A stretch of DNA of 64,000 nucleotides from Butyricicoccus sp. Marseille-Q5471. GTDB lineage: Bacteria; Bacillota; Clostridia; Oscillospirales; Butyricicoccaceae. Made by a program: the position numbers and the translations under genes. The stretch spans positions 62,001-126,000 of the forward strand of contig NZ_CATNVC010000004.1 in the NCBI RefSeq assembly GCF_951230135.1, read 5' to 3'. The notes beneath the pieces are model-generated. The model searched no databases, was not told where the DNA came from, and worked only from the letters and a program-made list of their open reading frames with translations. Of this stretch, positions 1 through 64,000 are shown piece by piece (within the stretch, counting starts at the first letter, position 1; each line of letters begins with the position of its first letter).

Positions 1-3
1 CAT
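1..3 (-). CDS. porB: Start codon of the porB (beta subunit) gene, cut by the window edge
   Basis: Only the ATG lies in the window. An AAGGAG ribosome site (complement of 16-21) sits 12 bases upstream and the gene directly follows porA. In gamma-delta-alpha-beta 2-oxoacid:ferredoxin oxidoreductase operons the thiamine-diphosphate-binding beta subunit normally comes next. The identity is inferred from position only. Confidence 0.55.
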
Positions 4-8
4 ATTGC

Positions 9-1193
9 TCATTCGCTCCTTTGTCCGATATGGCGATAAACCTCGCCCGTTTTTCCGGTTGCAACGATTTCGTCCAGCGCGGCGAACACGGTTTCCGCCG
101 TGTCGACCGTGAAATCGCGGCCGCCCAGACCGTATACGTAATTGATCGCCTTGGGGCGCGTATCCAAATCGTACAGTGCGCTTCTTGTTTCGGCAAACAG
201 CGGGCCGCCCGCGGCGGAAAAGCTCTCCGCCTTGTCCATGACGGCAATCGCCTTGCAGCCCGCAAGCGCCGCGGCCAGCTCCTCCATCGGGAACGGACGG
301 AACACGCGCAGCTTGACCATGCCGACCTTTTTGCCCTGCGCCCGCAGCTTGTCGACCGCGGCACGTGCCGTGCCGGCCGACGAACCAATCAGCACGAGCG
401 CGGTTTCCGCGTCCTCCATGCGGTAGCTTTCAAAAAAGCCGTATTTACGACCCGATACCTTCTCAAACGCCTCCGCGATCTTGAGAATGACCGGCTTTGC
501 CGCCTTCATCGCTTCGGCCTGCTGGATTTTGTGCTCCATATAATAGTTGGTCACGTCGTAAGGGCCGACGGCGAGGGGATTTTCGTGCTTGAGCAGGTAG
601 TTTTCCGGCTGATACTCGCCGACAAAGTCCTTGACAATCTCATCCTCAAGCAGCTCGATGTTTTCCACACCGTGCGAGGTGATAAAACCGTCCTGACAAA
701 TCATGACCGGCAGGCGCACGTCGGGATGCTCGCCAATCGGCATGGCCTGCAAAAAATTGTCATAGGCCTCCTGATTGGTTTCGGCGTAAATTTGAATCCA
801 GCCCGCGTCGCGCGCGCCCATTGAATCAGAGTGGTCGTTATTAATGTTAATCGGCCCTGTGAGCGCACGGTTGACGCAGGCAAGCGTCACCGGCAGGCGG
901 GACGAGGACGCGACGTACAGCAGCTCAAACATCAGCGCCAGACCGCAGGACGAGGTCGCAGTCACCGCGCGTCCGCCTGCCGCCTGCGCACCGATGCAGG
1001 TGGACATGGACGAGTGCTCGCTCTCGACAGTGACATATTCGGTGTCCACCAGACCGTCGGCCACGTACTGGGCAAAATACTGGGGAATTTCGGTCGAAGG
1101 CGTGATTGGGAACGCGCCCATCACATCGGGATTAATCTGCTTCATCGCATAGGCGACAGCTTCGTTGCCCGAAAGACGTTCACGAATGGACAT
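9..1193 (-). CDS. porA: 2-oxoacid:ferredoxin oxidoreductase, alpha subunit
   Basis: The 394-residue product is the alpha subunit of a four-subunit 2-oxoacid:ferredoxin oxidoreductase, which oxidatively decarboxylates a 2-oxoacid to acyl-CoA and reduces ferredoxin in the cytoplasm. The N-terminal domain shows the family patterns PITPSTEIPQYFAQ, ATSSCGLALM and NRALTGPININNDHSD. The C-terminal part (from about residue 245) is the transketolase-like domain with a VLIGSSAGTARAA turn. I chose the ATG at 1193 because the family sequence begins there (MSIRERLSGNEAV) behind a GGAGG site; the longer frame upstream overlaps porD. It lies in the operon porC-porD-porA-porB. Pyruvate is the default substrate, but the isoleucine-type T-box upstream raises the possibility of branched-chain 2-oxoacids. 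Confidence 0.93.
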   Translation of the reverse strand: MSIRERLSGNEAVAYAMKQINPDVMGAFPITPSTEIPQYFAQYVADGLVDTEYVTVESEHSSMSTCIGAQAAGGRAVTATSSCGLALMFELLYVASSSRLPVTLACVNRALTGPININNDHSDSMGARDAGWIQIYAETNQEAYDNFLQAMPIGEHPDVRLPVMICQDGFITSHGVENIELLEDEIVKDFVGEYQPENYLLKHENPLAVGPYDVTNYYMEHKIQQAEAMKAAKPVILKIAEAFEKVSGRKYGFFESYRMEDAETALVLIGSSAGTARAAVDKLRAQGKKVGMVKLRVFRPFPMEELAAALAGCKAIAVMDKAESFSAAGGPLFAETRSALYDLDTRPKAINYVYGLGGRDFTVDTAETVFAALDEIVATGKTGEVYRHIGQRSE

Positions 1194-1194
1194 A

Positions 1195-1500
1195 TTATTC
1201 CCCCTCCTTTCCGAAAGAAATCGCGCCGAAGGGACACACTTTTTCGCAAATGCCGCAGCCCTTGCAGTGGTCGAGGTCAAAATCCAGCCGTTCTTTTCCC
1301 ACGACCGGAATTGAGCTGTCCGGGCAAAACGGCACGCACAGCATGCAGTGTTTGCACTTTTCCGCGTCAAATACGGGCGTTTTGGTGCGCCATTCGCCGG
1401 TCATGGTCAGGCGGGACGTGCCGCCCTCGTAAATCTCACCGCCGATGGTCATCTTCTGCCACGGCGATGTTTCGTGAATCTCTGCTGCTTTGAAACTCAT
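1195..1500 (-). CDS. porD: 2-oxoacid:ferredoxin oxidoreductase, delta (ferredoxin) subunit
   Basis: This 101-residue protein carries two 4Fe-4S motifs, CKHCMLCVPFCPD (about residues 49-61) and CKGCGICEKVCPFG (about 79-92). It would pass electrons from the thiamine-diphosphate site to external ferredoxin. The N-terminal half (GGEIYEGGTSRLTMTGEWRT) is the usual PorD extension. Its start overlaps the porC stop by four bases (ATGA) and its stop lies one base before the porA start, so the three subunits should be translationally coupled. Confidence 0.93.
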   Translation of the reverse strand: MSFKAAEIHETSPWQKMTIGGEIYEGGTSRLTMTGEWRTKTPVFDAEKCKHCMLCVPFCPDSSIPVVGKERLDFDLDHCKGCGICEKVCPFGAISFGKEGE

Positions 1501-2084
1501 CCTACCTGTACCTCTTTCATCGACTGGGTGAGCGCGGCCATATTGCCGGTAATCACCTGCGGTTTGTGCGCAAATTTGTGTTTGAAGGACGCCTCCATGT
1601 CGGAAACAAACTTGTCGGCCTCCACCACGCCCGAAATCTTGACCGCCGCGGCCAGCATCGGGGTATTCGGAAAGTTCTTTCCAAGTGTCTGCTCGGAAAT
1701 GGCGCGGGCATCAATGGTACATACCTTGCCCGCGTAGTCGCCCAGCATGGGGCGAATCTCCTCCGGGCGCTTGGGTGTGTTGACGATAATCGCGCCCTCC
1801 TCGCTCAGGCCGCGGGTCACGTCGACCGCGTCGAGCAGCGTTTCGTCCACCACGACCACGTAATCCGGCTCATAGATGTTGGAATGCACCGGGCAGCGCT
1901 CGTCCGATATGCGGTTGTAGGCCGTAATCGGTGCACCCATGCGCTCCGGGCCGTACTCCGGAAAGCCCTGCACATATTTGCCCGAGGAAAACGCCGCGTC
2001 CGCCAGTAGCAGGCAGGCCGTTTTCGCACCCTGACCGCCGCGGCCGTGCCAGCGGATTTCTACCGGTTTGTTTGCCTTTTTCAT
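1497..2084 (-). CDS. porC: 2-oxoacid:ferredoxin oxidoreductase, gamma subunit
   Basis: At 195 residues this is a normal-length gamma subunit. It has the signature IRWHGRGGQGAKTA near the N-terminus and the conserved FPEYGPERMGAPITAYNRIS stretch, with a Rossmann-like fold that contacts CoA in the complex. It is the first gene of the operon. The ATG has a GGAGGGGTATG-type ribosome site and is preceded by the T-box terminator about 40 bases upstream. The same subunit occurs in pyruvate and in 2-oxoisovalerate enzymes, so it does not settle the substrate. Confidence 0.92.
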   Translation of the reverse strand: MKKANKPVEIRWHGRGGQGAKTACLLLADAAFSSGKYVQGFPEYGPERMGAPITAYNRISDERCPVHSNIYEPDYVVVVDETLLDAVDVTRGLSEEGAIIVNTPKRPEEIRPMLGDYAGKVCTIDARAISEQTLGKNFPNTPMLAAAVKISGVVEADKFVSDMEASFKHKFAHKPQVITGNMAALTQSMKEVQVG

Positions 2085-2116
2085 AACATACCCCTCCGTT
2101 TGAAGTGTTTTGATGA

Positions 2117-2395
2117 CAAATAAAAAAAGCGGCCGTCCTGTAAAAGGACGACCGCTGTATTACCGCGTTCGCTGTACCACCTGTTACCTGCATACCAACA
2201 TATGCGCTCCTGATAACGGCAGGAATCCGTCGCGTCCTACTCTCTTCGCGCAAAGCGCGAGAGGGGTCGGTGCGCGGCTCGGGAGTGATTTTCAGTCGCC
2301 TGCTACTTGCACCGGGCTTGCACTGTCCCCGGCTCGCTGTGTCGTTCGCGTTTGGCGGCTTACTGTCTCCGTCGTAGCCTTTCACGTGTTAACTG
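2117..2395 (-). promoter_or_regulatory. T-box leader (tRNA-sensing riboswitch) upstream of por, probably tRNA-Ile
   Basis: On the minus strand the sequence carries the T-box AGGTGGTACAGCG (complement of 2170-2182), followed directly by a terminator. Upstream lie the Stem I hallmarks: an AGTA bulge followed by GCCGCC, an apical GTGCAAGCCCGG, and a specifier-loop strand CTGAAAATCACTCCCGAGC (about 2273-2292). Read as the triplet followed by A, the specifier is ATC (Ile); one register over it is AAT (Asn). The T-box bulge is TGGT, which pairs with an A discriminator. That fits tRNA-Ile; tRNA-Asn normally has G. Uncharged tRNA would favour the antiterminator and allow por transcription. Confidence 0.85.
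2122..2156 (-). terminator. T-box regulated terminator before porC
   Basis: The stem AGCGGTCGTCC / GGACGGCCGCT (one G-U pair) is followed by seven T on the minus strand. It directly follows the T-box, and its 5' arm should compete with the antiterminator. Confidence 0.88.
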
Positions 2396-2401
2396 GTTAC
2401 C

Positions 2402-2430
2402 AGTATACGCCGCACTTTCATCTGATGCAA
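2402..2430 (-). promoter_or_regulatory. Promoter of the T-box/por operon
   Basis: On the minus strand, -35 TTGCAT (2425-2430) and -10 TATACT (2402-2407) are separated by exactly 17 bases. The predicted RNA start near 2395 places the whole T-box leader in the transcript. Confidence 0.7.
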
Positions 2431-2546
2431 TGGTAAAACCCCACAAAATCGCGCGTTTTCATCCATGCTTTATGCACAGTTGTCCACGCCTCGCGTACAT
2501 TCCCAATGTTTGTCTTCTGATTCACCCTTTTATTCTGCCAGTCGAC

Positions 2547-2583
2547 AAAAAAGTGCGGCCGCAATCCCACATCACGGCCGCAC
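2547..2583 (-). terminator. Terminator after the DUF4179 gene
   Basis: On the minus strand GTGCGGCCG / CGGCCGCAC forms a perfect 9-bp stem with a 13-base loop, followed by TTTTTT. It ends the ECF/anti-sigma transcript before the por promoter. I see no other feature between 2431 and 2546. Confidence 0.8.
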
Positions 2584-2667
2584 ACCTTCCGCCCCCCACG
2601 GACGGTCGGATTCTACTCACTATCCTACTGTTGCGCCCTCCCCACGAGGGCTTTCTGCTCTGTTTTC

Positions 2668-4056
2668 CTACTGCTTGATGGTCACGCCGCCGACCGTGAC
2701 CGATGCCACCTCGCGCACAATGTCGAGAAATCGCTTGCCGCCCTCCGGGTCCTGATAGTCAAAGCTCAGGTCGAACCGCATACTGCCGCCCTGTGCATCC
2801 CCGGACAGCGCACTCATGCCGCAATGGGTTTTTATGCTCGTGCCGTCCCGCAGCGTCAGGTACACATCATCGTCCTCGAGTTGATTGATCCAATCACTGT
2901 CAATCGCCCCGCTGCCGCTGATTCGAATGCTGAGCGGCGAAACGCTCAGCTCGTCCACCTGCACCTGCGCACCCGCCAATTGCGCCGCAATGCCATCCCG
3001 AATGACCCAGGAGTTCACGCCGCGCGCCTGAAAACGGAACGTCCACGGCTGCTGCGTAATCGGCGTCTGCATACGGTATGTAATTTCGGCTTCAAGATAG
3101 GGCAAATCACGCGCCGACAGTCCTTCAAAGGCGGTGCTGTACACCGTCATATGCTCGCCTGCACCGCTGCCCGAGGTCGAATCCGCCCGATAAACCTGCC
3201 CGCTGCGCGTGTCGGTCAGGTGCGTGACCTCCACCGATTCACAGTAGGAACTGTCCGACCTGCGGCTGTCATCCAGTTCAAAAACCACCTGCAACGCACC
3301 GCCGAAAAAACCGACGCCCGCCAGACGGCACCCCTTTTCCGCGCCGTTTGGCAGCGCAGGTGCGCTGTCGCGCTGTCCGGCAAACAAGTCCATTTCATCG
3401 GACATGATATCCGGCTCGGCCGCCTGCTCCACCGGCTGCGCACGATACATCCCATCCAGTGCGCCGGCTTGCAGCGTGCTGTGCTGTTCTCCTTCAATGG
3501 CGGCCGTACCCATGCTGAGCGTCAACTCACGCCCGCGCGGATTCTCAGTCAACTCATATTCCTGGTACAGGTAGGCTACACTGCCATCCTCCTCAGGCCG
3601 AATGGTCATGCTGCTGCCGTTCATGGCGTCCGTACCTTCAATGAGCAGTTCGTTCTGCCCAAACTGCGGCACATCCTCCATCCGCTGGCCGTCCGCACGG
3701 CGCAGGGTCAGAATGAGCGCCGCATCGGTGTCGCTGATGATGGCATCCTCAAGCGTGAGCGTGTAGCCGTTCTGTGACAGGCTTTGGTGCAGCGAAATCG
3801 GCAGATGGGCGGGCAGCAGCACGCGGTCGCCGAACATCGCTTGCCACGCGCCCGACAGCTGCAAAACCGCGGTCGCGGTGACGGTCAGCAGCGCGGCGGC
3901 GACGGCGGCAAGTACAATGCGGCGGGTGTTGTGCCACGGAATGCGGCGGAGATGGGTGCGCCGCCGCTCCCGCACCGAGGATTGAATATCAAACGCGGGC
4001 GTTTCAATGCCTTGAAGCGCCAAACGGATGATGCACTCATCCGATTCTTGATTCAC
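2668..4056 (-). CDS. DUF4179 membrane protein, probable anti-sigma factor
   Basis: The 462-residue protein has a short cytoplasmic N-terminus (about 45 residues, basic towards its end) and one membrane segment, IVLAAVAAALLTVTATAVLQL (about 47-67). A large extracytoplasmic part begins with the DUF4179 pattern ISLHQSLSQNGYTLTLEDAI. DUF4179 proteins are commonly encoded directly after an ECF sigma factor and are assumed to hold it at the membrane. It starts at a GTG (4054-4056) with an AAAGGGGGAGAG site, inside the end of the sigma gene (20-base overlap), so translation is coupled. No zinc anti-sigma HxxxCxxC motif is visible. The signal sensed is unknown. Confidence 0.75.
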   Translation of the reverse strand: MNQESDECIIRLALQGIETPAFDIQSSVRERRRTHLRRIPWHNTRRIVLAAVAAALLTVTATAVLQLSGAWQAMFGDRVLLPAHLPISLHQSLSQNGYTLTLEDAIISDTDAALILTLRRADGQRMEDVPQFGQNELLIEGTDAMNGSSMTIRPEEDGSVAYLYQEYELTENPRGRELTLSMGTAAIEGEQHSTLQAGALDGMYRAQPVEQAAEPDIMSDEMDLFAGQRDSAPALPNGAEKGCRLAGVGFFGGALQVVFELDDSRRSDSSYCESVEVTHLTDTRSGQVYRADSTSGSGAGEHMTVYSTAFEGLSARDLPYLEAEITYRMQTPITQQPWTFRFQARGVNSWVIRDGIAAQLAGAQVQVDELSVSPLSIRISGSGAIDSDWINQLEDDDVYLTLRDGTSIKTHCGMSALSGDAQGGSMRFDLSFDYQDPEGGKRFLDIVREVASVTVGGVTIKQ

Positions 4057-4570
4057 AGCCTCTCCCCCTTTCTGCGGCCGTTCCGGTCAGCGCGGCGGCC
4101 AATTTTTTTCGTGCGCGTTCATAGCGCTTGCGCAGCGTTGCGGCAGATTTTCCGTAAATGACCGAAAGCGCTTCGAAGCTGCGCTGCTCAATCACGCGGC
4201 CGAACACTAGCGCACGCTGTTCTGGGCTGAGCTTTTCCAGCGCCTGCCGCAGCTCGTCCCCAATATAGTCGGGATCGCTCTCGGCAGCAGGCGGCGTGAA
4301 CAGCTGCACCCGCCGTCTGCGCAGCAGGTCGATGCAGGTCGTATAGGCCAGCCGATACAGCCACGCGCTCAGTGAACTGCCGTTTTGAAAGCGCTTTCGG
4401 TTGTCATAGGCCTTGATAAAAGTGGTCTGCACCGCGTCCTGCGCCTCGTGATAATCACAGAGAATGTGGTGACAGTACCGCAGCAGCGGCTGACCGTATA
4501 ACGCAATTGCCGCGTTGAGAGCCTCTTCGCCCGCTGTGGCAAAGCAAGCGTCGAGCGCACGTGCATCCAT
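4037..4570 (-). CDS. ECF-type RNA polymerase sigma factor
   Basis: This 177-residue protein has sigma region 2 (about 25-85: LRYCHHILCDYHEAQDAVQ, then AWLYRLAYTTCIDLLRRR) and region 4 (about 110-160: LEKLSPEQRALVFGR, then GKSAATLRKRYERARKKL). I placed the start at 4570, where AAAGGGGG lies ten bases upstream, rather than at the upstream in-frame ATG. It should redirect RNA polymerase when released by the co-encoded DUF4179 protein. The AT-rich region upstream has several possible promoter elements, but I could not settle on one. Confidence 0.88.
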   Translation of the reverse strand: MDARALDACFATAGEEALNAAIALYGQPLLRYCHHILCDYHEAQDAVQTTFIKAYDNRKRFQNGSSLSAWLYRLAYTTCIDLLRRRRVQLFTPPAAESDPDYIGDELRQALEKLSPEQRALVFGRVIEQRSFEALSVIYGKSAATLRKRYERARKKLAAALTGTAAERGRGCESRIG

Positions 4571-4668
4571 GCAGCCGCCCCCTTTCGATAGAACATGTTC
4601 ATTTACTATAACGAATGACAACAGGATTTTGTGACATGATTTCGCAAAATTTGTAAAAATTTTTCCAC

Positions 4669-4700
4669 AAAAAAACCGCCCCTCTGCAGTTGAGGGGCGG
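4669..4700 (-). terminator. Terminator after pyrC
   Basis: On the minus strand CCGCCCCTC / GAGGGGCGG forms a 9-bp stem followed by a run of T. It lies five bases beyond the pyrC stop codon. Confidence 0.85.
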
Positions 4701-4705
4701 GAATT

Positions 4706-5974
4706 TCAGTTTTCCATGATACGAACACCGGTTACTATCGCGCGCGGCGTACCGAAGAGCGGCATGTTTGTATACGGAGTGTTATTTGATTTGGATTTAT
4801 ACTCTTTGTATACCTTCTCGCCATCCCAGTCAAGCAGCACCAGCCGGGCGAAACCGCCCGGTGCAACCGCGTGGGCGGGCAGACGGTAAATTTCCGCCGG
4901 ACTTTTACTCATTTTCTCAATGAGCTGCATTTTTGTCAGCTTTCCCGTGCGCACCAGATAGGTATTGCACACCGAAAACGCGGTTTCCAGCCCCGTGATG
5001 CCGGACGGCGCTTTGCCAAACGCACGCGCCTTTTCCTCGGCGGTGTGTGGGGCGTGGTCGGTCGCAATCATGTCAATCGTGCCGTCGAGCAGGCCGTCAA
5101 TCAGCGCGAGCCGGTCGCTTTCTTCGCGCAGCGGCGGGTTCATGCGGGCAAGCGTGCCGTGGGCGATGACATCGTCCTCGGTCAGGCTCAAATGGTGCGG
5201 CGTTGCTTCGGCAAAGACCTTTGCACCCATCGCCTTGCCCGCCCGGATGAGCGCGACCGACTGTCCGCACGAGATATGCTGAAACAGCACGCGCGCACCG
5301 GTGTCGAGCGCAAGGGCAATGTCCCGCGCGACCATCGCCGTTTCTGCGCAGCCCATCGCGCCGGGCACACCGAAATGTTCTGCCGCCGCCGAGCCGAAAT
5401 TCACGCCGGGCGAGGGCACAAGCGAAGGCTCCTCCTCGTGGAAGGACAGCAGCATGTCATGTTTGACCGCCTCGCACATCGCCGTGCGGCATAGCGCCGC
5501 CGAGGTCAGGTTGATGCCGTCATCGGTCAGGCAGGGCGCACCCGCTGCACGCAGTGCAGCAAAGTCGGTCATCTCCTGCCCCTTGAGGCCGCGCGTCACC
5601 GCGCCCGCCTGCAGTACCTGAACCGGCGCGTCTGCGGCCTTTTCGGTCACATAACGGATGGTTTCCGGCGTATCGCAGGTCGGAATCGTGTTCGCCATGC
5701 AGATTACGGTGGCATAACCGCCCGCAGCAGCAGCAGCCGCGCCTGTGTGCACGTCTTCCTTTTCGGTCTGACCGGGATCGCGGAAGTGCACATGCCCGTC
5801 GACAAAGCCGGGCGATACCGTCAACCCGCGTGCGTCAAGCGTTTTGCAATCCGCAGGCGCGTCGATGTGCTCTTCCACGCGCACAATCACGCCATCGTCC
5901 CCGATGAGCACGTCGCGCGGCGCATCCACCCCCGTAAAGGGGTCGAGCACGCGTCCGTTCTGAATCAAAAGCAT
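4706..5974 (-). CDS. pyrC: Dihydroorotase
   Basis: The 422-residue amidohydrolase catalyses reversible cyclisation of N-carbamoyl-aspartate to dihydroorotate, the third step of pyrimidine synthesis. Zinc-site motifs are GHVHFRDPG (about 60-68), the HEEE stretch near 180, the QHIS and ATPHH histidines near 235 and 260, and the catalytic ATDHAPH (about 304-310). Length and motifs match the class I bacterial form. It is the last gene of a DUF1294-CDF-pyrC transcript, 15 bases after the CDF gene. No other pyrimidine gene is nearby, so the linkage does not look functional. No PyrR-type attenuator is visible. Confidence 0.95.
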   Translation of the reverse strand: MLLIQNGRVLDPFTGVDAPRDVLIGDDGVIVRVEEHIDAPADCKTLDARGLTVSPGFVDGHVHFRDPGQTEKEDVHTGAAAAAAGGYATVICMANTIPTCDTPETIRYVTEKAADAPVQVLQAGAVTRGLKGQEMTDFAALRAAGAPCLTDDGINLTSAALCRTAMCEAVKHDMLLSFHEEEPSLVPSPGVNFGSAAAEHFGVPGAMGCAETAMVARDIALALDTGARVLFQHISCGQSVALIRAGKAMGAKVFAEATPHHLSLTEDDVIAHGTLARMNPPLREESDRLALIDGLLDGTIDMIATDHAPHTAEEKARAFGKAPSGITGLETAFSVCNTYLVRTGKLTKMQLIEKMSKSPAEIYRLPAHAVAPGGFARLVLLDWDGEKVYKEYKSKSNNTPYTNMPLFGTPRAIVTGVRIMEN

Positions 5975-5989
5975 AGGGTCTTTCCTTTC

Positions 5990-7156
5990 TTACATCTGGT
6001 GATCGAAGGTTACCACCAGATTATACCGTTTGTCTATCTCTTTCATTTTATTACGCATTGTAATCATTAAAGTTCGCTTGCCCTCATCGTTATAGCTATA
6101 CGGCACGACGACATCGAAAATCAGGTTGATGTGCCGTTCACCGTCTACCACGCGGAAATCATGCATGGTCAGTCCCTCGTCAATCTCGCGCAGCACGCCG
6201 TCTACCTGCGCGCGCAGGGCGCTGACATGGGCGTTGTTGACGTCCACCGGATCCATATGAATGACCAAATACACGCCTGTTTTGTGCCAAACACGCTTTT
6301 CCGCCTCGTCAATCACCTCGTGCACGGCGACAAAGTCCGCGTCGGACGGCACCTCAGCGTGCAGCGAAGCGAGCGTGCGCCCCGCGCCGTAGTTGTGAAC
6401 AATCACGTCATGTACGCCGACAATATGGTCCGCCTCCATGACGATATTTTCAATGGTGCGTACGATTTCGGGGTCAGCCGCCTCGCCCAACAGGGGCGCG
6501 ACCGTGTCACGGGCGATGTTAAAGCCCGCCCACAGGATAAACAGCGCGACAAGCACGCCGATATAGCCATCCACCGGCAGTGTGGTGAACCGTCCGGCAA
6601 TCATGCCGACGACGACCACGCCGGTCGTAATGACATCATTTAAGCTGTCCTGCCGCGCCGCCATCAGCACGGGTGAGTCAATCAGCGTGCCGATGCGGTG
6701 GTTAAACGTGCCCATCCACAGCTTAACGAGCATGGAAATCGCCAAAATCACCGTCAGCACGGCAGAAAAGGCAATCGGCTCCGGATGCAGGATGCGGCTG
6801 AACGAGGTTTTGAAGAATTCAAAGCCGACAATCACAATGATGAACGACACAATCAGCCCCGCGATATACTCCGTGCGGCCGTAGCCGAACGGATGCTTAG
6901 CGTCCGGCTCGCGCCCCGACACCTTGAAGCCGACGATCGAAATCAGACACGACAGACCGTCCGATAAGTTGTTGAACGCATCGGCTGCAATTGAAATCGA
7001 GCCGGTGAACAAACCGATCAGCACCTTGAGCACGAACAGCAACAGATTGCAGGCGATACCAACCGCGCCCGACAGCACGCCGTAGCGTTCCCGCACCCGT
7101 GCATCGCGCACGTTATCGCGGTCTTTGATGAAAATACGGATTAACGCGTTTGTCAT
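5990..7156 (-). CDS. Cation diffusion facilitator family transporter with extended C-terminus
   Basis: This 388-residue protein exports a divalent cation (Zn, Mn, Co or Fe in this family) in exchange for protons. Six membrane segments lie between about residues 25 and 215. The metal-site helices read ADAFNNLSDG (TM2) and ARQDSLNDVITT (TM5), and a KHPFGYGRTEY loop follows TM2. A cytosolic metal-sensing domain follows (VHDVIVHNYG to about residue 305). A further tail of roughly 80 residues contains a second, similar beta-alpha pattern (MHDFRVVDGERHINLIFDVVVP). Most CDF proteins end near 300 residues, so the tail looks like an added or duplicated regulatory domain. Its start overlaps the DUF1294 stop by four bases. 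Confidence 0.9.
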   Translation of the reverse strand: MTNALIRIFIKDRDNVRDARVRERYGVLSGAVGIACNLLLFVLKVLIGLFTGSISIAADAFNNLSDGLSCLISIVGFKVSGREPDAKHPFGYGRTEYIAGLIVSFIIVIVGFEFFKTSFSRILHPEPIAFSAVLTVILAISMLVKLWMGTFNHRIGTLIDSPVLMAARQDSLNDVITTGVVVVGMIAGRFTTLPVDGYIGVLVALFILWAGFNIARDTVAPLLGEAADPEIVRTIENIVMEADHIVGVHDVIVHNYGAGRTLASLHAEVPSDADFVAVHEVIDEAEKRVWHKTGVYLVIHMDPVDVNNAHVSALRAQVDGVLREIDEGLTMHDFRVVDGERHINLIFDVVVPYSYNDEGKRTLMITMRNKMKEIDKRYNLVVTFDHQM

Positions 7157-7440
7157 ACAAGTCCCCTCGAATACAAAATGTAATATATCCCGACAATGAT
7201 TACTAGCTGTAAAATCATAATTGCCGGGATGCCCAGCATGAACTGCTTATGCAGCGTTTTATGGCGGATAAGCAGCATGGTCACATAAACCCCGGGACCG
7301 CCGCCGACCAGCGCCCAGAAAAACAGAGTGCGCTCGGGCACGCGCCGCCAATCCCGTCCGGCGGCGATCTTGTCGTATGCGCAGACAATTGCCCCGATCA
7401 GGCTGACTGCGGCGAAATAGGTTAATAGATATGGAAGCAA
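7153..7440 (-). CDS. DUF1294 small membrane protein
   Basis: The 95-residue protein has three hydrophobic segments and the family's central block YDKIAAGRDWRRVPERTLFFWALVGG followed by HKTLHKQFM. DUF1294 proteins are inner-membrane proteins of unknown function. It is the first gene of the transcript that continues into the CDF transporter (four-base overlap) and pyrC. Translation begins at ATG 7440 behind GGGGGAGAA. The tight coupling to a metal exporter may hint at a shared role, but that is inference. Confidence 0.85.
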   Translation of the reverse strand: MLPYLLTYFAAVSLIGAIVCAYDKIAAGRDWRRVPERTLFFWALVGGGPGVYVTMLLIRHKTLHKQFMLGIPAIMILQLVIIVGIYYILYSRGLV

Positions 7441-7477
7441 CGTTCTCCCCCTTTTCTTCGGAACGGAATGTCTTCAT

Positions 7478-7506
7478 ATTTTACCATAACCCATGGAACG
7501 ATGCAA
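7478..7506 (-). promoter_or_regulatory. Promoter of the DUF1294-CDF-pyrC transcript
   Basis: On the minus strand, -35 TTGCAT (7501-7506) and -10 TAAAAT (7478-7483) are 17 bases apart. The -10 lies about 40 bases upstream of the DUF1294 start codon. Confidence 0.6.
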
Positions 7507-7542
7507 AGATTTCGCCAAAAAGTAGCCGCCCCTAACGCAAAA

Positions 7543-7573
7543 GCAAAAAAATCGCCGCAAGCGGCGATTTTTG
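7543..7573 (-). terminator. Terminator after the phospholipase-family gene
   Basis: AATCGCCGC / GCGGCGATT is a perfect stem with A-run and T-run on opposite sides, so it can work in either direction. It lies just past the stop of the gene at 7583. Confidence 0.85.
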
Positions 7574-7582
7574 GTGCATTTT

Positions 7583-8512
7583 TCAGAGAGTCGCAAGCAT
7601 TTTGGGATTGCCGCTGTCAAACGGCTCATCAAACTCCTGCCGCAGGAACCAACCGTCCGCAAGCTGCGCGGCATACTGCCCCGCAAGGGCGGCGGCGCGG
7701 ATGCGGGCAAGCGACAGCAGCTCGGGTACCGATTCGGTGCGCACTTCCTCCGGTCTCCACAAATTGCGCCATGGCGCATGCTCTTCATTGAGTGCGTCCC
7801 AGTCGGGCGCGGCAACCTTCATGTGTCCGGTCAGCAACGCGCCGCGGCCGAGCAGCCGCTCCGCCCCGCGGGCGGTATGATACACCGCGCGGCTCTCTGA
7901 ATACAGGAAGTTTTCCCACGCACGCATTTCCGAAAAGGCACGGCGCAACTCCTGCGTCGGCACATCCTCGCCGTAGACACAGCGCAGCACCGTGTGCAGC
8001 AGGCAGGACAGCACCGCGACCTCGTCCGGCGCAAGCTGATACTGCTCGTCCGGATCAAACGCGGTCACTTTGCAGCCGGTTTTGCCCTGATAGAGCAGAA
8101 AATCGATGTCGCTTTCAATCTGGCAGTGCACCGCAGCACCGGAAACCCGAGGGTCGGCGGCGCGAATTTGCTCCTGCCGGCAGTATACATAAGGATGAAT
8201 CACGCTGTCGAGCGCGTAATGGCAGAGAAAGCCGTAAAAATAGGCCTGCGCCATATCGCCCGCCGTGCCGGACAGGCAGTGCACTGCACGGGACAGCGCC
8301 GAGAACAGCGCGGTCGTCCGCTCCGAATGCATGCTGTTGCCCACCTTGTGCAGCGGACTTCCGCCGAGCACTTTGCGGTAGAACAGCGGGTCAGGGCCTT
8401 GACAGCCCCAATAAAAGCACGCGGGTCGTATCGCCGCCACCCGCTGCGCGGGCGCAGGGAAAACAGACAGCGCTTCGCCGCCGAACAGATGATGGGAAAC
8501 GAAATCAGCCAT
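7583..8512 (-). CDS. Zinc-dependent phospholipase C family protein
   Basis: The 309-residue protein matches the zinc-dependent PLC-like family. It has N-terminal DFVSHHLFGGEAL, then GCQGPDPLFY, HKVGNSMHSERT (about residues 69-80) and FLCHYALDSVIHPYV (about 108-122). These supply the His/Asp zinc ligands seen in that fold. No signal peptide is visible, so a cytoplasmic location is likely and a toxin-like secreted lipase is unlikely. I chose ATG 8512 because AAAGGAAAGGG precedes it and the conserved sequence starts there. A TATAAT box at 8548-8553 (minus strand) may be its -10. The substrate is not known for these cytosolic members. Confidence 0.75.
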   Translation of the reverse strand: MADFVSHHLFGGEALSVFPAPAQRVAAIRPACFYWGCQGPDPLFYRKVLGGSPLHKVGNSMHSERTTALFSALSRAVHCLSGTAGDMAQAYFYGFLCHYALDSVIHPYVYCRQEQIRAADPRVSGAAVHCQIESDIDFLLYQGKTGCKVTAFDPDEQYQLAPDEVAVLSCLLHTVLRCVYGEDVPTQELRRAFSEMRAWENFLYSESRAVYHTARGAERLLGRGALLTGHMKVAAPDWDALNEEHAPWRNLWRPEEVRTESVPELLSLARIRAAALAGQYAAQLADGWFLRQEFDEPFDSGNPKMLATL

Positions 8513-8637
8513 GACAATCCGCCCTTTCCTTTGTGAGATATGCATTTATTATACCTTCTTTTTACAAGAACCGAAAGAACAATTTCACATATTGAGCGAA
8601 AAAGCATATATCCGGTCATTTTCCCGCCGTCCGCGCA

Positions 8638-8666
8638 TTGTGCGGACGCGCTGTGCATGGTAAAAT
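8638..8666 (+). promoter_or_regulatory. Candidate promoter of the hybrid kinase gene
   Basis: -35 TTGTGC and -10 TAAAAT lie 17 bases apart, ending 34 bases before the start codon. The -35 matches consensus only in its TTG half. Confidence 0.5.
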
Positions 8667-8700
8667 AAAATTATCTTTTTCTTATCCAAGGAGGCTGACC

Positions 8701-11700
8701 ATGGAGCACCAACCCACTGCCCCGCTGCATTTTGCCCGCTATGAGGACGGCGCCCCCCCGCCGGCTCTCAGTCACAGCATTCTGGATTTGCTGTGTCTGA
8801 ACATCCCCGGCGGCATTATAGGCGGTTATATCTCCAAAGGATATCCGGTTTACTGTGTCAATGACTATATGATTCAGCACCTCGGCTACGAAAGCTTCGC
8901 GGCGTTTTCCCGCGACATCGGCGGACTGCTCGCAAACGGCATTCACCCGGACGATCTTGAGGCGGTTGACCGTCAGGTCGGCACGCTGCTGACCACGGGT
9001 GAAACCTATGAGGTGCAGTATCGCATGCGCCGCCAAGACGGGCGCTACATCTGGGTCAACGATATCGGCCGCACCCTGACCGACGCGCACGGCGACGCGG
9101 TCTGTATCAGCGCCATCCGCGACATCACGCGCGAGGTCGAGGACCGCATCGAACTGGAAAAGCGCGAAGCACGCTACAACGGTCTGTTCCAGTCCGTGCC
9201 CTGCGGCATCACGCGGTATGCGATTGCGGGCGATGCCCGCTTGCGTTTTATCGCAGCCAACGACGAGGCGCTGCGCATCTTGGGCTACTCCTCCGCAGAG
9301 CTGTTTGAAAAGGAATACTGGTCGGTCGATGAGCTGATTGCAACGCCTGACTGCGATCGTGTCAGCGCCGATTTGACACAGCTCAGCCGCCTTGGCGACA
9401 AGCTGGAATTTGAATACTGCGTGCACAAAAAGGACGGCTCTCCGTGCTGGATTCTGGGCACCTCGGAAGGCGTGACGGATGAACAGGGACAGTCCATTGT
9501 GCAGAGTGTCTTTTTAGACGTCACCACCCGCAAATCCTCTGAGCGGCGCAACCGCATGTCGGACGCGCTGCTTCGTCTGGCGCTGCGCGGCACCACCATC
9601 GGCGAATTTTACTACTTCCCTGCCGAGCACCGTCTGACCGCACCCGACCGTACCTGTGAATGCTACGGCTGCGACCCGCTGTACCGCGACGCGCCCGCGG
9701 ATTTCACGACGCGGTTTGTGCATGCGGACGACCGCCCCGCCATCACCGCACTGTTTGCACGCGTCAACGCCGGTGCGGATACCGCGTCGGCAGAATGCCG
9801 CACGGCGGACAGTCTGCACTGGAACCGGCTGACGCTCTCGGTCGCCGACCGCGATGCGGGCGGCCAGCCGCTGACCGTCGTCGGCCTAATCGAAGATTTG
9901 ACCGACCAAAAGCGCGTCGAAACCGAGCACTCCGAGCTTTCCGCACTCAATCAAGACATTCTGCATTCGCTTGAGGATCTGTTTCTGGGCGTTTACCGTA
10001 TCGACCTCGCTGCCGGAACCATCCGTGGCATTCGCATCCCACAGGATGCCGCATGCTACGGTCTGTTCCGCGAAGATCAGCCGTACAATCCCGATATGCT
10101 GGCGCGCGCCTACCATCCCGAGGACCGGGAGGACTTCACCCGCGACCTCAGTCTCGATGCGCTGCGCCGCCAAAAAGCGCAGGGCGTACGCTCGTTTGAG
10201 GGCGAATACCGCCGCCTGATTAACGGCGAATGGCTCTGGGTCTCCTGCGTGGTCTATCTCAACCACGCCGACTTTGGCGAGGATTCGGCCATCGTCGTGC
10301 TGACCGACGTGTCCGACCGCCGCCGCCAGAATGACATCATCCGCACACTCGGCCGCAGCTATTTCGCCATCGGCTATATCGACCTTGACCGCAACACGAT
10401 TGACGTCATGCGCAGCGAGGACGAGATTTTCAGCCTGCTCGGCGGCGAAGTCGGCAACAACTACAGCCAGTTCATGCGCCGCTATGTACAGCGCTTTGTT
10501 CATCCGGATGATCAGGCGGTGTCCTCGGTGTTTTTCAGCCTGTCCAACCTGTGCGGCACGCTGCTTGGCGCTGACGATGCGACCGAGCTGTGCCACACCT
10601 TCCGCAAACGGGACGGCGCGGGCTACCAGTGGGTGCAGGCGACGATTATGCCGAGCGACGCACCCGCCGCGCTCTCGCGCAAGGCCACCATCGGCCTGCG
10701 CGTGGTGGATGATACGCTGCGGCACAATTTGGAGACCAAGCAGCTGCTTGAGGCCGCGCTGCGCCGCGCGGAAAACGCCAGTGCCGCCAAGAGCGACTTC
10801 CTCTCCAAAATGAGCCACGACATCCGCACCCCGATGAATGCCATCATGGGCATGACCTCGCTTGCCGCCATCCACCTGAACAATCCGGATCGCGTGCGCG
10901 ACTGCCTGAACAAAATTGCAATCTCCAGTCAGCACCTGCTCGGCCTGATTAACGAGGTGCTCGACATGTCCAAAATCGAAAGTGGCAAGCTTGACCTCGA
11001 CCTGCACGAGAGCAGCCTGCCGGAATTCGTGCAGAATACGCTGACCTTGGTGCGCCCCTCTATCGAGCAGAAGCATCAGCGCCTGCGCATCAATCCCCGC
11101 CTGATTGAGCACGAACGCGTTATCTGCGATGCACTGCGCTTGCAGCAGGTGCTGGTCAACATCATCTCCAACGCCTGCAAATACACGCCCGAGGGCGGCG
11201 AAATCCGACTGGGACTGAGCGAGCTTCCCGGTCCTACACCGGGTTACGCGCGGTATCAGTTCACCTGCCGCGACAACGGCATCGGCATGGACCCGAATTA
11301 CCTCTGCCACCTGTTTGAACCGTTCTCCCGCGCCGCCGATTCACGCGTCAGCGCCGAGCACGGCACTGGGCTTGGCATGGCAATCGCCCAAAGCCTGATA
11401 CAAATGATGGGCGGTGAAATCGCCTGCGAAAGCGAGCCGAACCACGGCACACTGTTCACGGTGACAGTCGACCTCGAGCTTGCCCATATGGATCAGGATG
11501 AGCTAAACCGATTTAAAGGGCTGTCCGTACTGATTGCGGACGATGATTCGGACAGTCGCGAAAGCACCTGCGCCATTCTATCCTCTATCGGCATCAAGGG
11601 CGAAAGCGTTCGCACCGGAGGGAAGGCGATCGAACGTGCGGTGCAGGCACACGAAGCCGGGCAGGACTTTTTCGCTATTTTGCTTGATTTTGCTCCGTCC

Positions 11701-12279
11701 GATATGGATGGAATTAAAACTGTCCGCGCCATCCGCAGCCGCATCGGCGACGCCGTGCCGATTATCCTGCTCTCCTCGTGCGATTGGTCGGATGTGCAGG
11801 AGAAGGCCGCGCGGCAGGCCGGCGTGGTCGAATTCCTATCCAAACCGCTGTTTCGCTCCAGCCTTGCCTACCTGTTCAAACGGCTTGCGGGCGAACACGG
11901 GTGCGCGCCCAGTACAGACACCGCCATCAATCAGGATGCGCTGCGCGGCAAGCGCTTACTGGTGGCAGAGGACAACCTGATTAATCAGGAAATCGCCTGC
12001 AACGGCCGCGAAGCAGTCGAACGGTTCGCAGCATCGCGCTCGTTCTATTATGACGCCATTTTGATGGACATCCGCATGCCCGAAATGGACGGTTACACCG
12101 CGACTCAAACCATTCGCAGCATGCGCCGCGCAGATGCCGGCATCATTGCCATTCTTGCGATGACCGCCGATGCCTTTGCCGAGGATGTGCAGCGCGCGCG
12201 CAGCGCCGGCATGAACGGCCACATCGCAAAGCCGCTTGACCTTGCAAAGCTGCTGCGCATGCTCCAGCTCTGGACGTAA
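8701..12279 (+). CDS. Multi-PAS hybrid sensor histidine kinase with two receiver domains
   Basis: The 1,192-residue protein has no clear membrane segment. About 680 residues of tandem PAS-type sensing modules come first (PAC-like ends at YIWVNDIGR, CWILGTSEG and LWVSCVVYL). A HisKA domain follows with SKMSHDIRTPMNAIMG (phospho-His near 706). The HATPase domain shows NIISNACKYTPEGG (about 820), DNGIGMD and GTGLGMAIAQSL. Receiver 1 runs about 940-1060 (IADDD, phospho-Asp in ILLDFAPSDMDG). Receiver 2 runs about 1085-1190 (VAEDN, phospho-Asp in LMDIRMPEMDG). In receiver 2 about 14 residues between NQEIA and NGREAV are missing compared with family spacing. I chose ATG 8701 for its AAGGAGG site. 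The signal and output are unknown; no response regulator is adjacent. Confidence 0.92.
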   Translation: MEHQPTAPLHFARYEDGAPPPALSHSILDLLCLNIPGGIIGGYISKGYPVYCVNDYMIQHLGYESFAAFSRDIGGLLANGIHPDDLEAVDRQVGTLLTTGETYEVQYRMRRQDGRYIWVNDIGRTLTDAHGDAVCISAIRDITREVEDRIELEKREARYNGLFQSVPCGITRYAIAGDARLRFIAANDEALRILGYSSAELFEKEYWSVDELIATPDCDRVSADLTQLSRLGDKLEFEYCVHKKDGSPCWILGTSEGVTDEQGQSIVQSVFLDVTTRKSSERRNRMSDALLRLALRGTTIGEFYYFPAEHRLTAPDRTCECYGCDPLYRDAPADFTTRFVHADDRPAITALFARVNAGADTASAECRTADSLHWNRLTLSVADRDAGGQPLTVVGLIEDLTDQKRVETEHSELSALNQDILHSLEDLFLGVYRIDLAAGTIRGIRIPQDAACYGLFREDQPYNPDMLARAYHPEDREDFTRDLSLDALRRQKAQGVRSFEGEYRRLINGEWLWVSCVVYLNHADFGEDSAIVVLTDVSDRRRQNDIIRTLGRSYFAIGYIDLDRNTIDVMRSEDEIFSLLGGEVGNNYSQFMRRYVQRFVHPDDQAVSSVFFSLSNLCGTLLGADDATELCHTFRKRDGAGYQWVQATIMPSDAPAALSRKATIGLRVVDDTLRHNLETKQLLEAALRRAENASAAKSDFLSKMSHDIRTPMNAIMGMTSLAAIHLNNPDRVRDCLNKIAISSQHLLGLINEVLDMSKIESGKLDLDLHESSLPEFVQNTLTLVRPSIEQKHQRLRINPRLIEHERVICDALRLQQVLVNIISNACKYTPEGGEIRLGLSELPGPTPGYARYQFTCRDNGIGMDPNYLCHLFEPFSRAADSRVSAEHGTGLGMAIAQSLIQMMGGEIACESEPNHGTLFTVTVDLELAHMDQDELNRFKGLSVLIADDDSDSRESTCAILSSIGIKGESVRTGGKAIERAVQAHEAGQDFFAILLDFAPSDMDGIKTVRAIRSRIGDAVPIILLSSCDWSDVQEKAARQAGVVEFLSKPLFRSSLAYLFKRLAGEHGCAPSTDTAINQDALRGKRLLVAEDNLINQEIACNGREAVERFAASRSFYYDAILMDIRMPEMDGYTATQTIRSMRRADAGIIAILAMTADAFAEDVQRARSAGMNGHIAKPLDLAKLLRMLQLWT

Positions 12280-12317
12280 CGCGCATAGCCTGTACCGTAA
12301 CAAAGTCACGGAAGCAC

Positions 12318-12370
12318 AAGACCGTTTGGTGTATCCTGTTAACAGGAATTCACCGAACGGTCTTATTTTG
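12318..12370 (+). terminator. Terminator after the hybrid kinase
   Basis: AAGACCGTTTGGTG / CACCGAACGGTCTT forms a 14-bp stem with one G-T pair, enclosing an inner TCCTGTTAACAGGA palindrome. ATTTTGTGTTTT follows. It separates the kinase from the ferredoxin gene. Confidence 0.75.
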
Positions 12371-12390
12371 TGTTTTGAAAGGGTTTTTCC

Positions 12391-12582
12391 ATGAAAGTTG
12401 CAAGCATTCAAACCGATGCATGTGTCGCCTGCGGCGTGTGCGCGAAAACCTGTCCGCGAGGCGCGGTCACCATTTTCAAAGGCTGCCACGCTGTGGTGGA
12501 CGAAAGCCGCTGCGTCGGCTGCATGCTCTGCGCCCGCGCCTGTCCGGCAAGCGTTATCACCAAGAAGGAGGCAAATACATGA
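12391..12582 (+). CDS. Two-cluster 4Fe-4S ferredoxin
   Basis: This 63-residue protein has two complete motifs, CVACGVCAKTCP (about 11-22) and CVGCMLCARACP (about 39-50), typical of clostridial 2[4Fe-4S] ferredoxins. It is a soluble low-potential electron carrier. Its stop overlaps the start of the NapH-like membrane gene (ATGA), and the pair probably forms one electron-transfer unit. This differs from the stand-alone housekeeping ferredoxin, which is usually monocistronic. Confidence 0.92.
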   Translation: MKVASIQTDACVACGVCAKTCPRGAVTIFKGCHAVVDESRCVGCMLCARACPASVITKKEANT

Positions 12583-13169
12583 AAAAGCACTGGTATGACT
12601 ATCTTTGGATTGTCTCTCTGGCCTACCTTGTATTGGGATTTTTCAATATCTTATTCGCATGGCTCGGTCTGATTTGTTTTTTTGTGCCGCTCCTGATTTC
12701 GATTGCTACGGGCAGTAAAGCCTATTGCAACCGTTACTGCGGCCGCGGACAGCTGTTTTCCGTGCTCGGCGGGCGGTTCGGCCTGTCCCGCGGACGCGAT
12801 ATTCCCGCTTGGATGCGCTCCAAGGCATTTCGGTACGGATTTTTGGCCTTTTTCCTCATTATGTTCGGCAATATGCTGTTCTCAACCTATCTGGTCTTTT
12901 CCGGCGCAAACAGCCTGCGTGAAGTTGTAACGCTGCTGTGGACCTTCCGCCTGCCGTGGCAATTTGCCTCCCCCGCCATCGCCGCGCCGTTCTGGGTGCA
13001 GCAGTTTGCCTTCGGATTCTACTCCGTGATGCTGACCTCGACCGTGCTCGGACTGATTACTATGGTGCTGTTCAAGCCGCGCTCGTGGTGCGTCTACTGC
13101 CCGATGGGTACCATGACACAGGCCATCTGCCAATGCAAAGCCAAGAAAACCGACAATCGCAGCGCATAA
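12579..13169 (+). CDS. NapH/CcoG-like membrane 4Fe-4S electron-transfer protein
   Basis: The 196-residue protein has about five membrane helices. Two cysteine pairs are placed as in the NapH-type polyferredoxin family: YCNRYCGRGQ (about 48-57) and WCVYCPMG (about 171-178). The CxxxC and CxxCP arrangement near the membrane suggests iron-sulfur binding or quinol-linked electron transfer to the partner ferredoxin. The classical C-terminal double ferredoxin domain of NapH is missing here; the upstream gene could supply it. The start ATG 12579 has AAGGAGG nine bases ahead. The exact reaction is unknown. Confidence 0.75.
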   Translation: MKKHWYDYLWIVSLAYLVLGFFNILFAWLGLICFFVPLLISIATGSKAYCNRYCGRGQLFSVLGGRFGLSRGRDIPAWMRSKAFRYGFLAFFLIMFGNMLFSTYLVFSGANSLREVVTLLWTFRLPWQFASPAIAAPFWVQQFAFGFYSVMLTSTVLGLITMVLFKPRSWCVYCPMGTMTQAICQCKAKKTDNRSA

Positions 13170-13175
13170 AAAAAG

Positions 13176-13216
13176 CAGCCTTCTCCGCCATATTTCGGCG
13201 AAGAGGGCTGTTTTTT
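13176..13216 (+). terminator. Terminator after the NapH-like gene
   Basis: CAGCCTTCTCCGCC pairs with GGCGAAGAGGGCTG across a six-base loop, with G-T pairs and a mismatch. TTTTTT follows. Confidence 0.8.
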
Positions 13217-13242
13217 AATTGTCCGGCCGCAAGACTCCCACG

Positions 13243-13458
13243 TCACGCCGTTGTTGCCGTAGGGATACTAATATAATCCCGAATCACAAGCCAGTCCTCA
13301 ATCATGTCCTTCAGATGAATTTCCGACGCGCCATGCTTATGCAGCATGGAAACAATCCATTCCGCCTCCGACCTAATAATTGTGACATCATGTACACAGA
13401 TTTTCCCGACCCTCACTCCATAGTGCTTTTCCGCAGCATCCACTAGCAGTTGATACAT
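13243..13458 (-). CDS. Small conserved hypothetical protein, paralogue 1
   Basis: The 71-residue protein has no recognised domain. It shares YGVxVG near residue 13, an EA..IV..L core and the C-terminal block EIH..D.I.DWLV.R with the gene at 15604. The layout loosely resembles the DUF6514 pattern (YG..V then H..D..EDxL), but I do not claim that family. The start ATG 13458 has AAGGGGG upstream and a TATAAT -10 (complement of 13480-13485). It is probably cytoplasmic. The function is unknown. Confidence 0.7.
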   Translation of the reverse strand: MYQLLVDAAEKHYGVRVGKICVHDVTIIRSEAEWIVSMLHKHGASEIHLKDMIEDWLVIRDYISIPTATTA

Positions 13459-13723
13459 CCAAAAACCCCCTTTTTAGGAATTATAGTGCATAACGATCTT
13501 TGAGAAAATACTCACTCTCCACAAAAGTATACTAAAAGGCAGATGTTTTTTTGTCCGCTTACAATATCTAGTTACTTTAGCCTGATAACAGTTCAATCCG
13601 CTGATTTACTTTGATTTTCGAAACAACAGCTTACAAATTTAGAATCCGTTGTCTACGCCACACCAGCACGCTTTGAAATGCGTATATTGTTACTGAAGTC
13701 TAATAAAAAGTGAGCTGATTCAT

Positions 13724-14917
13724 TTGAAAGGAATTCGATTCATTACTGCTTGGGGATTGTGTTTTATTTGCCTGCTGCACCCCATCGCTGCGCATGCGGC
13801 TGAATTTGCCGGACTGGATGTCAGCTTCTGGCCCGGCACGATTGACTTTGACGAAGTGCATGATGCCGGATACGACATCGTCTATATTCGCGCGGGCTAT
13901 GGCCTGACCGAGGATTCTCAGTTCCAGACCAATGCGTCAACCGCCAAAGAAGCCGGTTTATTGATTGGTTTTTATTTCTATGTTACGGCCACAGATGTCT
14001 ACTCCGCCGAGCAGCAGGCAAAATACTTCGTGTCGCTGATTGAAGAGTACGACTACGATTGTCGCCCAGCGGTTGATTTTGAGCAGTTCGGCTCCCTATC
14101 GAACGATGAAATCAACCAGGTCGCACTTGCATTTGCCCAAACGCTCGAAACCGAAACGCAGGTTACGCCGGTTTTCTACTCCGATGCCTCCAATGCGTCC
14201 TCCGTTTGGGATGAGGCGCTGACCGTCTATCCGCTTTGGGTGGCCGATTACGATGTTTCCTCCCCCTCCACGGGCGTGTGGAGCGACTGGGCAGGCTTTC
14301 AATATACCGATGAAGGCAGTGTACCCGGCGTGTCGGGCGATACCGACCTTGATTATTATACCAGCGCGGTCCTGACCAGCGACCTGCCGTTTCTCGATGT
14401 GCAGACGAGCGACTGGTTTTACAAGGACGTTCTGCGGCTGTATCGAAAGCAACTCATGAACGGCATCAGCGCCGACGAGTTTGCGCCCTATGCCGGGGCG
14501 GTACGCGCCGCACCAATCACCATCCTGTATCGGCTGGATGGATTTACGGCCTTTAAAGATGTCACCGGCAGTATTTGGTATACGGATGCCGTGCTGTGGG
14601 CAAAACAGGCCGGCATCGCGATGGGTACCAATGACTATTTCTATCCAAATCGAGTGATTAGTCGGGAGGAGCTATGCGTGTTCCTGTACCGCTATGCCGA
14701 CTATCGTTCCTATGATGTGACCAAGCGCGCCGATTTGTCGAAATATACAGACGAGAGCGACGTTGCCGACTGGGCGCTTTCCGAAGTGGAATGGGCCGTA
14801 GCGATGGATCTGCTCGATGGCACCACCGACACCATGCTTTCCCCCACAGCAAATGTCAGCCGCGCCGATTTGGCCGTCATGATTGATCGGTTTATGACGG
14901 TTTACGACGTCAGCTAA
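13724..14917 (+). CDS. Secreted GH25 muramidase with three SLH domains
   Basis: The 397-residue protein begins with a signal peptide (about 1-25, ending AHAA). A glycoside hydrolase family 25 domain follows (about 27-215). It has the catalytic-barrel motifs GLDVSFWPGTIDF, YIRAGYG, GFYFYV and the DxE motif RPAVDFEQF. Three S-layer homology repeats (about 220-397: FLDVQTSDWFYKDV, FKDVTGSIWYTDAV, and a third ending VSRADLAVMIDRF) should anchor it to the cell wall. It would cleave the MurNAc-GlcNAc bond of peptidoglycan. The apparent start is a TTG at 13724 with only a weak GTGAG upstream, so expression may be low or the start may lie a few codons earlier. It is monocistronic. Confidence 0.88.
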   Translation: MKGIRFITAWGLCFICLLHPIAAHAAEFAGLDVSFWPGTIDFDEVHDAGYDIVYIRAGYGLTEDSQFQTNASTAKEAGLLIGFYFYVTATDVYSAEQQAKYFVSLIEEYDYDCRPAVDFEQFGSLSNDEINQVALAFAQTLETETQVTPVFYSDASNASSVWDEALTVYPLWVADYDVSSPSTGVWSDWAGFQYTDEGSVPGVSGDTDLDYYTSAVLTSDLPFLDVQTSDWFYKDVLRLYRKQLMNGISADEFAPYAGAVRAAPITILYRLDGFTAFKDVTGSIWYTDAVLWAKQAGIAMGTNDYFYPNRVISREELCVFLYRYADYRSYDVTKRADLSKYTDESDVADWALSEVEWAVAMDLLDGTTDTMLSPTANVSRADLAVMIDRFMTVYDVS

Positions 14918-14940
14918 TTGCCGCCGCTTTGAAAGAAAAA

Positions 14941-14990
14941 GCAGTCCATCCCCGCGGACTTTTCGTCTGCAGGGTGGACTGCTTTGCTGT
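14941..14990 (+). terminator. Terminator after the GH25-SLH gene
   Basis: GCAGTCCA pairs with TGGACTGC, with extra inner pairing (GAC/GTC). A short T-rich tail follows. Confidence 0.65.
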
Positions 14991-15032
14991 ATTCATCAAA
15001 CCGCGTGAGCGTAACGCTTTGTTGCATAACCG

Positions 15033-15070
15033 TAAAATACCCCAGCCTATCCAACAGATAAGCCGGGGTA
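15033..15070 (-). terminator. Candidate terminator after tspO
   Basis: On the minus strand TACCCCGGC / GCTGGGGTA forms a stem with one G-T mismatch, followed by TTTTAC. It lies 12 bases beyond the tspO stop. Confidence 0.5.
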
Positions 15071-15081
15071 TCAATTTATGT

Positions 15082-15537
15082 TCAGTTAAACATCCAAATA
15101 GATAGATTCAGGTATGCCGCAAAACAAAGCCACACCAAATACGGAACAAGCAGCCACGCAGCCGCCTTATCAATTGGATAAAACGCTAAAATTGTTTCCA
15201 CTACCAAAACAATCAGCAACAACAATAGAATAAGTGCTGCTCCATAATTCTGTTGGTTAAAGAAAACAATCGGCCAAATAAAGTTCACAGCCAGCTGCAG
15301 TGCATAGAGAATCAATGCGCGTTTTTTGACGCCCTGCTCGGCCTCTGCCGTATAGATTTTATACGACGATATACCCATCAAAATATACAGAATCGTCCAT
15401 ACAATCGGAAAAACCAACGGTGCCGGCGCAAGCGACGGCTTAATGAGTGTTTCATATACTGCGACATGATCTGCCGTCAGTGCGCCGGAAACCCCGCCGA
15501 CAACAAGCGGAAGCAGGATGCTGATTAACAATTTCAT
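15082..15537 (-). CDS. tspO: TspO/MBR family protein
   Basis: The 151-residue, five-helix membrane protein of the tryptophan-rich sensory protein/peripheral benzodiazepine receptor family binds porphyrins and related tetrapyrroles. Motifs seen are IKPSLAPAPLVFPIVWTILYILMG (helix 1-2 loop, corresponding to the PxWxPP..F..VW..LY..MG signature, shown here in parts) and NFIWPIVFF in helix 3. Tryptophan content is lower than in the Rhodobacter protein. I chose ATG 15537 over the upstream GTG because AAGGGG lies eight bases before it. The gene is solitary between two unrelated genes. Confidence 0.88.
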   Translation of the reverse strand: MKLLISILLPLVVGGVSGALTADHVAVYETLIKPSLAPAPLVFPIVWTILYILMGISSYKIYTAEAEQGVKKRALILYALQLAVNFIWPIVFFNQQNYGAALILLLLLIVLVVETILAFYPIDKAAAWLLVPYLVWLCFAAYLNLSIWMFN

Positions 15538-15603
15538 GATAGCCACCCCTTTTCCACATCCTATGCATGTCCTGCGGGCGAGATGACTATTTTTTCCACA
15601 GTG

Positions 15604-15834
15604 CTAAAGTACACTTACATACTCCTGTGCCTTGACAGGGATATCCCAATCCTCACGCATGACAAGCCAATCATCAATAATATCCAGGGCATGAATTTCT
15701 AACACTTCATAGTGTTTCAAGGTTGCTACTATTACTGCAGCCTCAGCGTAACTGGTGGTTATGGATGGAATAACGGTGTTTCCCACTTGGACTCCGTAAT
15801 TCATTCCCACCGGATTAATGATTAACTTGTACAT
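15604..15834 (-). CDS. Small conserved hypothetical protein, paralogue 2
   Basis: The 76-residue protein is a clear paralogue of the gene at 13243: NYGVQVGN, an EAAVIVATL core and EIHALDIIDDWLVMRED align with YGVRVGK, EAEWIVSML and EIHLKDMIEDWLVIRD. No signal peptide or membrane segment is present. The ATG 15834 has AAGAAGG upstream and a good promoter. The acidic DWLV block is the best-conserved part. The function is unknown. Confidence 0.72.
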   Translation of the reverse strand: MYKLIINPVGMNYGVQVGNTVIPSITTSYAEAAVIVATLKHYEVLEIHALDIIDDWLVMREDWDIPVKAQEYVSVL

Positions 15835-15854
15835 TTAGCACCTTCTTTTCCATT

Positions 15855-15883
15855 ATTATACTTGAGCCGGCAGCCTGTTGCAA
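15855..15883 (-). promoter_or_regulatory. Promoter of small paralogue 2
   Basis: On the minus strand, -35 TTGCAA (15878-15883) and -10 TATAAT (15855-15860) are separated by 17 bases. They lie about 20 bases upstream of the coding sequence. Confidence 0.7.
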
Positions 15884-16112
15884 TTAGGCATTTATACATA
15901 TATTACTATTTATTTTTGTAGCAAACATGCATATAGAATTTCTATATGTTTGGCACCATACGTATTGATTTTTTCAGCTTTTCTAAATATTTGATCGTTT
16001 GTATACAATTATTGTTCACACTTTTAGATGTGCGTCTCAAAGTAAAAAAGCCACTCCGAAGGGCGGCGCGAGAGAAGGTTCAATGCGCGTAAATTATAGC
16101 ACGTGCGGTGCG

Positions 16113-16150
16113 CGAAAAAGCAAGAAAGCCCCCGGCTAAACGGTCGGGGC
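16113..16150 (-). terminator. Terminator following the phage remnant
   Basis: On the minus strand GCCCCGACCG / CGGGGGC pairs around a TTTAGC loop, followed by TTTCTTGCTTTTT. The rest of 15884-16112 is AT-rich and shows no gene. Confidence 0.65.
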
Positions 16151-16187
16151 ATCTTTGCGTCCGGGGTCAGAATCTGACACCACCTAT

Positions 16188-16376
16188 TTATTTCCCGCGC
16201 TGCACCATCACAGCGACCTGCTCACGCCTGGCATAGGACTGAGGCGCTGTACCATCTGTTATGCCGTTTTCCTTGGCTTGTGAGAGTTCAGCCTTTGCCC
16301 AATCGCTTGCTGGTAGCTGTTCACGCTCAGCTTTATACTTTTGCATCTATGCTTTGAATTGTTCGTATGTCACCAT
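16188..16376 (-). pseudogene. Remnant of a short phage-type lysis-module protein with in-frame TAG
   Basis: Reading from ATG 16376 (GGAGG upstream) gives MVTYEQFKA, then a TAG at 16347-16349. After MQKYKAEREQ the frame continues with DWAKAELSQAKENGITDGT and ends REQVAVMVQRGK at 16188. The WAK.....A...GITDGT....REQ pattern is what I know from the short tails of phage endolysin/holin-region proteins in Clostridia. A 52-codon frame starting at 16346 is intact, so a shortened protein is possible, but a broken gene is more likely. Confidence 0.55.
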
Positions 16377-16424
16377 TTTATCGACCTCCGGTTGTGCATT
16401 GAAATCTGTCCATGCCTGCGAATC

Positions 16425-16906
16425 TCACACCCACGGTTTCGGGCAGGCTTTATGCGTTGCGTCATAGTGTCGACAGACACGTGCTGTAGGAATATCGTGA
16501 TGAAAGTCAACATCCATGCCATCACGCAAACCTATAATATATGTAGCGGTGTCAACTTGATTAATGGTTTTAGTAGCTGACCGTATACCTGTAGCACAAA
16601 CAATATCTGATGCAAAGTCACGCTCAAATGCCAACAATCCTGATGTCAACAATCTTTTCATTTTTGCCGCACTAGCTTTAAATTGCGTGTTGGTACTATG
16701 CCGAGAACTGAAACACCCTTCAAATATGTTGTATTGTTCCATATCCGCTACCAGTTCCTGCAAATCTTCATACTCGATGTTTTCCAGAATCATTTCGCGA
16801 TACTTTTCACGTTCCTCTGCCCTGTCTGCTACGTCCTCATCCATCGCATCAGCGTCGCTTTGCCTTAAGGGACAACGCTGTGTTTTTGAGGTGATGATTT
16901 GCCATC
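16425..16906 (-). pseudogene. Fragment of a DUF6017-type replication initiator from an integrative element
   Basis: The open part (start 16844) reads EEREKYREMILENIEYEDL, which matches the junction into the DUF6017 domain of RepA-like replication initiators of Firmicutes conjugative elements. In-frame sequence upstream to about 16906 (SKTQRCPLRQSDADAMDEDV) looks like the linker before that domain, with a stop immediately before it. Nothing past residue 35 resembles the family, so most of the domain has been lost or replaced. The primase-like N-terminus is absent. It lies beside a broken integrase. Confidence 0.5.
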
Positions 16907-16924
16907 ACCGTATAGCCGTGTGTC

Positions 16925-17496
16925 TTATTGATTCGAAAAACTGCCATTACAGCTGCTCCCCAACAGACGGGATACGCTATATACGTCGCTGCCATTTTGC
17001 AGTTGGCACTGTGCAAAATAGTGCCTGCATGTATGCGGTGAGCAACAGATATTCTTTCTCACTTTCGCAGTTTCTCCTGCCATCCTGACCACGCGCTCAA
17101 CAGCCACAACTGTTAACGGCTTGCCCGTGCAGGACAGAAAAAGAGGATCCGGTATTTGCTTGAACTCGAAGAAGCCTTGATGAAGTGTGTAATACCGCAG
17201 TAACACCTTAGCCATGTGCGGGCTTTTGGCCACGAAGCGTTCCTTGTTGCCTTTGCCCATGATGTGGATATTATCATTGAATACATCTGCATTTTTCAAG
17301 TCACATGGCTCACTGCATTTCCAAGATGAATTTTGATGTGCACAGCTTTTACATGCTCCACCTCTTCTATGCCGCTGACCTCCAGAAATTTAATCAGCAG
17401 CTCATTCCTGTTCCGATATGATTTGATCGTTTTTGGGGAATAGCTTCTCACCTCGCAGTCGATCAAAAATTCGTCCAGCGCCGCTTTCATTTGCAT
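16925..17496 (-). pseudogene. Tyrosine recombinase (integrase), internally deleted and frameshifted
   Basis: The first frame (17496 to about 17320) encodes the N-terminal core-binding start: ALDEFLIDCEVRSYSPKTIK and NELLIKFLEVSGIEEVEHVK. After a junction near 17315 another frame resumes with SEPCDLKNADVFNDNIHIMGKGNKER and continues to CSPHTCRHYFAQCQLQNGSDVY. That keeps the HxxR box, but roughly 100 residues with the first catalytic Arg are missing. The end (LLGSSCNGSFSNQ) lacks the active-site Tyr. The element that carried it can no longer be mobilised by this enzyme. Confidence 0.85.
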
Positions 17497-17543
17497 AAAA
17501 AATAGCCTCCTCGCGTGTTAGCAACAACACACAAAGAGGCTAA
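17497..17543 (-). terminator. Terminator downstream of yebC
   Basis: On the minus strand TAGCCTC / GAGGCTA encloses a GTGTGTT / AACACGC inner stem, followed by TTTTTT. It probably ends the yebC transcript. Confidence 0.65.
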
Positions 17544-17693
17544 AGTACAACATACAAACCGGCAATCATCGCTCACGAAAAACCGCGGAAATGCTTGTTA
17601 TAGCTTGCCTGTCGTAGAATCATCGTTCAATTTAAAGCAGTCCAAAGAGTTATGAAAACTCGACTTTTTTTACAAGGAAACAGCTATTTAAGC

Positions 17694-18437
17694 TTATCCC
17701 TCGTAATCGTCCTCATTCTCCCAGTTATGCCAAACGGCCTGCACGTCATCGTTGTCCTCGAGGTTGTCGAGAAGCTTGCGCATCTTGGCCATGTCGTCCG
17801 TGCTTTCGATGGTGATGTAGTTCTGCGGTACCATCTCAATCTCGGCCTCGGCAAAGGAATACCCCAGCGTTTCGAGCGCTTCACGCACGACAGAGAACTC
17901 CTCCGGTGCGGTGTAAATCTCAAAGGTGTCCTCGTCAGCCTGGAAATCCTCCGCGCCGGCTTCCAGCGCCTGCATCATAACGGTATCCTCGTCCAGATCG
18001 CCGCGCTCAATGAGAATGACGCCCTTCTTATCAAACTGCCACGATACGCAGCCCGAAGCGCCCAGACCCGCGCCGTACTTGTCAAACAGGTGGCGCACAT
18101 CGGCGACGGTACGGTTTTTGTTATCAGTCAGCGTTTCCACAACGACCGCAACACCGGCAACACCGTAGCCCTCGTAGTTGTTTGCCTCGAAATCAACGCT
18201 GCCCGCAGCGCCCGAGTACTTGTCAAGCGTGCGCTTGATGTTATCGTTGGGCATATTGTTGGCCTTGGCCTTGGCGACAACGTCGCGCAGACGAGAGTTG
18301 TTGTCCGGATTGGCCGAGCCGCCCTCTTTAATCGCAATCGCAAGCTCACGGCCGATTTTGGTGAAAATCTTGGCGCGCTTTGCATCGTTTGCACCCTTGC
18401 GCTTGGCGATATTGTGGAACTTAGAATGTCCCGACAT
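17694..18437 (-). CDS. yebC: YebC/PmpR family regulator-translation factor
   Basis: The 247-residue protein matches the YebC family along its whole length: N-terminal MSGHSKFHNIAKRKGAND, PNDNIKRTLDK (about 73-83), EGYGVAGVAVVVETLTDN, and the C-terminal VPQNYITI followed by an acidic tail. Family members act as DNA-binding regulators or as ribosome-associated factors that relieve stalling at proline-rich stretches. Which applies here cannot be told from sequence. The usual ruvC neighbour is absent. The ATG has AAGAAGGAAATTC upstream, and the gene appears monocistronic. Confidence 0.93.
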   Translation of the reverse strand: MSGHSKFHNIAKRKGANDAKRAKIFTKIGRELAIAIKEGGSANPDNNSRLRDVVAKAKANNMPNDNIKRTLDKYSGAAGSVDFEANNYEGYGVAGVAVVVETLTDNKNRTVADVRHLFDKYGAGLGASGCVSWQFDKKGVILIERGDLDEDTVMMQALEAGAEDFQADEDTFEIYTAPEEFSVVREALETLGYSFAEAEIEMVPQNYITIESTDDMAKMRKLLDNLEDNDDVQAVWHNWENEDDYEG

Positions 18438-18544
18438 GGTGAATTTCCTTCTTTCTATGCAGATTCAATCATAACAAATTCAGGAGCACGTGAAAGTGCA
18501 TAATAATTTTATCAAAAAAATTCTAATTTCGCAAGGGGTCCCAT

Positions 18545-18574
18545 GCATATTTTGCTGGAAGCGCGTCCATAATA
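18545..18574 (+). promoter_or_regulatory. Sigma-G (forespore) type promoter for the Q/N-rich micro-protein
   Basis: GCATA (18545-18549), an 18-base spacer and CATAATA (18568-18574) match the B. subtilis sigma-G consensus gHATR-N18-CATWMTA at every defined position. The predicted start is near 18581, 25 bases before the ATG of the gene at 18606. The assignment rests on motif match and spacing. Confidence 0.65.
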
Positions 18575-18605
18575 GTCTCGAAATCCAATAAAGAGGTGAA
18601 TTATT

Positions 18606-18722
18606 ATGGGTAAGCAGAACCAGAACCAGCAGCAGAACCAGCAGAATTCTCAGAGCCAGCAGAATTCTCAGAATCAGAATCAGCAGAACAGCCAGAACAA
18701 GAAGAAGGATCAGCAGTTTTAA
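18606..18722 (+). CDS. 38-residue Q/N/S-rich low-complexity protein, candidate spore protein
   Basis: The protein starts MGKQNQNQQQNQQNSQS and ends NKKKDQQF. It is almost entirely Gln, Asn and Ser with a Lys-rich tail, and contains QNSQ-type repeats. The ATG has a strong AGAGGTGA site nine bases ahead. A sigma-G-like promoter precedes it and a perfect 16-bp terminator follows, so this is a self-contained expressed unit. Gamma-type small acid-soluble spore proteins are also short and rich in Q/N, but their typical repeat sequence is not present, so I do not assign that family. The two QQNSQ-encoding stretches are near-identical DNA (CAGCAGAATTCTCAG), suggesting repeat expansion. Confidence 0.75.
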   Translation: MGKQNQNQQQNQQNSQSQQNSQNQNQQNSQNKKKDQQF

Positions 18723-18736
18723 CTGACTGTGCTGCT

Positions 18737-18778
18737 GAAGAGCCGTCGGAACGTCCGTTCCGACGGCTCTTCCCTTTT
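18737..18778 (+). terminator. Terminator after the Q/N-rich gene
   Basis: GAAGAGCCGTCGGAAC / GTTCCGACGGCTCTTC is a perfect 16-bp stem with a four-base loop, followed by CCTTTT. Confidence 0.88.
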
Positions 18779-18855
18779 GCACCGTAAACGACAGCGGTTG
18801 CACCGGGATACGGTATAATGCTATAATAACAGTAAAATCCAAAGGAGCGGCACAT

Positions 18856-20691
18856 ATGACAGCGCAGGATATTTTAAAACAGTATTTCGGCTATTCCGCA
18901 TTTCGTCCGGGGCAGGACGCGCTGGTTTCACACATTCTCGAGGGGCGCGATACCCTTGGCATCATGCCAACCGGCGCGGGAAAGTCAATCTGCTATCAGG
19001 TGCCCGCTCTGGCTTTTTCGGGACTGACGCTCGTCATTTCGCCGCTGATTTCGCTGATGAAGGATCAGGTCGGCGCGCTGCACGAGTCGGGCGTCGCCGC
19101 GGCATACTTAAACAGCGCGCTCTCCGCCCCTGAAATGCGCGAGGTAATCGCGAACGCACGGGAAGGTCGCTACAAGCTGCTTTACATCGCGCCCGAGCGG
19201 CTGACTACCCCCGACTTTCTCGATTTCGCATGCCAAACCGAGATTTCCATGGTTACAATCGACGAAGCGCACTGTATTTCACAGTGGGGACAGGATTTTC
19301 GACCGAGCTACCTGAAAATCCTTGATTTTCTCCGCCTGCTGCCGCACCGACCGCTGGTTTCGGCCTTCACAGCGACCGCAACCGCCGCCGTGCGGGACGA
19401 CGTCATCCGTGCCCTCGGGCTGCGCGAGCCCTTTGTGCTGACCACGGGTTTTGACCGTCCCAACCTCTATTTCTCGGTCGAGCAGCCCTCGTCCAAACCG
19501 CAGGCACTGCTGCGCCTGCTCGCTGTGCGGACGGGCAAAAGCGGTATCGTCTACTGCGCCACGCGCAAGACGGTCGAGGACGTGTGCGATATGCTGCGCA
19601 TCAAGGGACTCGGCGCGACACGCTATCACGCCGGTCTGCCCGCCGAAGAGCGGCAGCGCAATCAGGATGATTTCCTGTACGACCGCGCCCCTGTCATGGT
19701 GGCGACCAATGCCTTCGGCATGGGCATCGACAAATCAAATGTGTCGTTTGTCGTTCATTATAATATGCCGAAAAACATGGAAAGCTATTATCAGGAGGCC
19801 GGCCGCGCGGGGCGTGACGGCGAAGCCGCCGACTGTATCCTGCTGTACAGCCCGCAGGACGTGCGCACGGGACAGTTTCTGATTGAGCGCAGTCACGAAG
19901 CTGCCGACGAGCAGGTCGACCCCGAAACACGGCGGGCACTGATCGACCGCGATTTGGAGCGATTGCGGCAGATGACTTTCTATTCGACGACAACCGAGTG
20001 CCTGCGGCGGTTCATTCTGCAATATTTCGGCGAAAGTGCGGCGGTGTCCTGCGGGCACTGCGGCAACTGCGACACCACCTTCGAAGAGATTGACGCAACG
20101 GTTGACGCGCAGAAAATCCTGTCCTGTATCTACCGGCTCGACGAGCGACGGCTGCATTTCGGCAAGGCGATTGTGTCGAGCGTGCTGTGCGGCGGCAAGA
20201 CCGAAAAAATCGAGCAGTTCGGATTGGACACGCTCTCGACCTACGGCATCATGCAGGACGCGACCGCCGCGCGCGTGCGGCAGCTGATTGACGTGCTGCT
20301 CGAGCGCGGTTATCTGCTGAGCGACCCCGAACGGTTCAACGCGCTGTTCCTGACCGCATCCGGCAACGCACTGATGCGCGGGCGGGATACCTTCGTCATC
20401 AAGCTGCCGCGCGAGAAAAAAGCCGCCCCGGCCAAGGGCGGCAAGGGCGGCGCGGCAATTGCCGGAGACGAAGCGTTGTTCGACCGTCTGCGCACGGTGC
20501 GCGCACGGCTGGCAGAGCAAGCGCATGTGCCGCCCTATGTCATTTTCTCCAACGCCACACTCGCCGATATGGCAGCGCGGCAGCCGATTACTGAATTTGA
20601 GTTCCTCGAAGTACGCGGCGTGGGCGAAGCAAAGGCCAACCGCTACGGAGAAATTTTCCTCGAGGAAATCAAATCCTATCTGCGGAGCTGA
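18856..20691 (+). CDS. recQ: ATP-dependent DNA helicase RecQ
   Basis: The 611-residue protein is a full-length 3'-5' RecQ helicase for recombination and fork repair. Walker A is MPTGAGKSICYQ (about 38-49), Walker B is TIDEAHCISQWG (about 138-149), and the helicase C-terminal motif is NAFGMGIDKSNVSFVVHYNMPK. The zinc domain has C-RRF..QYFGE..AVSCGHCGNC (about 375-402). A winged helix follows, then a C-terminal HRDC domain (about 540-605). The aromatic-rich loop reads SQWGQDFRPSY, with Gln where E. coli has His. The ATG has AAAGGAG upstream. It converges on the MerR gene with a four-base gap. Confidence 0.95.
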   Translation: MTAQDILKQYFGYSAFRPGQDALVSHILEGRDTLGIMPTGAGKSICYQVPALAFSGLTLVISPLISLMKDQVGALHESGVAAAYLNSALSAPEMREVIANAREGRYKLLYIAPERLTTPDFLDFACQTEISMVTIDEAHCISQWGQDFRPSYLKILDFLRLLPHRPLVSAFTATATAAVRDDVIRALGLREPFVLTTGFDRPNLYFSVEQPSSKPQALLRLLAVRTGKSGIVYCATRKTVEDVCDMLRIKGLGATRYHAGLPAEERQRNQDDFLYDRAPVMVATNAFGMGIDKSNVSFVVHYNMPKNMESYYQEAGRAGRDGEAADCILLYSPQDVRTGQFLIERSHEAADEQVDPETRRALIDRDLERLRQMTFYSTTTECLRRFILQYFGESAAVSCGHCGNCDTTFEEIDATVDAQKILSCIYRLDERRLHFGKAIVSSVLCGGKTEKIEQFGLDTLSTYGIMQDATAARVRQLIDVLLERGYLLSDPERFNALFLTASGNALMRGRDTFVIKLPREKKAAPAKGGKGGAAIAGDEALFDRLRTVRARLAEQAHVPPYVIFSNATLADMAARQPITEFEFLEVRGVGEAKANRYGEIFLEEIKSYLRS

Positions 20692-20695
20692 CGCA

Positions 20696-21451
20696 TCAGG
20701 CGAAAAACAGCACCGCATCCTGCAGAAACTTTGCGCATCCGGCAACATTTCGGTCATAATATGCGGTAAATCGCGCATCCTGAACATAACCCTGTGTCAG
20801 TCCCTTATGGGCTTCAGCGGAGTATTGCGGCCACGTATAGCACAGCCACTCACGGTGCTTTTCGACAATGCTGCGGCCCGCATCGCTCGTCGGCCGCTCG
20901 CCCGCGCGGACGGCCTGCTCCAAATCGTGCCGAATTTCGGCCTCGAGGGCTTGGAAACGCCCATAATCCGCCCGGCTCAGCCCCAGCATGCGCGCGTTGG
21001 ATTCCTCCATCGCCGCGTCACCGTATTTTGCGCGTGTCTCCGCGCCGTATGCCTCTTCATTCTCGCGCACCATACGCGCTTTGAAGGCTTCAAACTTCTC
21101 TGTATCACTCATTTTGGCTCCTCCTTCCAAGGATAAAAGCGTTTTTTGTACGGTTTCAATCAGCAGTTTAGTCTGCGTCTGCCGTGCACGCAGCGCCGCC
21201 AAATGGCTCTCAAGCGCCTGCCTGCGGTCGAAATCATCCGCCTGCACGATGCGGGCAATCTCGGCAAGCGGCAGATCGAGCGCGCGGTAAAACAAAATCT
21301 GCTGCAGCAGATCAACCTCTTCCGCGCCGTACAGGCGGCATCCTGCGCGGCTTGTGCCCACGGGCTTTAACAGTCCGATTTGGTCGTAATACCGCAGTGT
21401 ACGTGTGCTCACTCCGGCGAGCCGCGCCAGTTTGTCAATGCTGTATTCCAT
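20696..21451 (-). CDS. MerR family regulator with TipAS-type ligand domain
   Basis: The 251-residue protein has a MerR winged-helix domain (about 1-70: YSIDKLARLAGVSTRTLRYYDQIGLL), a coiled-coil dimerisation helix (about 75-105), and a C-terminal helical domain like TipAS (about 120-250: FEAFKARMVRENEEAYG, then WLCYTWPQYSAEAHKGLTQGY and YDRNVAGCAKFL). TipA-type activators bind structurally diverse peptide antibiotics or other hydrophobic ligands and activate promoters with long spacers. I chose ATG 21451 for its GGGAGGG site. Its own promoter has a 19-bp spacer with a dyad. No drug-resistance gene is adjacent; the sugar kinase next door is divergent and shares the intergenic region. Confidence 0.9.
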   Translation of the reverse strand: MEYSIDKLARLAGVSTRTLRYYDQIGLLKPVGTSRAGCRLYGAEEVDLLQQILFYRALDLPLAEIARIVQADDFDRRQALESHLAALRARQTQTKLLIETVQKTLLSLEGGAKMSDTEKFEAFKARMVRENEEAYGAETRAKYGDAAMEESNARMLGLSRADYGRFQALEAEIRHDLEQAVRAGERPTSDAGRSIVEKHREWLCYTWPQYSAEAHKGLTQGYVQDARFTAYYDRNVAGCAKFLQDAVLFFA

Positions 21452-21475
21452 TTGGCTTTCCCTCCCTGCAAGCAC

Positions 21476-21506
21476 AGTATAACCGTTGACGCTGCGTCAA
21501 TGTCAA
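21476..21506 (-). promoter_or_regulatory. MerR-type promoter with 19-bp spacer and operator dyad
   Basis: On the minus strand, -35 TTGACA (21501-21506) and -10 TATACT (21476-21481) are separated by 19 bases. The spacer contains the perfect dyad TTGACGC-A-GCGTCAA (21486-21500). Over-long spacers with a central dyad are characteristic of MerR-activated promoters. Confidence 0.85.
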
Positions 21507-21544
21507 CCGTTTTTTTGAATTTTTTCTTCCGAAAGGCCGATTTT

Positions 21545-22471
21545 ATGATTTACACCGTCACGCTCAACCCTTCGCTCGACTACATCGTACATACCGACTG
21601 TCTCGCGCTCGGCGCACTCAATCGGACGCACGACGAACGGCTCTATCCGGGTGGTAAGGGCATTAATGTTTCGCTGATGCTGGCGCGGCTCGGCCTGCCC
21701 ACATGCGCGCTCGGCTTTGCGGCGGGACTGACCGGACAGATGTTCAGCGAGCTGCTTGCGGAAACCGGCATCGCATCGGATTTCATCGCACTGGACTGTG
21801 GCATGACGCGTATCAACGTCAAAATCAAGTCGGCCGCCGAAAGCGAGCTGAACGCCGCCGGCCCGGAGGTTTCCGCCAAAGCGCTGCGGGCGCTCGAACA
21901 AAAACTCGGCGGACTGTGCACCGGCGACACGCTTGTACTGTCCGGTTCGGTGCCGCAGGGTGTGCCCTGCGATATTTACGCCCGCCTTGCCCACCGCGCG
22001 GCGCAGGCAGGCGCGTTCGCCGTCGTGGACGCGGCGGGACAGGCGCTTGCGGACGCACTGACCGAACACCCATTCCTCATCAAACCCAATCTGGACGAGC
22101 TGCGCGGCCTGACCGGCTGCACGCCGCACTCGCTGGACCATCTGGTCGAGTCGGTGCGCGGCTTGCAGCAGCAGGGCGCGCAGAATGTGCTTGTCTCGCT
22201 CGCGGGCGAGGGCGCGGTGCTCGTCCCCTGCGAGGGGAAAGCGCTGACCATCCCCGCACCGCATGGCAGGGTGCGCAATTCGGTCGGCGCGGGCGACTGC
22301 ATGGTCGCGGGTTTTCTGTCCGGACTGTACCAAACGCGCGAATTTCCGACCGCGCTGCAGGCCGCCGTCGCCGCGGGCAGCGCCTCTGCTTTCTCCGATT
22401 GGCTGCCCACCGAAGAAGAGGTCTGTGCGCAGCTTGTGCGCACCATACTGCCTGCCACGCTGCACGCATGA
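21545..22471 (+). CDS. PfkB family hexose-phosphate kinase, 1-phosphofructokinase type
   Basis: This 308-residue kinase of the PfkB/ribokinase family is closest in pattern to 1-phosphofructokinase and tagatose-6-phosphate kinase: N-terminal YTVTLNPSLDYIV, the substrate motif PGGKGINVSLMLARLG (about 37-52), KPNLDELRGLTG, and the catalytic NSVGAGDCMVAGF (about 253-265, Asp base). It would make fructose-1,6-bisphosphate. No fruA or fruR lies beside it, so the FruK assignment is uncertain. The ATG 21545 follows a GAAAGGCCGA site. An upstream in-frame extension overlaps the MerR promoter and was rejected. Confidence 0.82.
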   Translation: MIYTVTLNPSLDYIVHTDCLALGALNRTHDERLYPGGKGINVSLMLARLGLPTCALGFAAGLTGQMFSELLAETGIASDFIALDCGMTRINVKIKSAAESELNAAGPEVSAKALRALEQKLGGLCTGDTLVLSGSVPQGVPCDIYARLAHRAAQAGAFAVVDAAGQALADALTEHPFLIKPNLDELRGLTGCTPHSLDHLVESVRGLQQQGAQNVLVSLAGEGAVLVPCEGKALTIPAPHGRVRNSVGAGDCMVAGFLSGLYQTREFPTALQAAVAAGSASAFSDWLPTEEEVCAQLVRTILPATLHA

Positions 22472-22545
22472 TTCATACGTTTCTTGTTTGAATTGCAGTT
22501 TTATGATATACTATATCCTCACAACGGAGAAAGAGAGGGGATTTT

Positions 22546-23397
22546 ATGAGTAATACCCGTATTTGGATTACGGGCTCGAGCGGCCGTCTGGGCTCGGCGC
22601 TGCGCCGCTTGCTCGACTGTGTGGAATGCCGCATTCTGGTGAGTGATGACGACGTTCCGGTCGGAGACAGTGCGGCGGTCAACCACTTTGCGGATGTCAG
22701 CCATCCGGATGTCATCATCAACTGCGCCGGCCTGACCGACGTGCATCTGTGCGAAAGCGATCCGGAGCTTGCCTACAAAACCAATGCGCTGGGCGCGCGC
22801 AACCTTGCCGTGGCCGCCCGTCGGCTGGATGCAAAGCTCATCCAGATTTCGACCGATGATGTATTTGAAGGCCTTGGCACAAAGCCTTTGCATGAGTTTC
22901 TTGAGCCGCATCCGACCACCATCTACGGCAAGAGCAAGTACGCGGGTGAATGTCTGGTACGCGAGCTCACGGACAAGCACGTGATTGTGCGTTCCTCGTG
23001 GATTTACGGCGCGGGCACGAATGATTTCGTCGATCAGGTACTTGCAGCCGCGCGGAATGGACAACCCATCTGTCTGCCGGGCGACGAAATTTCCTCCCCG
23101 ACCAGTGCCGACGCGCTTGCGGACTTCATCCAAAAGCTGATTTACACCCGTGAATACGGTGTTTATCACGCTTCCTGCACCGGCTCATGCTCCCGCGCGG
23201 AGTTTGCGCGCGAGATTCTGCGCCTTGCGGGTTACGACGATGTGTCCGTTGAATCGACCATTGCCGGCGAAACGCTGCGGCCGCGCTTTACGCTGCTCGA
23301 TAATATGATGATGCGCATGACAGAACTGCATCAAATGCCCGACTGGAAGGACGCACTGAGCGTCTATCTCGCGGGACGGAAGGAGGGCAAAGCGTGA
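22546..23397 (+). CDS. RmlD-like dTDP-4-dehydrorhamnose reductase family protein
   Basis: The 283-residue short-chain reductase-like protein has the Rossmann motif ITGSSGRLGSAL (about 8-19), NCAGLTDVHLCE, the ISTDDVFEG strand and the catalytic YGKSKYAGE (Y-x3-K, about 126-134), then RSSWIYG. RmlD reduces dTDP-4-keto-rhamnose to dTDP-rhamnose for cell-surface polysaccharides. RmlA, B and C are not nearby, and the Asp pair where most members have TDYVF (here TDDVF) is unusual, so the substrate is unproven. The ATG has AGAGAGGGGAT upstream. Its last codon overlaps the transporter start. Confidence 0.78.
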   Translation: MSNTRIWITGSSGRLGSALRRLLDCVECRILVSDDDVPVGDSAAVNHFADVSHPDVIINCAGLTDVHLCESDPELAYKTNALGARNLAVAARRLDAKLIQISTDDVFEGLGTKPLHEFLEPHPTTIYGKSKYAGECLVRELTDKHVIVRSSWIYGAGTNDFVDQVLAAARNGQPICLPGDEISSPTSADALADFIQKLIYTREYGVYHASCTGSCSRAEFAREILRLAGYDDVSVESTIAGETLRPRFTLLDNMMMRMTELHQMPDWKDALSVYLAGRKEGKA

Positions 23398-24665
23398 CGA
23401 AAGCGAAACGAAAGCTCGGTTTGACCACGAAAATCTTTATTGCCCTGCTGCTTGGTGCGGTTACCGGCACGCTGCTGCACTATTTTGCGCCAAGCAACGC
23501 CTTTTTTGATGATATTTTGGTAAACGGCTTCTTCTATGTCATCGGTCAGGGCTTCCTCCGGCTGATGCAGATGCTGGTCGTACCGTTGGTGCTGTGCTCG
23601 CTCGTCTGCGGCGCGGCCGCCATCGGCGATACCAAGACGCTCGGCAAGGTCGGTGTGCGCACGGTTGTTTTCTACCTGTTTACAACCGCGCTGGCCATTT
23701 GCGTCGCGCTGGGCGTTGCAAAGCTGATTAATCCCGGCGTAGGCATGGATTTATCGGCACTCGAGACTACTGAAACCGCCGTTACCGCCCAGCAGTCGAT
23801 GGCGGAAACGCTGTTGGATATCATCCCGAAAAATCCGTTCAGCTCATTGGCAAGCGGCAACATGCTGCAAATCATCGTATTTGCAATTATCATCGGCATC
23901 ATTCTCGCCAAGCTGCAGGACAAGACGCAGCTCATTCACAACTTTTTTCAGCAGGGCAACGACATCATGATGGAAATGACGATGATGGTCATGTCTCTTG
24001 CGCCGATCGGTGTATTCTGCCTGATTGCAAAAACCTTCTCGGGCATGGGTTTTGACGCATTTCGCCCGCTGCTCAAGTATATGGGCGCGGTGCTGCTCGC
24101 GCTGATGATTCAGTGCTTCGGTTCGTATCAGGTGCTGCTTAAGGCCTTTACGGGACTCAATCCGATCAAATTCGTCAAGAAATTCCTGCCCGTCATGGGC
24201 TTTGCTTTCTCGACGGCGACCTCGAATGCGACTATTCCGCTTTCGATTGACACGCTGGAGCGCAAAATGGGCGTTTCGCGCCGCATTTCGTCGTTCACCA
24301 TCCCGCTCGGTGCAACGATTAACATGGATGGCACTTCAATCATGCAGGGCGTTGCCGTCGTATTCATCGCGCAGGCGTATGGCATTGCGCTGACACCGGC
24401 GGACTATTTAACCGTTATTGCCACCGCGACGCTCGCGTCCATAGGCACGGCAGGCGTGCCGTCGGTCGGACTGGTCACACTGTCGATGGTGCTGGCCTCG
24501 GTCGGTCTGCCGATTGAGGGCATCGGCTTTATCATGGGCATCGACCGCATTCTGGATATGACGCGTACCGCAGTCAACATCACGGGTGACGCGGTGTGCA
24601 CAACGATTGTCGCCAGCCAAAACCAAGCGCTCGATCGTGACGTTTTTAACGCCGAAAGCGTTTAA
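23394..24665 (+). CDS. Dicarboxylate/amino acid:cation symporter (DAACS family)
   Basis: The 423-residue protein has eight membrane helices plus two re-entrant hairpins, the glutamate-transporter fold. Signatures are TATSNATIPLSI (about 276-287), LGATINMDGTSIMQG (about 303-317) and ATLASIGTAGVPSVG (about 344-358). These form the sodium and substrate sites for aspartate, glutamate or C4-dicarboxylates. It starts at GTG 23394, overlapping the RmlD-like stop by four bases, with GGAGGG upstream. The functional link to the reductase is not obvious. Confidence 0.92.
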   Translation: MTKAKRKLGLTTKIFIALLLGAVTGTLLHYFAPSNAFFDDILVNGFFYVIGQGFLRLMQMLVVPLVLCSLVCGAAAIGDTKTLGKVGVRTVVFYLFTTALAICVALGVAKLINPGVGMDLSALETTETAVTAQQSMAETLLDIIPKNPFSSLASGNMLQIIVFAIIIGIILAKLQDKTQLIHNFFQQGNDIMMEMTMMVMSLAPIGVFCLIAKTFSGMGFDAFRPLLKYMGAVLLALMIQCFGSYQVLLKAFTGLNPIKFVKKFLPVMGFAFSTATSNATIPLSIDTLERKMGVSRRISSFTIPLGATINMDGTSIMQGVAVVFIAQAYGIALTPADYLTVIATATLASIGTAGVPSVGLVTLSMVLASVGLPIEGIGFIMGIDRILDMTRTAVNITGDAVCTTIVASQNQALDRDVFNAESV

Positions 24666-24669
24666 GCGG

Positions 24670-24711
24670 ACAGACCTATCGCAGAAAGTTGACTTTCTGC
24701 GGTAGGTCTGT
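24670..24711 (+). terminator. Terminator after the symporter, sharing bases with the tRNA promoter
   Basis: ACAGACCTATCGCAGAAAG pairs with CTTTCTGCGGTAGGTCTGT (one G-T pair) around a TTGA loop. The loop and 3' arm also contain the -35 box and spacer of the tRNA-Leu promoter. Confidence 0.7.
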
Positions 24712-24717
24712 TATAAT
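24689..24717 (+). promoter_or_regulatory. Promoter of tRNA-Leu
   Basis: -35 TTGACT (24689-24694), a 17-base spacer and -10 TATAAT (24712-24717) lie 10 bases before the tRNA. Confidence 0.85.
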
Positions 24718-24727
24718 ACAGGAGCAT

Positions 24728-24814
24728 GCCGCCATGGCGGAACTGGTAGACGCAGGGGACTTAAAATCCCCCGGTGTTATAACCGTGCCGGTTCGATTCC
24801 GGCTGGCGGCACCA
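24728..24814 (+). tRNA. tRNA-Leu (anticodon UAA)
   Basis: The 87-base gene has acceptor stem GCCGCCA / TGGCGGC and anticodon loop CTTAAAA (anticodon TAA). A long class II variable arm (CGGTGTTATAACCG), T-loop GGTTCGATTCC and an encoded CCA end are present. Own promoter upstream and terminator downstream. Confidence 0.97.
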
Positions 24815-24865
24815 AACAGGATTCTGTAACTCTTTCAGAGAGAAACAGAGTCCTGTTTTAATTTT
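24815..24865 (+). terminator. Terminator after tRNA-Leu
   Basis: AACAGGATTCTGT pairs with ACAGAGTCCTGTT (one G-T pair), followed by TTAATTTTTATTT. The following stretch to 25125 holds a second small hairpin (CCTG..CAGG before TTTTTT near 24925) and no gene. Confidence 0.8.
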
Positions 24866-25125
24866 TATTTGAAAATCGGAACAAAATATACAGGATTCTC
24901 ATACAGTTAAAACGCCTGTCTCTGCAGGTTTTTTCGGCCGCTGGCATGCCATTTCTCCAAGATTTCTCCAAAACACTTGACAATTTCTCTTCGGCCTAGA
25001 AAAAAGAAGAGGTATTTGAATGTGGCAGCGGCCACAGCATCTCATATCTCATTTCGCAGCCCCACGCGCTGATTCAGTTGCCATTAGTGAAATAAGCACC
25101 CTTGCCACTTGTATCTTCCTGATTC

Positions 25126-25153
25126 TTGAAGTATCATTGAACTATAGTATGAT
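25126..25153 (+). promoter_or_regulatory. Possible promoter of the LuxR membrane regulator
   Basis: -35 TTGAAG and -10 TATGAT lie 16 bases apart, about 58 bases before the chosen start codon. The match is modest. Confidence 0.35.
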
Positions 25154-25211
25154 AATGGTGGTATGTACAGACAAACTGCTTGACGACAAAGGAGGGATTG
25201 TCATCAAAGAG

Positions 25212-26636
25212 ATGCTGCACCATATAGCCGACAGACTCCAAACCGTACGTAAGCCGGGGGCGGTTCTGTCCCCGCGCTCCATTCGCAGGGAATCGCTGCC
25301 GTATTTCGCAGGGTGGATTATCATTTTCACCTGGCTCTACTGCTATTTCCTGCCCAACGGCAATCTGTTGTTCTTGGACGGGGGTGCGCTCACCGGCCAT
25401 GAGCGCACCGCAACCTATATCTGGCTTATCGTCTGCCCGCTGATTACCACCTTTTCAAAGGGTGTCCGCTATGTGCCTGTCACAATTTACAGCGTAGCAG
25501 CGGCGATGCTCAGCTTTGTTCTGCTCACTTTTTTTAAGTTCTCTATGGCAATGGTCTTTTGGCTTGAACTGATTATCGCGGTAGCAGTGGGGCATATTTT
25601 TGCATCCTGCGGCTATGGCTTTTTCATGATGCTGAATAACGCAGAAAAGTTTTACTCCATGATCCTTGGCATTTTTGTCCCCAAATTGCTCATGATGATT
25701 CATCCGTTGGTAGCCGGTTATCTGAAAGGGATTTCCTTTTCCGCATTTATTCTTTTTTGCTGCCTACTGTCCATGCTAGTCTGCTCCGTCTATTTCACGT
25801 GCGAGCGAAGTTTAGTCCCAAATGTGGAGAAAAATCCGTTCCCCAGGCAAGGGTGGTCACTGATGGCTCTCGTATTTGTTATCCTTGCGTTTAATGATGT
25901 AATCGCGCCGCTGCTGCTATTTGAGATGAAAAACACATTGAAGCTTCCCTTGGCATTTTGGTATTTCGGGGGCATCGTCGCGGGGCTGTGCCTGGTTCTT
26001 TTGTTGCAAAAGCAATGGAAACTTAACCTTTGCACCATGCTCAACCTCTCCCTGGCGCTACTGACCATTGGCTTTGTCATCGGAGTTGTGGCGGAGCATT
26101 ATATCGCCGCCGCTCTCATCTGCACAGTCTGCTTTGGACTTGCCTATTCCATAGGTCTGGTCAATATCTACTATCTGGCGGGTTTTATGGCAAAAAAGTT
26201 TCAAAACATCACTTTTTATCGTGTGGGCATCATTCTTTCTGCCGTTTACTATTTCTATGGCTTTGGCAGTATGCGGTTATTCAAACATGCGCTGCCCATT
26301 CTCAGCACGTTGTCGGTCTGCATCCTAATCCTGTTTTTCCTACTCTCGCCGCTGTTTGTGCGGCTGCTGTACAGCGGTGAGTGGATTGACGATAGCTACC
26401 GTCAGGACGTGAACTTTGAAAGTCGCCTGCGCGCCAGACTCAAAGACCTTCGGCTCTCCCCAAAGGAAACCGAGGTATGCGAGCTATTGCTGCGTGGCTA
26501 CACCCTGCGTCAGACTGCCGCCATGCTCGAAATTGCTTACCCAACCGCCAACACTTACTGCACGGCACTTTACCGCAAGCTCTGCATCAACAGCCGCACC
26601 GAGCTTACACTGCTCTTTAAGGAATTTATCGAGTAA
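25212..26636 (+). CDS. Membrane-embedded LuxR-type regulator (MFS-like sensor plus HTH)
   Basis: This 474-residue protein has about 12 hydrophobic segments (for example IIIFTWLYCYFL and FMMLNNAEKFYSMILG onward) in residues 30-400, resembling a transporter-like sensor. A C-terminal LuxR/GerE HTH follows (about 410-470: LRLSPKETEVCELLLRGYTLRQTAAMLEI). Such receptors are numerous in some gut Actinobacteria and Clostridia and are thought to sense small molecules while tethered to the membrane. I chose ATG 25212 because the region before it contains the possible promoter; an AAAGGAGGG lies 16 bases upstream, rather far. Its HTH closely resembles that of the gene at 26807 (GYTLRQTA against GYTLQETA), suggesting a shared target. 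Confidence 0.78.
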   Translation: MLHHIADRLQTVRKPGAVLSPRSIRRESLPYFAGWIIIFTWLYCYFLPNGNLLFLDGGALTGHERTATYIWLIVCPLITTFSKGVRYVPVTIYSVAAAMLSFVLLTFFKFSMAMVFWLELIIAVAVGHIFASCGYGFFMMLNNAEKFYSMILGIFVPKLLMMIHPLVAGYLKGISFSAFILFCCLLSMLVCSVYFTCERSLVPNVEKNPFPRQGWSLMALVFVILAFNDVIAPLLLFEMKNTLKLPLAFWYFGGIVAGLCLVLLLQKQWKLNLCTMLNLSLALLTIGFVIGVVAEHYIAAALICTVCFGLAYSIGLVNIYYLAGFMAKKFQNITFYRVGIILSAVYYFYGFGSMRLFKHALPILSTLSVCILILFFLLSPLFVRLLYSGEWIDDSYRQDVNFESRLRARLKDLRLSPKETEVCELLLRGYTLRQTAAMLEIAYPTANTYCTALYRKLCINSRTELTLLFKEFIE

Positions 26637-26670
26637 CGCTACATATAGAATGTGCAGATAAAAAGACGCA

Positions 26671-26716
26671 AAATACAGTACCTCATTAGAACTAATGAGG
26701 TACTGTATTTTTGTTT
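26671..26716 (+). terminator. Terminator after the LuxR membrane regulator
   Basis: AAATACAGTACCTCATTAG pairs perfectly with CTAATGAGGTACTGTATTT around a two-base centre, followed by TTGTTTT. It is symmetric and can act in both directions. Confidence 0.85.
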
Positions 26717-26806
26717 TCAGATAAACTAATGAATTGTGTGTCATCCGTTTTCCTTGCAGAATGAACTTGCCAAAGCAAATTTAACGTTGGGAGGCGAACA
26801 GATGAT

Positions 26807-27088
26807 ATGTCGTTTTGGGAACAGCTAAAAAAGCAGTTTAGAAAACCGGTCAGACCTGATTCTATCAAAGCCGAGGGCGCACAGCCGTTGGGGTTGACAC
26901 CAAGGGAGATGGATGTCTTTCGGCTCCTCTTGGATGGCTACACCCTGCAAGAAACAGCCAATCAGCTTGGGGTAAAATACTCTACCGTTAATACCCATAT
27001 GACGGCAATCTACAAGAAATTGGGTGTTACCTCCCGAGCGGAGCTGATTATCCGCTATCGCGATTTTGAACAGGAGAATGACACATGA
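26807..27088 (+). CDS. Small LuxR-type HTH protein
   Basis: The 93-residue protein consists of a basic N-terminal helix (WEQLKKQFRKP) and a complete LuxR/GerE HTH (about 28-90: LTPREMDVFRLLLDGYTLQETANQLGV and YKKLGVTSRAELI). It has no sensor or receiver domain. Without a signal input it may act as a free DNA-binding partner or competitor of the membrane regulator upstream. It has a GGGAGG site 12 bases before ATG 26807. It is the first gene of a same-strand run of seven genes with gaps of 12 to 61 bases. Confidence 0.85.
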   Translation: MSFWEQLKKQFRKPVRPDSIKAEGAQPLGLTPREMDVFRLLLDGYTLQETANQLGVKYSTVNTHMTAIYKKLGVTSRAELIIRYRDFEQENDT

Positions 27089-27149
27089 ATCGAAATAAAA
27101 GAAGCTGTAAATTGTGGGAACGGAAGCTGTGGAAGTGCAGGTGAAGGAA

Positions 27150-28265
27150 ATGATGAAACAAATTGCAGCCTTGTTGTCCGCACTGCTGATTTTGTCCGGC
27201 TGCTCAAACGCAGCTGTGCAGAATGCGCAGGACAGCCACACCGCAGACAGTTCGGAAAACACGCCAGAGCACTTAACGCTATATCCTCATGCAGTAGAAA
27301 TGCCGGTAGGGCGTATCCTAAAGCTCAAGACCTCCACCGTGCCGGCAGATGCCGCTGTACAGTGGGAAACGGCGGATGCGGCTTTGCTTGACATCAGCGA
27401 GGATGGAACCTTGACTGCGAAGGCGGCAGGAGAAACCACGGTTACCGCGAAAGCAGGAGATAAAGCCGCCAGCTGTGCGGCGAGAGTGACCGCCGAAGGG
27501 TTAACACTGCTCTGGAGCGGCAGTCTGCCGCCCGAAGAGCCGCCGCTACCGCCCGACCGGCCAGACGATTCCCCAGAGACTCAGGGCGAGGAACCCGAGA
27601 TTCCCGTGGAGGTGCCGGACGATGTGATTACCGTAGAAACAATACCCGAGCTTGACGAATATCTCTGGAAAATCAAGATTGATACGCAATACCCTACCAC
27701 CGTGACCAATGACGGCATAACCTTGGATGCTGATGTTCATATCAAGTTCATTGTGGAAAAAAAGGGCGGCAAAACACCTCTTGGTACATATCACGGCATT
27801 TTCTACGGTGACGCTGACTTAAACCGCGAAAAACTGCTGGCCTTTATGAATGCACAATTGGCAGGCGCCGGAGAGGTGATTGATTATCAGGAGCACGATA
27901 CTGCCGAGGAAAGTCCCATCACCGTGGAGGTTGTGAAAATGGACAATGCCGCTTACCACGCGGTGATCGTTCCCCATCCCGACCCCAACAGCATCACGCA
28001 GCAGCTTCCCGTAGCACATCTGCCGGGAAGCTTAATGGCTCTGGGCGAGCTGACCAGTCCCATTACTGTCAGCGGCAGCTATACGTATCAAGTTGGCGGC
28101 ATTACTGCAACCGCGCCATTCGGCGGTACGAATGCGGAAAGCCAGCCCTATGCCCTTGATATATACGGCCGCTACGCTACGGTGCGATTCCCGGCAGCGG
28201 AACAGAACGGCCTTGCCCAATGCAGTGCCGATGGCACGTTCTCCCGCAGTCCTATCTTCCCATAA
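27150..28265 (+). CDS. Lipoprotein with BIG2 immunoglobulin-like domain
   Basis: The 371-residue protein begins with a lipoprotein signal peptide (MMKQIAALLSALLILSGCSN; lipobox LSGC, Cys near residue 18). A bacterial Ig-like group 2 domain follows (about 50-115: LKLKTSTVPADAAVQWETAD and TLTAKAAGETTVTAKAG). A Pro/Glu-rich linker and an unrecognised domain of about 200 residues complete it. It would be anchored in the outer leaflet of the cytoplasmic membrane. The start is ATG 27150 or the adjacent ATG 27153, with GGTGAAGG upstream. It is co-transcribed with the SLH genes and probably part of the same cell-surface assembly. Confidence 0.75.
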   Translation: MMKQIAALLSALLILSGCSNAAVQNAQDSHTADSSENTPEHLTLYPHAVEMPVGRILKLKTSTVPADAAVQWETADAALLDISEDGTLTAKAAGETTVTAKAGDKAASCAARVTAEGLTLLWSGSLPPEEPPLPPDRPDDSPETQGEEPEIPVEVPDDVITVETIPELDEYLWKIKIDTQYPTTVTNDGITLDADVHIKFIVEKKGGKTPLGTYHGIFYGDADLNREKLLAFMNAQLAGAGEVIDYQEHDTAEESPITVEVVKMDNAAYHAVIVPHPDPNSITQQLPVAHLPGSLMALGELTSPITVSGSYTYQVGGITATAPFGGTNAESQPYALDIYGRYATVRFPAAEQNGLAQCSADGTFSRSPIFP

Positions 28266-28322
28266 TCACAACTGCCCGATGCGTGTGGTTGACGCTGCGT
28301 TTTACTGAGAAAGGAAGCAAAC

Positions 28323-29381
28323 ATGAAAGCGAAAATGATTGCCCTTGCCGCAGCCCTGTGTTTGGCAGCGATTTGCATGCCGCAAATCGCCTTTGCAGAA
28401 GCCAAGGCGGCAGACTACCGGAATTACAGCGATTGGGCATACCCTGAGCTGGAAAAAGCCGAGTCTGTCGGCCTCATAACCGACCGGGTTCGCGGTAACA
28501 TGAAAGCGAATGTCACCCGTGAGGAGTTTGCCGAACTCATGGCCAATCTGGGCGAGAGTTTTTACGACCTCTCCTCTCTGGAGCTGAATCCAAACACCTT
28601 TACAGATACCCAAAACCCCCGCATTCTGCTCGCCTATGAGATGGCGGTTGTAAACGGTGTGGGCGGCGGCAGATTTGACCCCAACGGAAACGCCACGCGC
28701 GAGCAAATTGCCGCCATGCTCGGGCGGGCAGTGCTTGTGCTTGCACCGGATGCGGACACCACCTATGACGTGCGCCGCATGTTCACCGATCAAGACCAAA
28801 TCGCCCCCTATGCCCTGCCCTTTGTGCTGTATCTCACGCAATATGAGGTCATCGGCGGCATGGGAGACGGGCGTTTCGCCCCGACGGAGCCCTGCACGCG
28901 GGAGCAGGCCGTGGTGATGACCGTGCGGCTGTACGAAGCTCTGGGTGGTGCAGTACCGGAGGTGACTACACCGCCGGCACAGGTCAATCAAAGCATTGTC
29001 GGCTCCTGGTCCTCCGAGGGGCCGAACGTAGACTATTTTGACGCCTACGGCAAGCTGATTCAGAGCGCTTACAGCGGAACCTATTATCGGTTTAACGCCG
29101 ACGGAACCTTCAAATATATGTTGGGCGGCTCCGGCTGGGTGGCCAGCGGCCTCCTCCTCTGGCAGGGAAGATACGCTGTTTCGGGAAATACCATTGCACT
29201 GACCGGCATTAAAGAGAGCTGGAGTCCCTTTGGCAGCGGCCAACAGGCAGCCTATTCGGACAAAAGCGTGGCCGATGCCCGGCTTCTGTTTGTATTTGAA
29301 GCGGATGGACGCCTGACACTGACCGAGGATGACAATATCGGCATCGAAAAGAGCTTTTATCGAATCAACCAACAGGAATGA
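28323..29381 (+). CDS. Secreted SLH-domain protein with C-terminal lipocalin-like region
   Basis: The 352-residue protein has a signal peptide (cleavage after IAFA, about 25) and three S-layer homology repeats (about 33-205: YSDWAYPELEKAESVGLI, GGGRFDPNGNATREQIAAML, MGDGRFAPTEPCTREQAVVM) that should bind secondary cell-wall polymer. The C-terminal 130 residues (IVGSWSSEGPNVDYFD, TYYRFNADGTFKYML, GRYAVSGNTIAL, FYRINQ) read as a beta-rich domain like the small barrel proteins that begin with a GxW motif. It has an AAAGGAAG ribosome site. It is the first of three SLH genes in tandem. Confidence 0.85.
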   Translation: MKAKMIALAAALCLAAICMPQIAFAEAKAADYRNYSDWAYPELEKAESVGLITDRVRGNMKANVTREEFAELMANLGESFYDLSSLELNPNTFTDTQNPRILLAYEMAVVNGVGGGRFDPNGNATREQIAAMLGRAVLVLAPDADTTYDVRRMFTDQDQIAPYALPFVLYLTQYEVIGGMGDGRFAPTEPCTREQAVVMTVRLYEALGGAVPEVTTPPAQVNQSIVGSWSSEGPNVDYFDAYGKLIQSAYSGTYYRFNADGTFKYMLGGSGWVASGLLLWQGRYAVSGNTIALTGIKESWSPFGSGQQAAYSDKSVADARLLFVFEADGRLTLTEDDNIGIEKSFYRINQQE

Positions 29382-29398
29382 GTACAAGGAGATAGGTT

Positions 29399-30631
29399 AT
29401 GAAACCGAAGGCAACCGCATTTGCATTGGTGCTTGCATTGCTGCTGGCCCTTCCTCTGTCTGCGGCAGCGGCTGATAGCAACGTGATTCACCCCGCCCCT
29501 GCCGTTAGCGTTACCGTCACCGGTGAGGAGGCGGATGGCAGGACAATGCCGCTCTATCTGTTCATCAGCTTTTCTATCCCCCAGAGCGTGCAGGACTTAG
29601 CAATGGATGATGCCTATCGCGTGGGCTATGTCATTGAATACCGCATTGCGGACGGTCCGTGGCAGCTCCATAACGAGGACTGGGAAAAGCGGGTGGATCT
29701 CACTTACAGTAACAGCCCCACCTCCGTGTTCTTCAGCTTGGATATCAAGGGGGTCCAGCACGAAACGATAGGCCTCACAAGCACGGATTTTTACAGGGAG
29801 AAAGAATTGTCTGCCGAACACGAAAAACGTCTGGGAGAGCTTGCTGCCGCCGACGATTTTGATGGTTTTAGCGTATATTTGAATACGATAGACCCTTTTG
29901 GCTTTTATAAGAATTGGGTCTATACCTTTCGCGTGCGATTCTATTCATTCCTGAAAGTAATGGGTGGCAGTGACTATGCCGTCATGCAGCTTTCTCCTTA
30001 TTCCGGCGAAGTGCGTGTAAACGGTCTTGGAACCTTTACCGCAGGCGGAACAAGCTCCAATCCTGATGCATTTTGGACAAACGCGTCTCCATGGGCGGCC
30101 GATGAACTCAAACAAGCATATAAGAACAACCTTATTCCGGCATCTCTGATAGGTGTCGACCTGACGCAGCCGGTTACGCGAGCAGAATTTGCACAAGTTG
30201 TGATGGCCGTATACGGTGCAATTGCCGAAGATCCGCAGGCTTATGACTACGATAGCGCACCCTCTCCATTTTCCGATGTCGTGTTGGGGGAAACACAAGG
30301 GGGTTGGGAAATCATTTCCGCAACGCGGTTGGGCATCGTTTACGGGGTCGGAGGCAGAAAATTTGCGCCCGACCTGCAATTAACCCAGCAAGAGCTGGCA
30401 ACGATGCTGTTCCGATGCATTCAAGTTTCTTTGCCGGAGGAACGCTTAAGTGCCGCTCCTCCCTCTCATTTCAATGACAGCGAGCAGATTGCCGCATGGG
30501 CTGTTGATGCGGTTTCCTATTTGTCGTCCGAAGACATCATTAGAGGTTCGGCCGGTGCTTTCATGCCGCTCCATTCCTGTTCAAGAGAGGCGGCGCTGCT
30601 GCTTGCCAATCGCATCTGTCATTCATATTAA
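29399..30631 (+). CDS. Secreted SLH-domain surface protein 2
   Basis: The 410-residue protein has a signal peptide (about 1-25, ending SAAAA) and an N-terminal domain of about 200 residues (VSVTVTGEEADGRTMPLYLF, VIEYRIADGPW) that I do not recognise. Three SLH repeats follow (about 215-410: TNASPWAADELKQAYKNNLI, VYGVGGRKFAPDLQLTQQEL, FNDSEQIAAWAVDAVSYL). The N-terminal domain is related to that of the next gene (both have a Y(V/Y)(I/F)EY/EFxxxxGxW motif). Its AAGGAGATAG site lies 17 bases after the previous stop, so translation is probably coupled. Confidence 0.85.
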   Translation: MKPKATAFALVLALLLALPLSAAAADSNVIHPAPAVSVTVTGEEADGRTMPLYLFISFSIPQSVQDLAMDDAYRVGYVIEYRIADGPWQLHNEDWEKRVDLTYSNSPTSVFFSLDIKGVQHETIGLTSTDFYREKELSAEHEKRLGELAAADDFDGFSVYLNTIDPFGFYKNWVYTFRVRFYSFLKVMGGSDYAVMQLSPYSGEVRVNGLGTFTAGGTSSNPDAFWTNASPWAADELKQAYKNNLIPASLIGVDLTQPVTRAEFAQVVMAVYGAIAEDPQAYDYDSAPSPFSDVVLGETQGGWEIISATRLGIVYGVGGRKFAPDLQLTQQELATMLFRCIQVSLPEERLSAAPPSHFNDSEQIAAWAVDAVSYLSSEDIIRGSAGAFMPLHSCSREAALLLANRICHSY

Positions 30632-30662
30632 ATAAAGCTGTTTTTAGGAAAGGACGCGTACC

Positions 30663-32255
30663 ATGAAAACAAAAACATTATCCCTTGCACTGGTTTTTAT
30701 GCTGGTGCTAACCATGCTCCCCACGATCGCCTTTGCTTCCGGTGATCCTAAGGTGGATGCGCCGCAGAACGTGGCGGTTTATGAAATTGCTGCAAACGAT
30801 GGCCAAACAATCGGGCTTGGCCTCAAGCTCACCTTTGACCAAACCTTTTTAAAGGCTGTCACCCCTGTGGGGGAGGATAGCTACGGCCCATACTGTGCCC
30901 GCATCTACTACGAGTTCAAGGTGGATAACGGAAACTGGTTCGCTCTGCCGGACAGCTATTACGACTCCTTTTGGAGCAGCAGCTACGGCACCGGAGGCAG
31001 CACCTACAACAATGCATTCTTCGTCTACTTCCAACCTGGATACGGGGCGCAGAACCGAGGGGAGGAATTCTTCTCCGGCTTCCAGCCCATGCTGAAAAAG
31101 ACCGTGGTGGATGACGAAGCCGACTCTTATATTCTGGACGGAGTCAATCACATGTTGGAAGCGCGGGTGCGCTATGAAATGGTTTCCGCCGAGGATTATG
31201 AGGCGGCTGCCATCTATCCCTCTGCTTGGTCTGCCGTCAAATGGGGCAAGGGCGCGGCAGTAGAAAAGCCTAAGTCATTCCCGACCGCTCCTGTACTCTC
31301 GGGCATCAATGTGCAGCTTTCCGGCATTGACAAGCGGCCCCAAGTGAAATTCACAGTCAAACACCCCGATGATGTGATGAACGCTGCAACCAATCCCACA
31401 GGTCTCGCCTGTTTTCGACTTGAGGTCAGCTATGACAAGGGGACATGGCAGCACGATATGACGCAAACGGTCTCCTGGCTCTTCGCCAGCGGCGAGAGTT
31501 GGACGGATTTACCCGCGCGTCAGGACGGGGAGCAAATCAAAATCGACGCCACTGCCGTTCAGCTTCGCATGCGCTATGAGTGGTACGACGGGCTGACCGA
31601 CGGCCATGCGCCCGTCAACGGTGACGGGACACCCACGTTCGTCTCGCCCTGGTCAAATAGCATCGGCACCAACGCAGATGCATGGAGCAACGCATCCGCT
31701 TGGGCGACGCCGGAACTTGAAAAGGCAAATCAAGCGGGGCTCATCCCCGATTGTCTGAAGGGGCAGGATTTGGCCCGTGACATCACCCGTGCCGAGTTTG
31801 CCGCCCTGTCTGTCCGGCTCTACGAAGTGATGAGCGGCAAGACCGCCACCCCCAATCCGCAGAATCCCTTTACCGATACCGCTGACGCGGAAATCCTCAA
31901 GGCGTATGCTCTCGGTATCACCAAAGGAACCACGCCAACCACCTTTCAGCCCAATCTTCTGATTCCACGGGAGCAGGTTGCAACCATGCTCACCCGTACC
32001 GTGCAGGCGGCGAAGCCCGGCGTCTCGCTTGACGCCGCCGGCGCATTGCAGTTTTCCGATGACGCAATGATTTCCTCTTGGGCGAAAGAAAGCGTCTATT
32101 TCATGGCGAAGCACGAAATCATCAAAGGGGTGGGTGACAATAAATTTGCCCCCAGAAACACCACCGCTGCAGAGCAAGCTGCAGGCTATACCAACGCCAC
32201 CAGAGAGCAGTCCCTTATCATTGCGGTGCGCAGCTTGGAAACGCTCGGGAAATAG
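30663..32255 (+). CDS. Secreted SLH-domain surface protein 3
   Basis: The 530-residue protein has a signal peptide (ending IAFA, about 25), a long N-terminal region with two similar halves (YYEFKVDNGNWFAL near 85 and FRLEVSYDKGTWQHDM near 255), and three SLH repeats at the C-terminus (about 340-530: NASAWATPELEKANQAGLI, FTDTADAEILKAYALGI, FSDDAMISSWAKESVYFM). The duplicated beta-rich halves suggest a modular adhesin or scaffold. It is the largest of the three SLH proteins, with an AAAGGACG ribosome site. No catalytic motif is visible. Confidence 0.85.
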   Translation: MKTKTLSLALVFMLVLTMLPTIAFASGDPKVDAPQNVAVYEIAANDGQTIGLGLKLTFDQTFLKAVTPVGEDSYGPYCARIYYEFKVDNGNWFALPDSYYDSFWSSSYGTGGSTYNNAFFVYFQPGYGAQNRGEEFFSGFQPMLKKTVVDDEADSYILDGVNHMLEARVRYEMVSAEDYEAAAIYPSAWSAVKWGKGAAVEKPKSFPTAPVLSGINVQLSGIDKRPQVKFTVKHPDDVMNAATNPTGLACFRLEVSYDKGTWQHDMTQTVSWLFASGESWTDLPARQDGEQIKIDATAVQLRMRYEWYDGLTDGHAPVNGDGTPTFVSPWSNSIGTNADAWSNASAWATPELEKANQAGLIPDCLKGQDLARDITRAEFAALSVRLYEVMSGKTATPNPQNPFTDTADAEILKAYALGITKGTTPTTFQPNLLIPREQVATMLTRTVQAAKPGVSLDAAGALQFSDDAMISSWAKESVYFMAKHEIIKGVGDNKFAPRNTTAAEQAAGYTNATREQSLIIAVRSLETLGK

Positions 32256-32267
32256 GAGGTATGATGA

Positions 32268-32591
32268 ATGGCCGTCTATAAACAACCGTGCCGACAGTGC
32301 GGCTCGTTGATTTCTCAAGACAGTCGGTTTTGCCCCAAATGCGGCAGTCGTGCACCCTTTGTCGATCTCTGCCCCACCTGCCTGCGGGAAATCCGCCGGG
32401 AGGATATGCGATGCTCCGGCTGCGGCAGGCCACTCCATATTGCCTGTCCCCGATGTGGAAAGCAGACCTTTGTCGGCGAAAAATGTGACGCATGCGGCGG
32501 CAGTCTGTTGAAGCAGTGCCTAAATCCGCGCTGCGGCGAGATGCAGTTTTTTGAGAATGCCAAATGCACTGCCTGCGGCAAAAAACTATAA
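32268..32591 (+). CDS. Multi-zinc-ribbon protein
   Basis: The 107-residue protein contains eight CxxC-like pairs (CRQC, CPKC, CPTC, CSGC, CPRC, CDAC, CLNPRC, CTAC), enough for four stacked zinc ribbons. It has no signal peptide or membrane segment, so it should be cytoplasmic. It probably mediates protein or nucleic-acid contacts. It starts at ATG 32268 behind AGGAGG, 12 bases after the SLH3 stop. Why a cytosolic zinc protein is coupled to surface proteins is unclear. Confidence 0.8.
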   Translation: MAVYKQPCRQCGSLISQDSRFCPKCGSRAPFVDLCPTCLREIRREDMRCSGCGRPLHIACPRCGKQTFVGEKCDACGGSLLKQCLNPRCGEMQFFENAKCTACGKKL

Positions 32592-32608
32592 ATCGGAGGG
32601 ATTTTATC

Positions 32609-33274
32609 ATGATGACAGCATTCACCCGGAATTATGAGGACAACAGCACGGAGGCCGGGTTTCAATTTACTTTTTACTGCGATGTCTGCAACGACGGCTA
32701 CAAGACCAGCTTTATACAATCGGAAACCTCAAAGAAAAACCGCGGACTGCGGGGCTTAGCACGAGGTGCGGGTGCTTTAGGCGGCCTCTTTGGCGGGGCG
32801 CTCGGCAACCTTGGTTATTCGTTGGAGCGAGGCGGAGATATTCTATCCGAACGGTTCGATGGAATGAGTGCCGAATGGCAAAAGGAGCATGAGCAGGCGT
32901 TTGTACGCGCACAAAACGAGGCGCAGCAGCACTTCAGCCGTTGTCACGGCTGCCATCACTGGGTGTGCGCCTCCTGCTTTAATGAAGAGGAAGGCATGTG
33001 TACCGACTGCGCACCTCGGCAGAAAACCGCCGTCGCCAGGGCAAAGGCGCAAGCCATGCAGCGCAATTTGGATGAAGCTGCCGCAGAGCAAACGGTTTGG
33101 AGCGGCAAGCTGGAAACGCAGGTCATCACCTGCCCTGTTTGCGGCAAGCCGGCCGGTGCGGGAAAGTTCTGCCAGAATTGCGGCGCTGGCTTGCAAGCGA
33201 AAAAATGCCCCGCGTGCGGCGCGGCGGTTGCGGACGGGATGCGCTTCTGCGGCGATTGCGGCACAAAGCTTTAG
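32609..33274 (+). CDS. Zinc-ribbon protein with glycine-rich central helix
   Basis: The 221-residue protein has a treble-clef-like N-terminus (FYCDVCNDGYKTSF), a Gly-rich amphipathic stretch (RGAGALGGLFGGALGNLGY, about 50-68), a Cys/His cluster (CHGCHHWVCASCFNEEEGMCTDC, about 114-136, given in parts as CHGC, CASC and CTDC) and two C-terminal zinc ribbons (CPVCGK..CQNCG and CPACG..CGDCG). I chose ATG 32609 behind a GGAGG site. It belongs with the preceding gene at the end of the operon. The Gly-rich segment could insert in or associate with membranes. The function is unknown. Confidence 0.8.
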   Translation: MMTAFTRNYEDNSTEAGFQFTFYCDVCNDGYKTSFIQSETSKKNRGLRGLARGAGALGGLFGGALGNLGYSLERGGDILSERFDGMSAEWQKEHEQAFVRAQNEAQQHFSRCHGCHHWVCASCFNEEEGMCTDCAPRQKTAVARAKAQAMQRNLDEAAAEQTVWSGKLETQVITCPVCGKPAGAGKFCQNCGAGLQAKKCPACGAAVADGMRFCGDCGTKL

Positions 33275-33863
33275 ATCGTATTGTTCTTTCGGCTCTCAGA
33301 TACGCAGTGACAATCTAAACCGTAGTGATATCGCTGTTGCGATATTGTAATTGTCGCATTCTCAGAAAAAGCATTCGTAGATGCCATCGATGCACAGGAA
33401 GCGTATACAAGTAATTTGATTAATCACGATATGCTCTGGCTCGAGATGCTCCAAACATTGATGGCACAACGTCCATTAACGCAGCCCAATCGCTGCTATT
33501 TACCCAATCAAGCACAAGACCATACTGCATCAGCAAGGTCAATGCTATAAATGAGATTGCGCACAATGCTACCCATACCGATTTTTGATTACGGCACAAG
33601 GCCAGCACCTAATTTGTCACAGTAAACACAACGCTTATCCTTCCACATATAATCCACATTTACTTCCCCCTCAAACTCTTGTTTGGCATCGCGTCATAAG
33701 CATCACTCTGTTTTTTGTCATTTCCGCATAATTCGGAAGCCCCATCAATTATAACCTTGTCAGGAAGTACGCCAACCCACAAAAGCTTTCAGGCGACAGA
33801 TATGATCATCTTTCTATCTGCCGCCTGAAAAACTATCTCTGTTAGCGTGAACCTCTCCTCCTT
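33275..33863 (+). other. Gene-poor decayed stretch
   Basis: No convincing gene is seen. There is a hairpin TTTCAGGCG..CAGATA / TATCTG.CGCCTGAAA near 33786-33832. On the minus strand a short open stretch (about 33665-33780) reads LPDKVIIDGASELCGNDKKQ before a stop and looks like the tail of a lost gene. The region probably records deletion events at the edge of the accessory block. Confidence 0.4.
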
Positions 33864-34013
33864 TTATTGTCTGATAAGATGATTCATAATCTTAGTTGCC
33901 AACAAAGTCGCACATGAATGCCGCAAATCGTGAAAACGAACTTTTTTGAAGCCTTTCCGCTTGATAAAGTCCCGGAATCGATTGGTAATCTTATCAGGAG
34001 TGGGCAAGGCAGT
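33864..34013 (-). pseudogene. C-terminal fragment of a phage-type tyrosine integrase
   Basis: Translating the minus strand gives TPDKITNRFRDFIKRKGF, then KKVRFHDLRHSCATLLATK and a stop at 33864-33866. The HDLRHSCATLL box with its catalytic His and Arg is diagnostic of tyrosine recombinases. The N-terminal part and the Tyr-containing end are absent. The family differs from the broken integrase at 17 kb. It marks one end of the accessory block that starts at tRNA-Leu. Confidence 0.8.
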
Positions 34014-34087
34014 CAACTGCCTCCGGCAGCCGCCGTGCTGCCGAATGATGCCCCCTCCCCCCTGCTTTTCCTTCGCTTTTTAAGCCA

Positions 34088-34130
34088 AAAGCACCCCCGA
34101 TACGGCAGTTGCCGTATCGGGGGTGCTTTC
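34088..34130 (-). terminator. Terminator of the nan operon
   Basis: AAAGCACCCCCGATACGGCA and TGCCGTATCGGGGGTGCTTT form a perfect 20-bp stem with a two-base centre directly after the nanK stop. Two further small hairpins lie at 34008-34046. Confidence 0.9.
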
Positions 34131-34131
34131 T

Positions 34132-35055
34132 TTACATATGCAGCAGAAAATAGTACGCCGCGCCGACCAGTCCGGCATGGTTTTGCAGCTGCGCTGCGCG
34201 CACCTCCAGTCCCTTGGCGAAGGCCGGCATCACGCCCGCCCGAATTTTGTCCCGCAGCGGCTCAATCAGCAGCTTCTGCTGCCCCGAAACGCCGCCGCCA
34301 ATCAGGATAACCTGCGGGTTAAACAAATGCGTCAGACCAATCAGTCCCTCTGCAATTTCACTCATCCAGTCATCCAGAAGCGCCAGAACATCCTCACGCT
34401 GCTCTGCAGCCGCCTGAAAAATTCGGCGGCCGTCAGTCAGTGAAGCATCGAGCGCCCGCGCCCGCCCGACCAGTGCCGTGACCGAGGCGTAGCGCTCCCA
34501 ACAGCCGCGTTGTCCGCAGCCGCAGGCGATTCCGTCCCGCGCGTGCAGCATCATGTGCCCCAGCTCTCCGCCCAGTCCGCGCGCGCCTTCGAGCAGTCTG
34601 CCACCGGTCAGCACGCCACCACCTACTCCCGTGCCCAGTGTAACGCCAATCACATCGGTATAGCCGACGGCCGCGCCTGCCCACGTTTCGCCGAGGCACA
34701 TACAGTTTGCATCATTCGCAACCGTAACCGGCAGTCCGAACGCCTCGCGCAGACGCTGGGCAATGGGAGCATCCAACCAGCCCGGGAGATTGCCACCCGT
34801 TCCCACCACCACACCGCGGCGGCAGTCAACCTGACCGGTGGCGGAGACCCCGATTCCCGCCAAATCAGCGGGCATAGCCTGCTGGTGCGACAAAAACTCC
34901 TCCGCCGCACGCAGCACCGTGTCCAGAATGGGCGTGCGGTAGCCGTCAAAGCTGACGCTTTGCTCCGCATGCGCCACAACCGCACCTTTATCGTCCACCA
35001 GACCCAGTTTTACCGCAGTTCCACCTATATCAATGCAGAAAATCGGTTTGCTCAT
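34132..35055 (-). CDS. nanK: ROK family N-acetylmannosamine kinase
   Basis: The 307-residue sugar kinase has DIGGTAVKLGLVD at the N-terminus (phosphate loop 1), NDANCMCLGE, GVTLGTGVGGGVL, and the ROK zinc motif CGCGQRGCWE (about 175-184), with the preceding GELGHMML supplying the His ligand. In this operon the expected reaction is phosphorylation of N-acetylmannosamine to its 6-phosphate, the step after NanA. Glucokinase cannot be excluded from sequence alone. I chose ATG 35055 because the phosphate loop follows at once. It is the last gene of the operon, 11 bases after nanE. Confidence 0.88.
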   Translation of the reverse strand: MSKPIFCIDIGGTAVKLGLVDDKGAVVAHAEQSVSFDGYRTPILDTVLRAAEEFLSHQQAMPADLAGIGVSATGQVDCRRGVVVGTGGNLPGWLDAPIAQRLREAFGLPVTVANDANCMCLGETWAGAAVGYTDVIGVTLGTGVGGGVLTGGRLLEGARGLGGELGHMMLHARDGIACGCGQRGCWERYASVTALVGRARALDASLTDGRRIFQAAAEQREDVLALLDDWMSEIAEGLIGLTHLFNPQVILIGGGVSGQQKLLIEPLRDKIRAGVMPAFAKGLEVRAAQLQNHAGLVGAAYYFLLHM

Positions 35056-35066
35056 GCCGTCCGCCC

Positions 35067-35768
35067 TCAGTTTCTGCCTTGCAGGGCGGCGGTGAAGCGT
35101 GCGGTAATCTCGGCCGGACGCGTAATCGCTCCGCCTACCACGACCGTCCACGCGCCTGCATCCAGACAGCGCACCGCCTGCTCCGGCGTATGGATATGCC
35201 CCTCGGCAATGACCTTGGCCGGGCATTCGCGGGCAAGCACCGCGATGAAATCAATGTCGGTCTCGTCAATGCCCTTGGTTTCCGGCGTGTAGCCCCGCAT
35301 CGTCGTTCCGACGAAGTCTGCGCCTGCCGCCGCGCAGTCCATTGCTTCCTCAAGGCGAGCAATATCCGCCATAATCAGCTGATTCGGATATTTTTCCCGA
35401 ATCGCACGGATAAAATCAGCCGCACTGCTGCCATCCGGCCGCAGCGCACTTGTGCCCTGCACCGCAATGATATCCGCCCCGCAATCCACCAGTGCATCGA
35501 CCTCGTCCATGGTCACGGTGATGTACATTGAGGTGCCCGGATAGTCCTTTTTGATAATGCCGATGACCGGCAGCTCCACCGCCTGTTTGATTTGCCGGAT
35601 GTCCCGTACCGTGTTGGCGCGGATGCCGACTGCGCCCCCCTGTAAAGCAGCCTTGGCCATCAGCGGCATCACGCCGCCCTCCGGCCGGTAAAGTGGCTCG
35701 TGCTCAAGCGCCTGACAGGATACGACCAGACCTCCATGCAATTGTTCTAACAGCTGTTGTTTGTTCAT
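35067..35768 (-). CDS. nanE: N-acetylmannosamine-6-phosphate 2-epimerase
   Basis: The 233-residue TIM-barrel epimerase converts ManNAc-6-phosphate to GlcNAc-6-phosphate. The family signature LVVSCQALEHEPLYRPE is at residues 14-30. VGIRANTVRDIRQIK, PVIGIIKKDY (catalytic Lys region), ADFVGTTMRGYT, AEGHIHTPEQA and VVGGAITRP follow. I chose ATG 35768, where AAAAGAGGG precedes it, over an upstream in-frame start that overlaps nagB. The order nanE-nanK after nagB is consistent with coordinated sialate breakdown. Confidence 0.95.
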   Translation of the reverse strand: MNKQQLLEQLHGGLVVSCQALEHEPLYRPEGGVMPLMAKAALQGGAVGIRANTVRDIRQIKQAVELPVIGIIKKDYPGTSMYITVTMDEVDALVDCGADIIAVQGTSALRPDGSSAADFIRAIREKYPNQLIMADIARLEEAMDCAAAGADFVGTTMRGYTPETKGIDETDIDFIAVLARECPAKVIAEGHIHTPEQAVRCLDAGAWTVVVGGAITRPAEITARFTAALQGRN

Positions 35769-35781
35769 GTTTTCCCTCTTT

Positions 35782-36507
35782 TCAGATTTCAGCGGCCGCT
35801 TCTTGATCGACAATCAGTGTAAAGTCGGGATGAATCTGCAAAATGGAGGCGGGCACGGCAGGTGTGACCGGGCCGAAAAATGCCTGTCGAACAATTTTCG
35901 CCTTGTCCGCACCGCTTGCCACCATCAGCACGCGGCGCGCCTGCATGATATCGCGAATACCCATCGTATAGGCTTGGCGCGGCACATCCTCCTTCCGCGC
36001 AAAGAAGCGCTTGTTTGCCTCAACGGTAGACTCGGTCAGATCGACGCAGTGCGTATCCATCTCAAAAACGGTGTTCGGTTCGTTAAAGCCGATATGACCG
36101 TCGGTGCCGATGCCGAGCAGCTGCAAATCTATGCCGCCCACGCTGCGGATCATCTCGGTATACGCGCGGCAGACCTCCTGCGCATTGAGGTTGCTCCCTT
36201 CCGGCAAATGAATGCGTTCGGGTGCAATATTGACATGATCGAAGAAATTGCTGTGCATGAAGTGCCAGTAGCTTTGCTCGCTCTCGCGGGAAATGCCGCG
36301 ATATTCATCCAGATTAACGGTGGTAACCTCGGAAAAGTCCAAATCGCCTCGTTGATACCATTCAATCAGCTGCCGATAGATACCCACCGGCGTGCCGCCT
36401 GTGGCGCAGCCCAGCACCGCGTCCGGCTGCATGATGACCTGTGCCGACAGAATATTGGCGGCCTTGCGGGACATATCCGAATAATCCTTCGCGCGAATGA
36501 TTCTCAC
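35782..36507 (-). CDS. nagB: Glucosamine-6-phosphate deaminase
   Basis: The 241-residue isomerase-deaminase converts glucosamine-6-phosphate to fructose-6-phosphate and ammonia. Motifs are GCATGGTPVGIYRQL (about 35-49), TVNLDEYRGI (about 64-73, catalytic Asp) and GIGTDGHIGFNEP (about 129-141, catalytic His). It is the last cytoplasmic step of the sialate pathway. A nagA deacetylase, needed between NanE and NagB, is not in this window and must be encoded elsewhere. It lies 22 bases downstream of nanA. Confidence 0.95.
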   Translation of the reverse strand: MRIIRAKDYSDMSRKAANILSAQVIMQPDAVLGCATGGTPVGIYRQLIEWYQRGDLDFSEVTTVNLDEYRGISRESEQSYWHFMHSNFFDHVNIAPERIHLPEGSNLNAQEVCRAYTEMIRSVGGIDLQLLGIGTDGHIGFNEPNTVFEMDTHCVDLTESTVEANKRFFARKEDVPRQAYTMGIRDIMQARRVLMVASGADKAKIVRQAFFGPVTPAVPASILQIHPDFTLIVDQEAAAEI

Positions 36508-36529
36508 GATTGTCTATTCTCCTTCCGCT

Positions 36530-37462
36530 TTAGCAGTATTTAGAAATTGCCTCGTCAATCATCCGGCAGCAAGTCTCAATCTGCGCTGCGTCGTCCGCGT
36601 GCACAGGGGCAAGCGGCGCACGCACGCTGCCAATATCCAGGCCTTCGCGGCGGCGCAGCACCTCTTTGATGACTGCATACATGTTGCCGCGGCAGGCGCA
36701 CAGTGCATAGATAATATTATCCACTGCGTACTGCACCTCGCGTGCCTGCTCGATTTTGCCTGCGGCAAGCAGTGCGTCCGCCTTGAGCAGCAGCTCGGGC
36801 ATGGCCGCATAGGTGCCGCCGATGCCGCCGTCCGCGCCCATGACGCGGCCTGCGATAAACTGCTCGTCCGGGCCGTTGAATACCGCAAAATTGCCGCATC
36901 CGCGTGCTTTTTCTCCCGCATCCTTAAACATCTGAATGTCCTGCACCGGCATGGAGCTGTTTTTCACCGCCACCACTTGGGGATTCTTCAGCATTTCGGC
37001 CAGCAGGCTCATGGTCAGCGCGGTGCCGGCCAGCTGCGGAATGTTATAAATCACAAATTCGGTGTTCGGCGCGGCAGAGGAGATGTCGTTCCAGTATTTT
37101 GCCGTCGCATGCTCGGGCAGATGGAAATAAATCGGCGGGATGGAGGCGATAGCATCCACACCGCAGGACTCGGCATGGGCGGCAAGCTCCATCGAATCGG
37201 CCGTGTTGTTTGCCGCAACATGACAGATGACCGTCAGTTTGCCCTTGGCCTCCTCCATCACGGCTTCCAAAATCGCCTTGCGCTCGGCAATCGACAGATA
37301 GATGCACTCGCCTGACGAGCCGTTGACATACACGCCCTTAACGCCCTTTTCCACCATATAGCGGGTCAGTGCACGCACGCGTGCGGTGTCTACCGCGCCT
37401 TCGTCATCATAGCAGGCATAAAACGCAGGGATAATTCCCTGATACTTTGTCAGATCTTTCAT
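36530..37462 (-). CDS. nanA: N-acetylneuraminate lyase
   Basis: The 310-residue class I aldolase of the DapA/NanA superfamily cleaves N-acetylneuraminate to pyruvate and N-acetylmannosamine. It shows VNGSSGECIYLS (about 46-57), HVAANNTADSMELA, FVIYNIPQLAG with the catalytic Tyr (about 135-145), and VVAVKNSS with the Schiff-base Lys (about 164-171). The GSSGE form and operon context support NanA over dihydrodipicolinate synthase. The ATG has a GGAGTTTAAC site. It is preceded by the FAD oxidoreductase. Confidence 0.92.
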   Translation of the reverse strand: MKDLTKYQGIIPAFYACYDDEGAVDTARVRALTRYMVEKGVKGVYVNGSSGECIYLSIAERKAILEAVMEEAKGKLTVICHVAANNTADSMELAAHAESCGVDAIASIPPIYFHLPEHATAKYWNDISSAAPNTEFVIYNIPQLAGTALTMSLLAEMLKNPQVVAVKNSSMPVQDIQMFKDAGEKARGCGNFAVFNGPDEQFIAGRVMGADGGIGGTYAAMPELLLKADALLAAGKIEQAREVQYAVDNIIYALCACRGNMYAVIKEVLRRREGLDIGSVRAPLAPVHADDAAQIETCCRMIDEAISKYC

Positions 37463-37497
37463 GTTAAACTCCGTTTCTCCAAAAGGATGGTTTCTAT

Positions 37498-39132
37498 TCA
37501 GTTCCCCGCAAAACGCACGGTTACATCGCCTTGTTTCAGCGCAATTTCGATCCGTTCAGCCAACACGGCCTTTGGTGCGGGATAATCAATTCGATGATGA
37601 GATCCGCGGCTTTCCCGCCGCAGCAGCGCCGCCGAGAGCAGGGCATCCGCGGTCAGCAGCTGCGCGTCGACCCGATGGGCGAGCACCGTTTGCGCAATGG
37701 TCTCCGCGGGCGTTCGGGTCAGGCCGTCCGCTGCGGTGCGCAGAGTGTTCCGTGCCTCGGCAAGACCCTCCTCGCTGCGGGCAAGCAGTGCATACCTCGA
37801 CATCACCGCGCGAAGCTGCTCCTGCGCCTGCCCTGCCCGAGCCGATGTCCATGCGTCAAACGCGGCACAGGCCGGACAGCGAGGTGCGGCGGCCGCGTCC
37901 CGCGCGGCCTCCCGCCCTGCAATGCCGCCAAACACCAGTGCATTTGCCGTGGACAAACCGCCGATGCGATCCGCACCGTGCATACCGCCGGTCGCTTCGC
38001 CGCAGGCAAACAGCCCCGGCACACCCGTTGCGGCACGCGCATCAATCACAATGCCGCCGTTGGACGCATGCGCAAACAGTCCAATCTGCACCGGGTCGTC
38101 CCAGCTCAGCCCCTTTTCCCGCCGCAGCCAGTCAAAATAGGTACGGATGAATTCGGGCGGCGCGTCCTTCATCGCCTGCGAATAGCGCACGGTCACGCCC
38201 TCCGGATGTGTCAGGCAGGCACGGAAAATCGCCAGATCGACCGCCGCCGAGGACAGGCGCGTGGTAAAGGGCCCATGCGTCGCGCGCTCGGCAAGCAGGT
38301 CATCTGTGTGCGTATTTTCCGGCAGCAGAGGGGCATTTCCTGCCCAGAGCGACGCAAACCGAAAGGTTTTTTCATTGAAAATCGTATTCTTCGCAGGCGA
38401 AAGATAGCCCGGCATGATTTGAAAGAACTCCAAATTGGTCAGCCTTGCCCCCGCCCGGAGCGCAAGCGCCTGACCGCAGCCAGTCACATCGCCGGTGGTC
38501 AGCCGCTCACGGAACAGACCGCCGCAGCCGCCCGTCGCCAACACCAGTGCCCCGCAGCCGAAATAGTGCAGCACACCCTCGTGCGCCGCAATCGCGCCGC
38601 ACACGCGGCCTTGTGCACGCACCAGTTCGAGCACCTCGCAGTGCGGAACGACCCGAATGTTCAGCGCCGTCAGCCGTGCCGAAAAGACGCTGCGCGCACT
38701 GTCAAAAGCAATACCGTTCCAATCGCGTGCCTTGTGGTCAAAGCAGGGGATGAACTCCCGCTGCCCCGCGTGCTCCGCACGCAGCAGATGAACGCCGTCT
38801 GTCCGGAGCGCTTCGATTGCCTTACCGATGCCGTCAACCAGCGTGCGGACGAGCGTCGGCTCGGCCATCCCACAGCCAACCGCGAGAATGGTTTCCATCA
38901 AATCCTGCCGATCCGCGTCGCTTTCCGGCGCGATAAGTCCCAGACCCCACGTGCCCGGATAAAAGCTGGAGCCGGAAAAGACCGCCCCCGCCGAAAGCAG
39001 CGTGACACGCGCGCCGTTTTCGGCGGCGGCGATTGCGGCGGTCACTCCCGCAAGACCGCAGCCGACAACCAATACATCGCTCCTCTGCTCAGGCAAAAGG
39101 CGAAGCACCGCGTTGTTTTCCGCGCCGCTCAT
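37498..39132 (-). CDS. FAD-dependent oxidoreductase of the fumarate reductase/aspartate oxidase class
   Basis: The 544-residue flavoprotein has the dinucleotide motif DVLVVGCGLAGVTAAIAA (about 19-36), LVLATGGCGGLF (about 195-206), a substrate-side block HGPFTTRLSSAAVDLAIF, and the C-terminal FAD motif HGADRIGGLSTANALVFGG. The soluble NadB-like architecture suggests hydride abstraction from a carboxylate-containing substrate. It lies between the transporter and nanA genes, overlapping oppF by four bases (ATGA), so it is probably translated with them. No step of known Neu5Ac catabolism needs such an enzyme. It may act on a modified sialate or on the electron budget. Quinolinate genes are absent, arguing against NadB. 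Confidence 0.82.
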   Translation of the reverse strand: MSGAENNAVLRLLPEQRSDVLVVGCGLAGVTAAIAAAENGARVTLLSAGAVFSGSSFYPGTWGLGLIAPESDADRQDLMETILAVGCGMAEPTLVRTLVDGIGKAIEALRTDGVHLLRAEHAGQREFIPCFDHKARDWNGIAFDSARSVFSARLTALNIRVVPHCEVLELVRAQGRVCGAIAAHEGVLHYFGCGALVLATGGCGGLFRERLTTGDVTGCGQALALRAGARLTNLEFFQIMPGYLSPAKNTIFNEKTFRFASLWAGNAPLLPENTHTDDLLAERATHGPFTTRLSSAAVDLAIFRACLTHPEGVTVRYSQAMKDAPPEFIRTYFDWLRREKGLSWDDPVQIGLFAHASNGGIVIDARAATGVPGLFACGEATGGMHGADRIGGLSTANALVFGGIAGREAARDAAAAPRCPACAAFDAWTSARAGQAQEQLRAVMSRYALLARSEEGLAEARNTLRTAADGLTRTPAETIAQTVLAHRVDAQLLTADALLSAALLRRESRGSHHRIDYPAPKAVLAERIEIALKQGDVTVRFAGN

Positions 39133-40142
39133 GACGATACGGCTGCGTCATACAGGTGGCAGGCGACCAGATGCGTCTCATCCCCCGCCTTTGCGCGCAG
39201 CGGCGGGTCTTCGGTTTTGCAGCGTTCGGTGCAGTGCGGGCAGCGGTTGTGAAACGCGCAGCCTGTGGGCTTGCGAATGGGACTGGGCACCTCGCCCTCG
39301 AGCACCTGCCGTTTTTTCGGGTTGTGAATATCGGGCACAGGAATCGCGCTGAGCAGCGCGCGGGTATAGGGATGCATCGGATCGTCATACAGTGCGCGGG
39401 AGTCGGCGAGCTCGACCACCTTGCCCAAGTACATCACCGCGATGCGGTCGCTCATATACTGCACGACAGACAGATCGTGCGCGATGAAAATGTAGGTCAG
39501 CCGCAGCTCCTTCTGAATGTCCTTCATCAGGTTGAGTACCTGCGCCTGAATGGAAACATCCAGTGCGGAAACCGGCTCGTCGCACACAAGCACCTCGGGC
39601 ATGACCTCGAGTGCCCGGGCGATGCACAGGCGCTGCCGCTGCCCGCCGGAAAACTCATGCGGATAGCGCATCAGATAGTCCGGCTGTATGTTGACCATGC
39701 GCAGCGCGCGGCTCATCAGTTCCTCCCGCTCCTGCTGCGATTTGATGCCGTGCACAATCAGCGGCTCTTCAAAGCTGGTGTAGATTTTCTTCTGCGGGTT
39801 AAGGGCAGAATACGGATCCTGAAACACCATCTGCACCTTGCAGCGGAACTGGAACATTTCTTCGCGGCTGAACTTTGTCACGTCCTTAAAGTCGTTTCCG
39901 TAGCGGAACAGGGACTGTCCGCCGGTCGGCTTTTCCAGCATCATGATGGACTTGCCGAGCGTTGATTTGCCGCAGCCCGACTCACCGACCACGCCGAGCG
40001 TTTCGCCGCGGTACACATCCAGACTGACACCGTCGACCGCCTTCACGTGCCCGACGACCTTTTTAAACGACCCCTTGGTAATCGGAAACCAGGTGCGCAA
40101 ATCCCGGATTTGAAAGAGAATCTCTTTTTCCTGCTGCTTCAT
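39129..40142 (-). CDS. Oligopeptide/opine-type ABC transporter ATP-binding protein (OppF-like)
   Basis: The 337-residue ATPase has a canonical Walker [16 protein letters not shown] (about 45-59), an LSGGQ equivalent [15 protein letters not shown] (about 160-174), Walker [13 protein letters not shown], and the OppF-type C-terminal oligopeptide-transporter extension with [11 protein letters not shown] and CKTEDP cysteines (about 295-320). It energises import with the partner OppD. I chose ATG 40142 with GGAGGTGG upstream. Only one base separates it from the oppD stop. Confidence 0.92.
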
Positions 40143-40143
40143 A

Positions 40144-41172
40144 TCAATCCACCTCCGGGAAATGATCAAATTGGACACAGCGCACCCGATGGCCGGGCGC
40201 GATTTCGTATGCGGGGATATTGGCGCCCCGACAGCGCTCCGTGCACTCGGCGCAGCGGTCGGCAAATTCGCAGCCCGGCTTCAAATCGGCAGGGTTTGGC
40301 GTGATGCCGGGGATGGTTTCCAGCTTCTGGCCGTCCGCCAGTCCGAGCACCGGCACGCTGCGCAGCAGCGCCTTGGTATACGGATGGCTCGGGTGATCAA
40401 AAATATCTTCGAGCGAGCCGAACTCGACCACGCGTCCCATGTACATGACGCACACTTCGTCCGCCATTTCGGCAACAAGACCCATATTATGCGTAATCAG
40501 AATGATGGATTTCCCGTTTTCCACCTGCAGTTTTTTCAGCAGCTCCATAATCTGTGCTTGAATGGTCACATCGAGCGCGGTGGTCGGCTCGTCGCAGATG
40601 ATAAGCTCGGGATTGCAGATCATCGCGATTGCGATGACCACACGCTGCTTCATGCCGCCCGAAAACTGGTGCGGATAGCAGTCGATGCGGCTTTCCGGGT
40701 CGGGAATGCCCAGTCTGGGGAACAGCTCGAGCACCTGCTCCCGCGCTTGCTTCTTGCTGATGCCCGTGTGCTGAATCAGTCCCTCCGCAACCTGATCGCC
40801 TACCTTATATACGGGGTTCAGACTGGACATCGGGTCCTGAAACACCATGGACATCTGCGGTCCGCGCAGGGCGCGCATTTCGGCGCCGTTGGGATTTTTA
40901 ATGCCTTCAAGCTGATGGGGTTCGGCAGTGCCATCCGCACGCTTGGCGGTGAAACGGATGCTCTCCGCCTCCACCTTGGCATTGCGGCCGAGAAAACGCA
41001 TGATGGAATTCATCGTCACGCTCTTGCTGCAGCCGGATTCTCCCACCACCGCAAGCGTTGTGCCGCGCTTGACGGCAAACGACACATCCTTGACGATTCT
41101 GGTTTCCTTTTTATCTGAAACGAAGGTCGTATTGAGTTTTTTAACCTCTAAAATCAGTTCCTTGGATTCCAT
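40144..41172 (-). CDS. Oligopeptide/opine-type ABC transporter ATP-binding protein (OppD-like) with altered Walker A
   Basis: This 342-residue partner ATPase has [15 protein letters not shown] (signature), [12 protein letters not shown] (Walker B) and a C-terminal extension with [15 protein letters not shown]. Its Walker A reads [15 protein letters not shown]: the glycine before the catalytic lysine (GxxxxGK) is Ser (codon AGC at about 41033-41035). OppF keeps GCGKS. Some heterodimeric ABC transporters carry one degenerate site, but usually at Walker B or the signature. The rest of the protein is intact. I chose ATG 41172 with AAGGAAGG upstream. Confidence 0.9.
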
Positions 41173-41185
41173 TTCTGCACCTTCC

Positions 41186-42076
41186 TTACTGCTGCTTGGC
41201 GTCAAGCACATCGCGCAGGCCGTCGCCGAAGAAGTTGATCGCCAGCACAAACAGGGTGATTGCAAGTCCGGGGAACACCCAAATCCACCACTGGTTGGTG
41301 ACAACCGCAACCGACTTGGCCGCGTTGAGAATATTGCCCCAGGTGGGCGTGCTGTCCGCCACGCCGAGGCCGATGAAGGAAAGCGCCGCTTCCTGCAAAA
41401 TGAAGAAGGCAACGTTCGTCGTTGTGGATACGATAATCGGGCTCATGACGTTGGGCAGAATCTGACCAAACATAATCCGCCTGTTGGACATGCCAAATGC
41501 CTCGCACACTTTGACATAGGTCTCATTTTTTAGACTGAGATACTCGTTGCGCACCATGCGGAAGGTGGTCATCCAGCCGGTAATCACGAAAATGAACAGC
41601 AGGTTTCCCAATCCGCGCTGATTCATAATTGCAACAATCATCATGACCAGCACCAGCTGCGGGAACGCCTGAAAAATCTCGGACACGCGCACAAGGAGCT
41701 TGTCGACCTTGCCGCCGAAATAACCCGCGACCGCGCCCAGTGCCGCACCGATGACATTGCTCAGCACCGCGCACAGCACACCGATCAGGATGGAATAGCA
41801 CCCGCCATACAGCACGCGCGCAAACAGGTCGCGGCCGATGGTGTCTGTGCCGAATAAGTGCTCGCCGGACGGGCCAGCCTTCATGTTGGACAGGTCGGGC
41901 GTGTTGTAGTCCACACCCATCAGCGCACCCGCGACGCAGGCCGCCACCATAACGATAATCACAACCAGACCGACCATCGCCAGCCGGTTATTCAGAAACT
42001 TGCGAATATTCTTTTTCAGCAGGGACGCGGATGCGCTTTTATTGCGCTCCTTGATGCCTGTGACTTGGTTTTCCAT
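41186..42076 (-). CDS. ABC transporter permease (OppC-like)
   Basis: The 296-residue permease has the OppC N-terminal TM segment (about 33-53), the periplasmic HLFGTDTIGRDLFARVLYGG motif of the DppC/OppC family (about 73-92) and five further TM helices. The cytoplasmic EAA loop reads EAFGMSNRRIMFGQILPN (about 190-207). It pairs with the OppB-like permease to form the channel. The gene order is binding protein, oppB, oppC, oppD, oppF. Confidence 0.92.
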   Translation of the reverse strand: MENQVTGIKERNKSASASLLKKNIRKFLNNRLAMVGLVVIIVMVAACVAGALMGVDYNTPDLSNMKAGPSGEHLFGTDTIGRDLFARVLYGGCYSILIGVLCAVLSNVIGAALGAVAGYFGGKVDKLLVRVSEIFQAFPQLVLVMMIVAIMNQRGLGNLLFIFVITGWMTTFRMVRNEYLSLKNETYVKVCEAFGMSNRRIMFGQILPNVMSPIIVSTTTNVAFFILQEAALSFIGLGVADSTPTWGNILNAAKSVAVVTNQWWIWVFPGLAITLFVLAINFFGDGLRDVLDAKQQ

Positions 42077-42097
42077 ATGGATGCCCCTCCTCCGGCG

Positions 42098-43057
42098 TCA
42101 TTCGCCAAGCCGAACGCGCGGGTCCAGCAAAGCGTTGAGTACATCGACCATGAACGAACAAATCAGCATCGCCGCTGCGATAATCAGCGTTGTGATAAGC
42201 ACCACCGGATAATCGCCCGAGGTGATGGCATTGGTCATAGTCAAACCGATGCCGGGATAGGAGAACACGCTTTCAATAACAACCGAGCCGCCCACCAGCA
42301 TCGGAATACGGAACAGTACGATGACCAGTACCGGCTTCATCGCATTGCGGAAGCCGTGCTTGAGGTACACCTTCCACTCGGGGATGCCCTTGGAGCGGGC
42401 GGTCTTGATGTAATCGCTGTTCAGCACATCGAGCGTGGTGTTGCGGGCATAGCGCATCAGCACCGCGACCATGCCGATTGTCAGCGTGAGCACGGGCAGG
42501 AACAAATGCTGCACCGCATCAATAAAGGCACTCGCCGCCCCCGGACTGACGCGGTTGCCTGCCGGGAACCAACCCAGCTGAATAGACAAAATCTGAATCA
42601 GGATAATGCCGACCAAAAACTGCGGCACGGCCTGTCCGAACACGGCCAGCACGCGGCCGACATAGTCAATAATGCCGTTTTGGCGGATGGCCGACAAAAT
42701 ACCGATGCCCACGCCGATGATGGCCGAAAGCAGCAGGCTCCACCCTGCCAGTTCAAAGGTATAGGGCAGGCGCACCGCGATGGTTTCGGCAATGGACGAG
42801 CCATCGAACGAATACCCTAAATCACCTGTGACCACCTTGCCCAGCCAGTGAAAATACTGCACGATAACGGGGTCGTTCAGTCCCAGAGAGTCGCGCAGTG
42901 CCTCCACATTGGCGGCATTGGCCGACAGAACGTCCGGACTGACCATGAAGTTAATCGGATCAACGCCGGTGAGCTGCAGGCCGAAGAATACGATCATGCT
43001 GATGAGCAGCAGCATGGGTATCATCGCCAGAATCTTTTTCAGGATGTACTTTAACAT
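42098..43057 (-). CDS. ABC transporter permease (OppB-like)
   Basis: The 319-residue permease begins MLKYILKKILAMIPMLLLIS, the usual first helix. It carries the large extracytoplasmic loop (DSLGLNDPVIVQYFHWLG), GDLGYSF, the TM core, and an EAA loop KTARSKGIPEWKVYLKHGFRNAM (in parts, about 221-243). The C-terminal NALLDPRVRLGE is the family ending. The ATG has AAGGGAGC upstream. It belongs to the same operon as the sialate genes, consistent with the Opp-type sialic acid importers (SatABCD class). Confidence 0.92.
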   Translation of the reverse strand: MLKYILKKILAMIPMLLLISMIVFFGLQLTGVDPINFMVSPDVLSANAANVEALRDSLGLNDPVIVQYFHWLGKVVTGDLGYSFDGSSIAETIAVRLPYTFELAGWSLLLSAIIGVGIGILSAIRQNGIIDYVGRVLAVFGQAVPQFLVGIILIQILSIQLGWFPAGNRVSPGAASAFIDAVQHLFLPVLTLTIGMVAVLMRYARNTTLDVLNSDYIKTARSKGIPEWKVYLKHGFRNAMKPVLVIVLFRIPMLVGGSVVIESVFSYPGIGLTMTNAITSGDYPVVLITTLIIAAAMLICSFMVDVLNALLDPRVRLGE

Positions 43058-43138
43058 GATACAGCTCCCTTCCAGAGCACGCGAGATTTGGGAAAAAAAG
43101 CGGAGACGCGGAACGCGTCTCCGCCGGTGCCGGATGGG

Positions 43139-44746
43139 TTAAGCCAGTTCCCAGTTGGCAAAATCAAGGTCGCACATATAAAGCGGGTTGCAGAAGGTCA
43201 CGCCTGAGGGCACTTTGACATGGTTGCTGGTGAATACATAAGTACCTACGGTGAACATCGGCACCTTATAAATGTTGTCCTGCTCCAGCTTCTGCAGGCT
43301 GGCCAGCGCGGTCTTGCGTGCACCATCGTCCGTTGCCGCAAGCAGTGCCGCAACCGAGCTGTCAAACGCGGTATCGCCGCCGAACACCTTGCTGAAGAGC
43401 GCATCGCCGCTCATATACTCGGTGTACCATTCGTTGATGGTAAAGGCGCTCTTGCCCTTAAAGCCCATATCATATTCACGGGTGGTGAACAGGTCGGTCG
43501 TGCCGTCGTTCGAGAGGGTTGCTTCCACCTTGAGTCCGATTTGCTCCAGATAATAAACAACCGCGTTAATCAAGTCAATCGAGGTCTGGTCGTTGTTGTA
43601 ATAGCAAATGCGCAGCGTGCGGCTCATATCGTAGCCGGAGGCCTTCAAATCTGCCTTGGCCTGCTCGGGATCGTACTTCCACTAAAAGCCGTTGTTCGCG
43701 CTGTCCGTCATGGGAACGCCGCTGGACAGAATGTTTGCGTTCGGGTACAGGCTTGCAAGTGCTGTGCGGTCAATCGACTCAATCAGTGCCTTGCGCACGA
43801 GCGGATTTTGCATTGCGGTGTTTTCCTTGCCGTCCGCGCCCTTCATATTAAAGAGGAAGTACTTGTAGAACAGCACATCCACCTTGTTTGCGGTATAATT
43901 CGGCATGCCGGAAAGGGTTTCCACCAGATCAGATGCATTGCCGAACACATAATCCGCCTTGCCGGACTGTGCAGCCGTGATATAGTCCGCCACAAAGTAA
44001 ACGGTCACACCCGGAATCTTGGGTGCGGCGCCCTCGTACTGGTCGTTTACCTTGAGCGTGAAATAGTTGCCGGGCTTCAGTTCATCGAGGGTGTACATAC
44101 CCGAGCAAACCGGTGCAGTCCAGAACTTATCCGACTCCATCTTGAGCGGATCGGCATCCTTCAGGCTGTGCTGCGGCAGGATGGCGAACTGTGCCAGCAC
44201 CGCTGCCATGGCGGAATACGGTGTGCTGAGCGTAATCGTAATCGTACCATCCGCAGCCGACAGCTCCTTGATGTTTGCAAAGGCGGTTGCATAGTTGGGG
44301 TTAATCTGCGCGGCGGTCAGCGCGGTTTGAATCGACCAAACCACATCGTCCGCGGTCAGCGCTTCGCCGTCGCTCCACTTTAGGCCGTCCTTCATTTGAA
44401 TGGTGTACACCAGTCCGTCGTCGCTGACTTTGTAGGATTCGGCCAAGTCCGGCTTGACCTCGGCGAGCGTGCTGTCTGCCAGGAAGAGAGATCGGAACAT
44501 CAGGTTGGTGGCAAGCGTTCGGTTGTACCAGGGGGTAGGAATCTTGTCGTCGGTAGACGAGCCGTCGCCGGTAGTAACGGCGAGGTTCAGACTGGTGGCC
44601 GCGGCCGTACTGCCGGCCGTACTATCCGCAGTGCCCGCCCCGGTGTCCGTCGTTTTGCCGCCCGCGCCGCATGCGCTCAGAAGAATTGCTGCAGCCAGCG
44701 AAGCGCTGACGCCCTTTAATAGCTTGCTAAAGGTACTCTTTTTCAT
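43139..44746 (-). pseudogene. ABC transporter substrate-binding lipoprotein interrupted by an in-frame TAG
   Basis: The reading frame encodes a DppA/OppA-family solute-binding protein of about 535 residues, with lipoprotein signal AAAILLSACG (Cys near 24), KPDLAESYKVSDDGLVYTI and DGLKWSDGEALTADDVVWS. It runs to residue 354 (NNGF). A TAG at 43682-43684 then interrupts, and the same frame resumes with WKYDPEQAKADLKASGYD and runs to 43139. No frame change or missing sequence is seen, so one base substitution (for example from CAG, AAG, GAG or TGG) explains it. The truncated product would lack the second lobe. Without this protein the importer should not work unless the codon is suppressed or is a sequence error. 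Confidence 0.85.
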
Positions 44747-44874
44747 GTTTCTTGCTCCTCTCAATTTGTGCATTACCGCCTGCTTTAACAGTTGCCCGCA
44801 AGAGGGGATTCAGGCTTTCTGTTCCTTCGGCTTTCGTTATCAGCATTGTATGCTTTGTGTAAAACTTTTTTAAT

Positions 44875-44904
44875 AGTATAAAAATATGAAAATTTATTTC
44901 ACAA
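44875..44904 (-). promoter_or_regulatory. Promoter of the transporter-nan operon
   Basis: On the minus strand, -35 TTGTGA (44899-44904) and -10 TATACT (44875-44880) lie 18 bases apart, with an AT-rich spacer. Confidence 0.6.
44887..44901. promoter_or_regulatory. Candidate RpiR operator in the nan promoter
   Basis: TGAAA-ATTTA-TTTCA is a perfect inverted repeat lying between the -35 and -10 boxes. A second palindrome CACAAATTGTG (44900-44910) overlaps the -35. Binding here would block the promoter. The divergent RpiR-family gene is the likely regulator. Confidence 0.6.
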
Positions 44905-44947
44905 ATTGTGCAAATGGCTGAATTGCATTTTTTTCACGGCTGACGTC

Positions 44948-44976
44948 TTGTAAGCCGCTCCATTTTCGGCTACACT
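44948..44976 (+). promoter_or_regulatory. Promoter of the rpiR-yhcH pair
   Basis: -35 TTGTAA (44948-44953) and -10 TACACT (44971-44976) have a 17-base spacer, 30 bases before the start codon. Confidence 0.55.
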
Positions 44977-45005
44977 GATGGCAGACTGATAAAGGCGGTG
45001 ATTCT

Positions 45006-45893
45006 ATGCCAGAGCCAACCAAGGACGTGTTTTCCCGTATCATTGACGCATACTGCACACTTTCCCGCTCGGAAACCTCGCTGGCCGACTATGTACTGCA
45101 CCATAAATACCAAATCGCGCAGTCGTCCGTATCCGAACTGGCCACAGCCTGCGGGGTGAGCATTGCCACAGTGACGCGGTTTTGTCGTTCCATCGGCTGC
45201 GGCAGCTTCCGCAATTTCAAATATGAGGCCGCACAGGCCACCTTCTCCGATGCAAACAAGCCTGCCGAGGAGGACATTGACCTCTACGGGGAAATTGCGC
45301 CCGATGACAGCATTGAGCAAAAGAGTATGAAGCTTTACAACGTCGGCAAGCAGGCGCTTTCCCAAACGCTGGATCAACTGGACTATCCGCGCATTGATCA
45401 GGCGGTTGCGCTGCTCGGTCAGGCGCGCAACATTTACTGTTTTGGGCAGGGCAACTCCTCGATTGTAGCAATGGATGCGTGGGGGCGGTTTGCTTCGATT
45501 GCGCCCAACTTCCACTGGGTGCCGGATTCGCATTTGCAGGCAGACACCGCCGCCATTCTCGGAAAAGACGATGTTGTGCTGTATTTCTCCTTTTCCGGCA
45601 TGACGCGCGAGCTGTCCGAGGTGGGACAGCTGCTGCAAAAAACCGAAGCCAAGCTGATTCTTGTGACGCGCTTCCCGACCTCACCCGGCGCGGCTTATGC
45701 AGACATTCTGCTCATCTGCGGCGCGGACGAGAGCACCCGTCAACAAGGGTCGATTGCGGCAAAAATCAGCCAGCTTTTTCTGATTGATATTCTTTATAAC
45801 GAATACTGTGCCCGCCGCCTCGACTACACGAATGAGAACCGGCAAAAGGCGCTCGCCGCCACCAAGGCAATGATGATTGGCAAAAAAGATTGA
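45006..45893 (+). CDS. MurR/RpiR family regulator of sialate use
   Basis: The 295-residue protein has an N-terminal RpiR helix-turn-helix domain (about 5-80: SSVSELATACGVSIATVTRFCRSIGC) and a C-terminal SIS sugar-phosphate-binding domain (about 125-255: ARNIYCFGQGNSSIVAMD, KDDVVLYFSFSGMTREL). Family members repress amino-sugar operons and respond to phosphosugars; for nan systems the ligand is often ManNAc-6-phosphate or GlcN-6-phosphate. It is divergent from the operon it most likely controls. The ATG has AAAGGCGGTGA upstream. Confidence 0.9.
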   Translation: MPEPTKDVFSRIIDAYCTLSRSETSLADYVLHHKYQIAQSSVSELATACGVSIATVTRFCRSIGCGSFRNFKYEAAQATFSDANKPAEEDIDLYGEIAPDDSIEQKSMKLYNVGKQALSQTLDQLDYPRIDQAVALLGQARNIYCFGQGNSSIVAMDAWGRFASIAPNFHWVPDSHLQADTAAILGKDDVVLYFSFSGMTRELSEVGQLLQKTEAKLILVTRFPTSPGAAYADILLICGADESTRQQGSIAAKISQLFLIDILYNEYCARRLDYTNENRQKALAATKAMMIGKKD

Positions 45894-45920
45894 TTTTTTG
45901 ACAGAAAGGGATAACGCAGC

Positions 45921-46373
45921 ATGATTTATGACAAACTTTCAAACCTTGCGCATTACATCGGCCTTTCCCCCGCGCTCGACCGTACGATTGCGTATCTGAC
46001 CCGCACGGATTTGTCCGCATTGCCCCACGGCCGCACCGAAATCGACGGCGACACGGTTTATCTCAACCATTTTGGCTATGAAACCTCAGAAAAGCAGGCT
46101 GACTCGCTGTTTGAAGCACACGAAGCTTACCTCGACCTGCACATCGTGCTCTCCGGTCGCGAACGCATGGCGGTCACCGCGGTGGAGAAATTGTCCCATG
46201 CGGAGGATCGCCTCGCTGAGGACGCCGTCATGTACACCGGCGAAGCCGATTACGCGCTGCCGCTTGCACCGGGCCAGTTTGCGCTGGTCGCACCCGGCGA
46301 GGGACATCTGCCCCATCTCGTACTGGATGTCTCCTGCGCTGTGGACAAGTTGGTCTGCAAAATTCACATCTAA
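45921..46373 (+). CDS. YhcH/YjgK/YiaL family protein, probable sialate anomerase
   Basis: This 150-residue protein of the DUF386 family has a cupin-like beta-sandwich with a metal site. Visible motifs are HYIGLSPALDRTIAYL, FEAHEAYLDLHIVLSGRE (about 66-83, His ligands) and PGEGHLPHLVLD (about 123-134). Family members in nan operons (NanQ, YhcH) speed anomer conversion of N-acetylneuraminate so that the lyase receives its substrate. Its position behind the regulator agrees. The ribosome site GAAAGGGATAA lies 28 bases after the rpiR stop. Confidence 0.88.
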   Translation: MIYDKLSNLAHYIGLSPALDRTIAYLTRTDLSALPHGRTEIDGDTVYLNHFGYETSEKQADSLFEAHEAYLDLHIVLSGRERMAVTAVEKLSHAEDRLAEDAVMYTGEADYALPLAPGQFALVAPGEGHLPHLVLDVSCAVDKLVCKIHI

Positions 46374-46376
46374 ACA

Positions 46377-46426
46377 AAATGCTCCGCCCCCTGCGCAAAA
46401 AAACGCAGTGGACGGAGCATTTTTTA
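46377..46426 (+). terminator. Bidirectional terminator between yhcH and the MATE gene
   Basis: AAATGCTCCG..CCCTGCG pairs with CGCAG..CGGAGCATTT around a run of A, followed by TTTTT on the plus strand. It overlaps the MATE stop codon on the other strand. Confidence 0.8.
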
Positions 46427-47821
46427 TGTCCGAACATCCCTTTCAGTTGGTGCAGTCACGGAAACAGGCTGCTGTTTGTGCTCTCTGCGCCGCAGAACCA
46501 TCCAATACGCCACCAGTGCGACCCCGACCAGCACCCAGCTAATCGGGTAGGACAGGTAGACCCACGCAACCCCGACCTTGCTTGTATCCATCAGCTCTAC
46601 CCAAATCAGGCGAAACACGCAGGTGCCCAGCAGGTTAATCACGACCGGCACCAATGGGATGCCGTAGCCGCGAATCGCACCGACAAACACGTCGGCCACG
46701 CCGAAGATGGTGTAGCAGGTGGCCACCGTCCACAGCCTCTCCACACCCGCCTGAATAATTGCGGGATCGCCGTTGTAGATGCCGATGAGCTGCGGCGCGA
46801 ACAGCACGGCAAGCGCACTCTGCGCCACACCCAGTACAACGGTGCACAGCACGCAGGTGCGCAGAATACGGCCGACACGGTCATACTGTCCCGCGCCGAT
46901 ATTCTGGCTGATAAAGGTCTGACCGGCCTGATGGAAGGAGTTCATCGAGAAATACAGAAAGTTCTCAATGCTCGCCGCCGCACTGCAACCCGCCATCACA
47001 ATGCTGCCATAGGAATTGATTGCGCCCTGAATCGCCACATTGGACAGACTGAACAGCGTGGCCTGCACCCCGGCCGGAATGCCGATGCGCGCCATATCAA
47101 TCAGGCTTCTTTTGTCAAATGCCAGCCAGCGCCAACAGAAGTGCAGCTCATCCGGCGTATCGGTCAGGCAGCGCAGAATCAGCGCGGCGCTCAGTGCCTG
47201 ACTGATGACGGTAGCCCAGCCTACGCCGGCCACATCCAGCCGCAGCGCAATGACAAAAAACAGGTTGAGCACCAGATTGACCGCTCCGCTGAGCAGCAAA
47301 AACACCAGCGGGCGGCGGGTGTCGCCCTTGGCGCGCAGCGCAGCCGCACCGTAATTGTACACAGCCGCAAACGGCGTGCCGACAAAATAAATCCGCATGT
47401 ATAAAAAGGCAAGCGGACGCACATCGTCCGGCACGCCCATGCTGTCGAGCGCCCAGCCCGACGCAGCAATGCCAATCAGCGCAAGCACCGTGCCGCCCGC
47501 CATCGCCACCGCCATCGCGGTGTGCAGCGCGCGGGAGATTTCCTTCTCCTGCCCGCTCAGTCCCAGATAGCGGGCAATCAGCACATTGACGCCGACCGAC
47601 AGTCCGACGAGCAGCTGAATGAAGAGGTTAATCAGGCTCACCGTGCTGCCCACGGCGGCCAGCGCCGTGTTGCCCGCAAAGCGGCCGACCACAACGATAT
47701 CCGCCGCGTTGAACAGCAGCTGCAGAATGTTGGACGCCATGAGCGGCAGACTGAACAGCAAAATCTTGCCGAGCAGCGGGCCGTGAGTCATGTCAATCGT
47801 CATTTGCTTTCTCACAGGCAT
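46424..47821 (-). CDS. MATE family efflux transporter
   Basis: The 465-residue protein has 12 membrane helices and two pseudo-symmetric halves. It begins TIDMTHGPLLGKILLFSLPLM, with NAADIVVVGRFAGNTALAAVGS and IARYLGLSGQEKEISRALH in the first half and QNIGAGQYDRVGRILRTC in the second, all MATE/DinF-type patterns. It would export cationic drugs or metabolites using Na+ or H+. It is 69 bases downstream of the DUF4125 gene on the same strand and may be the last gene of that cluster. The ATG 47821 has GGGAGA upstream. Confidence 0.9.
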   Translation of the reverse strand: MPVRKQMTIDMTHGPLLGKILLFSLPLMASNILQLLFNAADIVVVGRFAGNTALAAVGSTVSLINLFIQLLVGLSVGVNVLIARYLGLSGQEKEISRALHTAMAVAMAGGTVLALIGIAASGWALDSMGVPDDVRPLAFLYMRIYFVGTPFAAVYNYGAAALRAKGDTRRPLVFLLLSGAVNLVLNLFFVIALRLDVAGVGWATVISQALSAALILRCLTDTPDELHFCWRWLAFDKRSLIDMARIGIPAGVQATLFSLSNVAIQGAINSYGSIVMAGCSAAASIENFLYFSMNSFHQAGQTFISQNIGAGQYDRVGRILRTCVLCTVVLGVAQSALAVLFAPQLIGIYNGDPAIIQAGVERLWTVATCYTIFGVADVFVGAIRGYGIPLVPVVINLLGTCVFRLIWVELMDTSKVGVAWVYLSYPISWVLVGVALVAYWMVLRRREHKQQPVSVTAPTERDVRT

Positions 47822-47890
47822 CGTTCTCCCAATTCGGTATCAAAACAAATTTTTTAGCAGACGGGCAAAGCGCCGCGGCAATCGGCAGCG

Positions 47891-48502
47891 TCAGTGCGCC
47901 GCAAGCGCGGATTCCGCCGCCGCAAGCGATGGATAACCGTACTGCGCCGTCATATTTTCCAGAATGCGCGCGCCAAGACTCTGATTTTCACGCTGCAGCT
48001 GTGCAACATAGGCCGCGTAGTGCTCCAATGTTTGGCGCGAGTAGGTTTGCAGCTCGCCCCAGAGATAGGTTTCAAACGAAGTGACCGCTGCGCTGTCCGA
48101 CGTGCGCCGAATCGGTCTGCCCTGTCCGGTCAGGCGGGGATACCGCGCGGCCAATTCCTCCTGCCACATCACATGCGCCGCGCAAATGCCGTCAATCAAG
48201 CGATCCTTTTCCGCCTCGTGCGGCGGCAGCGCACTTTTGAGTGCTTCATATTCCGCCGGATGGGTGTGCGCCATCATGTAGGCGTATTTTTCGCTCAGCA
48301 GACTGCGCCCCTCGAGGGACGCGTCCAGCAGGTCACCGTAATAGCTGTCGCGCATCGCCGGACTCCACGCCGCAAGCTGACTTGACCGCATGATGAAAAA
48401 CGTTTTCTGATCCTGCTGGCAGTGCGCCTCACCGCCGATGTTGCGCACCTTGCCGAACAACGCCCACTCGGCCGCGACAATCTGTTCCACGCTTTGAGTC
48501 AT
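47891..48502 (-). CDS. DUF4125 family protein
   Basis: The 203-residue protein matches DUF4125: AAEWALFGKVRNIGGEAHCQQDQKTFFIMRSSQLAAW (given here as the family block, residues 10-46, with key residues EW, GG, C, F and W). An alpha-helical middle (YAYMMAHTHPAEYEAL) and a conserved end, QTLEHYAAYVAQLQRE...ENMTAQYGYPSL, follow. No catalytic motif is recognised. Its start overlaps the cupin stop by four bases, and it belongs to the TPR-DUF4037-cupin-DUF4125 unit. Confidence 0.85.
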   Translation of the reverse strand: MTQSVEQIVAAEWALFGKVRNIGGEAHCQQDQKTFFIMRSSQLAAWSPAMRDSYYGDLLDASLEGRSLLSEKYAYMMAHTHPAEYEALKSALPPHEAEKDRLIDGICAAHVMWQEELAARYPRLTGQGRPIRRTSDSAAVTSFETYLWGELQTYSRQTLEHYAAYVAQLQRENQSLGARILENMTAQYGYPSLAAAESALAAH

Positions 48503-48834
48503 TTCACAAAATCCTCCCGCATCGGGGTGAAAACATCAAGCACCACACCCGTTTCGGACAGGGCGCACAGACCGTGCGGCACGTCCGCCTCTACATATAC
48601 GCACTCGCCGCCGCGCAGCACACGTTTTTCGCCGTCGACCTCGGCCTCAAATTCGCCCTCGATGATGTAGCTGCACTGGCGGTGCGGATGGGTGTGCACC
48701 GCGCCCTTCATTCCCTTTTTCCACCGCAGCTCCACCACCATCAGGTCGTCCAGATGCCCCTTTACCGTGCGCACCACGCCGTTCGGCAGCGTTTCGGGGA
48801 CAAACGCTGCGGCAGTGATAAATGTTCCTTTCAT
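48499..48834 (-). CDS. Small cupin-domain protein
   Basis: This single-domain cupin has 111 residues. Motif 1 is GAVHTHPHRQCSYIIEGEFE (about 44-63; His-x-His-x4-Glu type metal ligands) and motif 2 is VEADVPHGLCAL (about 81-92). Such proteins bind a metal and act as isomerases, sensors or sugar-binding proteins. ATG 48834 lies five bases after the DUF4037 stop with GGAGG in the end of that gene, so translation is coupled. The specific activity is unknown. Confidence 0.85.
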   Translation of the reverse strand: MKGTFITAAAFVPETLPNGVVRTVKGHLDDLMVVELRWKKGMKGAVHTHPHRQCSYIIEGEFEAEVDGEKRVLRGGECVYVEADVPHGLCALSETGVVLDVFTPMREDFVK

Positions 48835-48839
48835 ATCGC

Positions 48840-49757
48840 TTACTCCTCCATAAAATGTGCCTGCCGCAGCGCATCGTCCTTGATACGCGCTGTCAGCTCG
48901 GCGCAATGCGCCTGCAAAAAAGTTTCGCCGCTGCCGCTCAGTCCCTGCCGCCGCAGCTCGGCGGCGCACAGCAGACAGATCCGCTCAATCCCCTCCTGCA
49001 TCGGCACCTCCCCGCGGCACAGTTCCTCCAGCAGGCCGGATACACGAGGCAGTACAGGCAGCTCCCGCAGACCCCGATGCATCCATTTGTAAAACGGCGC
49101 ATAGCGACGGTTGAGCAGATAAACCATCGACATCGCCGCGCGCAGAAACTCGGCAAGCGCCAGTTTTGCCGCAACCGCCTCGCCGCGCAGCACGCAGCGC
49201 GGATAGTTGTACTGTCCGGCCTGTGCCATGACGGCTGCGCGGGCGGCCAGCTTTTTCAGGCGGACGTCCTCCGGATAAAACGCCAGCAGACGCTGCCGCA
49301 CGGCGGTGAACTGCCCCACAGGGTCGGCAAAAACCTCACCGTTCGTCGCGGTCGCAAGAAATGCTTCGGGCGCACGCCGCCATTCGGACAGCGTGTGCGG
49401 CCCATCGGGTGCACCCGTGTACCGCGAAAACCACTGCTGCCTGCACAGACAGCCGATACGCCCCCCGCTCAGTGTACCGCTCTGCCGCGGCGGGCGGCCA
49501 TCCAGTCCGGGCAGGGCAGCATAAACCGCCTGCACCCGCTCGCCGTGCGCCCGCCAGTCCTCCTGCTCCAGCCAGATGCAGAAGGCAGGGCCCCAGTCAT
49601 GGTCGTGCGAAAGCCGATCGTCGAACCCGAAGCACTCCGACCCCTCGCCTGCCAGACCAAAAGCCATGCGCGGCACAAGGTCGGGCAGTGCACGCACAAA
49701 CGCCGGTCGGCCGACTTCCTCATAATACCGCCGCGCCAGTGCCGAACCGCCGCTCAC
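48840..49757 (-). CDS. DUF4037 domain protein (nucleotidyltransferase-like)
   Basis: The 305-residue protein shows the DUF4037 pattern GLAGEGSECFGFDDRLSHDHDWG (about 34-56; G-S-E, F-D-D, S-x-DHD) and DGPHTLSEWRRAPEAF. The GSE...DD..SHDHD layout resembles the GS-x(n)-D-x-D of nucleotidyltransferases, so it could transfer a nucleotide to a protein or small molecule. It starts at a GTG overlapping the TPR stop (GTGA). Homologues are often beside TPR and DUF4125 genes. The substrate is unknown. Confidence 0.82.
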   Translation of the reverse strand: MSGGSALARRYYEEVGRPAFVRALPDLVPRMAFGLAGEGSECFGFDDRLSHDHDWGPAFCIWLEQEDWRAHGERVQAVYAALPGLDGRPPRQSGTLSGGRIGCLCRQQWFSRYTGAPDGPHTLSEWRRAPEAFLATATNGEVFADPVGQFTAVRQRLLAFYPEDVRLKKLAARAAVMAQAGQYNYPRCVLRGEAVAAKLALAEFLRAAMSMVYLLNRRYAPFYKWMHRGLRELPVLPRVSGLLEELCRGEVPMQEGIERICLLCAAELRRQGLSGSGETFLQAHCAELTARIKDDALRQAHFMEE

Positions 49758-50686
49758 GCGAGATTGGCGCGCAGACGGCGCAAATCGTCGGCTGCGGCGC
49801 GCGTGCGCTCATGTTCCGAGCCGAGCAGGCGCTCAAATACCTCATATGCCTTTTGCAGTGCGGCATCCGCATCCTTCTGACGGCCAAGCTGCTGATATGC
49901 CCAACACATGTTGCGGCAGGTGATTGCGTATTCGATGTTCTCGCCGAAAAATCGCTTGGTATACTGCCCCGACCGACGGTAAAGCTGAATCGCGCGCTCG
50001 TACTCGCCCTCGGTGTACAAAAATCCGGCAAGGCTGTTGAGTCCGGCGGCATAGTGAACATTTTCCTCGTCCGCACACTTCTCAAACTGCTGCAACGCAC
50101 AGTTGAGCGACTGCATCGCGCGTTTTTTGTCGCCCGCCGCCTCATACAGCGCGGTCAGGTTGTTGTAGGTCACGGCAAGCTCCTGCGTGCAGCGGGGGTA
50201 TCGCTCAATCAGCGCACATGCACGCTCCAGGCAGTCGATTGCCGGGGCGAGCTGCCGCGTTTCCCGATAGGCAAGCGACAGATTGTTCAGTAGGCTCGCG
50301 TAAGCACAGCTTTCCGTTTCGCCCTGCTGCTCGTAGATTGCGAGCGCCTGCCGAAACAGGGCGATGGCCTCCTCATACTGACACATCAGCCGCTGCGTGC
50401 CCGCCATATTGTTGAGGATGGTGGCGTACTGCACGCAGTCCTCGCCGAGCGTCTCGGCCGCGGCGGCACGCGCCTGCGCAAACGCCGCAAGCGACTGGGC
50501 ATAGCGTCCCTCCCCACGGTAAAAGCCGCCCAATTCGTTGCAGACGGCGATGAGCATTTCCGCGTCTGCCCCGTCCCCCTCCGCCTCTTTTCTGTATTCC
50601 AGCAGCAAACGCTCGACCTCATCGCGACTGCCCTGCGTGTAGCAGCAGTCCAACGCTTCGTAGAAATCTTCCATTCTGTTCCGCAC
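49754..50686 (-). CDS. Tetratricopeptide repeat protein
   Basis: The 310-residue protein has about six TPR units, for example YAQSLAAFAQARAAAAETLG, YEEAIALFRQALAIYEQQGE, LAPAIDCLERACALIERYP and YERAIQLYRRSGQYTKRFFG (N-to-C order). It lacks other domains and probably scaffolds its neighbours or binds a peptide. I chose the GTG at 50684-50686 because AGGAG lies eight bases ahead; the first downstream ATG is 9 bases further. It is the first gene of the cluster DUF4037-cupin-DUF4125-MATE. The promoter was not identified. Confidence 0.88.
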   Translation of the reverse strand: MRNRMEDFYEALDCCYTQGSRDEVERLLLEYRKEAEGDGADAEMLIAVCNELGGFYRGEGRYAQSLAAFAQARAAAAETLGEDCVQYATILNNMAGTQRLMCQYEEAIALFRQALAIYEQQGETESCAYASLLNNLSLAYRETRQLAPAIDCLERACALIERYPRCTQELAVTYNNLTALYEAAGDKKRAMQSLNCALQQFEKCADEENVHYAAGLNSLAGFLYTEGEYERAIQLYRRSGQYTKRFFGENIEYAITCRNMCWAYQQLGRQKDADAALQKAYEVFERLLGSEHERTRAAADDLRRLRANLA

Positions 50687-50863
50687 GGTCTCATCTCCTG
50701 TCTCAGGCTGCACCTATCCCAATTTTGTATCAGTATAGAAGATTCGCCGCCGAGAAGGTGTGCCTGCTCTCACACAAATTTTGCATTTTACCGTAAATCA
50801 CACGTCCGCACACGGTTGTCTTTGGTGCAAATATGGATTTTGCGCCGCACGCCCGGCAATCGC

Positions 50864-50892
50864 TTGACAGAGTGCGTCGCCCGTCGTATCAT
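50864..50892 (+). promoter_or_regulatory. Promoter of the marR-MATE operon
   Basis: -35 TTGACA (50864-50869), a 17-base spacer and -10 TATCAT (50887-50892). The predicted start is near 50899, inside the operator. Confidence 0.8.
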
Positions 50893-50894
50893 TG

Positions 50895-50908
50895 GTCTTA
50901 ATTAAGAC
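50895..50908. promoter_or_regulatory. MarR-type operator palindrome
   Basis: GTCTTAATTAAGAC is a perfect 14-base palindrome just downstream of the -10 box, 30 bases before marR. It is placed to allow autorepression. Confidence 0.75.
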
Positions 50909-50938
50909 TATTGTAGGACTGAAAGGACGAAACCCACT

Positions 50939-51406
50939 ATGGACGCTGAAACCCTGCGCCTGATGAGCGACCTGAACATCGCCATTAACCGTATTCGAGG
51001 TGCGTATGCCGGCTGGACGCGCGAAAACCAGCTCAAATACCACGAAATGCTCATCCTCTACACGCTGCAGGATGTTTCCTGCTGCACGCAGAAGCAAATC
51101 TGCGACCAATACCTGCTGCCCAAGCAGACGGTGAACAACATCATCACCCTGCTGCGCGCGCGCGGGCATCTGCGCCTGATGACGAACGAAGCCGACCGGC
51201 GCGGCAAATATGTCGAGCTGACCGTCTCCGGCCGCCGCTACGCCGAGCAGACGCTGTCCTCGCTGCGGACGGTCGAGCAGCAGGCCGTGCTGAAAATGGG
51301 CGCAGACGAGCTGCGCTGCATGACCGATATGGCGCTGCGCTACGGTCACATTCTCGAAACCGTGCTGGCAGATGCAAAGAGCTTGGGAGGCAACACCGCA
51401 ACATGA
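50939..51406 (+). CDS. MarR family transcriptional regulator
   Basis: The 155-residue winged-helix regulator has the recognition region QKQICDQYLLPKQTVNNIITLLRARGHLRLMTN (in parts, about 40-80) and the wing NEADRRGKYVELTVSGRRYAE (about 80-100). Family members bind a palindromic operator as dimers and release it with small ligands. It is directly coupled (ATGA overlap) to a MATE exporter, the usual regulator-pump pairing. The ATG has GAAAGGACG upstream. It probably represses its own operon through the palindrome at 50895. Confidence 0.92.
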   Translation: MDAETLRLMSDLNIAINRIRGAYAGWTRENQLKYHEMLILYTLQDVSCCTQKQICDQYLLPKQTVNNIITLLRARGHLRLMTNEADRRGKYVELTVSGRRYAEQTLSSLRTVEQQAVLKMGADELRCMTDMALRYGHILETVLADAKSLGGNTAT

Positions 51407-52746
51407 ACCAAACCACACCGCAGGAGCGCCTTTTTGCGTCCGAAAGCATTTGGAAGCTGCTCATTCGCATTGCGCCGCCCGTTATGCTGGCGCAGCTCAT
51501 TCAGGCGCTTTACAACATCATCGACAGCTACTTCGTCGGCCAATTTTCGGGCGACGGACTGACCGCGCTGTCCGTTATTTTCCCAATTCAGCTCGTCATC
51601 ACAGCGTTTTCGGTCGGCACGGGCGTGGGCGTCAACATCCTGATGGCGCGGCTGTTTGCACAGAACCGGTACGAGGAATCAGACGGCATCGCCGGTGCGG
51701 GCGGCATGCTTGCCCTGATTACATGGGCGGTATTTTCCGCGCTGTCCGTTGTGCTGCTGCCCGCCTATGTGCGCACCTCGGTCACCTCGCCCGCCGCCAT
51801 TGAGCACGCCGTCACCTACGGCAACATCGTCTGCATCGGCAGTCTGGGCATCTTCCTTGAAAGCGTGTGGACGAAGGTGCACCAGGCGGGCGGCAACATG
51901 CGTCTGCCGATGTTCGCGCAGATTGTCGGTGCGCTGCTCAATATCGTGCTTGACCCGCTGCTCATCTTCGGATGGGGGCCGTTTCCCGCGCTCGGCATCG
52001 CGGGCGCGGGCATCGCCACGGTCATCGGCCAATTCGCCGCGGCCGTCCTCGTCGGTCTGCACGGCATGCGCCGCCCGCCCAAGCCCGCCGCCTTTGTGCG
52101 CTTTGCGGCACAAATATATCAAATGGGCTACGCTTACATCCTGATGCAGGCACTGTGCACGGTCTACATCATCGTGCTCAACGTCATCCTCGCCGGCTTT
52201 TCGGATGGAGCGGTCACCGTGCTCGGACTCTATTACAAGTTTCAAAGCTTCTTTTTCATTCCGCTGCTCGGTCTGGAAACCTGCATCGTGCCCGTGCTCA
52301 GCTACAACTACGCCCGCAGGGATTTCGCCCGCTGCAAAAAAATTCTGACCAGCTCCATCCTGATTGCGCTTGTCTTTATGCTGGCAGGTGTGCTGTGCTT
52401 TGAGTTCCTTCCCGCCCAACTCATCTCGCTGTTTTCGGGCGATTCCACCGTGCTTGAAATCGGGATTCCGGCCTTCCGCATCATCGGCGCGAGCTTTTTC
52501 CCCGCGGTGTTTTCGCTGATGACGCCGGTGTTCTTTCAGGCCATCGGCGCTACGCTGCCGAGCGTCCTGCTTTCGCTCACCCGCCAGATTTTCTGCCTGA
52601 TTCCGATTTTCTGGCTGCTGTCGCTCATCGGTCTGCCGTTTACCTGGATTGCCTTTCCCGCATCCGAATGCATCGCGGGAGGGCTGGGCATCGTGCTGTG
52701 TGTGCGTCAGATACGCCGGTGGGAGCAACCCGTTCCGGCCGAATAA
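51403..52746 (+). CDS. MATE family efflux transporter
   Basis: This 447-residue, 12-helix exporter has IAPPVMLAQLIQALYNIIDSYFVGQFSGDGLTALSV at the start (MATE first helices, given by residues 25-60 with key IDSYF and GLTALSV) and KVHQAGGNMRLPMFAQIVGALLN in the middle, where family members read QA.G....PM. It differs from the other MATE protein at 46.4 kb in sequence and N-terminus. Its substrate is probably the MarR ligand or a related compound. It is expressed with marR. The codon use resembles that of its neighbours. Confidence 0.92.
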   Translation: MNQTTPQERLFASESIWKLLIRIAPPVMLAQLIQALYNIIDSYFVGQFSGDGLTALSVIFPIQLVITAFSVGTGVGVNILMARLFAQNRYEESDGIAGAGGMLALITWAVFSALSVVLLPAYVRTSVTSPAAIEHAVTYGNIVCIGSLGIFLESVWTKVHQAGGNMRLPMFAQIVGALLNIVLDPLLIFGWGPFPALGIAGAGIATVIGQFAAAVLVGLHGMRRPPKPAAFVRFAAQIYQMGYAYILMQALCTVYIIVLNVILAGFSDGAVTVLGLYYKFQSFFFIPLLGLETCIVPVLSYNYARRDFARCKKILTSSILIALVFMLAGVLCFEFLPAQLISLFSGDSTVLEIGIPAFRIIGASFFPAVFSLMTPVFFQAIGATLPSVLLSLTRQIFCLIPIFWLLSLIGLPFTWIAFPASECIAGGLGIVLCVRQIRRWEQPVPAE

Positions 52747-52874
52747 ATGAGATTCTGCAAAGAAAAGAGGAGGGCAGGCACACCCTCCCCGCGCCTCCCG
52801 TTCTATAATCAAATTACAATCAAACAGGTAGTTCATAACGAAAAATGTAATTGATTTTAGGGAGGTCTACAGAT

Positions 52875-54059
52875 ATGGATAACTTTACTTTTTACAGCCC
52901 CACCTACTTTGTCTTCGGCAAATCGACCGAGGAACAGACCGGCGAGCTCGTCAAGAAGTATGGCGGCAGCAAGGTGCTCATCCACTACGGCGGCGGCTCG
53001 GTGGTACGTTCCGGCCTGCTCGACCGCGTGAAGCAGTCCCTTGACCAAGCCGGCATCGCGCACGTGGAGCTTGGCGGCGTAAAGGCCAGCCCCTTGAGCG
53101 ATCTGGTCTACGAGGGCATTGAGCTGGCACGCAAGGAAAAGGTTGACTTTGTGCTCGCAGTCGGCGGCGGCTCGGTCATGGACTCCGCAAAGGGCATTGC
53201 GCTCGGCGTACCCTACGGCGGCGATTTCTGGGATTTCTACTGCGGCAAGCAGGGACCTGTCACCGAAGCGCTGCCGGTCGGCACGATTGTCACCATCGCA
53301 GCCTCCGGCTCGGAAGGCTCGACCGACTCGGTCGTCACCCTCGTGACCGAGGACGGCAACCAGTACAAGCGCTGCGCGGACGGCGATATCCTGCGTCCGC
53401 TGTTCGCCATCATGAACCCCGAGCTGATGATGACCCTGCCCCCCTATCAGACCGCCAGCGGCATTGCCGACATCATGGCGCACTGCATGGAGCGTTACTT
53501 CACCCATTCCAAGGATGTGGAGCTGACCGACCGCCTGCTTGAGGCCGTTATGCTGACCATGGTGAAGGAAGGCCGCCGCGTCATGCAGAATCCGAACGAC
53601 TACGAAGCCCGCGCGAACATTATGTGGGCTGCGATGATTGCCCAGAACAACTCGACCGGCGTCGGCCGCGCACAGGACTGGGGCACCCACCACATGGACA
53701 ACGAAATCGGCATTCTTTACGGTGCATCCCATGGCGCAGGTCTTGCGCTGCTCTTCCCCTACTGGATGGAGTACGCCATGAAGAGTCAGGGCACCGACCG
53801 CTTTGTGATGTTTGCAAACCGCGTCTGGGGCTGCCAGATTGACTTTGAGCACCCTGAAGTGACTGCGACGGAGGGCATTAAGGCCTTCCAGAGCTTCATG
53901 CGTGACATCGGCATGCCCACCACCATCGGCGAACTGGGCGGCAAGGAAGAGGATATCCCCAAAATGGTGGAAAACATGTTCCACGGCGCGCCCAACCACG
54001 GTAATTTCGTCAAGCTGACCCGCGAAATCGCCGCTGAAATCTACAAAATGGCACTATAA
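52875..54059 (+). CDS. Iron-containing alcohol dehydrogenase (butanol dehydrogenase type)
   Basis: The 394-residue NAD(P)H-dependent group III alcohol dehydrogenase has the coenzyme motif VGGGSVMDSAKGIALG (about 93-108), followed by the metal-site stretches ASGIADIMAHCMERYF and THHMDNEIGILYGASHGAGLALLFP with Asp and three His. It probably reduces butyraldehyde or related aldehydes in fermentation. I chose ATG 52875 with GGGAGG nine bases upstream. Upstream (52810-52860) an imperfect inverted repeat AATCAAATTAC / GTAATTGATT may be regulatory. It is monocistronic. Confidence 0.92.
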   Translation: MDNFTFYSPTYFVFGKSTEEQTGELVKKYGGSKVLIHYGGGSVVRSGLLDRVKQSLDQAGIAHVELGGVKASPLSDLVYEGIELARKEKVDFVLAVGGGSVMDSAKGIALGVPYGGDFWDFYCGKQGPVTEALPVGTIVTIAASGSEGSTDSVVTLVTEDGNQYKRCADGDILRPLFAIMNPELMMTLPPYQTASGIADIMAHCMERYFTHSKDVELTDRLLEAVMLTMVKEGRRVMQNPNDYEARANIMWAAMIAQNNSTGVGRAQDWGTHHMDNEIGILYGASHGAGLALLFPYWMEYAMKSQGTDRFVMFANRVWGCQIDFEHPEVTATEGIKAFQSFMRDIGMPTTIGELGGKEEDIPKMVENMFHGAPNHGNFVKLTREIAAEIYKMAL

Positions 54060-54116
54060 GCCGGCGCTGCGCCGGATATGCTTTCCCGGCAGCGCGCCTC
54101 TGACATTGATTTTGCC

Positions 54117-54166
54117 GGAGCCTGCCAACACATTTCCCTTTGTGTTGGCAGGCTCCGCCCATTTTT
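54117..54166 (+). terminator. Terminator after the alcohol dehydrogenase gene
   Basis: GGAGCCTGCCAACACA pairs with TGTGTTGGCAGGCTCC, followed by GCCCATTTTT. Confidence 0.85.
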
Positions 54167-54262
54167 CCGATGCGTGTATCCCTCCTCAAACTCGCTTTGC
54201 ACGGTGGACAGCTCACGTGCGCCGCGCAAAGCTGCCTGATAAGCCAGAAAGGGGCATAGGCC

Positions 54263-55234
54263 ATGAAGTATATTGCGGCAATTGATGCTGTGGAAGAACT
54301 GGAGACCCTTGAACAAACCGACGGCGTCATGCTGACCGGTGAAGACTGCCTGATTCGCATGGAGGATCAGCGCCTTTTGATGCAAAGCCTGCTGCTTAAT
54401 CCGCCGCAGGTGGAAACCGACAAACGGCTTGCGCAGATGCTGCACAGCCAGCACATCCTCTGGCTCGAGAAAATCGAGGAGTGTGCGCGCAGCCAGTTAT
54501 GCATCCGCCTGCCCGACCGCCCGGCGGACGACATGCTGCCTCAAACGCAGGCGGAGTTTGCCCGACTTGCCGACTACACCGGTCAGTCGGCGGCCGAGTT
54601 GCAGGAGCAGGTCGCGAGTCTGCGCTCGGTTAACCCCGATTTGAGCAGCCGCGGCTGCCGCATGATGATTGACAACGAGCTGCTGTTCCGCACGCTTTTG
54701 CGCGCGATGTTCATTGCGGCCGATCAGCGCGGCGTGCATGAGCTGTCCATTCTGTTGCCCTTCGTGTCCGACGCACGCGAGGTACAGTTTCTCAAAGCGA
54801 TTATTGCGCAGCACGCGGCCACCTATCAGATTACCTGTGCCATCGGCATTGAGATCGCCACCCCGCGCGCCGCCTGTATCGCCGAGGAGCTGGCTGTATG
54901 CGCGGACGCGATTGTGTTCAACGTGGAGGAGCTGGTGCAGCTGCTTTACGGCATGTCGCAGCGGGATTCCAAAAAGGTGCTGTGCCGCTATCTGCACGAA
55001 AAGGTGTTCCGGCACAACCCCTTCCATGAGTTCGACGAAATCGGCATCGGCACGCTGCTGACCATCGCACTCGAGCAGATTCGCCGTGTCAAGCCGAACA
55101 TCCGCCTGAGTGCAATCGGCCATCCGGTGCTCTGCGAAAAGGGCCGCAAGTTCTGCAACGACATGGGCATCGACATGCTGATCGGCCAGCAGCATCTGTT
55201 CCGCATGGCGGGCGTGCTGGAATCGGCCACTTGA
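54263..55234 (+). CDS. Stand-alone PPDK C-terminal (PEP-binding TIM barrel) domain protein, probably inactive
   Basis: The 323-residue protein aligns along its length with the C-terminal PEP/pyruvate barrel of pyruvate phosphate dikinase: GVMLTGEDCLI for GxxLxRTEHMF, CIRLPDRPADDMLP for IRLLDPPLHEFLP, NPDLSSRGCRMMI for NPMLGHRGCR, and HEFDEIGIGTLLTIALEQIRR for the last helix. Key positions differ: the RTE arginine is lost, the metal-binding Glu of IEVPRA reads IATPRA, FGTNDLTQ reads FNVEELVQ, and the catalytic Cys of CGEHGG is absent (SAIGHPVL). The nucleotide-binding and phospho-His domains are missing. It probably binds a phosphometabolite or acts as a regulator. GAAAGGGG precedes the ATG. 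Confidence 0.75.
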   Translation: MKYIAAIDAVEELETLEQTDGVMLTGEDCLIRMEDQRLLMQSLLLNPPQVETDKRLAQMLHSQHILWLEKIEECARSQLCIRLPDRPADDMLPQTQAEFARLADYTGQSAAELQEQVASLRSVNPDLSSRGCRMMIDNELLFRTLLRAMFIAADQRGVHELSILLPFVSDAREVQFLKAIIAQHAATYQITCAIGIEIATPRAACIAEELAVCADAIVFNVEELVQLLYGMSQRDSKKVLCRYLHEKVFRHNPFHEFDEIGIGTLLTIALEQIRRVKPNIRLSAIGHPVLCEKGRKFCNDMGIDMLIGQQHLFRMAGVLESAT

Positions 55235-55262
55235 CCCCGCCTGATTGAGTTCATCGTATGCA

Positions 55263-55308
55263 ACGTCCCACGCCGCAAAGACTATCTTTGCAGCGTGGGA
55301 CGTTTTTG
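55263..55308 (+). terminator. Terminator after the PPDK-like gene
   Basis: ACGTCCCACGC.GCAAAG pairs with CTTTGC.GCGTGGGACGT, followed by TTTTG. Confidence 0.85.
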
Positions 55309-55331
55309 CTGCCCTTTATCATTTTTCATGC

Positions 55332-55372
55332 ACGCAAAAATGCAGCGAATATTTCCATTCGCTGCATTTTCA
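55332..55372 (-). terminator. Terminator after the Ala/Gly symporter gene
   Basis: AAAATGCAGCGAAT and ATTCGCTGCATTTT form a 14-bp perfect stem 16 bases beyond the symporter stop on the minus strand. Confidence 0.85.
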
Positions 55373-55388
55373 AAGAGTACGTCCTTAT

Positions 55389-56921
55389 TTATGCGTCTTT
55401 TTCTTCCAAAACCCGCTCATCCTCTTCGATGTGATCCTTATTAATTTCCATCCAAACATCTGCATTCTGAATGCCAAGCTTTTGGGGGTTGAAGTAAGGC
55501 TCCTTCACACCGTCTGCACGCTGTTTCATGTAGTCGTCATAGACCTTTTTCACGGTCGGGAACAGGAACACAAGCGCGCCGACGTTGACCCACGCCATCA
55601 GGCCGAACATGACCTCGCTGATTGCCCACGCCGTGGAGGCCGTAATGTTGGCCCAAACGAAGAAAAGAATCGGCATGATGATGCGAATTGCCCAAATCAG
55701 CTTGCCGCGCGTTTCCTGCTTGAAGCTGCGGAACAGATATGCAAGGCCGGACTCGCCTTCATAGTAGTAAGCGATGCAGGTGGAATATGCAAAACAGGTC
55801 AGCGCAATGGCAACCAACGCACCGCCCACGCCGGGAATGACCGTGTTGGCTGCTTCCTGCACCCAAACAACGCCCGCAGTCCCGCTCGCGGCCTGTGTGG
55901 CCATCATTTGCGAGCCCTGACCGATGTGCATAAAGGTGCCGTCCGGCCCAAGTACGTTAAAACAGTCCGTGACCAGCGCCATAATGCCCGAGCAGAAGCA
56001 GACAGCAACGTCAATATAAACAGAAAATGCGTTTACCATGCCCTGTGTTGCCGGGTGTGCGGTTTCCGCAGCCGCTGCGGAGGACGGCGTTTCGCCGAAG
56101 CCGGAACCGGAGGAGTTGACCGCGCGCTTGACGCCGTAAGAGAACGCGCCGCCGATCATACCGCCGAAAATCGCGTGCGTGTTGAAGGCACTGCCGAACA
56201 TCATTGAAATGGTGCCCGGAATCGCGCTGGCGTTTTTCACCAATACCGCAATGGTGACCAGCAGGTAGCCGATTGTCATAAAGGGAACAATAATGGTTGA
56301 AAACTTCGCAATACGGCGCACACCGCCCGAAATGACGAGGAACAGCAGCACGGCAATGACAGCACCGGAAACGACCGGGCTGATACCAAAGCTGTTTTCA
56401 AATGCCATTGCAATATTGTTGGCGCTCGGCCCGGTGACGAGCAGCGGCACGCCGATTGTTGCCATCAATGCAAACCCGACGGCAAACACCTTGCCGATTT
56501 TCTTCCACGGCAGACCGTTTTCCATGTAAAAGTAGGGGCCGCCGCGGTACTGTCCGTCCATGCGAACCTTGTAAATCTGTCCCAAGCTGTTCTCTGCGTA
56601 TGCGATTGCCGAGGTGACGAGTGCCGTGACCAGCATCCAGAACACCGCGCCCGGACCGCCGTACATGATTGCGACCATAACGCCGCCGATATTGCCGACC
56701 GCCACACGGTACGCAGCAACCGAGCAAAACGTTTCAAACGGAGAGATGCCCTCCGCCGAGCCTTCGCCTGAGGTCAGCAGCTGCCATTGCAGCTTTGCCT
56801 TGGTGACATTTCCAAACTTCATTGCGAAGCAATATGCAATTGCGGTGCCAAAAACCAGAACAATCAACGGGGTTGCCCATAACATATTATCTATTTTTAG
56901 GATCCAATCTCCAAAACTCAT
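55389..56921 (-). CDS. Sodium:alanine/glycine symporter (AGCS family)
   Basis: The 510-residue protein has about 11 membrane helices with the AGCS patterns KLQWQLLTSGEGSAEGISPFE (near 43-63), GNIGGVMVAIMYGGPGAVFWM (about 76-96) and YRGGPYFYMENGL. Family members import Ala, Gly or D-amino acids with Na+. The C-terminus is extended and charged (KDHIEEDERVLEEKDA). The ATG has AGGAG upstream. It is the last gene of the run that begins with the glycyl radical enzyme, 89 bases after the isomerase gene. The substrate could be the amino acid released by that pathway (inference). Confidence 0.9.
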   Translation of the reverse strand: MSFGDWILKIDNMLWATPLIVLVFGTAIAYCFAMKFGNVTKAKLQWQLLTSGEGSAEGISPFETFCSVAAYRVAVGNIGGVMVAIMYGGPGAVFWMLVTALVTSAIAYAENSLGQIYKVRMDGQYRGGPYFYMENGLPWKKIGKVFAVGFALMATIGVPLLVTGPSANNIAMAFENSFGISPVVSGAVIAVLLFLVISGGVRRIAKFSTIIVPFMTIGYLLVTIAVLVKNASAIPGTISMMFGSAFNTHAIFGGMIGGAFSYGVKRAVNSSGSGFGETPSSAAAAETAHPATQGMVNAFSVYIDVAVCFCSGIMALVTDCFNVLGPDGTFMHIGQGSQMMATQAASGTAGVVWVQEAANTVIPGVGGALVAIALTCFAYSTCIAYYYEGESGLAYLFRSFKQETRGKLIWAIRIIMPILFFVWANITASTAWAISEVMFGLMAWVNVGALVFLFPTVKKVYDDYMKQRADGVKEPYFNPQKLGIQNADVWMEINKDHIEEDERVLEEKDA

Positions 56922-57010
56922 GATAATCTCCTATCTCCGTCCCTTGTTTGTTGGTTAACGTGCAGGAATGTACTCACTCAGTATAATTGCAATTGGCCTT
57001 TTTGGCAAAC

Positions 57011-57943
57011 TCAGCGTCCCCTCACGCCGATACCCAGCACCTCGTGCATGTATCGGATGCTCTTGCGCATCGCCTTGAGCTCCTCCTCGCGGCCCTCTTC
57101 GAGTGTATAACCCGAAAGCGGCAGCTCAATTTCAAGATCAATGGTGTCCAGTTCCTCCGGCGCCTGCTCGCGCAGGATTTTCATGACCTCAATCACATCC
57201 ACATCGCCGTCGCCGATTGCGCAGCCGAGCGAATGCGTGCCGTCCGGGTCGGCAAAAACGCGGTTGTCGCAGAAATGGACACAGTAGCAGTAGGGCGCCA
57301 TCTTGCGCACACATTCCTCAATGCCCTCAGCCATCATCAGCGAGTTAATCGTGTCGCAGCACGCGCCGATCAGCGGGTGATTGAGCTGCTTTACCATCCA
57401 CACGACCTCGTCCGCAAACAGGTCGCAGTGGTTTTCAATGGCAATCTTCATGCCGTATTTTTCAATCGTCGGCAGGTTTCTTTTGAAATCCATCACGATG
57501 TCCGCCATTTGCTTGACCGCCTCGGGGCACATGCAGGCGTGCGAAAGCGGGTGCGGATGCTCAACATCGGTGCTGAATTTGACCAGCGTCGCGCCGATTG
57601 CGTGGCCGATTTCGAGCGCTTCCTCGATCGTCGCGTTGACACGTGGGTCGGACGGAGCGTTAAAGGACACGTTCAGCTCCAAATCCAGCCCGTGCTTTTC
57701 GGCATTCGCCTTGACTGCCGCCAGATGTGCGGGAGAAACGTCGTTATCCAGATCGACCAGCGTGATGTGCAGCACCTCGATGCCTTCCTCCACCGCCAGA
57801 TCCATCAGCTTATCCAGATCAATTACCTTTTCAAAGGCATAGGTCTTGCCCTCGCTCTGGAAGCCCCAGCTTTCTCCAAGGCCGCTTAAATGCAGGGTGT
57901 AGCTGTGCATGCCCAGTTTGAATTTGCGGTTCGCGTTTTTCAT
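57011..57943 (-). CDS. Sugar phosphate isomerase/epimerase family (AP endonuclease 2-like TIM barrel)
   Basis: The 310-residue xylose isomerase-like TIM barrel has four expected metal ligands: Glu in MKIAIENHCDL (about 165-175), Asp in GACCDTINSL (about 194-203), His in YCVHFCDN (about 219-226) and Glu in TIDLEIEL (about 265-272). Members isomerise or epimerise keto-sugars, or act as dehydratases. No individual function can be assigned. GGAGTG precedes the ATG. It lies between araC and the symporter in the glycyl radical cluster. Confidence 0.85.
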   Translation of the reverse strand: MKNANRKFKLGMHSYTLHLSGLGESWGFQSEGKTYAFEKVIDLDKLMDLAVEEGIEVLHITLVDLDNDVSPAHLAAVKANAEKHGLDLELNVSFNAPSDPRVNATIEEALEIGHAIGATLVKFSTDVEHPHPLSHACMCPEAVKQMADIVMDFKRNLPTIEKYGMKIAIENHCDLFADEVVWMVKQLNHPLIGACCDTINSLMMAEGIEECVRKMAPYCYCVHFCDNRVFADPDGTHSLGCAIGDGDVDVIEVMKILREQAPEELDTIDLEIELPLSGYTLEEGREEELKAMRKSIRYMHEVLGIGVRGR

Positions 57944-58024
57944 GTTGTCACACTCCTCATTTTAATACGAGACGCATTCCGTCTCTTTTTGCATGGGGTT
58001 TTTCTATCCCTCAGCCCAATCGGT

Positions 58025-58738
58025 TCAGCCAATCCGCTGCAGCTCGGATTGCTCTCGGTACGCCTTGGGCGTCATGCCGGTGATATTGTGAAATGCGCGG
58101 GTAAAGGTTGAATTGCTGCTGTATCCGACCATGACCGCAATCTCCATGACGCTGAAATTGGTCGTAACCAGCAGCTCCTTGGCGTGCTTGATGCGCGTGC
58201 AGCGCAGATAAAGACTGGGTGAAAAGCCGGTTTGCTGCTTAAACCAGTCGTTATAATAGGTTGCGTTGTAGCTTTCTATCTTGGCGAGCTGATCGACCGT
58301 AATCGGCAAGTCGTAATGCTCGCTGATGTATCGGATGGACGGCGCGGCCGAGCTTTCGATGAGCTTGCTGTACAGATAGCTGTACAGGTACCGCACGGCC
58401 TTGCTTTCCGGATTCTGCTGCAATTCCGCCTGAATCAGCTCGACCAGACGGGTAATCTGTCCCTGCATCGAGATGATGAGCGGATAGGACAGCAGCACCA
58501 CGTTGCGCTCGTCAATCATATCTTCGGAAAGGTTGATGGCCAACAGCTTACCGCAGTAGTTGCACTGGTGCGCCATGCCGGAGGGCACGAAGCACAGTTC
58601 CCGCGGAGTGACTTGATATTCGGATGTGCCGATGCAAATCTGCATCGTCTGCTGCAGCGGCACGAGGATTTGCGGGTAATCGTGCGCATGCTCTCCGCTG
58701 CATTCGTGGAAAATCTGAATGTCTACCTGCTGATTCAT
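58025..58738 (-). CDS. AraC family transcriptional regulator
   Basis: This 237-residue protein has an N-terminal cupin ligand domain (about 5-80: HEHAHDYPQILVPLQQT-like pattern, here GEHAHDYPQILVPLQQ, and VPSGMAHQCNYCG) and a C-terminal double HTH (about 135-232: VDQLAKIESYNATYYNDWFKQQTGFSPSLYL, in parts, and FSVMEIAVMVGYSSNSTFTRAFHNITGMTP). It is probably an activator of the surrounding catabolic genes in response to their substrate. It is 15 bases downstream of the BCCT gene with GGGAGGGAG upstream, so it is transcribed with the operon. Confidence 0.9.
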   Translation of the reverse strand: MNQQVDIQIFHECSGEHAHDYPQILVPLQQTMQICIGTSEYQVTPRELCFVPSGMAHQCNYCGKLLAINLSEDMIDERNVVLLSYPLIISMQGQITRLVELIQAELQQNPESKAVRYLYSYLYSKLIESSAAPSIRYISEHYDLPITVDQLAKIESYNATYYNDWFKQQTGFSPSLYLRCTRIKHAKELLVTTNFSVMEIAVMVGYSSNSTFTRAFHNITGMTPKAYREQSELQRIG

Positions 58739-58753
58739 GAGTCTCCCTCCCTG

Positions 58754-60397
58754 TCAGTCAATCTCTGCGGTTGGATACAGTGCCTGCGGCTTTGCGTGCA
58801 ATTCCTTTTTTGCGCCGGCCGCCAAGCTTACGTCTGCCTCGGTTTGGAGCGTTTCCTCCTCCTCCAGCAGGTGTGTTTTGGACTTCAGCAGCCTGCCGCA
58901 AAGGCGGAAGCAGATGAGTCCGAGCCAAAGCGTTGGTATTGTCATCAGCAGACCGCCCAGATTGAGCAGCCCCTTGACCGCGTCCATCCCGCCCGCAACC
59001 ACGAGCAGATAGGCCACCACCGACACGCCGATGCCCACGCCGATTTTGATGTTGCGCGGCGGCTCGGCGTCGATCTCCTGTCCGTGTACGCACAGGGTGG
59101 ACAGTGCCGAGGTGTTGGGATCTGCCAGCGTGACAAATGACAAACAGACGGCAATCAGGAACACAAACTGCACGATTTTGCCGAACGGCATGCTGCCAAG
59201 CACCTGATAAAGCGCGGTCTGCATGCCAAGCTCCTGCACCTTGCCCCAAACGTCCACCATGCCGGAGCACTGCATTTTCATAATCATGCCGGCGAAGATA
59301 GCAATGAACATGCAGCAGAACAGCGAGGGCACCAGAATTTCAACCAGCAGGAACTGCCGCACGGTGCGTCCCTTGCCCATGCGGGCGAGGAACATGCCGA
59401 TGACCGGCGCGTAAATAAAGAACGAGTTCCAGAAGGTAATCGTCCACTCGTTGGCCCATTGATCCTGCGGCGCGAGCGTGTTGTTGAAGGTAATTTTCTG
59501 CCAGAAATTGTTCATCAGATCGCCCATGGCCTCGGTGCCGATTTTACCGATGAACTGCGCATCGCCGAATACCAGCACATAAATCATCAGGCCGAAGAAG
59601 CAGATCATGCAGGCGGTGGACACATAAGTAAGTCCCTTATTGATGCCGGTCAGGCACGAAAGGATGAAAAACGCGGCCACGAACACGGTAATGAACAGAT
59701 ACATCGCCGGCCCCTGCTGCACACCGAACACGGCGTTGATGCCGCCGCTGATCTGCATCAGTCCCGCGCCCATCGAATTGGAAACGCCGCTCGCGACCGC
59801 ATAGGCACACAGAATGTGCAGCAGCGTGGTCATCCACGGCCGCTTGCGCCGAAAGGTAACATCCAGCAGCGAGGAAAAGGACAGTGTTTTCTTGAAATTG
59901 AACGCCAGCAGCGCGAAGGCTACGGCGGGCAGTGCGTAAATAAAATACTGTACGAATGACCAGTCAAACATCGCCTGACTGACCGCGAAGATTGCCGCGT
60001 CCCGGCTTTCGGGCGTAATATTTGCCGCCACGGGAGGCGATATGTAGTGATAAATCGGCTCGCCCATCGCCCAGAACAGCAGGCCGCAGCCGATGCCGCC
60101 GCAGATGGAAATCGAAAACCACTGCCAGGTGCTGAAATCGGGCTTGGCGTCCTTGCCGCCAATGACCACATCGCCGTATTTAAAGATAACAAGCGCAAGG
60201 CCGATCACAATGCAGACAACCGCCAGCAGATTGATCCACCAGCCGAAGTTGTCGCCCACCAGATAGATCATATTGATCATCAATCTGCCGAACTGATCGG
60301 TGAAAAATACACCGAATATCATTTCAATCAGCAGCAGCACGCCCAGCGTGATCAGCACAGGCTTGTAGATTTTCCCTTTTTGTGTGGATTCCTTCAT
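58754..60397 (-). CDS. BCCT family transporter
   Basis: The 547-residue protein has 12 membrane helices and the BCCT pattern SICGGIGCGLLFWAMGEPIYHY (about 103-124), followed by FDWSFVQYFIYALPA (TM4) and WTITFWNSFFIYAPVIGMFLARMGKGRT (TM8). In betaine carriers TM8 reads Y-W-x-W-W-I-S-W; here the three cation-box Trp positions are Ser, Phe and Tyr, so the quaternary-ammonium site is remodelled. TM4 keeps one Trp and the Tyr. The substrate is probably not glycine betaine. I chose ATG 60397 with AGAGGA upstream. It lies between the activase gene and araC. Confidence 0.9.
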   Translation of the reverse strand: MKESTQKGKIYKPVLITLGVLLLIEMIFGVFFTDQFGRLMINMIYLVGDNFGWWINLLAVVCIVIGLALVIFKYGDVVIGGKDAKPDFSTWQWFSISICGGIGCGLLFWAMGEPIYHYISPPVAANITPESRDAAIFAVSQAMFDWSFVQYFIYALPAVAFALLAFNFKKTLSFSSLLDVTFRRKRPWMTTLLHILCAYAVASGVSNSMGAGLMQISGGINAVFGVQQGPAMYLFITVFVAAFFILSCLTGINKGLTYVSTACMICFFGLMIYVLVFGDAQFIGKIGTEAMGDLMNNFWQKITFNNTLAPQDQWANEWTITFWNSFFIYAPVIGMFLARMGKGRTVRQFLLVEILVPSLFCCMFIAIFAGMIMKMQCSGMVDVWGKVQELGMQTALYQVLGSMPFGKIVQFVFLIAVCLSFVTLADPNTSALSTLCVHGQEIDAEPPRNIKIGVGIGVSVVAYLLVVAGGMDAVKGLLNLGGLLMTIPTLWLGLICFRLCGRLLKSKTHLLEEEETLQTEADVSLAAGAKKELHAKPQALYPTAEID

Positions 60398-60457
60398 TTG
60401 CGTAAATTCCTCTCTTGTCCTTTGAAATGATGCGCGCAGCAGCAAGTAAGGCGGCCG

Positions 60458-61234
60458 TCAGACGGTATTTTCCACAAACCGCCGCACTGTTGCGCGGCAG
60501 CGCTCCATCTCGCCCGCCGAGGGGGATTTGACGCCCTCCAACAGATAAGGGCGACCCAGTTTTTGATAGGTGCCCGTCCCCAGTCGGTGATAGGGCAGCA
60601 GCTGAATATGGCGCAGCCGCGTCAGCGATGCGGCAAACGCGCCGATTTTCTCCAGCTCCTCTTCTGAATCGTTCACGCCCGGCACAATCGGCGTGCGGAC
60701 AATCAGGCGAAAATTTCCTTCCGCATCGTTCGTATGCAGCAGATTCTGCAAAATCTGTTCATTGTCCACGCCGCAGAACGCGATATGCTTTTCGCGGCTG
60801 ACCAGCTTCAGGTCGACAAACACAGTGTTCAGATACGGCAGAATCGAACTGATTTGTTCCCACGAAGCGAAGAATGTGGTTTCCATCGCGGTATTAAAGC
60901 ATTCCTTCTTGCAGTTTTGCAAAATAGCCTTGGTGAACTCCGGCTGTGCCAGCGGTTCGCCGCCCGAAATGGTCACCCCGCCGGTCGAGATGAAGAAAAA
61001 CAGCGAATCCTTGCGAATTTCCCGAATCACATCCTCAACCTTCATGCGCGAGCCGTACCGCGTTTCCCCCGCCTGCTCCGGCTCAAACTTCTGGCTTTCC
61101 GGGGTGGAGCACCATTGACAGCACAGTGGACAGCCCTTGAGAAATACAACCGTGCGGAAGCCGTCACCGTCGTGGATGGAGGAGCGCTCGATACGGAGCA
61201 CCGTTCCCTCTCTGTCATTGTCGATCATTACCAT
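60458..61234 (-). CDS. Glycyl radical enzyme activase (radical SAM)
   Basis: The 258-residue activase has the radical SAM cysteine motif GCPLCCQWCSTPES (CxxxCxxC, about 34-47), the SAM-binding GGVTISGGEPLAQPEF (about 83-98) and HIQLLPYHRLGTGTYQKLG near the end, all seen in PflA-type activases. The extra ferredoxin-like cluster domain of many larger activases (CutD, BssD type) is absent, as in the short PflA form. It would generate the glycyl radical on the enzyme at 61868. ATG 61234 has AAAGGGG upstream; a GTG overlapping the YgjV-like stop (61280-61282) is an alternative start. Confidence 0.92.
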   Translation of the reverse strand: MVMIDNDREGTVLRIERSSIHDGDGFRTVVFLKGCPLCCQWCSTPESQKFEPEQAGETRYGSRMKVEDVIREIRKDSLFFFISTGGVTISGGEPLAQPEFTKAILQNCKKECFNTAMETTFFASWEQISSILPYLNTVFVDLKLVSREKHIAFCGVDNEQILQNLLHTNDAEGNFRLIVRTPIVPGVNDSEEELEKIGAFAASLTRLRHIQLLPYHRLGTGTYQKLGRPYLLEGVKSPSAGEMERCRATVRRFVENTV

Positions 61235-61278
61235 TGCGCCGTGCGCCCCTTTCCGGAAAGCTCCGTTTTTCTGTCTTT

Positions 61279-61812
61279 TCACAAATCATCCGCCCGCTTT
61301 TTCAGTCCGTACCGGAAAAGCGCAACCGCCGCCGAGCTCATGCCGATAATTTCGCACAGCGCGCCCCCATAGGAGCGGATGAATACACAATAAATGAGAA
61401 AGGTCGGCCCCGCGATTGCAAGCTTTGCCATCCGGATGACCTTTGCGCTGCCCGACCACGCGCTCCAAATCACCGACAAAATCGAAGCAAAGGAGCACAG
61501 GCTCGGAATCGGGTCAAAGCTTTTCTGCCAGACCATCAGACTGGCGGCCAGCAGAAGGGCGGAAAAGAACCATTTCCAACCCTTCCACTCTGCCCACCGG
61601 CTGCCTCTGCAGCCGCAAACCAGACCGTTCAGTGCACATACGGCAACCGTCACGCAGCCGGTATATGCGCCAAGCAGAAAATAGTGGAGCACGTAGATGG
61701 AGTCGCCGATCACCTTGCACAGGATCAGCAGCCTTCCGCTTTTGAGCTGATAGCTGCCCACGCAGAACAGCATGGCGAGAAACCCCAACCCTTGTGCAAA
61801 TATTTCGTACAT
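61279..61812 (-). CDS. YgjV-like inner membrane protein
   Basis: The 177-residue protein has about six membrane segments and follows the YgjV-family pattern: IFAQGLGFLAMLFCVGSYQLKSGRLLILCKVIGDSIYVLHYFLLG (key residues G, Y-Q, D, H-Y-LLG), and later FIRSYGGALCEIIGMSSA. The family is functionally undescribed. Insertion between a glycyl radical enzyme and its activase is unusual, because those two are normally adjacent. The start is ATG 61812, or GTG 61821 three codons earlier. It has a coupled overlap with a possible activase GTG start. Confidence 0.72.
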   Translation of the reverse strand: MYEIFAQGLGFLAMLFCVGSYQLKSGRLLILCKVIGDSIYVLHYFLLGAYTGCVTVAVCALNGLVCGCRGSRWAEWKGWKWFFSALLLAASLMVWQKSFDPIPSLCSFASILSVIWSAWSGSAKVIRMAKLAIAGPTFLIYCVFIRSYGGALCEIIGMSSAAVALFRYGLKKRADDL

Positions 61813-61867
61813 CGGCAGCACCTACTCTCTTTTTTGCGGCAATTTTCTGCCGGTGCTATGCTTTTCG

Positions 61868-64000
61868 TTAACCGCAGCAGCCCTTACCGTCCCAGCTTCC
61901 GATCTCGGTGCGGCCGATGATTTCATCCTGCGTCTCCTTGCCCAGCTCGACGAAGAAGGCGGTGTAGCCTGCCACGCGAATCAGCAGATCGCGGTGCTTT
62001 TCGGGATACTGCTGCGCATCGAGCAGGGTTTCGCGATCAACCACGTTAAACTGTGCATGGTACACATCAAGCATGCACAGGGTTTTGAGCAGGTTCATGC
62101 CGTGAGCCAGTCCGTCGTTGCCGCGCAGCAGCTCAGGTTCGACCTTCATATTCAGCTGCGTGCCCTGTGTGAAGCGGGCGTGCGGAATACGGCTGACCGA
62201 TTTGAGCAGCGCGGTCGGGCCGTTCACATCCGTGCCGCCGGTCGCGCCGATGCCGTCCGTCAGCGGGGTCAGTGCGTTGCGACCCGAGGGCAGCGCACCC
62301 ACCCACTGCCCAATCGGGGTGTTGCCCGATACCGGCAGCATGCCGCAGGTCATCTTGCCGAACTTGGTGTCGTATTTCTCAAACTGGTCGATGATGTGGG
62401 TGAACACCTCACCCACGCAGAAGTCCGCGCGCTCGTCGTCATTTCCGTACTTCGGGGCGGCCAGACACATCGCCTGCACATCCTCATAGCCCTTGAAGTC
62501 GGCAGCAAGCGCGGTGCAGAGCTGCTCCATCGTCAGCTTTTTCTCGTCGTAAATCAGGTATTTGACCGCTGCGAGGGAGTTTACAATATCGGCCTGCCCG
62601 ACGGTAATCACGCCGCCGCCGCACGAATACTTGGTTGCGCCCGGCTGGCTGTAATCCTTGCCGACCTCCATGCAGTGCGGAAAACCAAGGGACAACGCGG
62701 GCACGGTGCGGTAGTTCATGCTCAGGTAATCGAGCAGCTGGTTGCCCGAGGTGATAACGTCGACCGCATAGTCGATATGCGCCTTGACGGCATTGAAAAA
62801 GTCCGTAAACGTCTTGAAATTCTTCGGATCGCCGGTTGAAACCGACACGCGCTCGCCCGTGATGCGGGATACGCCGTCGTTGAGCGCAAACTCGACCATC
62901 GCGCCGAGGTTGATGTCCGCGATGTCGGTATACTGCTTCATGCGGCCCGCGAGGTTGGTTTCCACACAGCCGCAGGGGTTCCAGTCCCACGCCTCGGAGA
63001 GCGGCACGCCCTTGTTCTGCATCATGCGCAGACCGACGTCGTTGCTGTACACCGCCGGCATCGTAAGGCCCATGCCAATGGCCTCAACCGCCTTGCGCAG
63101 CAGCGCGTCCGGGTTCTTGGACAGACTGTAGGTGACTGCAAGGTTCGGCTCCTTAAACTTAACATCCATTGTCGCCTGAATCATCATATAGGACAGCTCG
63201 TTCGTCGCATCGTTTCCGTACTGGTCGATGCCGCCGCAGCTCGTCTGCACGGTGATGCAGTAGCCTGCCGCGTACTGTGCGGTGATTTCATCCTGAAACA
63301 GGCTCATTTCGGCAATTTTAATCCACATGCAGTCGAACAGCTCCTGCGCGCCCTCGTCATCGAGCAGACCCGCAGCCTTATCGGCCTGATAATACGGATA
63401 TAAGTACTGATCCAAACGTCCAAGGTTGTAGGACGAAGCGTTTTGCTCCATAAAGATTGCAAATTCATAGAACAAGATGGACTGGCAGGCTTCATGGAAG
63501 CTTTGTGCCGGATTTGCGGGCACATTGCGGCAGACTGCGGCGATTTTCAGCAGCTCGGCACGGCGTGCCTCGTCGGTGCAGGCAGCGGCCTGCTCTTCGG
63601 CGAGCGCGGCGTGGCGTTTGGCCAGCAGCATGATACCGTCGCAGGCGATCATTTCGGCCTTGTAGAAGAACATTTTCTCCAAATCGCCCGGCACCGCGTC
63701 GTCCAGCGCTGCCAGATGCTCCTCTGCCTCCTTACGGATGCCGAGGATGCCCTTTTGCAGAATGCGGTTCCAGCTCGGGGTTGTCTCGCCGTAGCCGCGC
63801 ACGGCCTTGCGGTCGATGAAGATCGCGCCGTTGTTGCGCAGGGTTTCCATGTCCTTCGGGGCGAGCAAGCGCCAACGGTCGAGCAGGCACTTGTTCTTCC
63901 AGTAGTCCTCAACCTCTTCCTGATAGACCTTTTTTCCTTCCTCACTCAAATAGAAGGGGTCGAACGGACGGGTCGAGATGGTGTCCAGCTCTGCGGCGAT
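61868..64000 (-). CDS. Glycyl radical enzyme of unresolved specificity, 5' end outside the window
   Basis: At least 710 residues are present; the frame runs open to the window edge, so the start is missing. The C-terminal glycyl radical motif is IRVAGYTAFFVELGKE with Gly about 30 residues from the end. The catalytic thiyl Cys is in WNPCGCVETNLAGR (GCVE). These mark a decarboxylase/dehydratase/lyase-type enzyme of the non-PFL branch. No microcompartment gene is seen, so it is not a typical cut locus. The neighbours suggest the substrate enters by the BCCT carrier. The C-terminal tail GSWDGKGCCG with two Cys is unusual. Confidence 0.9.
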   Translation of the reverse strand: MAAELDTISTRPFDPFYLSEEGKKVYQEEVEDYWKNKCLLDRWRLLAPKDMETLRNNGAIFIDRKAVRGYGETTPSWNRILQKGILGIRKEAEEHLAALDDAVPGDLEKMFFYKAEMIACDGIMLLAKRHAALAEEQAAACTDEARRAELLKIAAVCRNVPANPAQSFHEACQSILFYEFAIFMEQNASSYNLGRLDQYLYPYYQADKAAGLLDDEGAQELFDCMWIKIAEMSLFQDEITAQYAAGYCITVQTSCGGIDQYGNDATNELSYMMIQATMDVKFKEPNLAVTYSLSKNPDALLRKAVEAIGMGLTMPAVYSNDVGLRMMQNKGVPLSEAWDWNPCGCVETNLAGRMKQYTDIADINLGAMVEFALNDGVSRITGERVSVSTGDPKNFKTFTDFFNAVKAHIDYAVDVITSGNQLLDYLSMNYRTVPALSLGFPHCMEVGKDYSQPGATKYSCGGGVITVGQADIVNSLAAVKYLIYDEKKLTMEQLCTALAADFKGYEDVQAMCLAAPKYGNDDERADFCVGEVFTHIIDQFEKYDTKFGKMTCGMLPVSGNTPIGQWVGALPSGRNALTPLTDGIGATGGTDVNGPTALLKSVSRIPHARFTQGTQLNMKVEPELLRGNDGLAHGMNLLKTLCMLDVYHAQFNVVDRETLLDAQQYPEKHRDLLIRVAGYTAFFVELGKETQDEIIGRTEIGSWDGKGCCG

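Follow-up and report, generated by a model that had tools for sequence, protein, structure and literature searches.

A small Q/N-rich gene behind a putative forespore promoter in Butyricicoccus, and a sigG gene that most genomes of the genus carry in two separate parts

The forespore sigma factor is the product of sigG, and the sigma-G consensus consists of a -35 element GHATR, a spacer of about 18 nucleotides (nt), and a -10 element CATnHTA. Among the proteins of the spore core, the gamma-type SASP (SspE) of Bacillus is a Q/N-rich reserve protein, and the minor SASPs SspN, SspO, and SspP are very small, polar, and basic and have promoters of the sigma-G type. The SigO-RsoA pair of Bacillus subtilis is an example of a two-part sigma factor. 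The attP and attB sites of serine recombinases are quasi-symmetric, and attL and attR are hybrids.

Known interruptions of sporulation genes are described as lying almost entirely in mother-cell genes, and the same account explains the reconstitution of such genes by the fact that the mother cell is a dead end, so that the gene is retained in its interrupted form in the spore (PMC6957869). In C. difficile, skin is reported to be excised from sigK by the serine recombinase CD1231 together with the directionality factor CD1234, and recombination between attB and attP is reported to invert DNA when the sites are so oriented (PMC5025042). The gin element in Bacillus cereus gerE is presented as a non-prophage element with serine recombinases, GerE itself acting in the mother cell (PMC5595907), and the yin element interrupts yabG (PMC10747680). 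Among the PMC matches listed, which comprise titles and the starts of abstracts (subscription papers and bioRxiv lie outside them), there was no report of a split sigG, a split SASP gene, or split forespore genes.

The window, a stretch of 64,000 nt from a Butyricicoccus genome, contains a small gene behind a putative promoter of the sigma-G class, and the same genome carries sigG in two pieces. This sigG belongs with the split sporulation genes. As in the class of skin and gin, two parts cover the family profile, a recombinase gene lies at the break, and a core is shared by sites that, once exchanged, resemble the attP/attB type; it lacks, however, the compact excisable element and the mother-cell host gene that are usual in the class. 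Like skin in sigK (SpoIVCA; CD1231), it is a sporulation sigma factor gene in two parts with a recombinase of the Resolvase/Recombinase/Zn-ribbon type and a short shared core. Unlike skin, it concerns the forespore factor sigma-G and not the mother-cell factor sigma-K, and the division is shared by 23 of the 25 genomes of the genus. Two assemblies that consist of no more than two contigs each give the distance between the halves: in G001 approximately 112 kb separate them, both are on one strand, and the 3' half lies upstream of the 5' half, and in G005 they are on opposite strands at a distance of approximately 756 kb. In neither are the halves the two ends of a compact excisable element; elsewhere the halves are on different contigs or a single half is present. 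The resemblance to gin (gerE) and yin (yabG) is that of a split sporulation gene, and gin shares in addition the non-prophage nature and the serine recombinases, but both gin and yin are excisable elements and GerE is a mother-cell actor. The sigG-linked recombinase aligned over nearly its full length with XisF (NF041201), the fdxN-element recombinase of cyanobacteria, at 130.7 bits, which is well under the curated cutoff of 375 bits; the best-scoring NCBIfam model was CcrB, at 150.6 bits over the N-terminal part only, with a cutoff of 900. A split forespore sigG with its own recombinase in 23 of 25 genomes breaks the dead-end-mother-cell rule, and it raises the question of whether the genome is reversibly rearranged in the spore line and whether sporulation is gated by that rearrangement.

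The small gene and its promoter

The original prediction was of a 38-residue, Q/N-rich protein encoded behind a sigma-G-like promoter, with a ribosome site before the gene and a perfect terminator after it. The promoter is present in the window exactly as claimed: GCATA at 18545..18549 and CATAATA at 18568..18574 (both + strand) are separated by exactly 18 nt, 31 nt lie between CATAATA and the ATG at 18606, and the sigma-G consensus is matched exactly. The ribosome binding site (AGAGGTGA, 18592..18599, + strand) and the open reading frame (ORF) of 38 codons (18606..18722, + strand; MGKQNQ...QNKKKDQQF) were both found as well, with the stop codon at 18720-18722; Gln and Asn together make up 68% of the source-genome protein. 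The terminator fared less well. A strong hairpin of 16 bp lies at 18737..18772 (+ strand), and the fold of 18719-18790 reaches -37.6 kcal/mol (z of -7.47; 0 of 200 shuffles as good), but the T tract is short (CCCTTTT at 18773-18779; tail, CCCTTTTG) and the hairpin is absent from the list produced by a terminator scan, so that it is best called a probable terminator rather than a perfect one. The neighbors of the small gene are yebC, which is divergent from it (17694..18437, - strand; Pfam TACO1/YebC), and a recQ helicase gene on its 3' side (18856..20691, + strand; Pfam RecQ domains). Beside yebC, one of two ORFs at 16925-17496 (- strand) matches the C-terminal part and the other the N-terminal part of tyrosine (phage-type) integrases, and together they are apparently a broken integrase.

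Both the small gene and yebC were found in all 25 genus genomes, and the small gene was read beside yebC in 24 of them. In G017 the contig stops 23 nt beyond the yebC start and the small-gene copy is on another contig; in G008 the yebC-side copy is cut by a contig end, and the copy on a second contig spans the whole profile. recQ is the downstream neighbor in four genomes (the source genome G000, G001, G013, and G014), and a recQ scan of the genome contigs gave 80 distant loci. The claimed promoter was borne out across the genus, with a GYATA -35 element in all 25 copies, followed by a -10 element after 18 nt (21 copies) or 17 nt (4 copies), and with all five scored -10 positions matched in 21 of the 25. 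CAAACTA (12/25) and CAGACTA (6/25) are the commonest forms of the -10 element. Mean identity was 56% over the first 12 spacer positions past the 10-nt -35 block and 88 to 100% at six of the seven -10 positions. The script used for these counts sought GNATATTT no more than 110 nt upstream and the best -10 element at a distance of 15 to 20 nt; it would have reported misses and reported none. GAGGTGA precedes the start in 25 of 25 copies, but the script needed GAGGTGA to locate the gene.

The uncut proteins of the genus, 32 to 54 residues long, have an MSKQN-like head in common and frequently a KKNDQQ tail as well; the reading frame stays open despite these changes in length (32 to 54 codons). 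Their content of Gln plus Asn runs from 32 to 78%, with Pro, Thr, and Cys in many copies; the extreme Q/N content is therefore partly a trait of the source species. The conservation of promoter, head, and tail within the genus indicates that the small gene is real and is selected for its composition and its ends over its exact sequence. A search of the 25 genus genomes with the single protein matched the window copy only, the protein being of low complexity. A profile from an alignment of 22 of the 25 genus copies (A1) had matches in 21 of the 87 family genomes, every one a member of the genus, and in 9 of 394 genomes of the order, none of them outside it. Since this profile misses four genomes that have the gene (G000, G002, G004, and G013), the negatives outside the genus are weak.

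The original prediction had proposed that the motif be sought before other spore genes. GNATA-N18-CATANTA has six matches in the 2.94-Mb genome, against three for a reversed-pattern control, so that little can be concluded from the motif alone and conservation in the genus is the decisive test. Four of the six matches lie 31 to 72 nt before a start codon (starts picked by eye), and the genes behind them are the small gene, a YetF/DUF421 gene, a gene with a Coat_F domain, and a ribosome-hibernation (S30AE) gene, the YetF and Coat_F genes being those that speak for the proposal. Open frames of more than 120 codons overlap three of these four sites too, and the other two matches, which have no start of this kind behind them, are inside long open frames. 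The YetF-domain gene (L014:795-1466, - strand) begins 34 nt behind its sigma-G-like site, and the gene for the ribosome hibernation factor (L015:1563-2087, + strand) begins 32 nt behind its own. YetF is described as a spore inner-membrane family (PMC12548441).

A forespore promoter of the sigma-G class before the small gene is well supported by these comparisons, and sigma-G is probably the factor that reads it. A distinction between sigma-F and sigma-G promoters is reported for C. difficile, in which the final A of the -10 element marks sigma-G (PMC3789822). This A is kept in 24 of 25 small-gene copies, which points to sigma-G. The alternative that sigma-F, or sigma-F together with sigma-G, uses the promoter early in the forespore and independently of the split sigG seems unlikely. 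In its favor, the two factors recognize nearly identical sequences, one promoter resembling both types is described (PMC3789822), and a G directly before the -10 element in 22 of 25 copies (TG in 15, CG in 6, and GG in 1) leaves room for sigma-F. What weighs against it, besides the conserved A, is the form that a sigma-F-type promoter takes in this genus. The 5' half of sigG has such a promoter, GTATATT...GGGGAAAAT, in 21 of 21 5' loci, and the CAnACTA or CATAATA-like -10 elements of the small gene are unlike its GGGGAAAAT. It is far less credible that the ORF is expressed during vegetative growth from a different start, or that the transcript acts as an RNA, with the forespore motif being incidental. 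There is a weak sigma-70-like match at 18578-18607 (9 of 12 positions), but all 25 copies retain the forespore motif with its spacing, the MSKQN-like head is conserved, and the frame remains open as its length changes between 32 and 54 codons.

The original prediction implied that the organism sporulates, and the genome agrees with it. The best NCBIfam matches of its sigma factors are SigF, SigE, and SigH (below the curated cutoffs on the fragments given), and it has one alpha/beta-type SASP gene (PF00269; C8:94147-94323), intact and separate from the small gene; together, these make sporulation likely. For the Q/N-rich protein of the source genome, neither Pfam nor NCBIfam gave a match at an E value of ≤10, although scores for low-complexity sequence are weak, and the alpha/beta-type SASP profile PF00269 was among those that did not match. 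Because no family matched, the functional reading draws on composition and promoter, and by analogy the product is likely a minor spore-core protein, a counterpart of the minor or gamma-type SASPs. It shares with SspE a small size, Q/N richness, a basic character, low complexity, and a forespore promoter, so that a role as reserve or filler is plausible; unlike SspE, it is shorter, its source copy has no Pfam or NCBIfam match, its 25 copies have no GPR-like motif by a simple pattern, and it was seen in one genus only within the 87 family and 394 order genomes searched. With SspN, SspO, and SspP it has in common a very small, polar, and basic product and a sigma-G-type promoter, but this is a likeness of features, and the small protein has no family match.

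We propose that sigma-G RNA polymerase would transcribe the gene late in the forespore from GCATA-N18-CATAATA and that the mRNA would be translated from the strong ribosome site. The product would be a minor protein of the spore core that is specific to the genus, very small, basic, rich in Gln and Asn, and probably disordered, and it might serve in core filling, in the shielding of DNA or water, or as an amino-acid reserve. A simple pattern for a GPR-like cleavage motif found none in the 25 copies, which counts against a store of the gamma-SASP style that is degraded by GPR; the function of amino-acid store is only plausible. The small gene is, in any case, a genus-wide candidate for a spore protein without a family match and with a well-conserved forespore-type promoter.

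The two parts of sigG

The original prediction was to fall if spoIIIG were absent from the genome. sigG proved to be neither missing nor intact but present as two distant pieces. A profile search of the source genome found no full-length sigG, only partial matches to profile positions 2-96 and 92-254, which are the 5' half at C9:50737-51021 (L003:1492-1791) and the 3' half at C8:84141-84629 (L001:1504-1992), both far from contig ends. The break is near codon 96, the 5' half ending in ...FSTYAVPMNIL-stop and the 3' half reading ...PMIIGEIRRYL.... Across the genus, sigG is split in 23 of 25 genomes and joined in G002 and G017. Where it is split, both halves were found in 20 genomes, the 5' half only in G022, and the 3' half only in G013 and G014 (completeness, 76 to 83%). 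The 5' and 3' parts together cover the family profile, and in 5 of the 20 two-part genomes the 3' part ends early.

The sigG family cutoff was reached by none of the 25 genus genomes and by none of the 87 family genomes. Among the matches listed for the 62 other family genomes, a near full-length sigG appears in 53 (starting at profile position 23 in G083 and reaching 238 in G046), a weaker sigma-factor match only in four (G040, G047, G066, and G077), and no sigG match at an E value of ≤1e-35 in four others. G054, which belongs to another genus, also has a split sigG, and a 48%-identical recombinase lies beside its 3' half. In G047, from another genus of the family and rated 100% complete, no sigG-like match among those listed is stronger than that of another sigma factor. 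Genome surveys may score species with a split sigG as lacking sigG and hence as asporogenous.

The surroundings of the two halves are regular. The order pta (divergent), recombinase, and sigG 3' half was seen in seven split genomes (G000, G001, G003, G004, G005, G006, and G015). All 21 5' loci have an amidohydrolase gene behind the 5' half, and in 15 of them the stretch ahead of the 5' half includes a sigE match of 78% or more. In G017 and G002, pta adjoins the joined sigG, and behind sigE in G002 come another ORF and the amidohydrolase gene, with sigG absent from the interval. As the gene of the forespore sigma factor, and with a sigma-F-type promoter on its 5' half, sigG is not the mother-cell host gene that other interruptions would lead one to expect. 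Median pN/pS values were 0.130 and 0.078 for the two halves (209 pairs each, not independent of one another, after removal of pairs that differed in length or had a pS of ≤0.05), and on this measure both halves are under purifying selection.

Some copies of sigG have a second break near codon 240, after ...ISQ/...LSP, at which the final 15 or so codons are replaced by another tail. It was seen in 5 of 22 3' halves (G004, G012, G018, G021, and G024) and in the joined sigG of G002 (L139-L143 and L123). A known RNA element was considered for this break, and an Rfam search of the six loci gave no match at the gathering threshold. In G019, the sigG 3' half is cut by a contig end.

Recombinase, break sites, and the probable joining of sigG

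A large serine recombinase gene (encoding approximately 458 amino acids [aa] in G000) lies directly upstream of the sigG 3' half in 22 of 22 cases. In G000, Pfam assigns Resolvase, Recombinase, and Zn-ribbon domains to the protein, and the CCGATG of the 3' half is 25 nt past the stop codon of its gene. At an E value of ≤1e-60, the recombinase was not found in the joined genomes G002 and G017 or in G022, from which the sigG 3' half is missing as well; having no recombinase, G002 and G017 may never have been split. CCGATG is common to the breaks, occurring in 22 of 22 3' loci and in 20 of 21 5' loci, with CCAATG in the 5' locus of G019. Symmetry at the breaks was scored as mirrored positions of 22 around CC, both for the recombinase and amidohydrolase arms (P) and for the two sigG arms (B). 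When the arms were exchanged about a fixed axis in 20 genomes, symmetry was 13.25/22 for P and 9.80/22 for B, compared with 6.65 and 3.95 for the unexchanged sites, and the other axes of P gave a mean of 5.82 (standard deviation, 1.83). The axis was fixed after the sites had been inspected, and a free-axis test of P gave 8.45 versus 8.17 for shuffles, with no separation; arms of the same species matched no better than species-mixed arms (13.25 versus 13.26). Since attP and attB are quasi-symmetric and symmetry is gained by the exchange, the split genomes appear to be in the attL/attR state, and the joined sigG appears to be attB. A dedicated recombinase probably rejoins the halves. An ORF of approximately 62 aa has a stop codon that overlaps the recombinase start (L257, L259, L261, L262, and L227); it was in frame in five of nine genomes, in another frame in two, and not found in two. 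GGGCAnAATA lies upstream of it in five of the seven genomes displayed, and its product, which has no Pfam match, is a candidate directionality factor.

In the scheme that we favor, expression of the small gene would be gated one step earlier by a DNA rearrangement of sigG. The dedicated serine recombinase would exchange the attL-like and attR-like break sites to give one intact, attB-like sigG, probably with the assistance of a directionality factor such as the 62-aa candidate. We consider this account as a whole, a spore-core gene read by sigma-G and gated by the joining of the sigG halves, to be probable. Its predicted consequences are large: joining would leave sigG on a circle of approximately 112 kb in G001 and would invert approximately 756 kb in G005, and either event would be drastic for cells from which the progeny descend, which was counted against the gating. 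Also counted against it was that no searched genome showed split and joined sigG together. A wider version, to which we give a little less than an even chance, is that making a spore requires the spore line to rearrange its own DNA, sigG and in some species a SASP gene being joined in the forespore and the joining being undone after germination, with the small gene as one target. If so, the germ line would cycle between two chromosome architectures.

Other explanations of the divided sigG would dispense with joining in the forespore. The split might be a reversible phase-variation switch, with a joined, sporulation-competent minority among the vegetative cells. Such a switch would suit the fact that sigma-G acts in the forespore, whose DNA reaches the progeny, so that any one-way change is heritable, and it would suit the opposite-strand halves of G005, where joining amounts to an inversion of the kind for which reversible, megabase-scale cases are reported in Eggerthella lenta (PMC13174815). 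We nevertheless regard it as doubtful. The sigG 5' half retains a forespore-type promoter, the same-strand sites of G001 would yield two circles and no inversion, and both states were seen together in none of the searched genomes. Decay of sigG in an asporogenous genus, with the small-gene promoter as a relic, is a much poorer prospect. It could be argued from the family cutoff, which no genus genome reaches (but neither does any of the 87 family genomes), and from the 5 of 22 3' halves that lose their last 15 or so codons at the second break. The low median pN/pS of both halves stands opposed to decay, as do the promoter on every 5' half, the recombinase at every 3' half, the small-gene promoter kept throughout the genus, and SASP genes in 10 of the 11 genomes searched. 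Least probable of all is a two-part sigma factor in which the halves are made as two polypeptides and the DNA is never rejoined. The strong purifying selection on both halves would be expected of it, and so would halves that, in G001 and G005, are not the ends of one compact element. The break, however, interrupts region 2, of whose 71 profile positions the 5' half takes up 1-55, and does not fall between domains. Inspection by eye showed no ribosome site ahead of the first ATG in the 3' half, and the tails of the 5' halves after PM vary in sequence and length. The recombinase adjoining all 22 of the 3' halves and the arms that become symmetric on exchange also speak against a two-polypeptide arrangement. 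Recombinase-mediated joining therefore remains the reading that we prefer for sigG.

A SASP gene in two parts

A search for PF00269 in 11 genus genomes matched 10, and in 4 of the 11 (G010, G018, G021, and G023) the SASP gene is in two parts. The parts are approximately 4 to 23 kb apart, on the same contig and strand, and the split is at the AAAEVGV codons (L288/L287 in G023, L289/L284 in G010, L290/L285 in G021, and L291/L286 in G018). In all four split genomes, the ssp 3' part is immediately preceded by an open frame of approximately 565 aa, which is a serine recombinase by Pfam in G023, the one tested. Many ordinary-looking genes (named by eye) are present between the parts in three of the four genomes. 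Exchange of the arms at these sites gave best symmetries of 14 to 17 of 24 (P) versus means near 6 over all axes. The -35 elements of the SASP genes were tried as a source for a consensus; they gave no clean alignment to GYATA-N18, and none was drawn from them. In G024, the SASP gene (L283:1500-1750) leaves the family near profile position 51, possibly at another break site.
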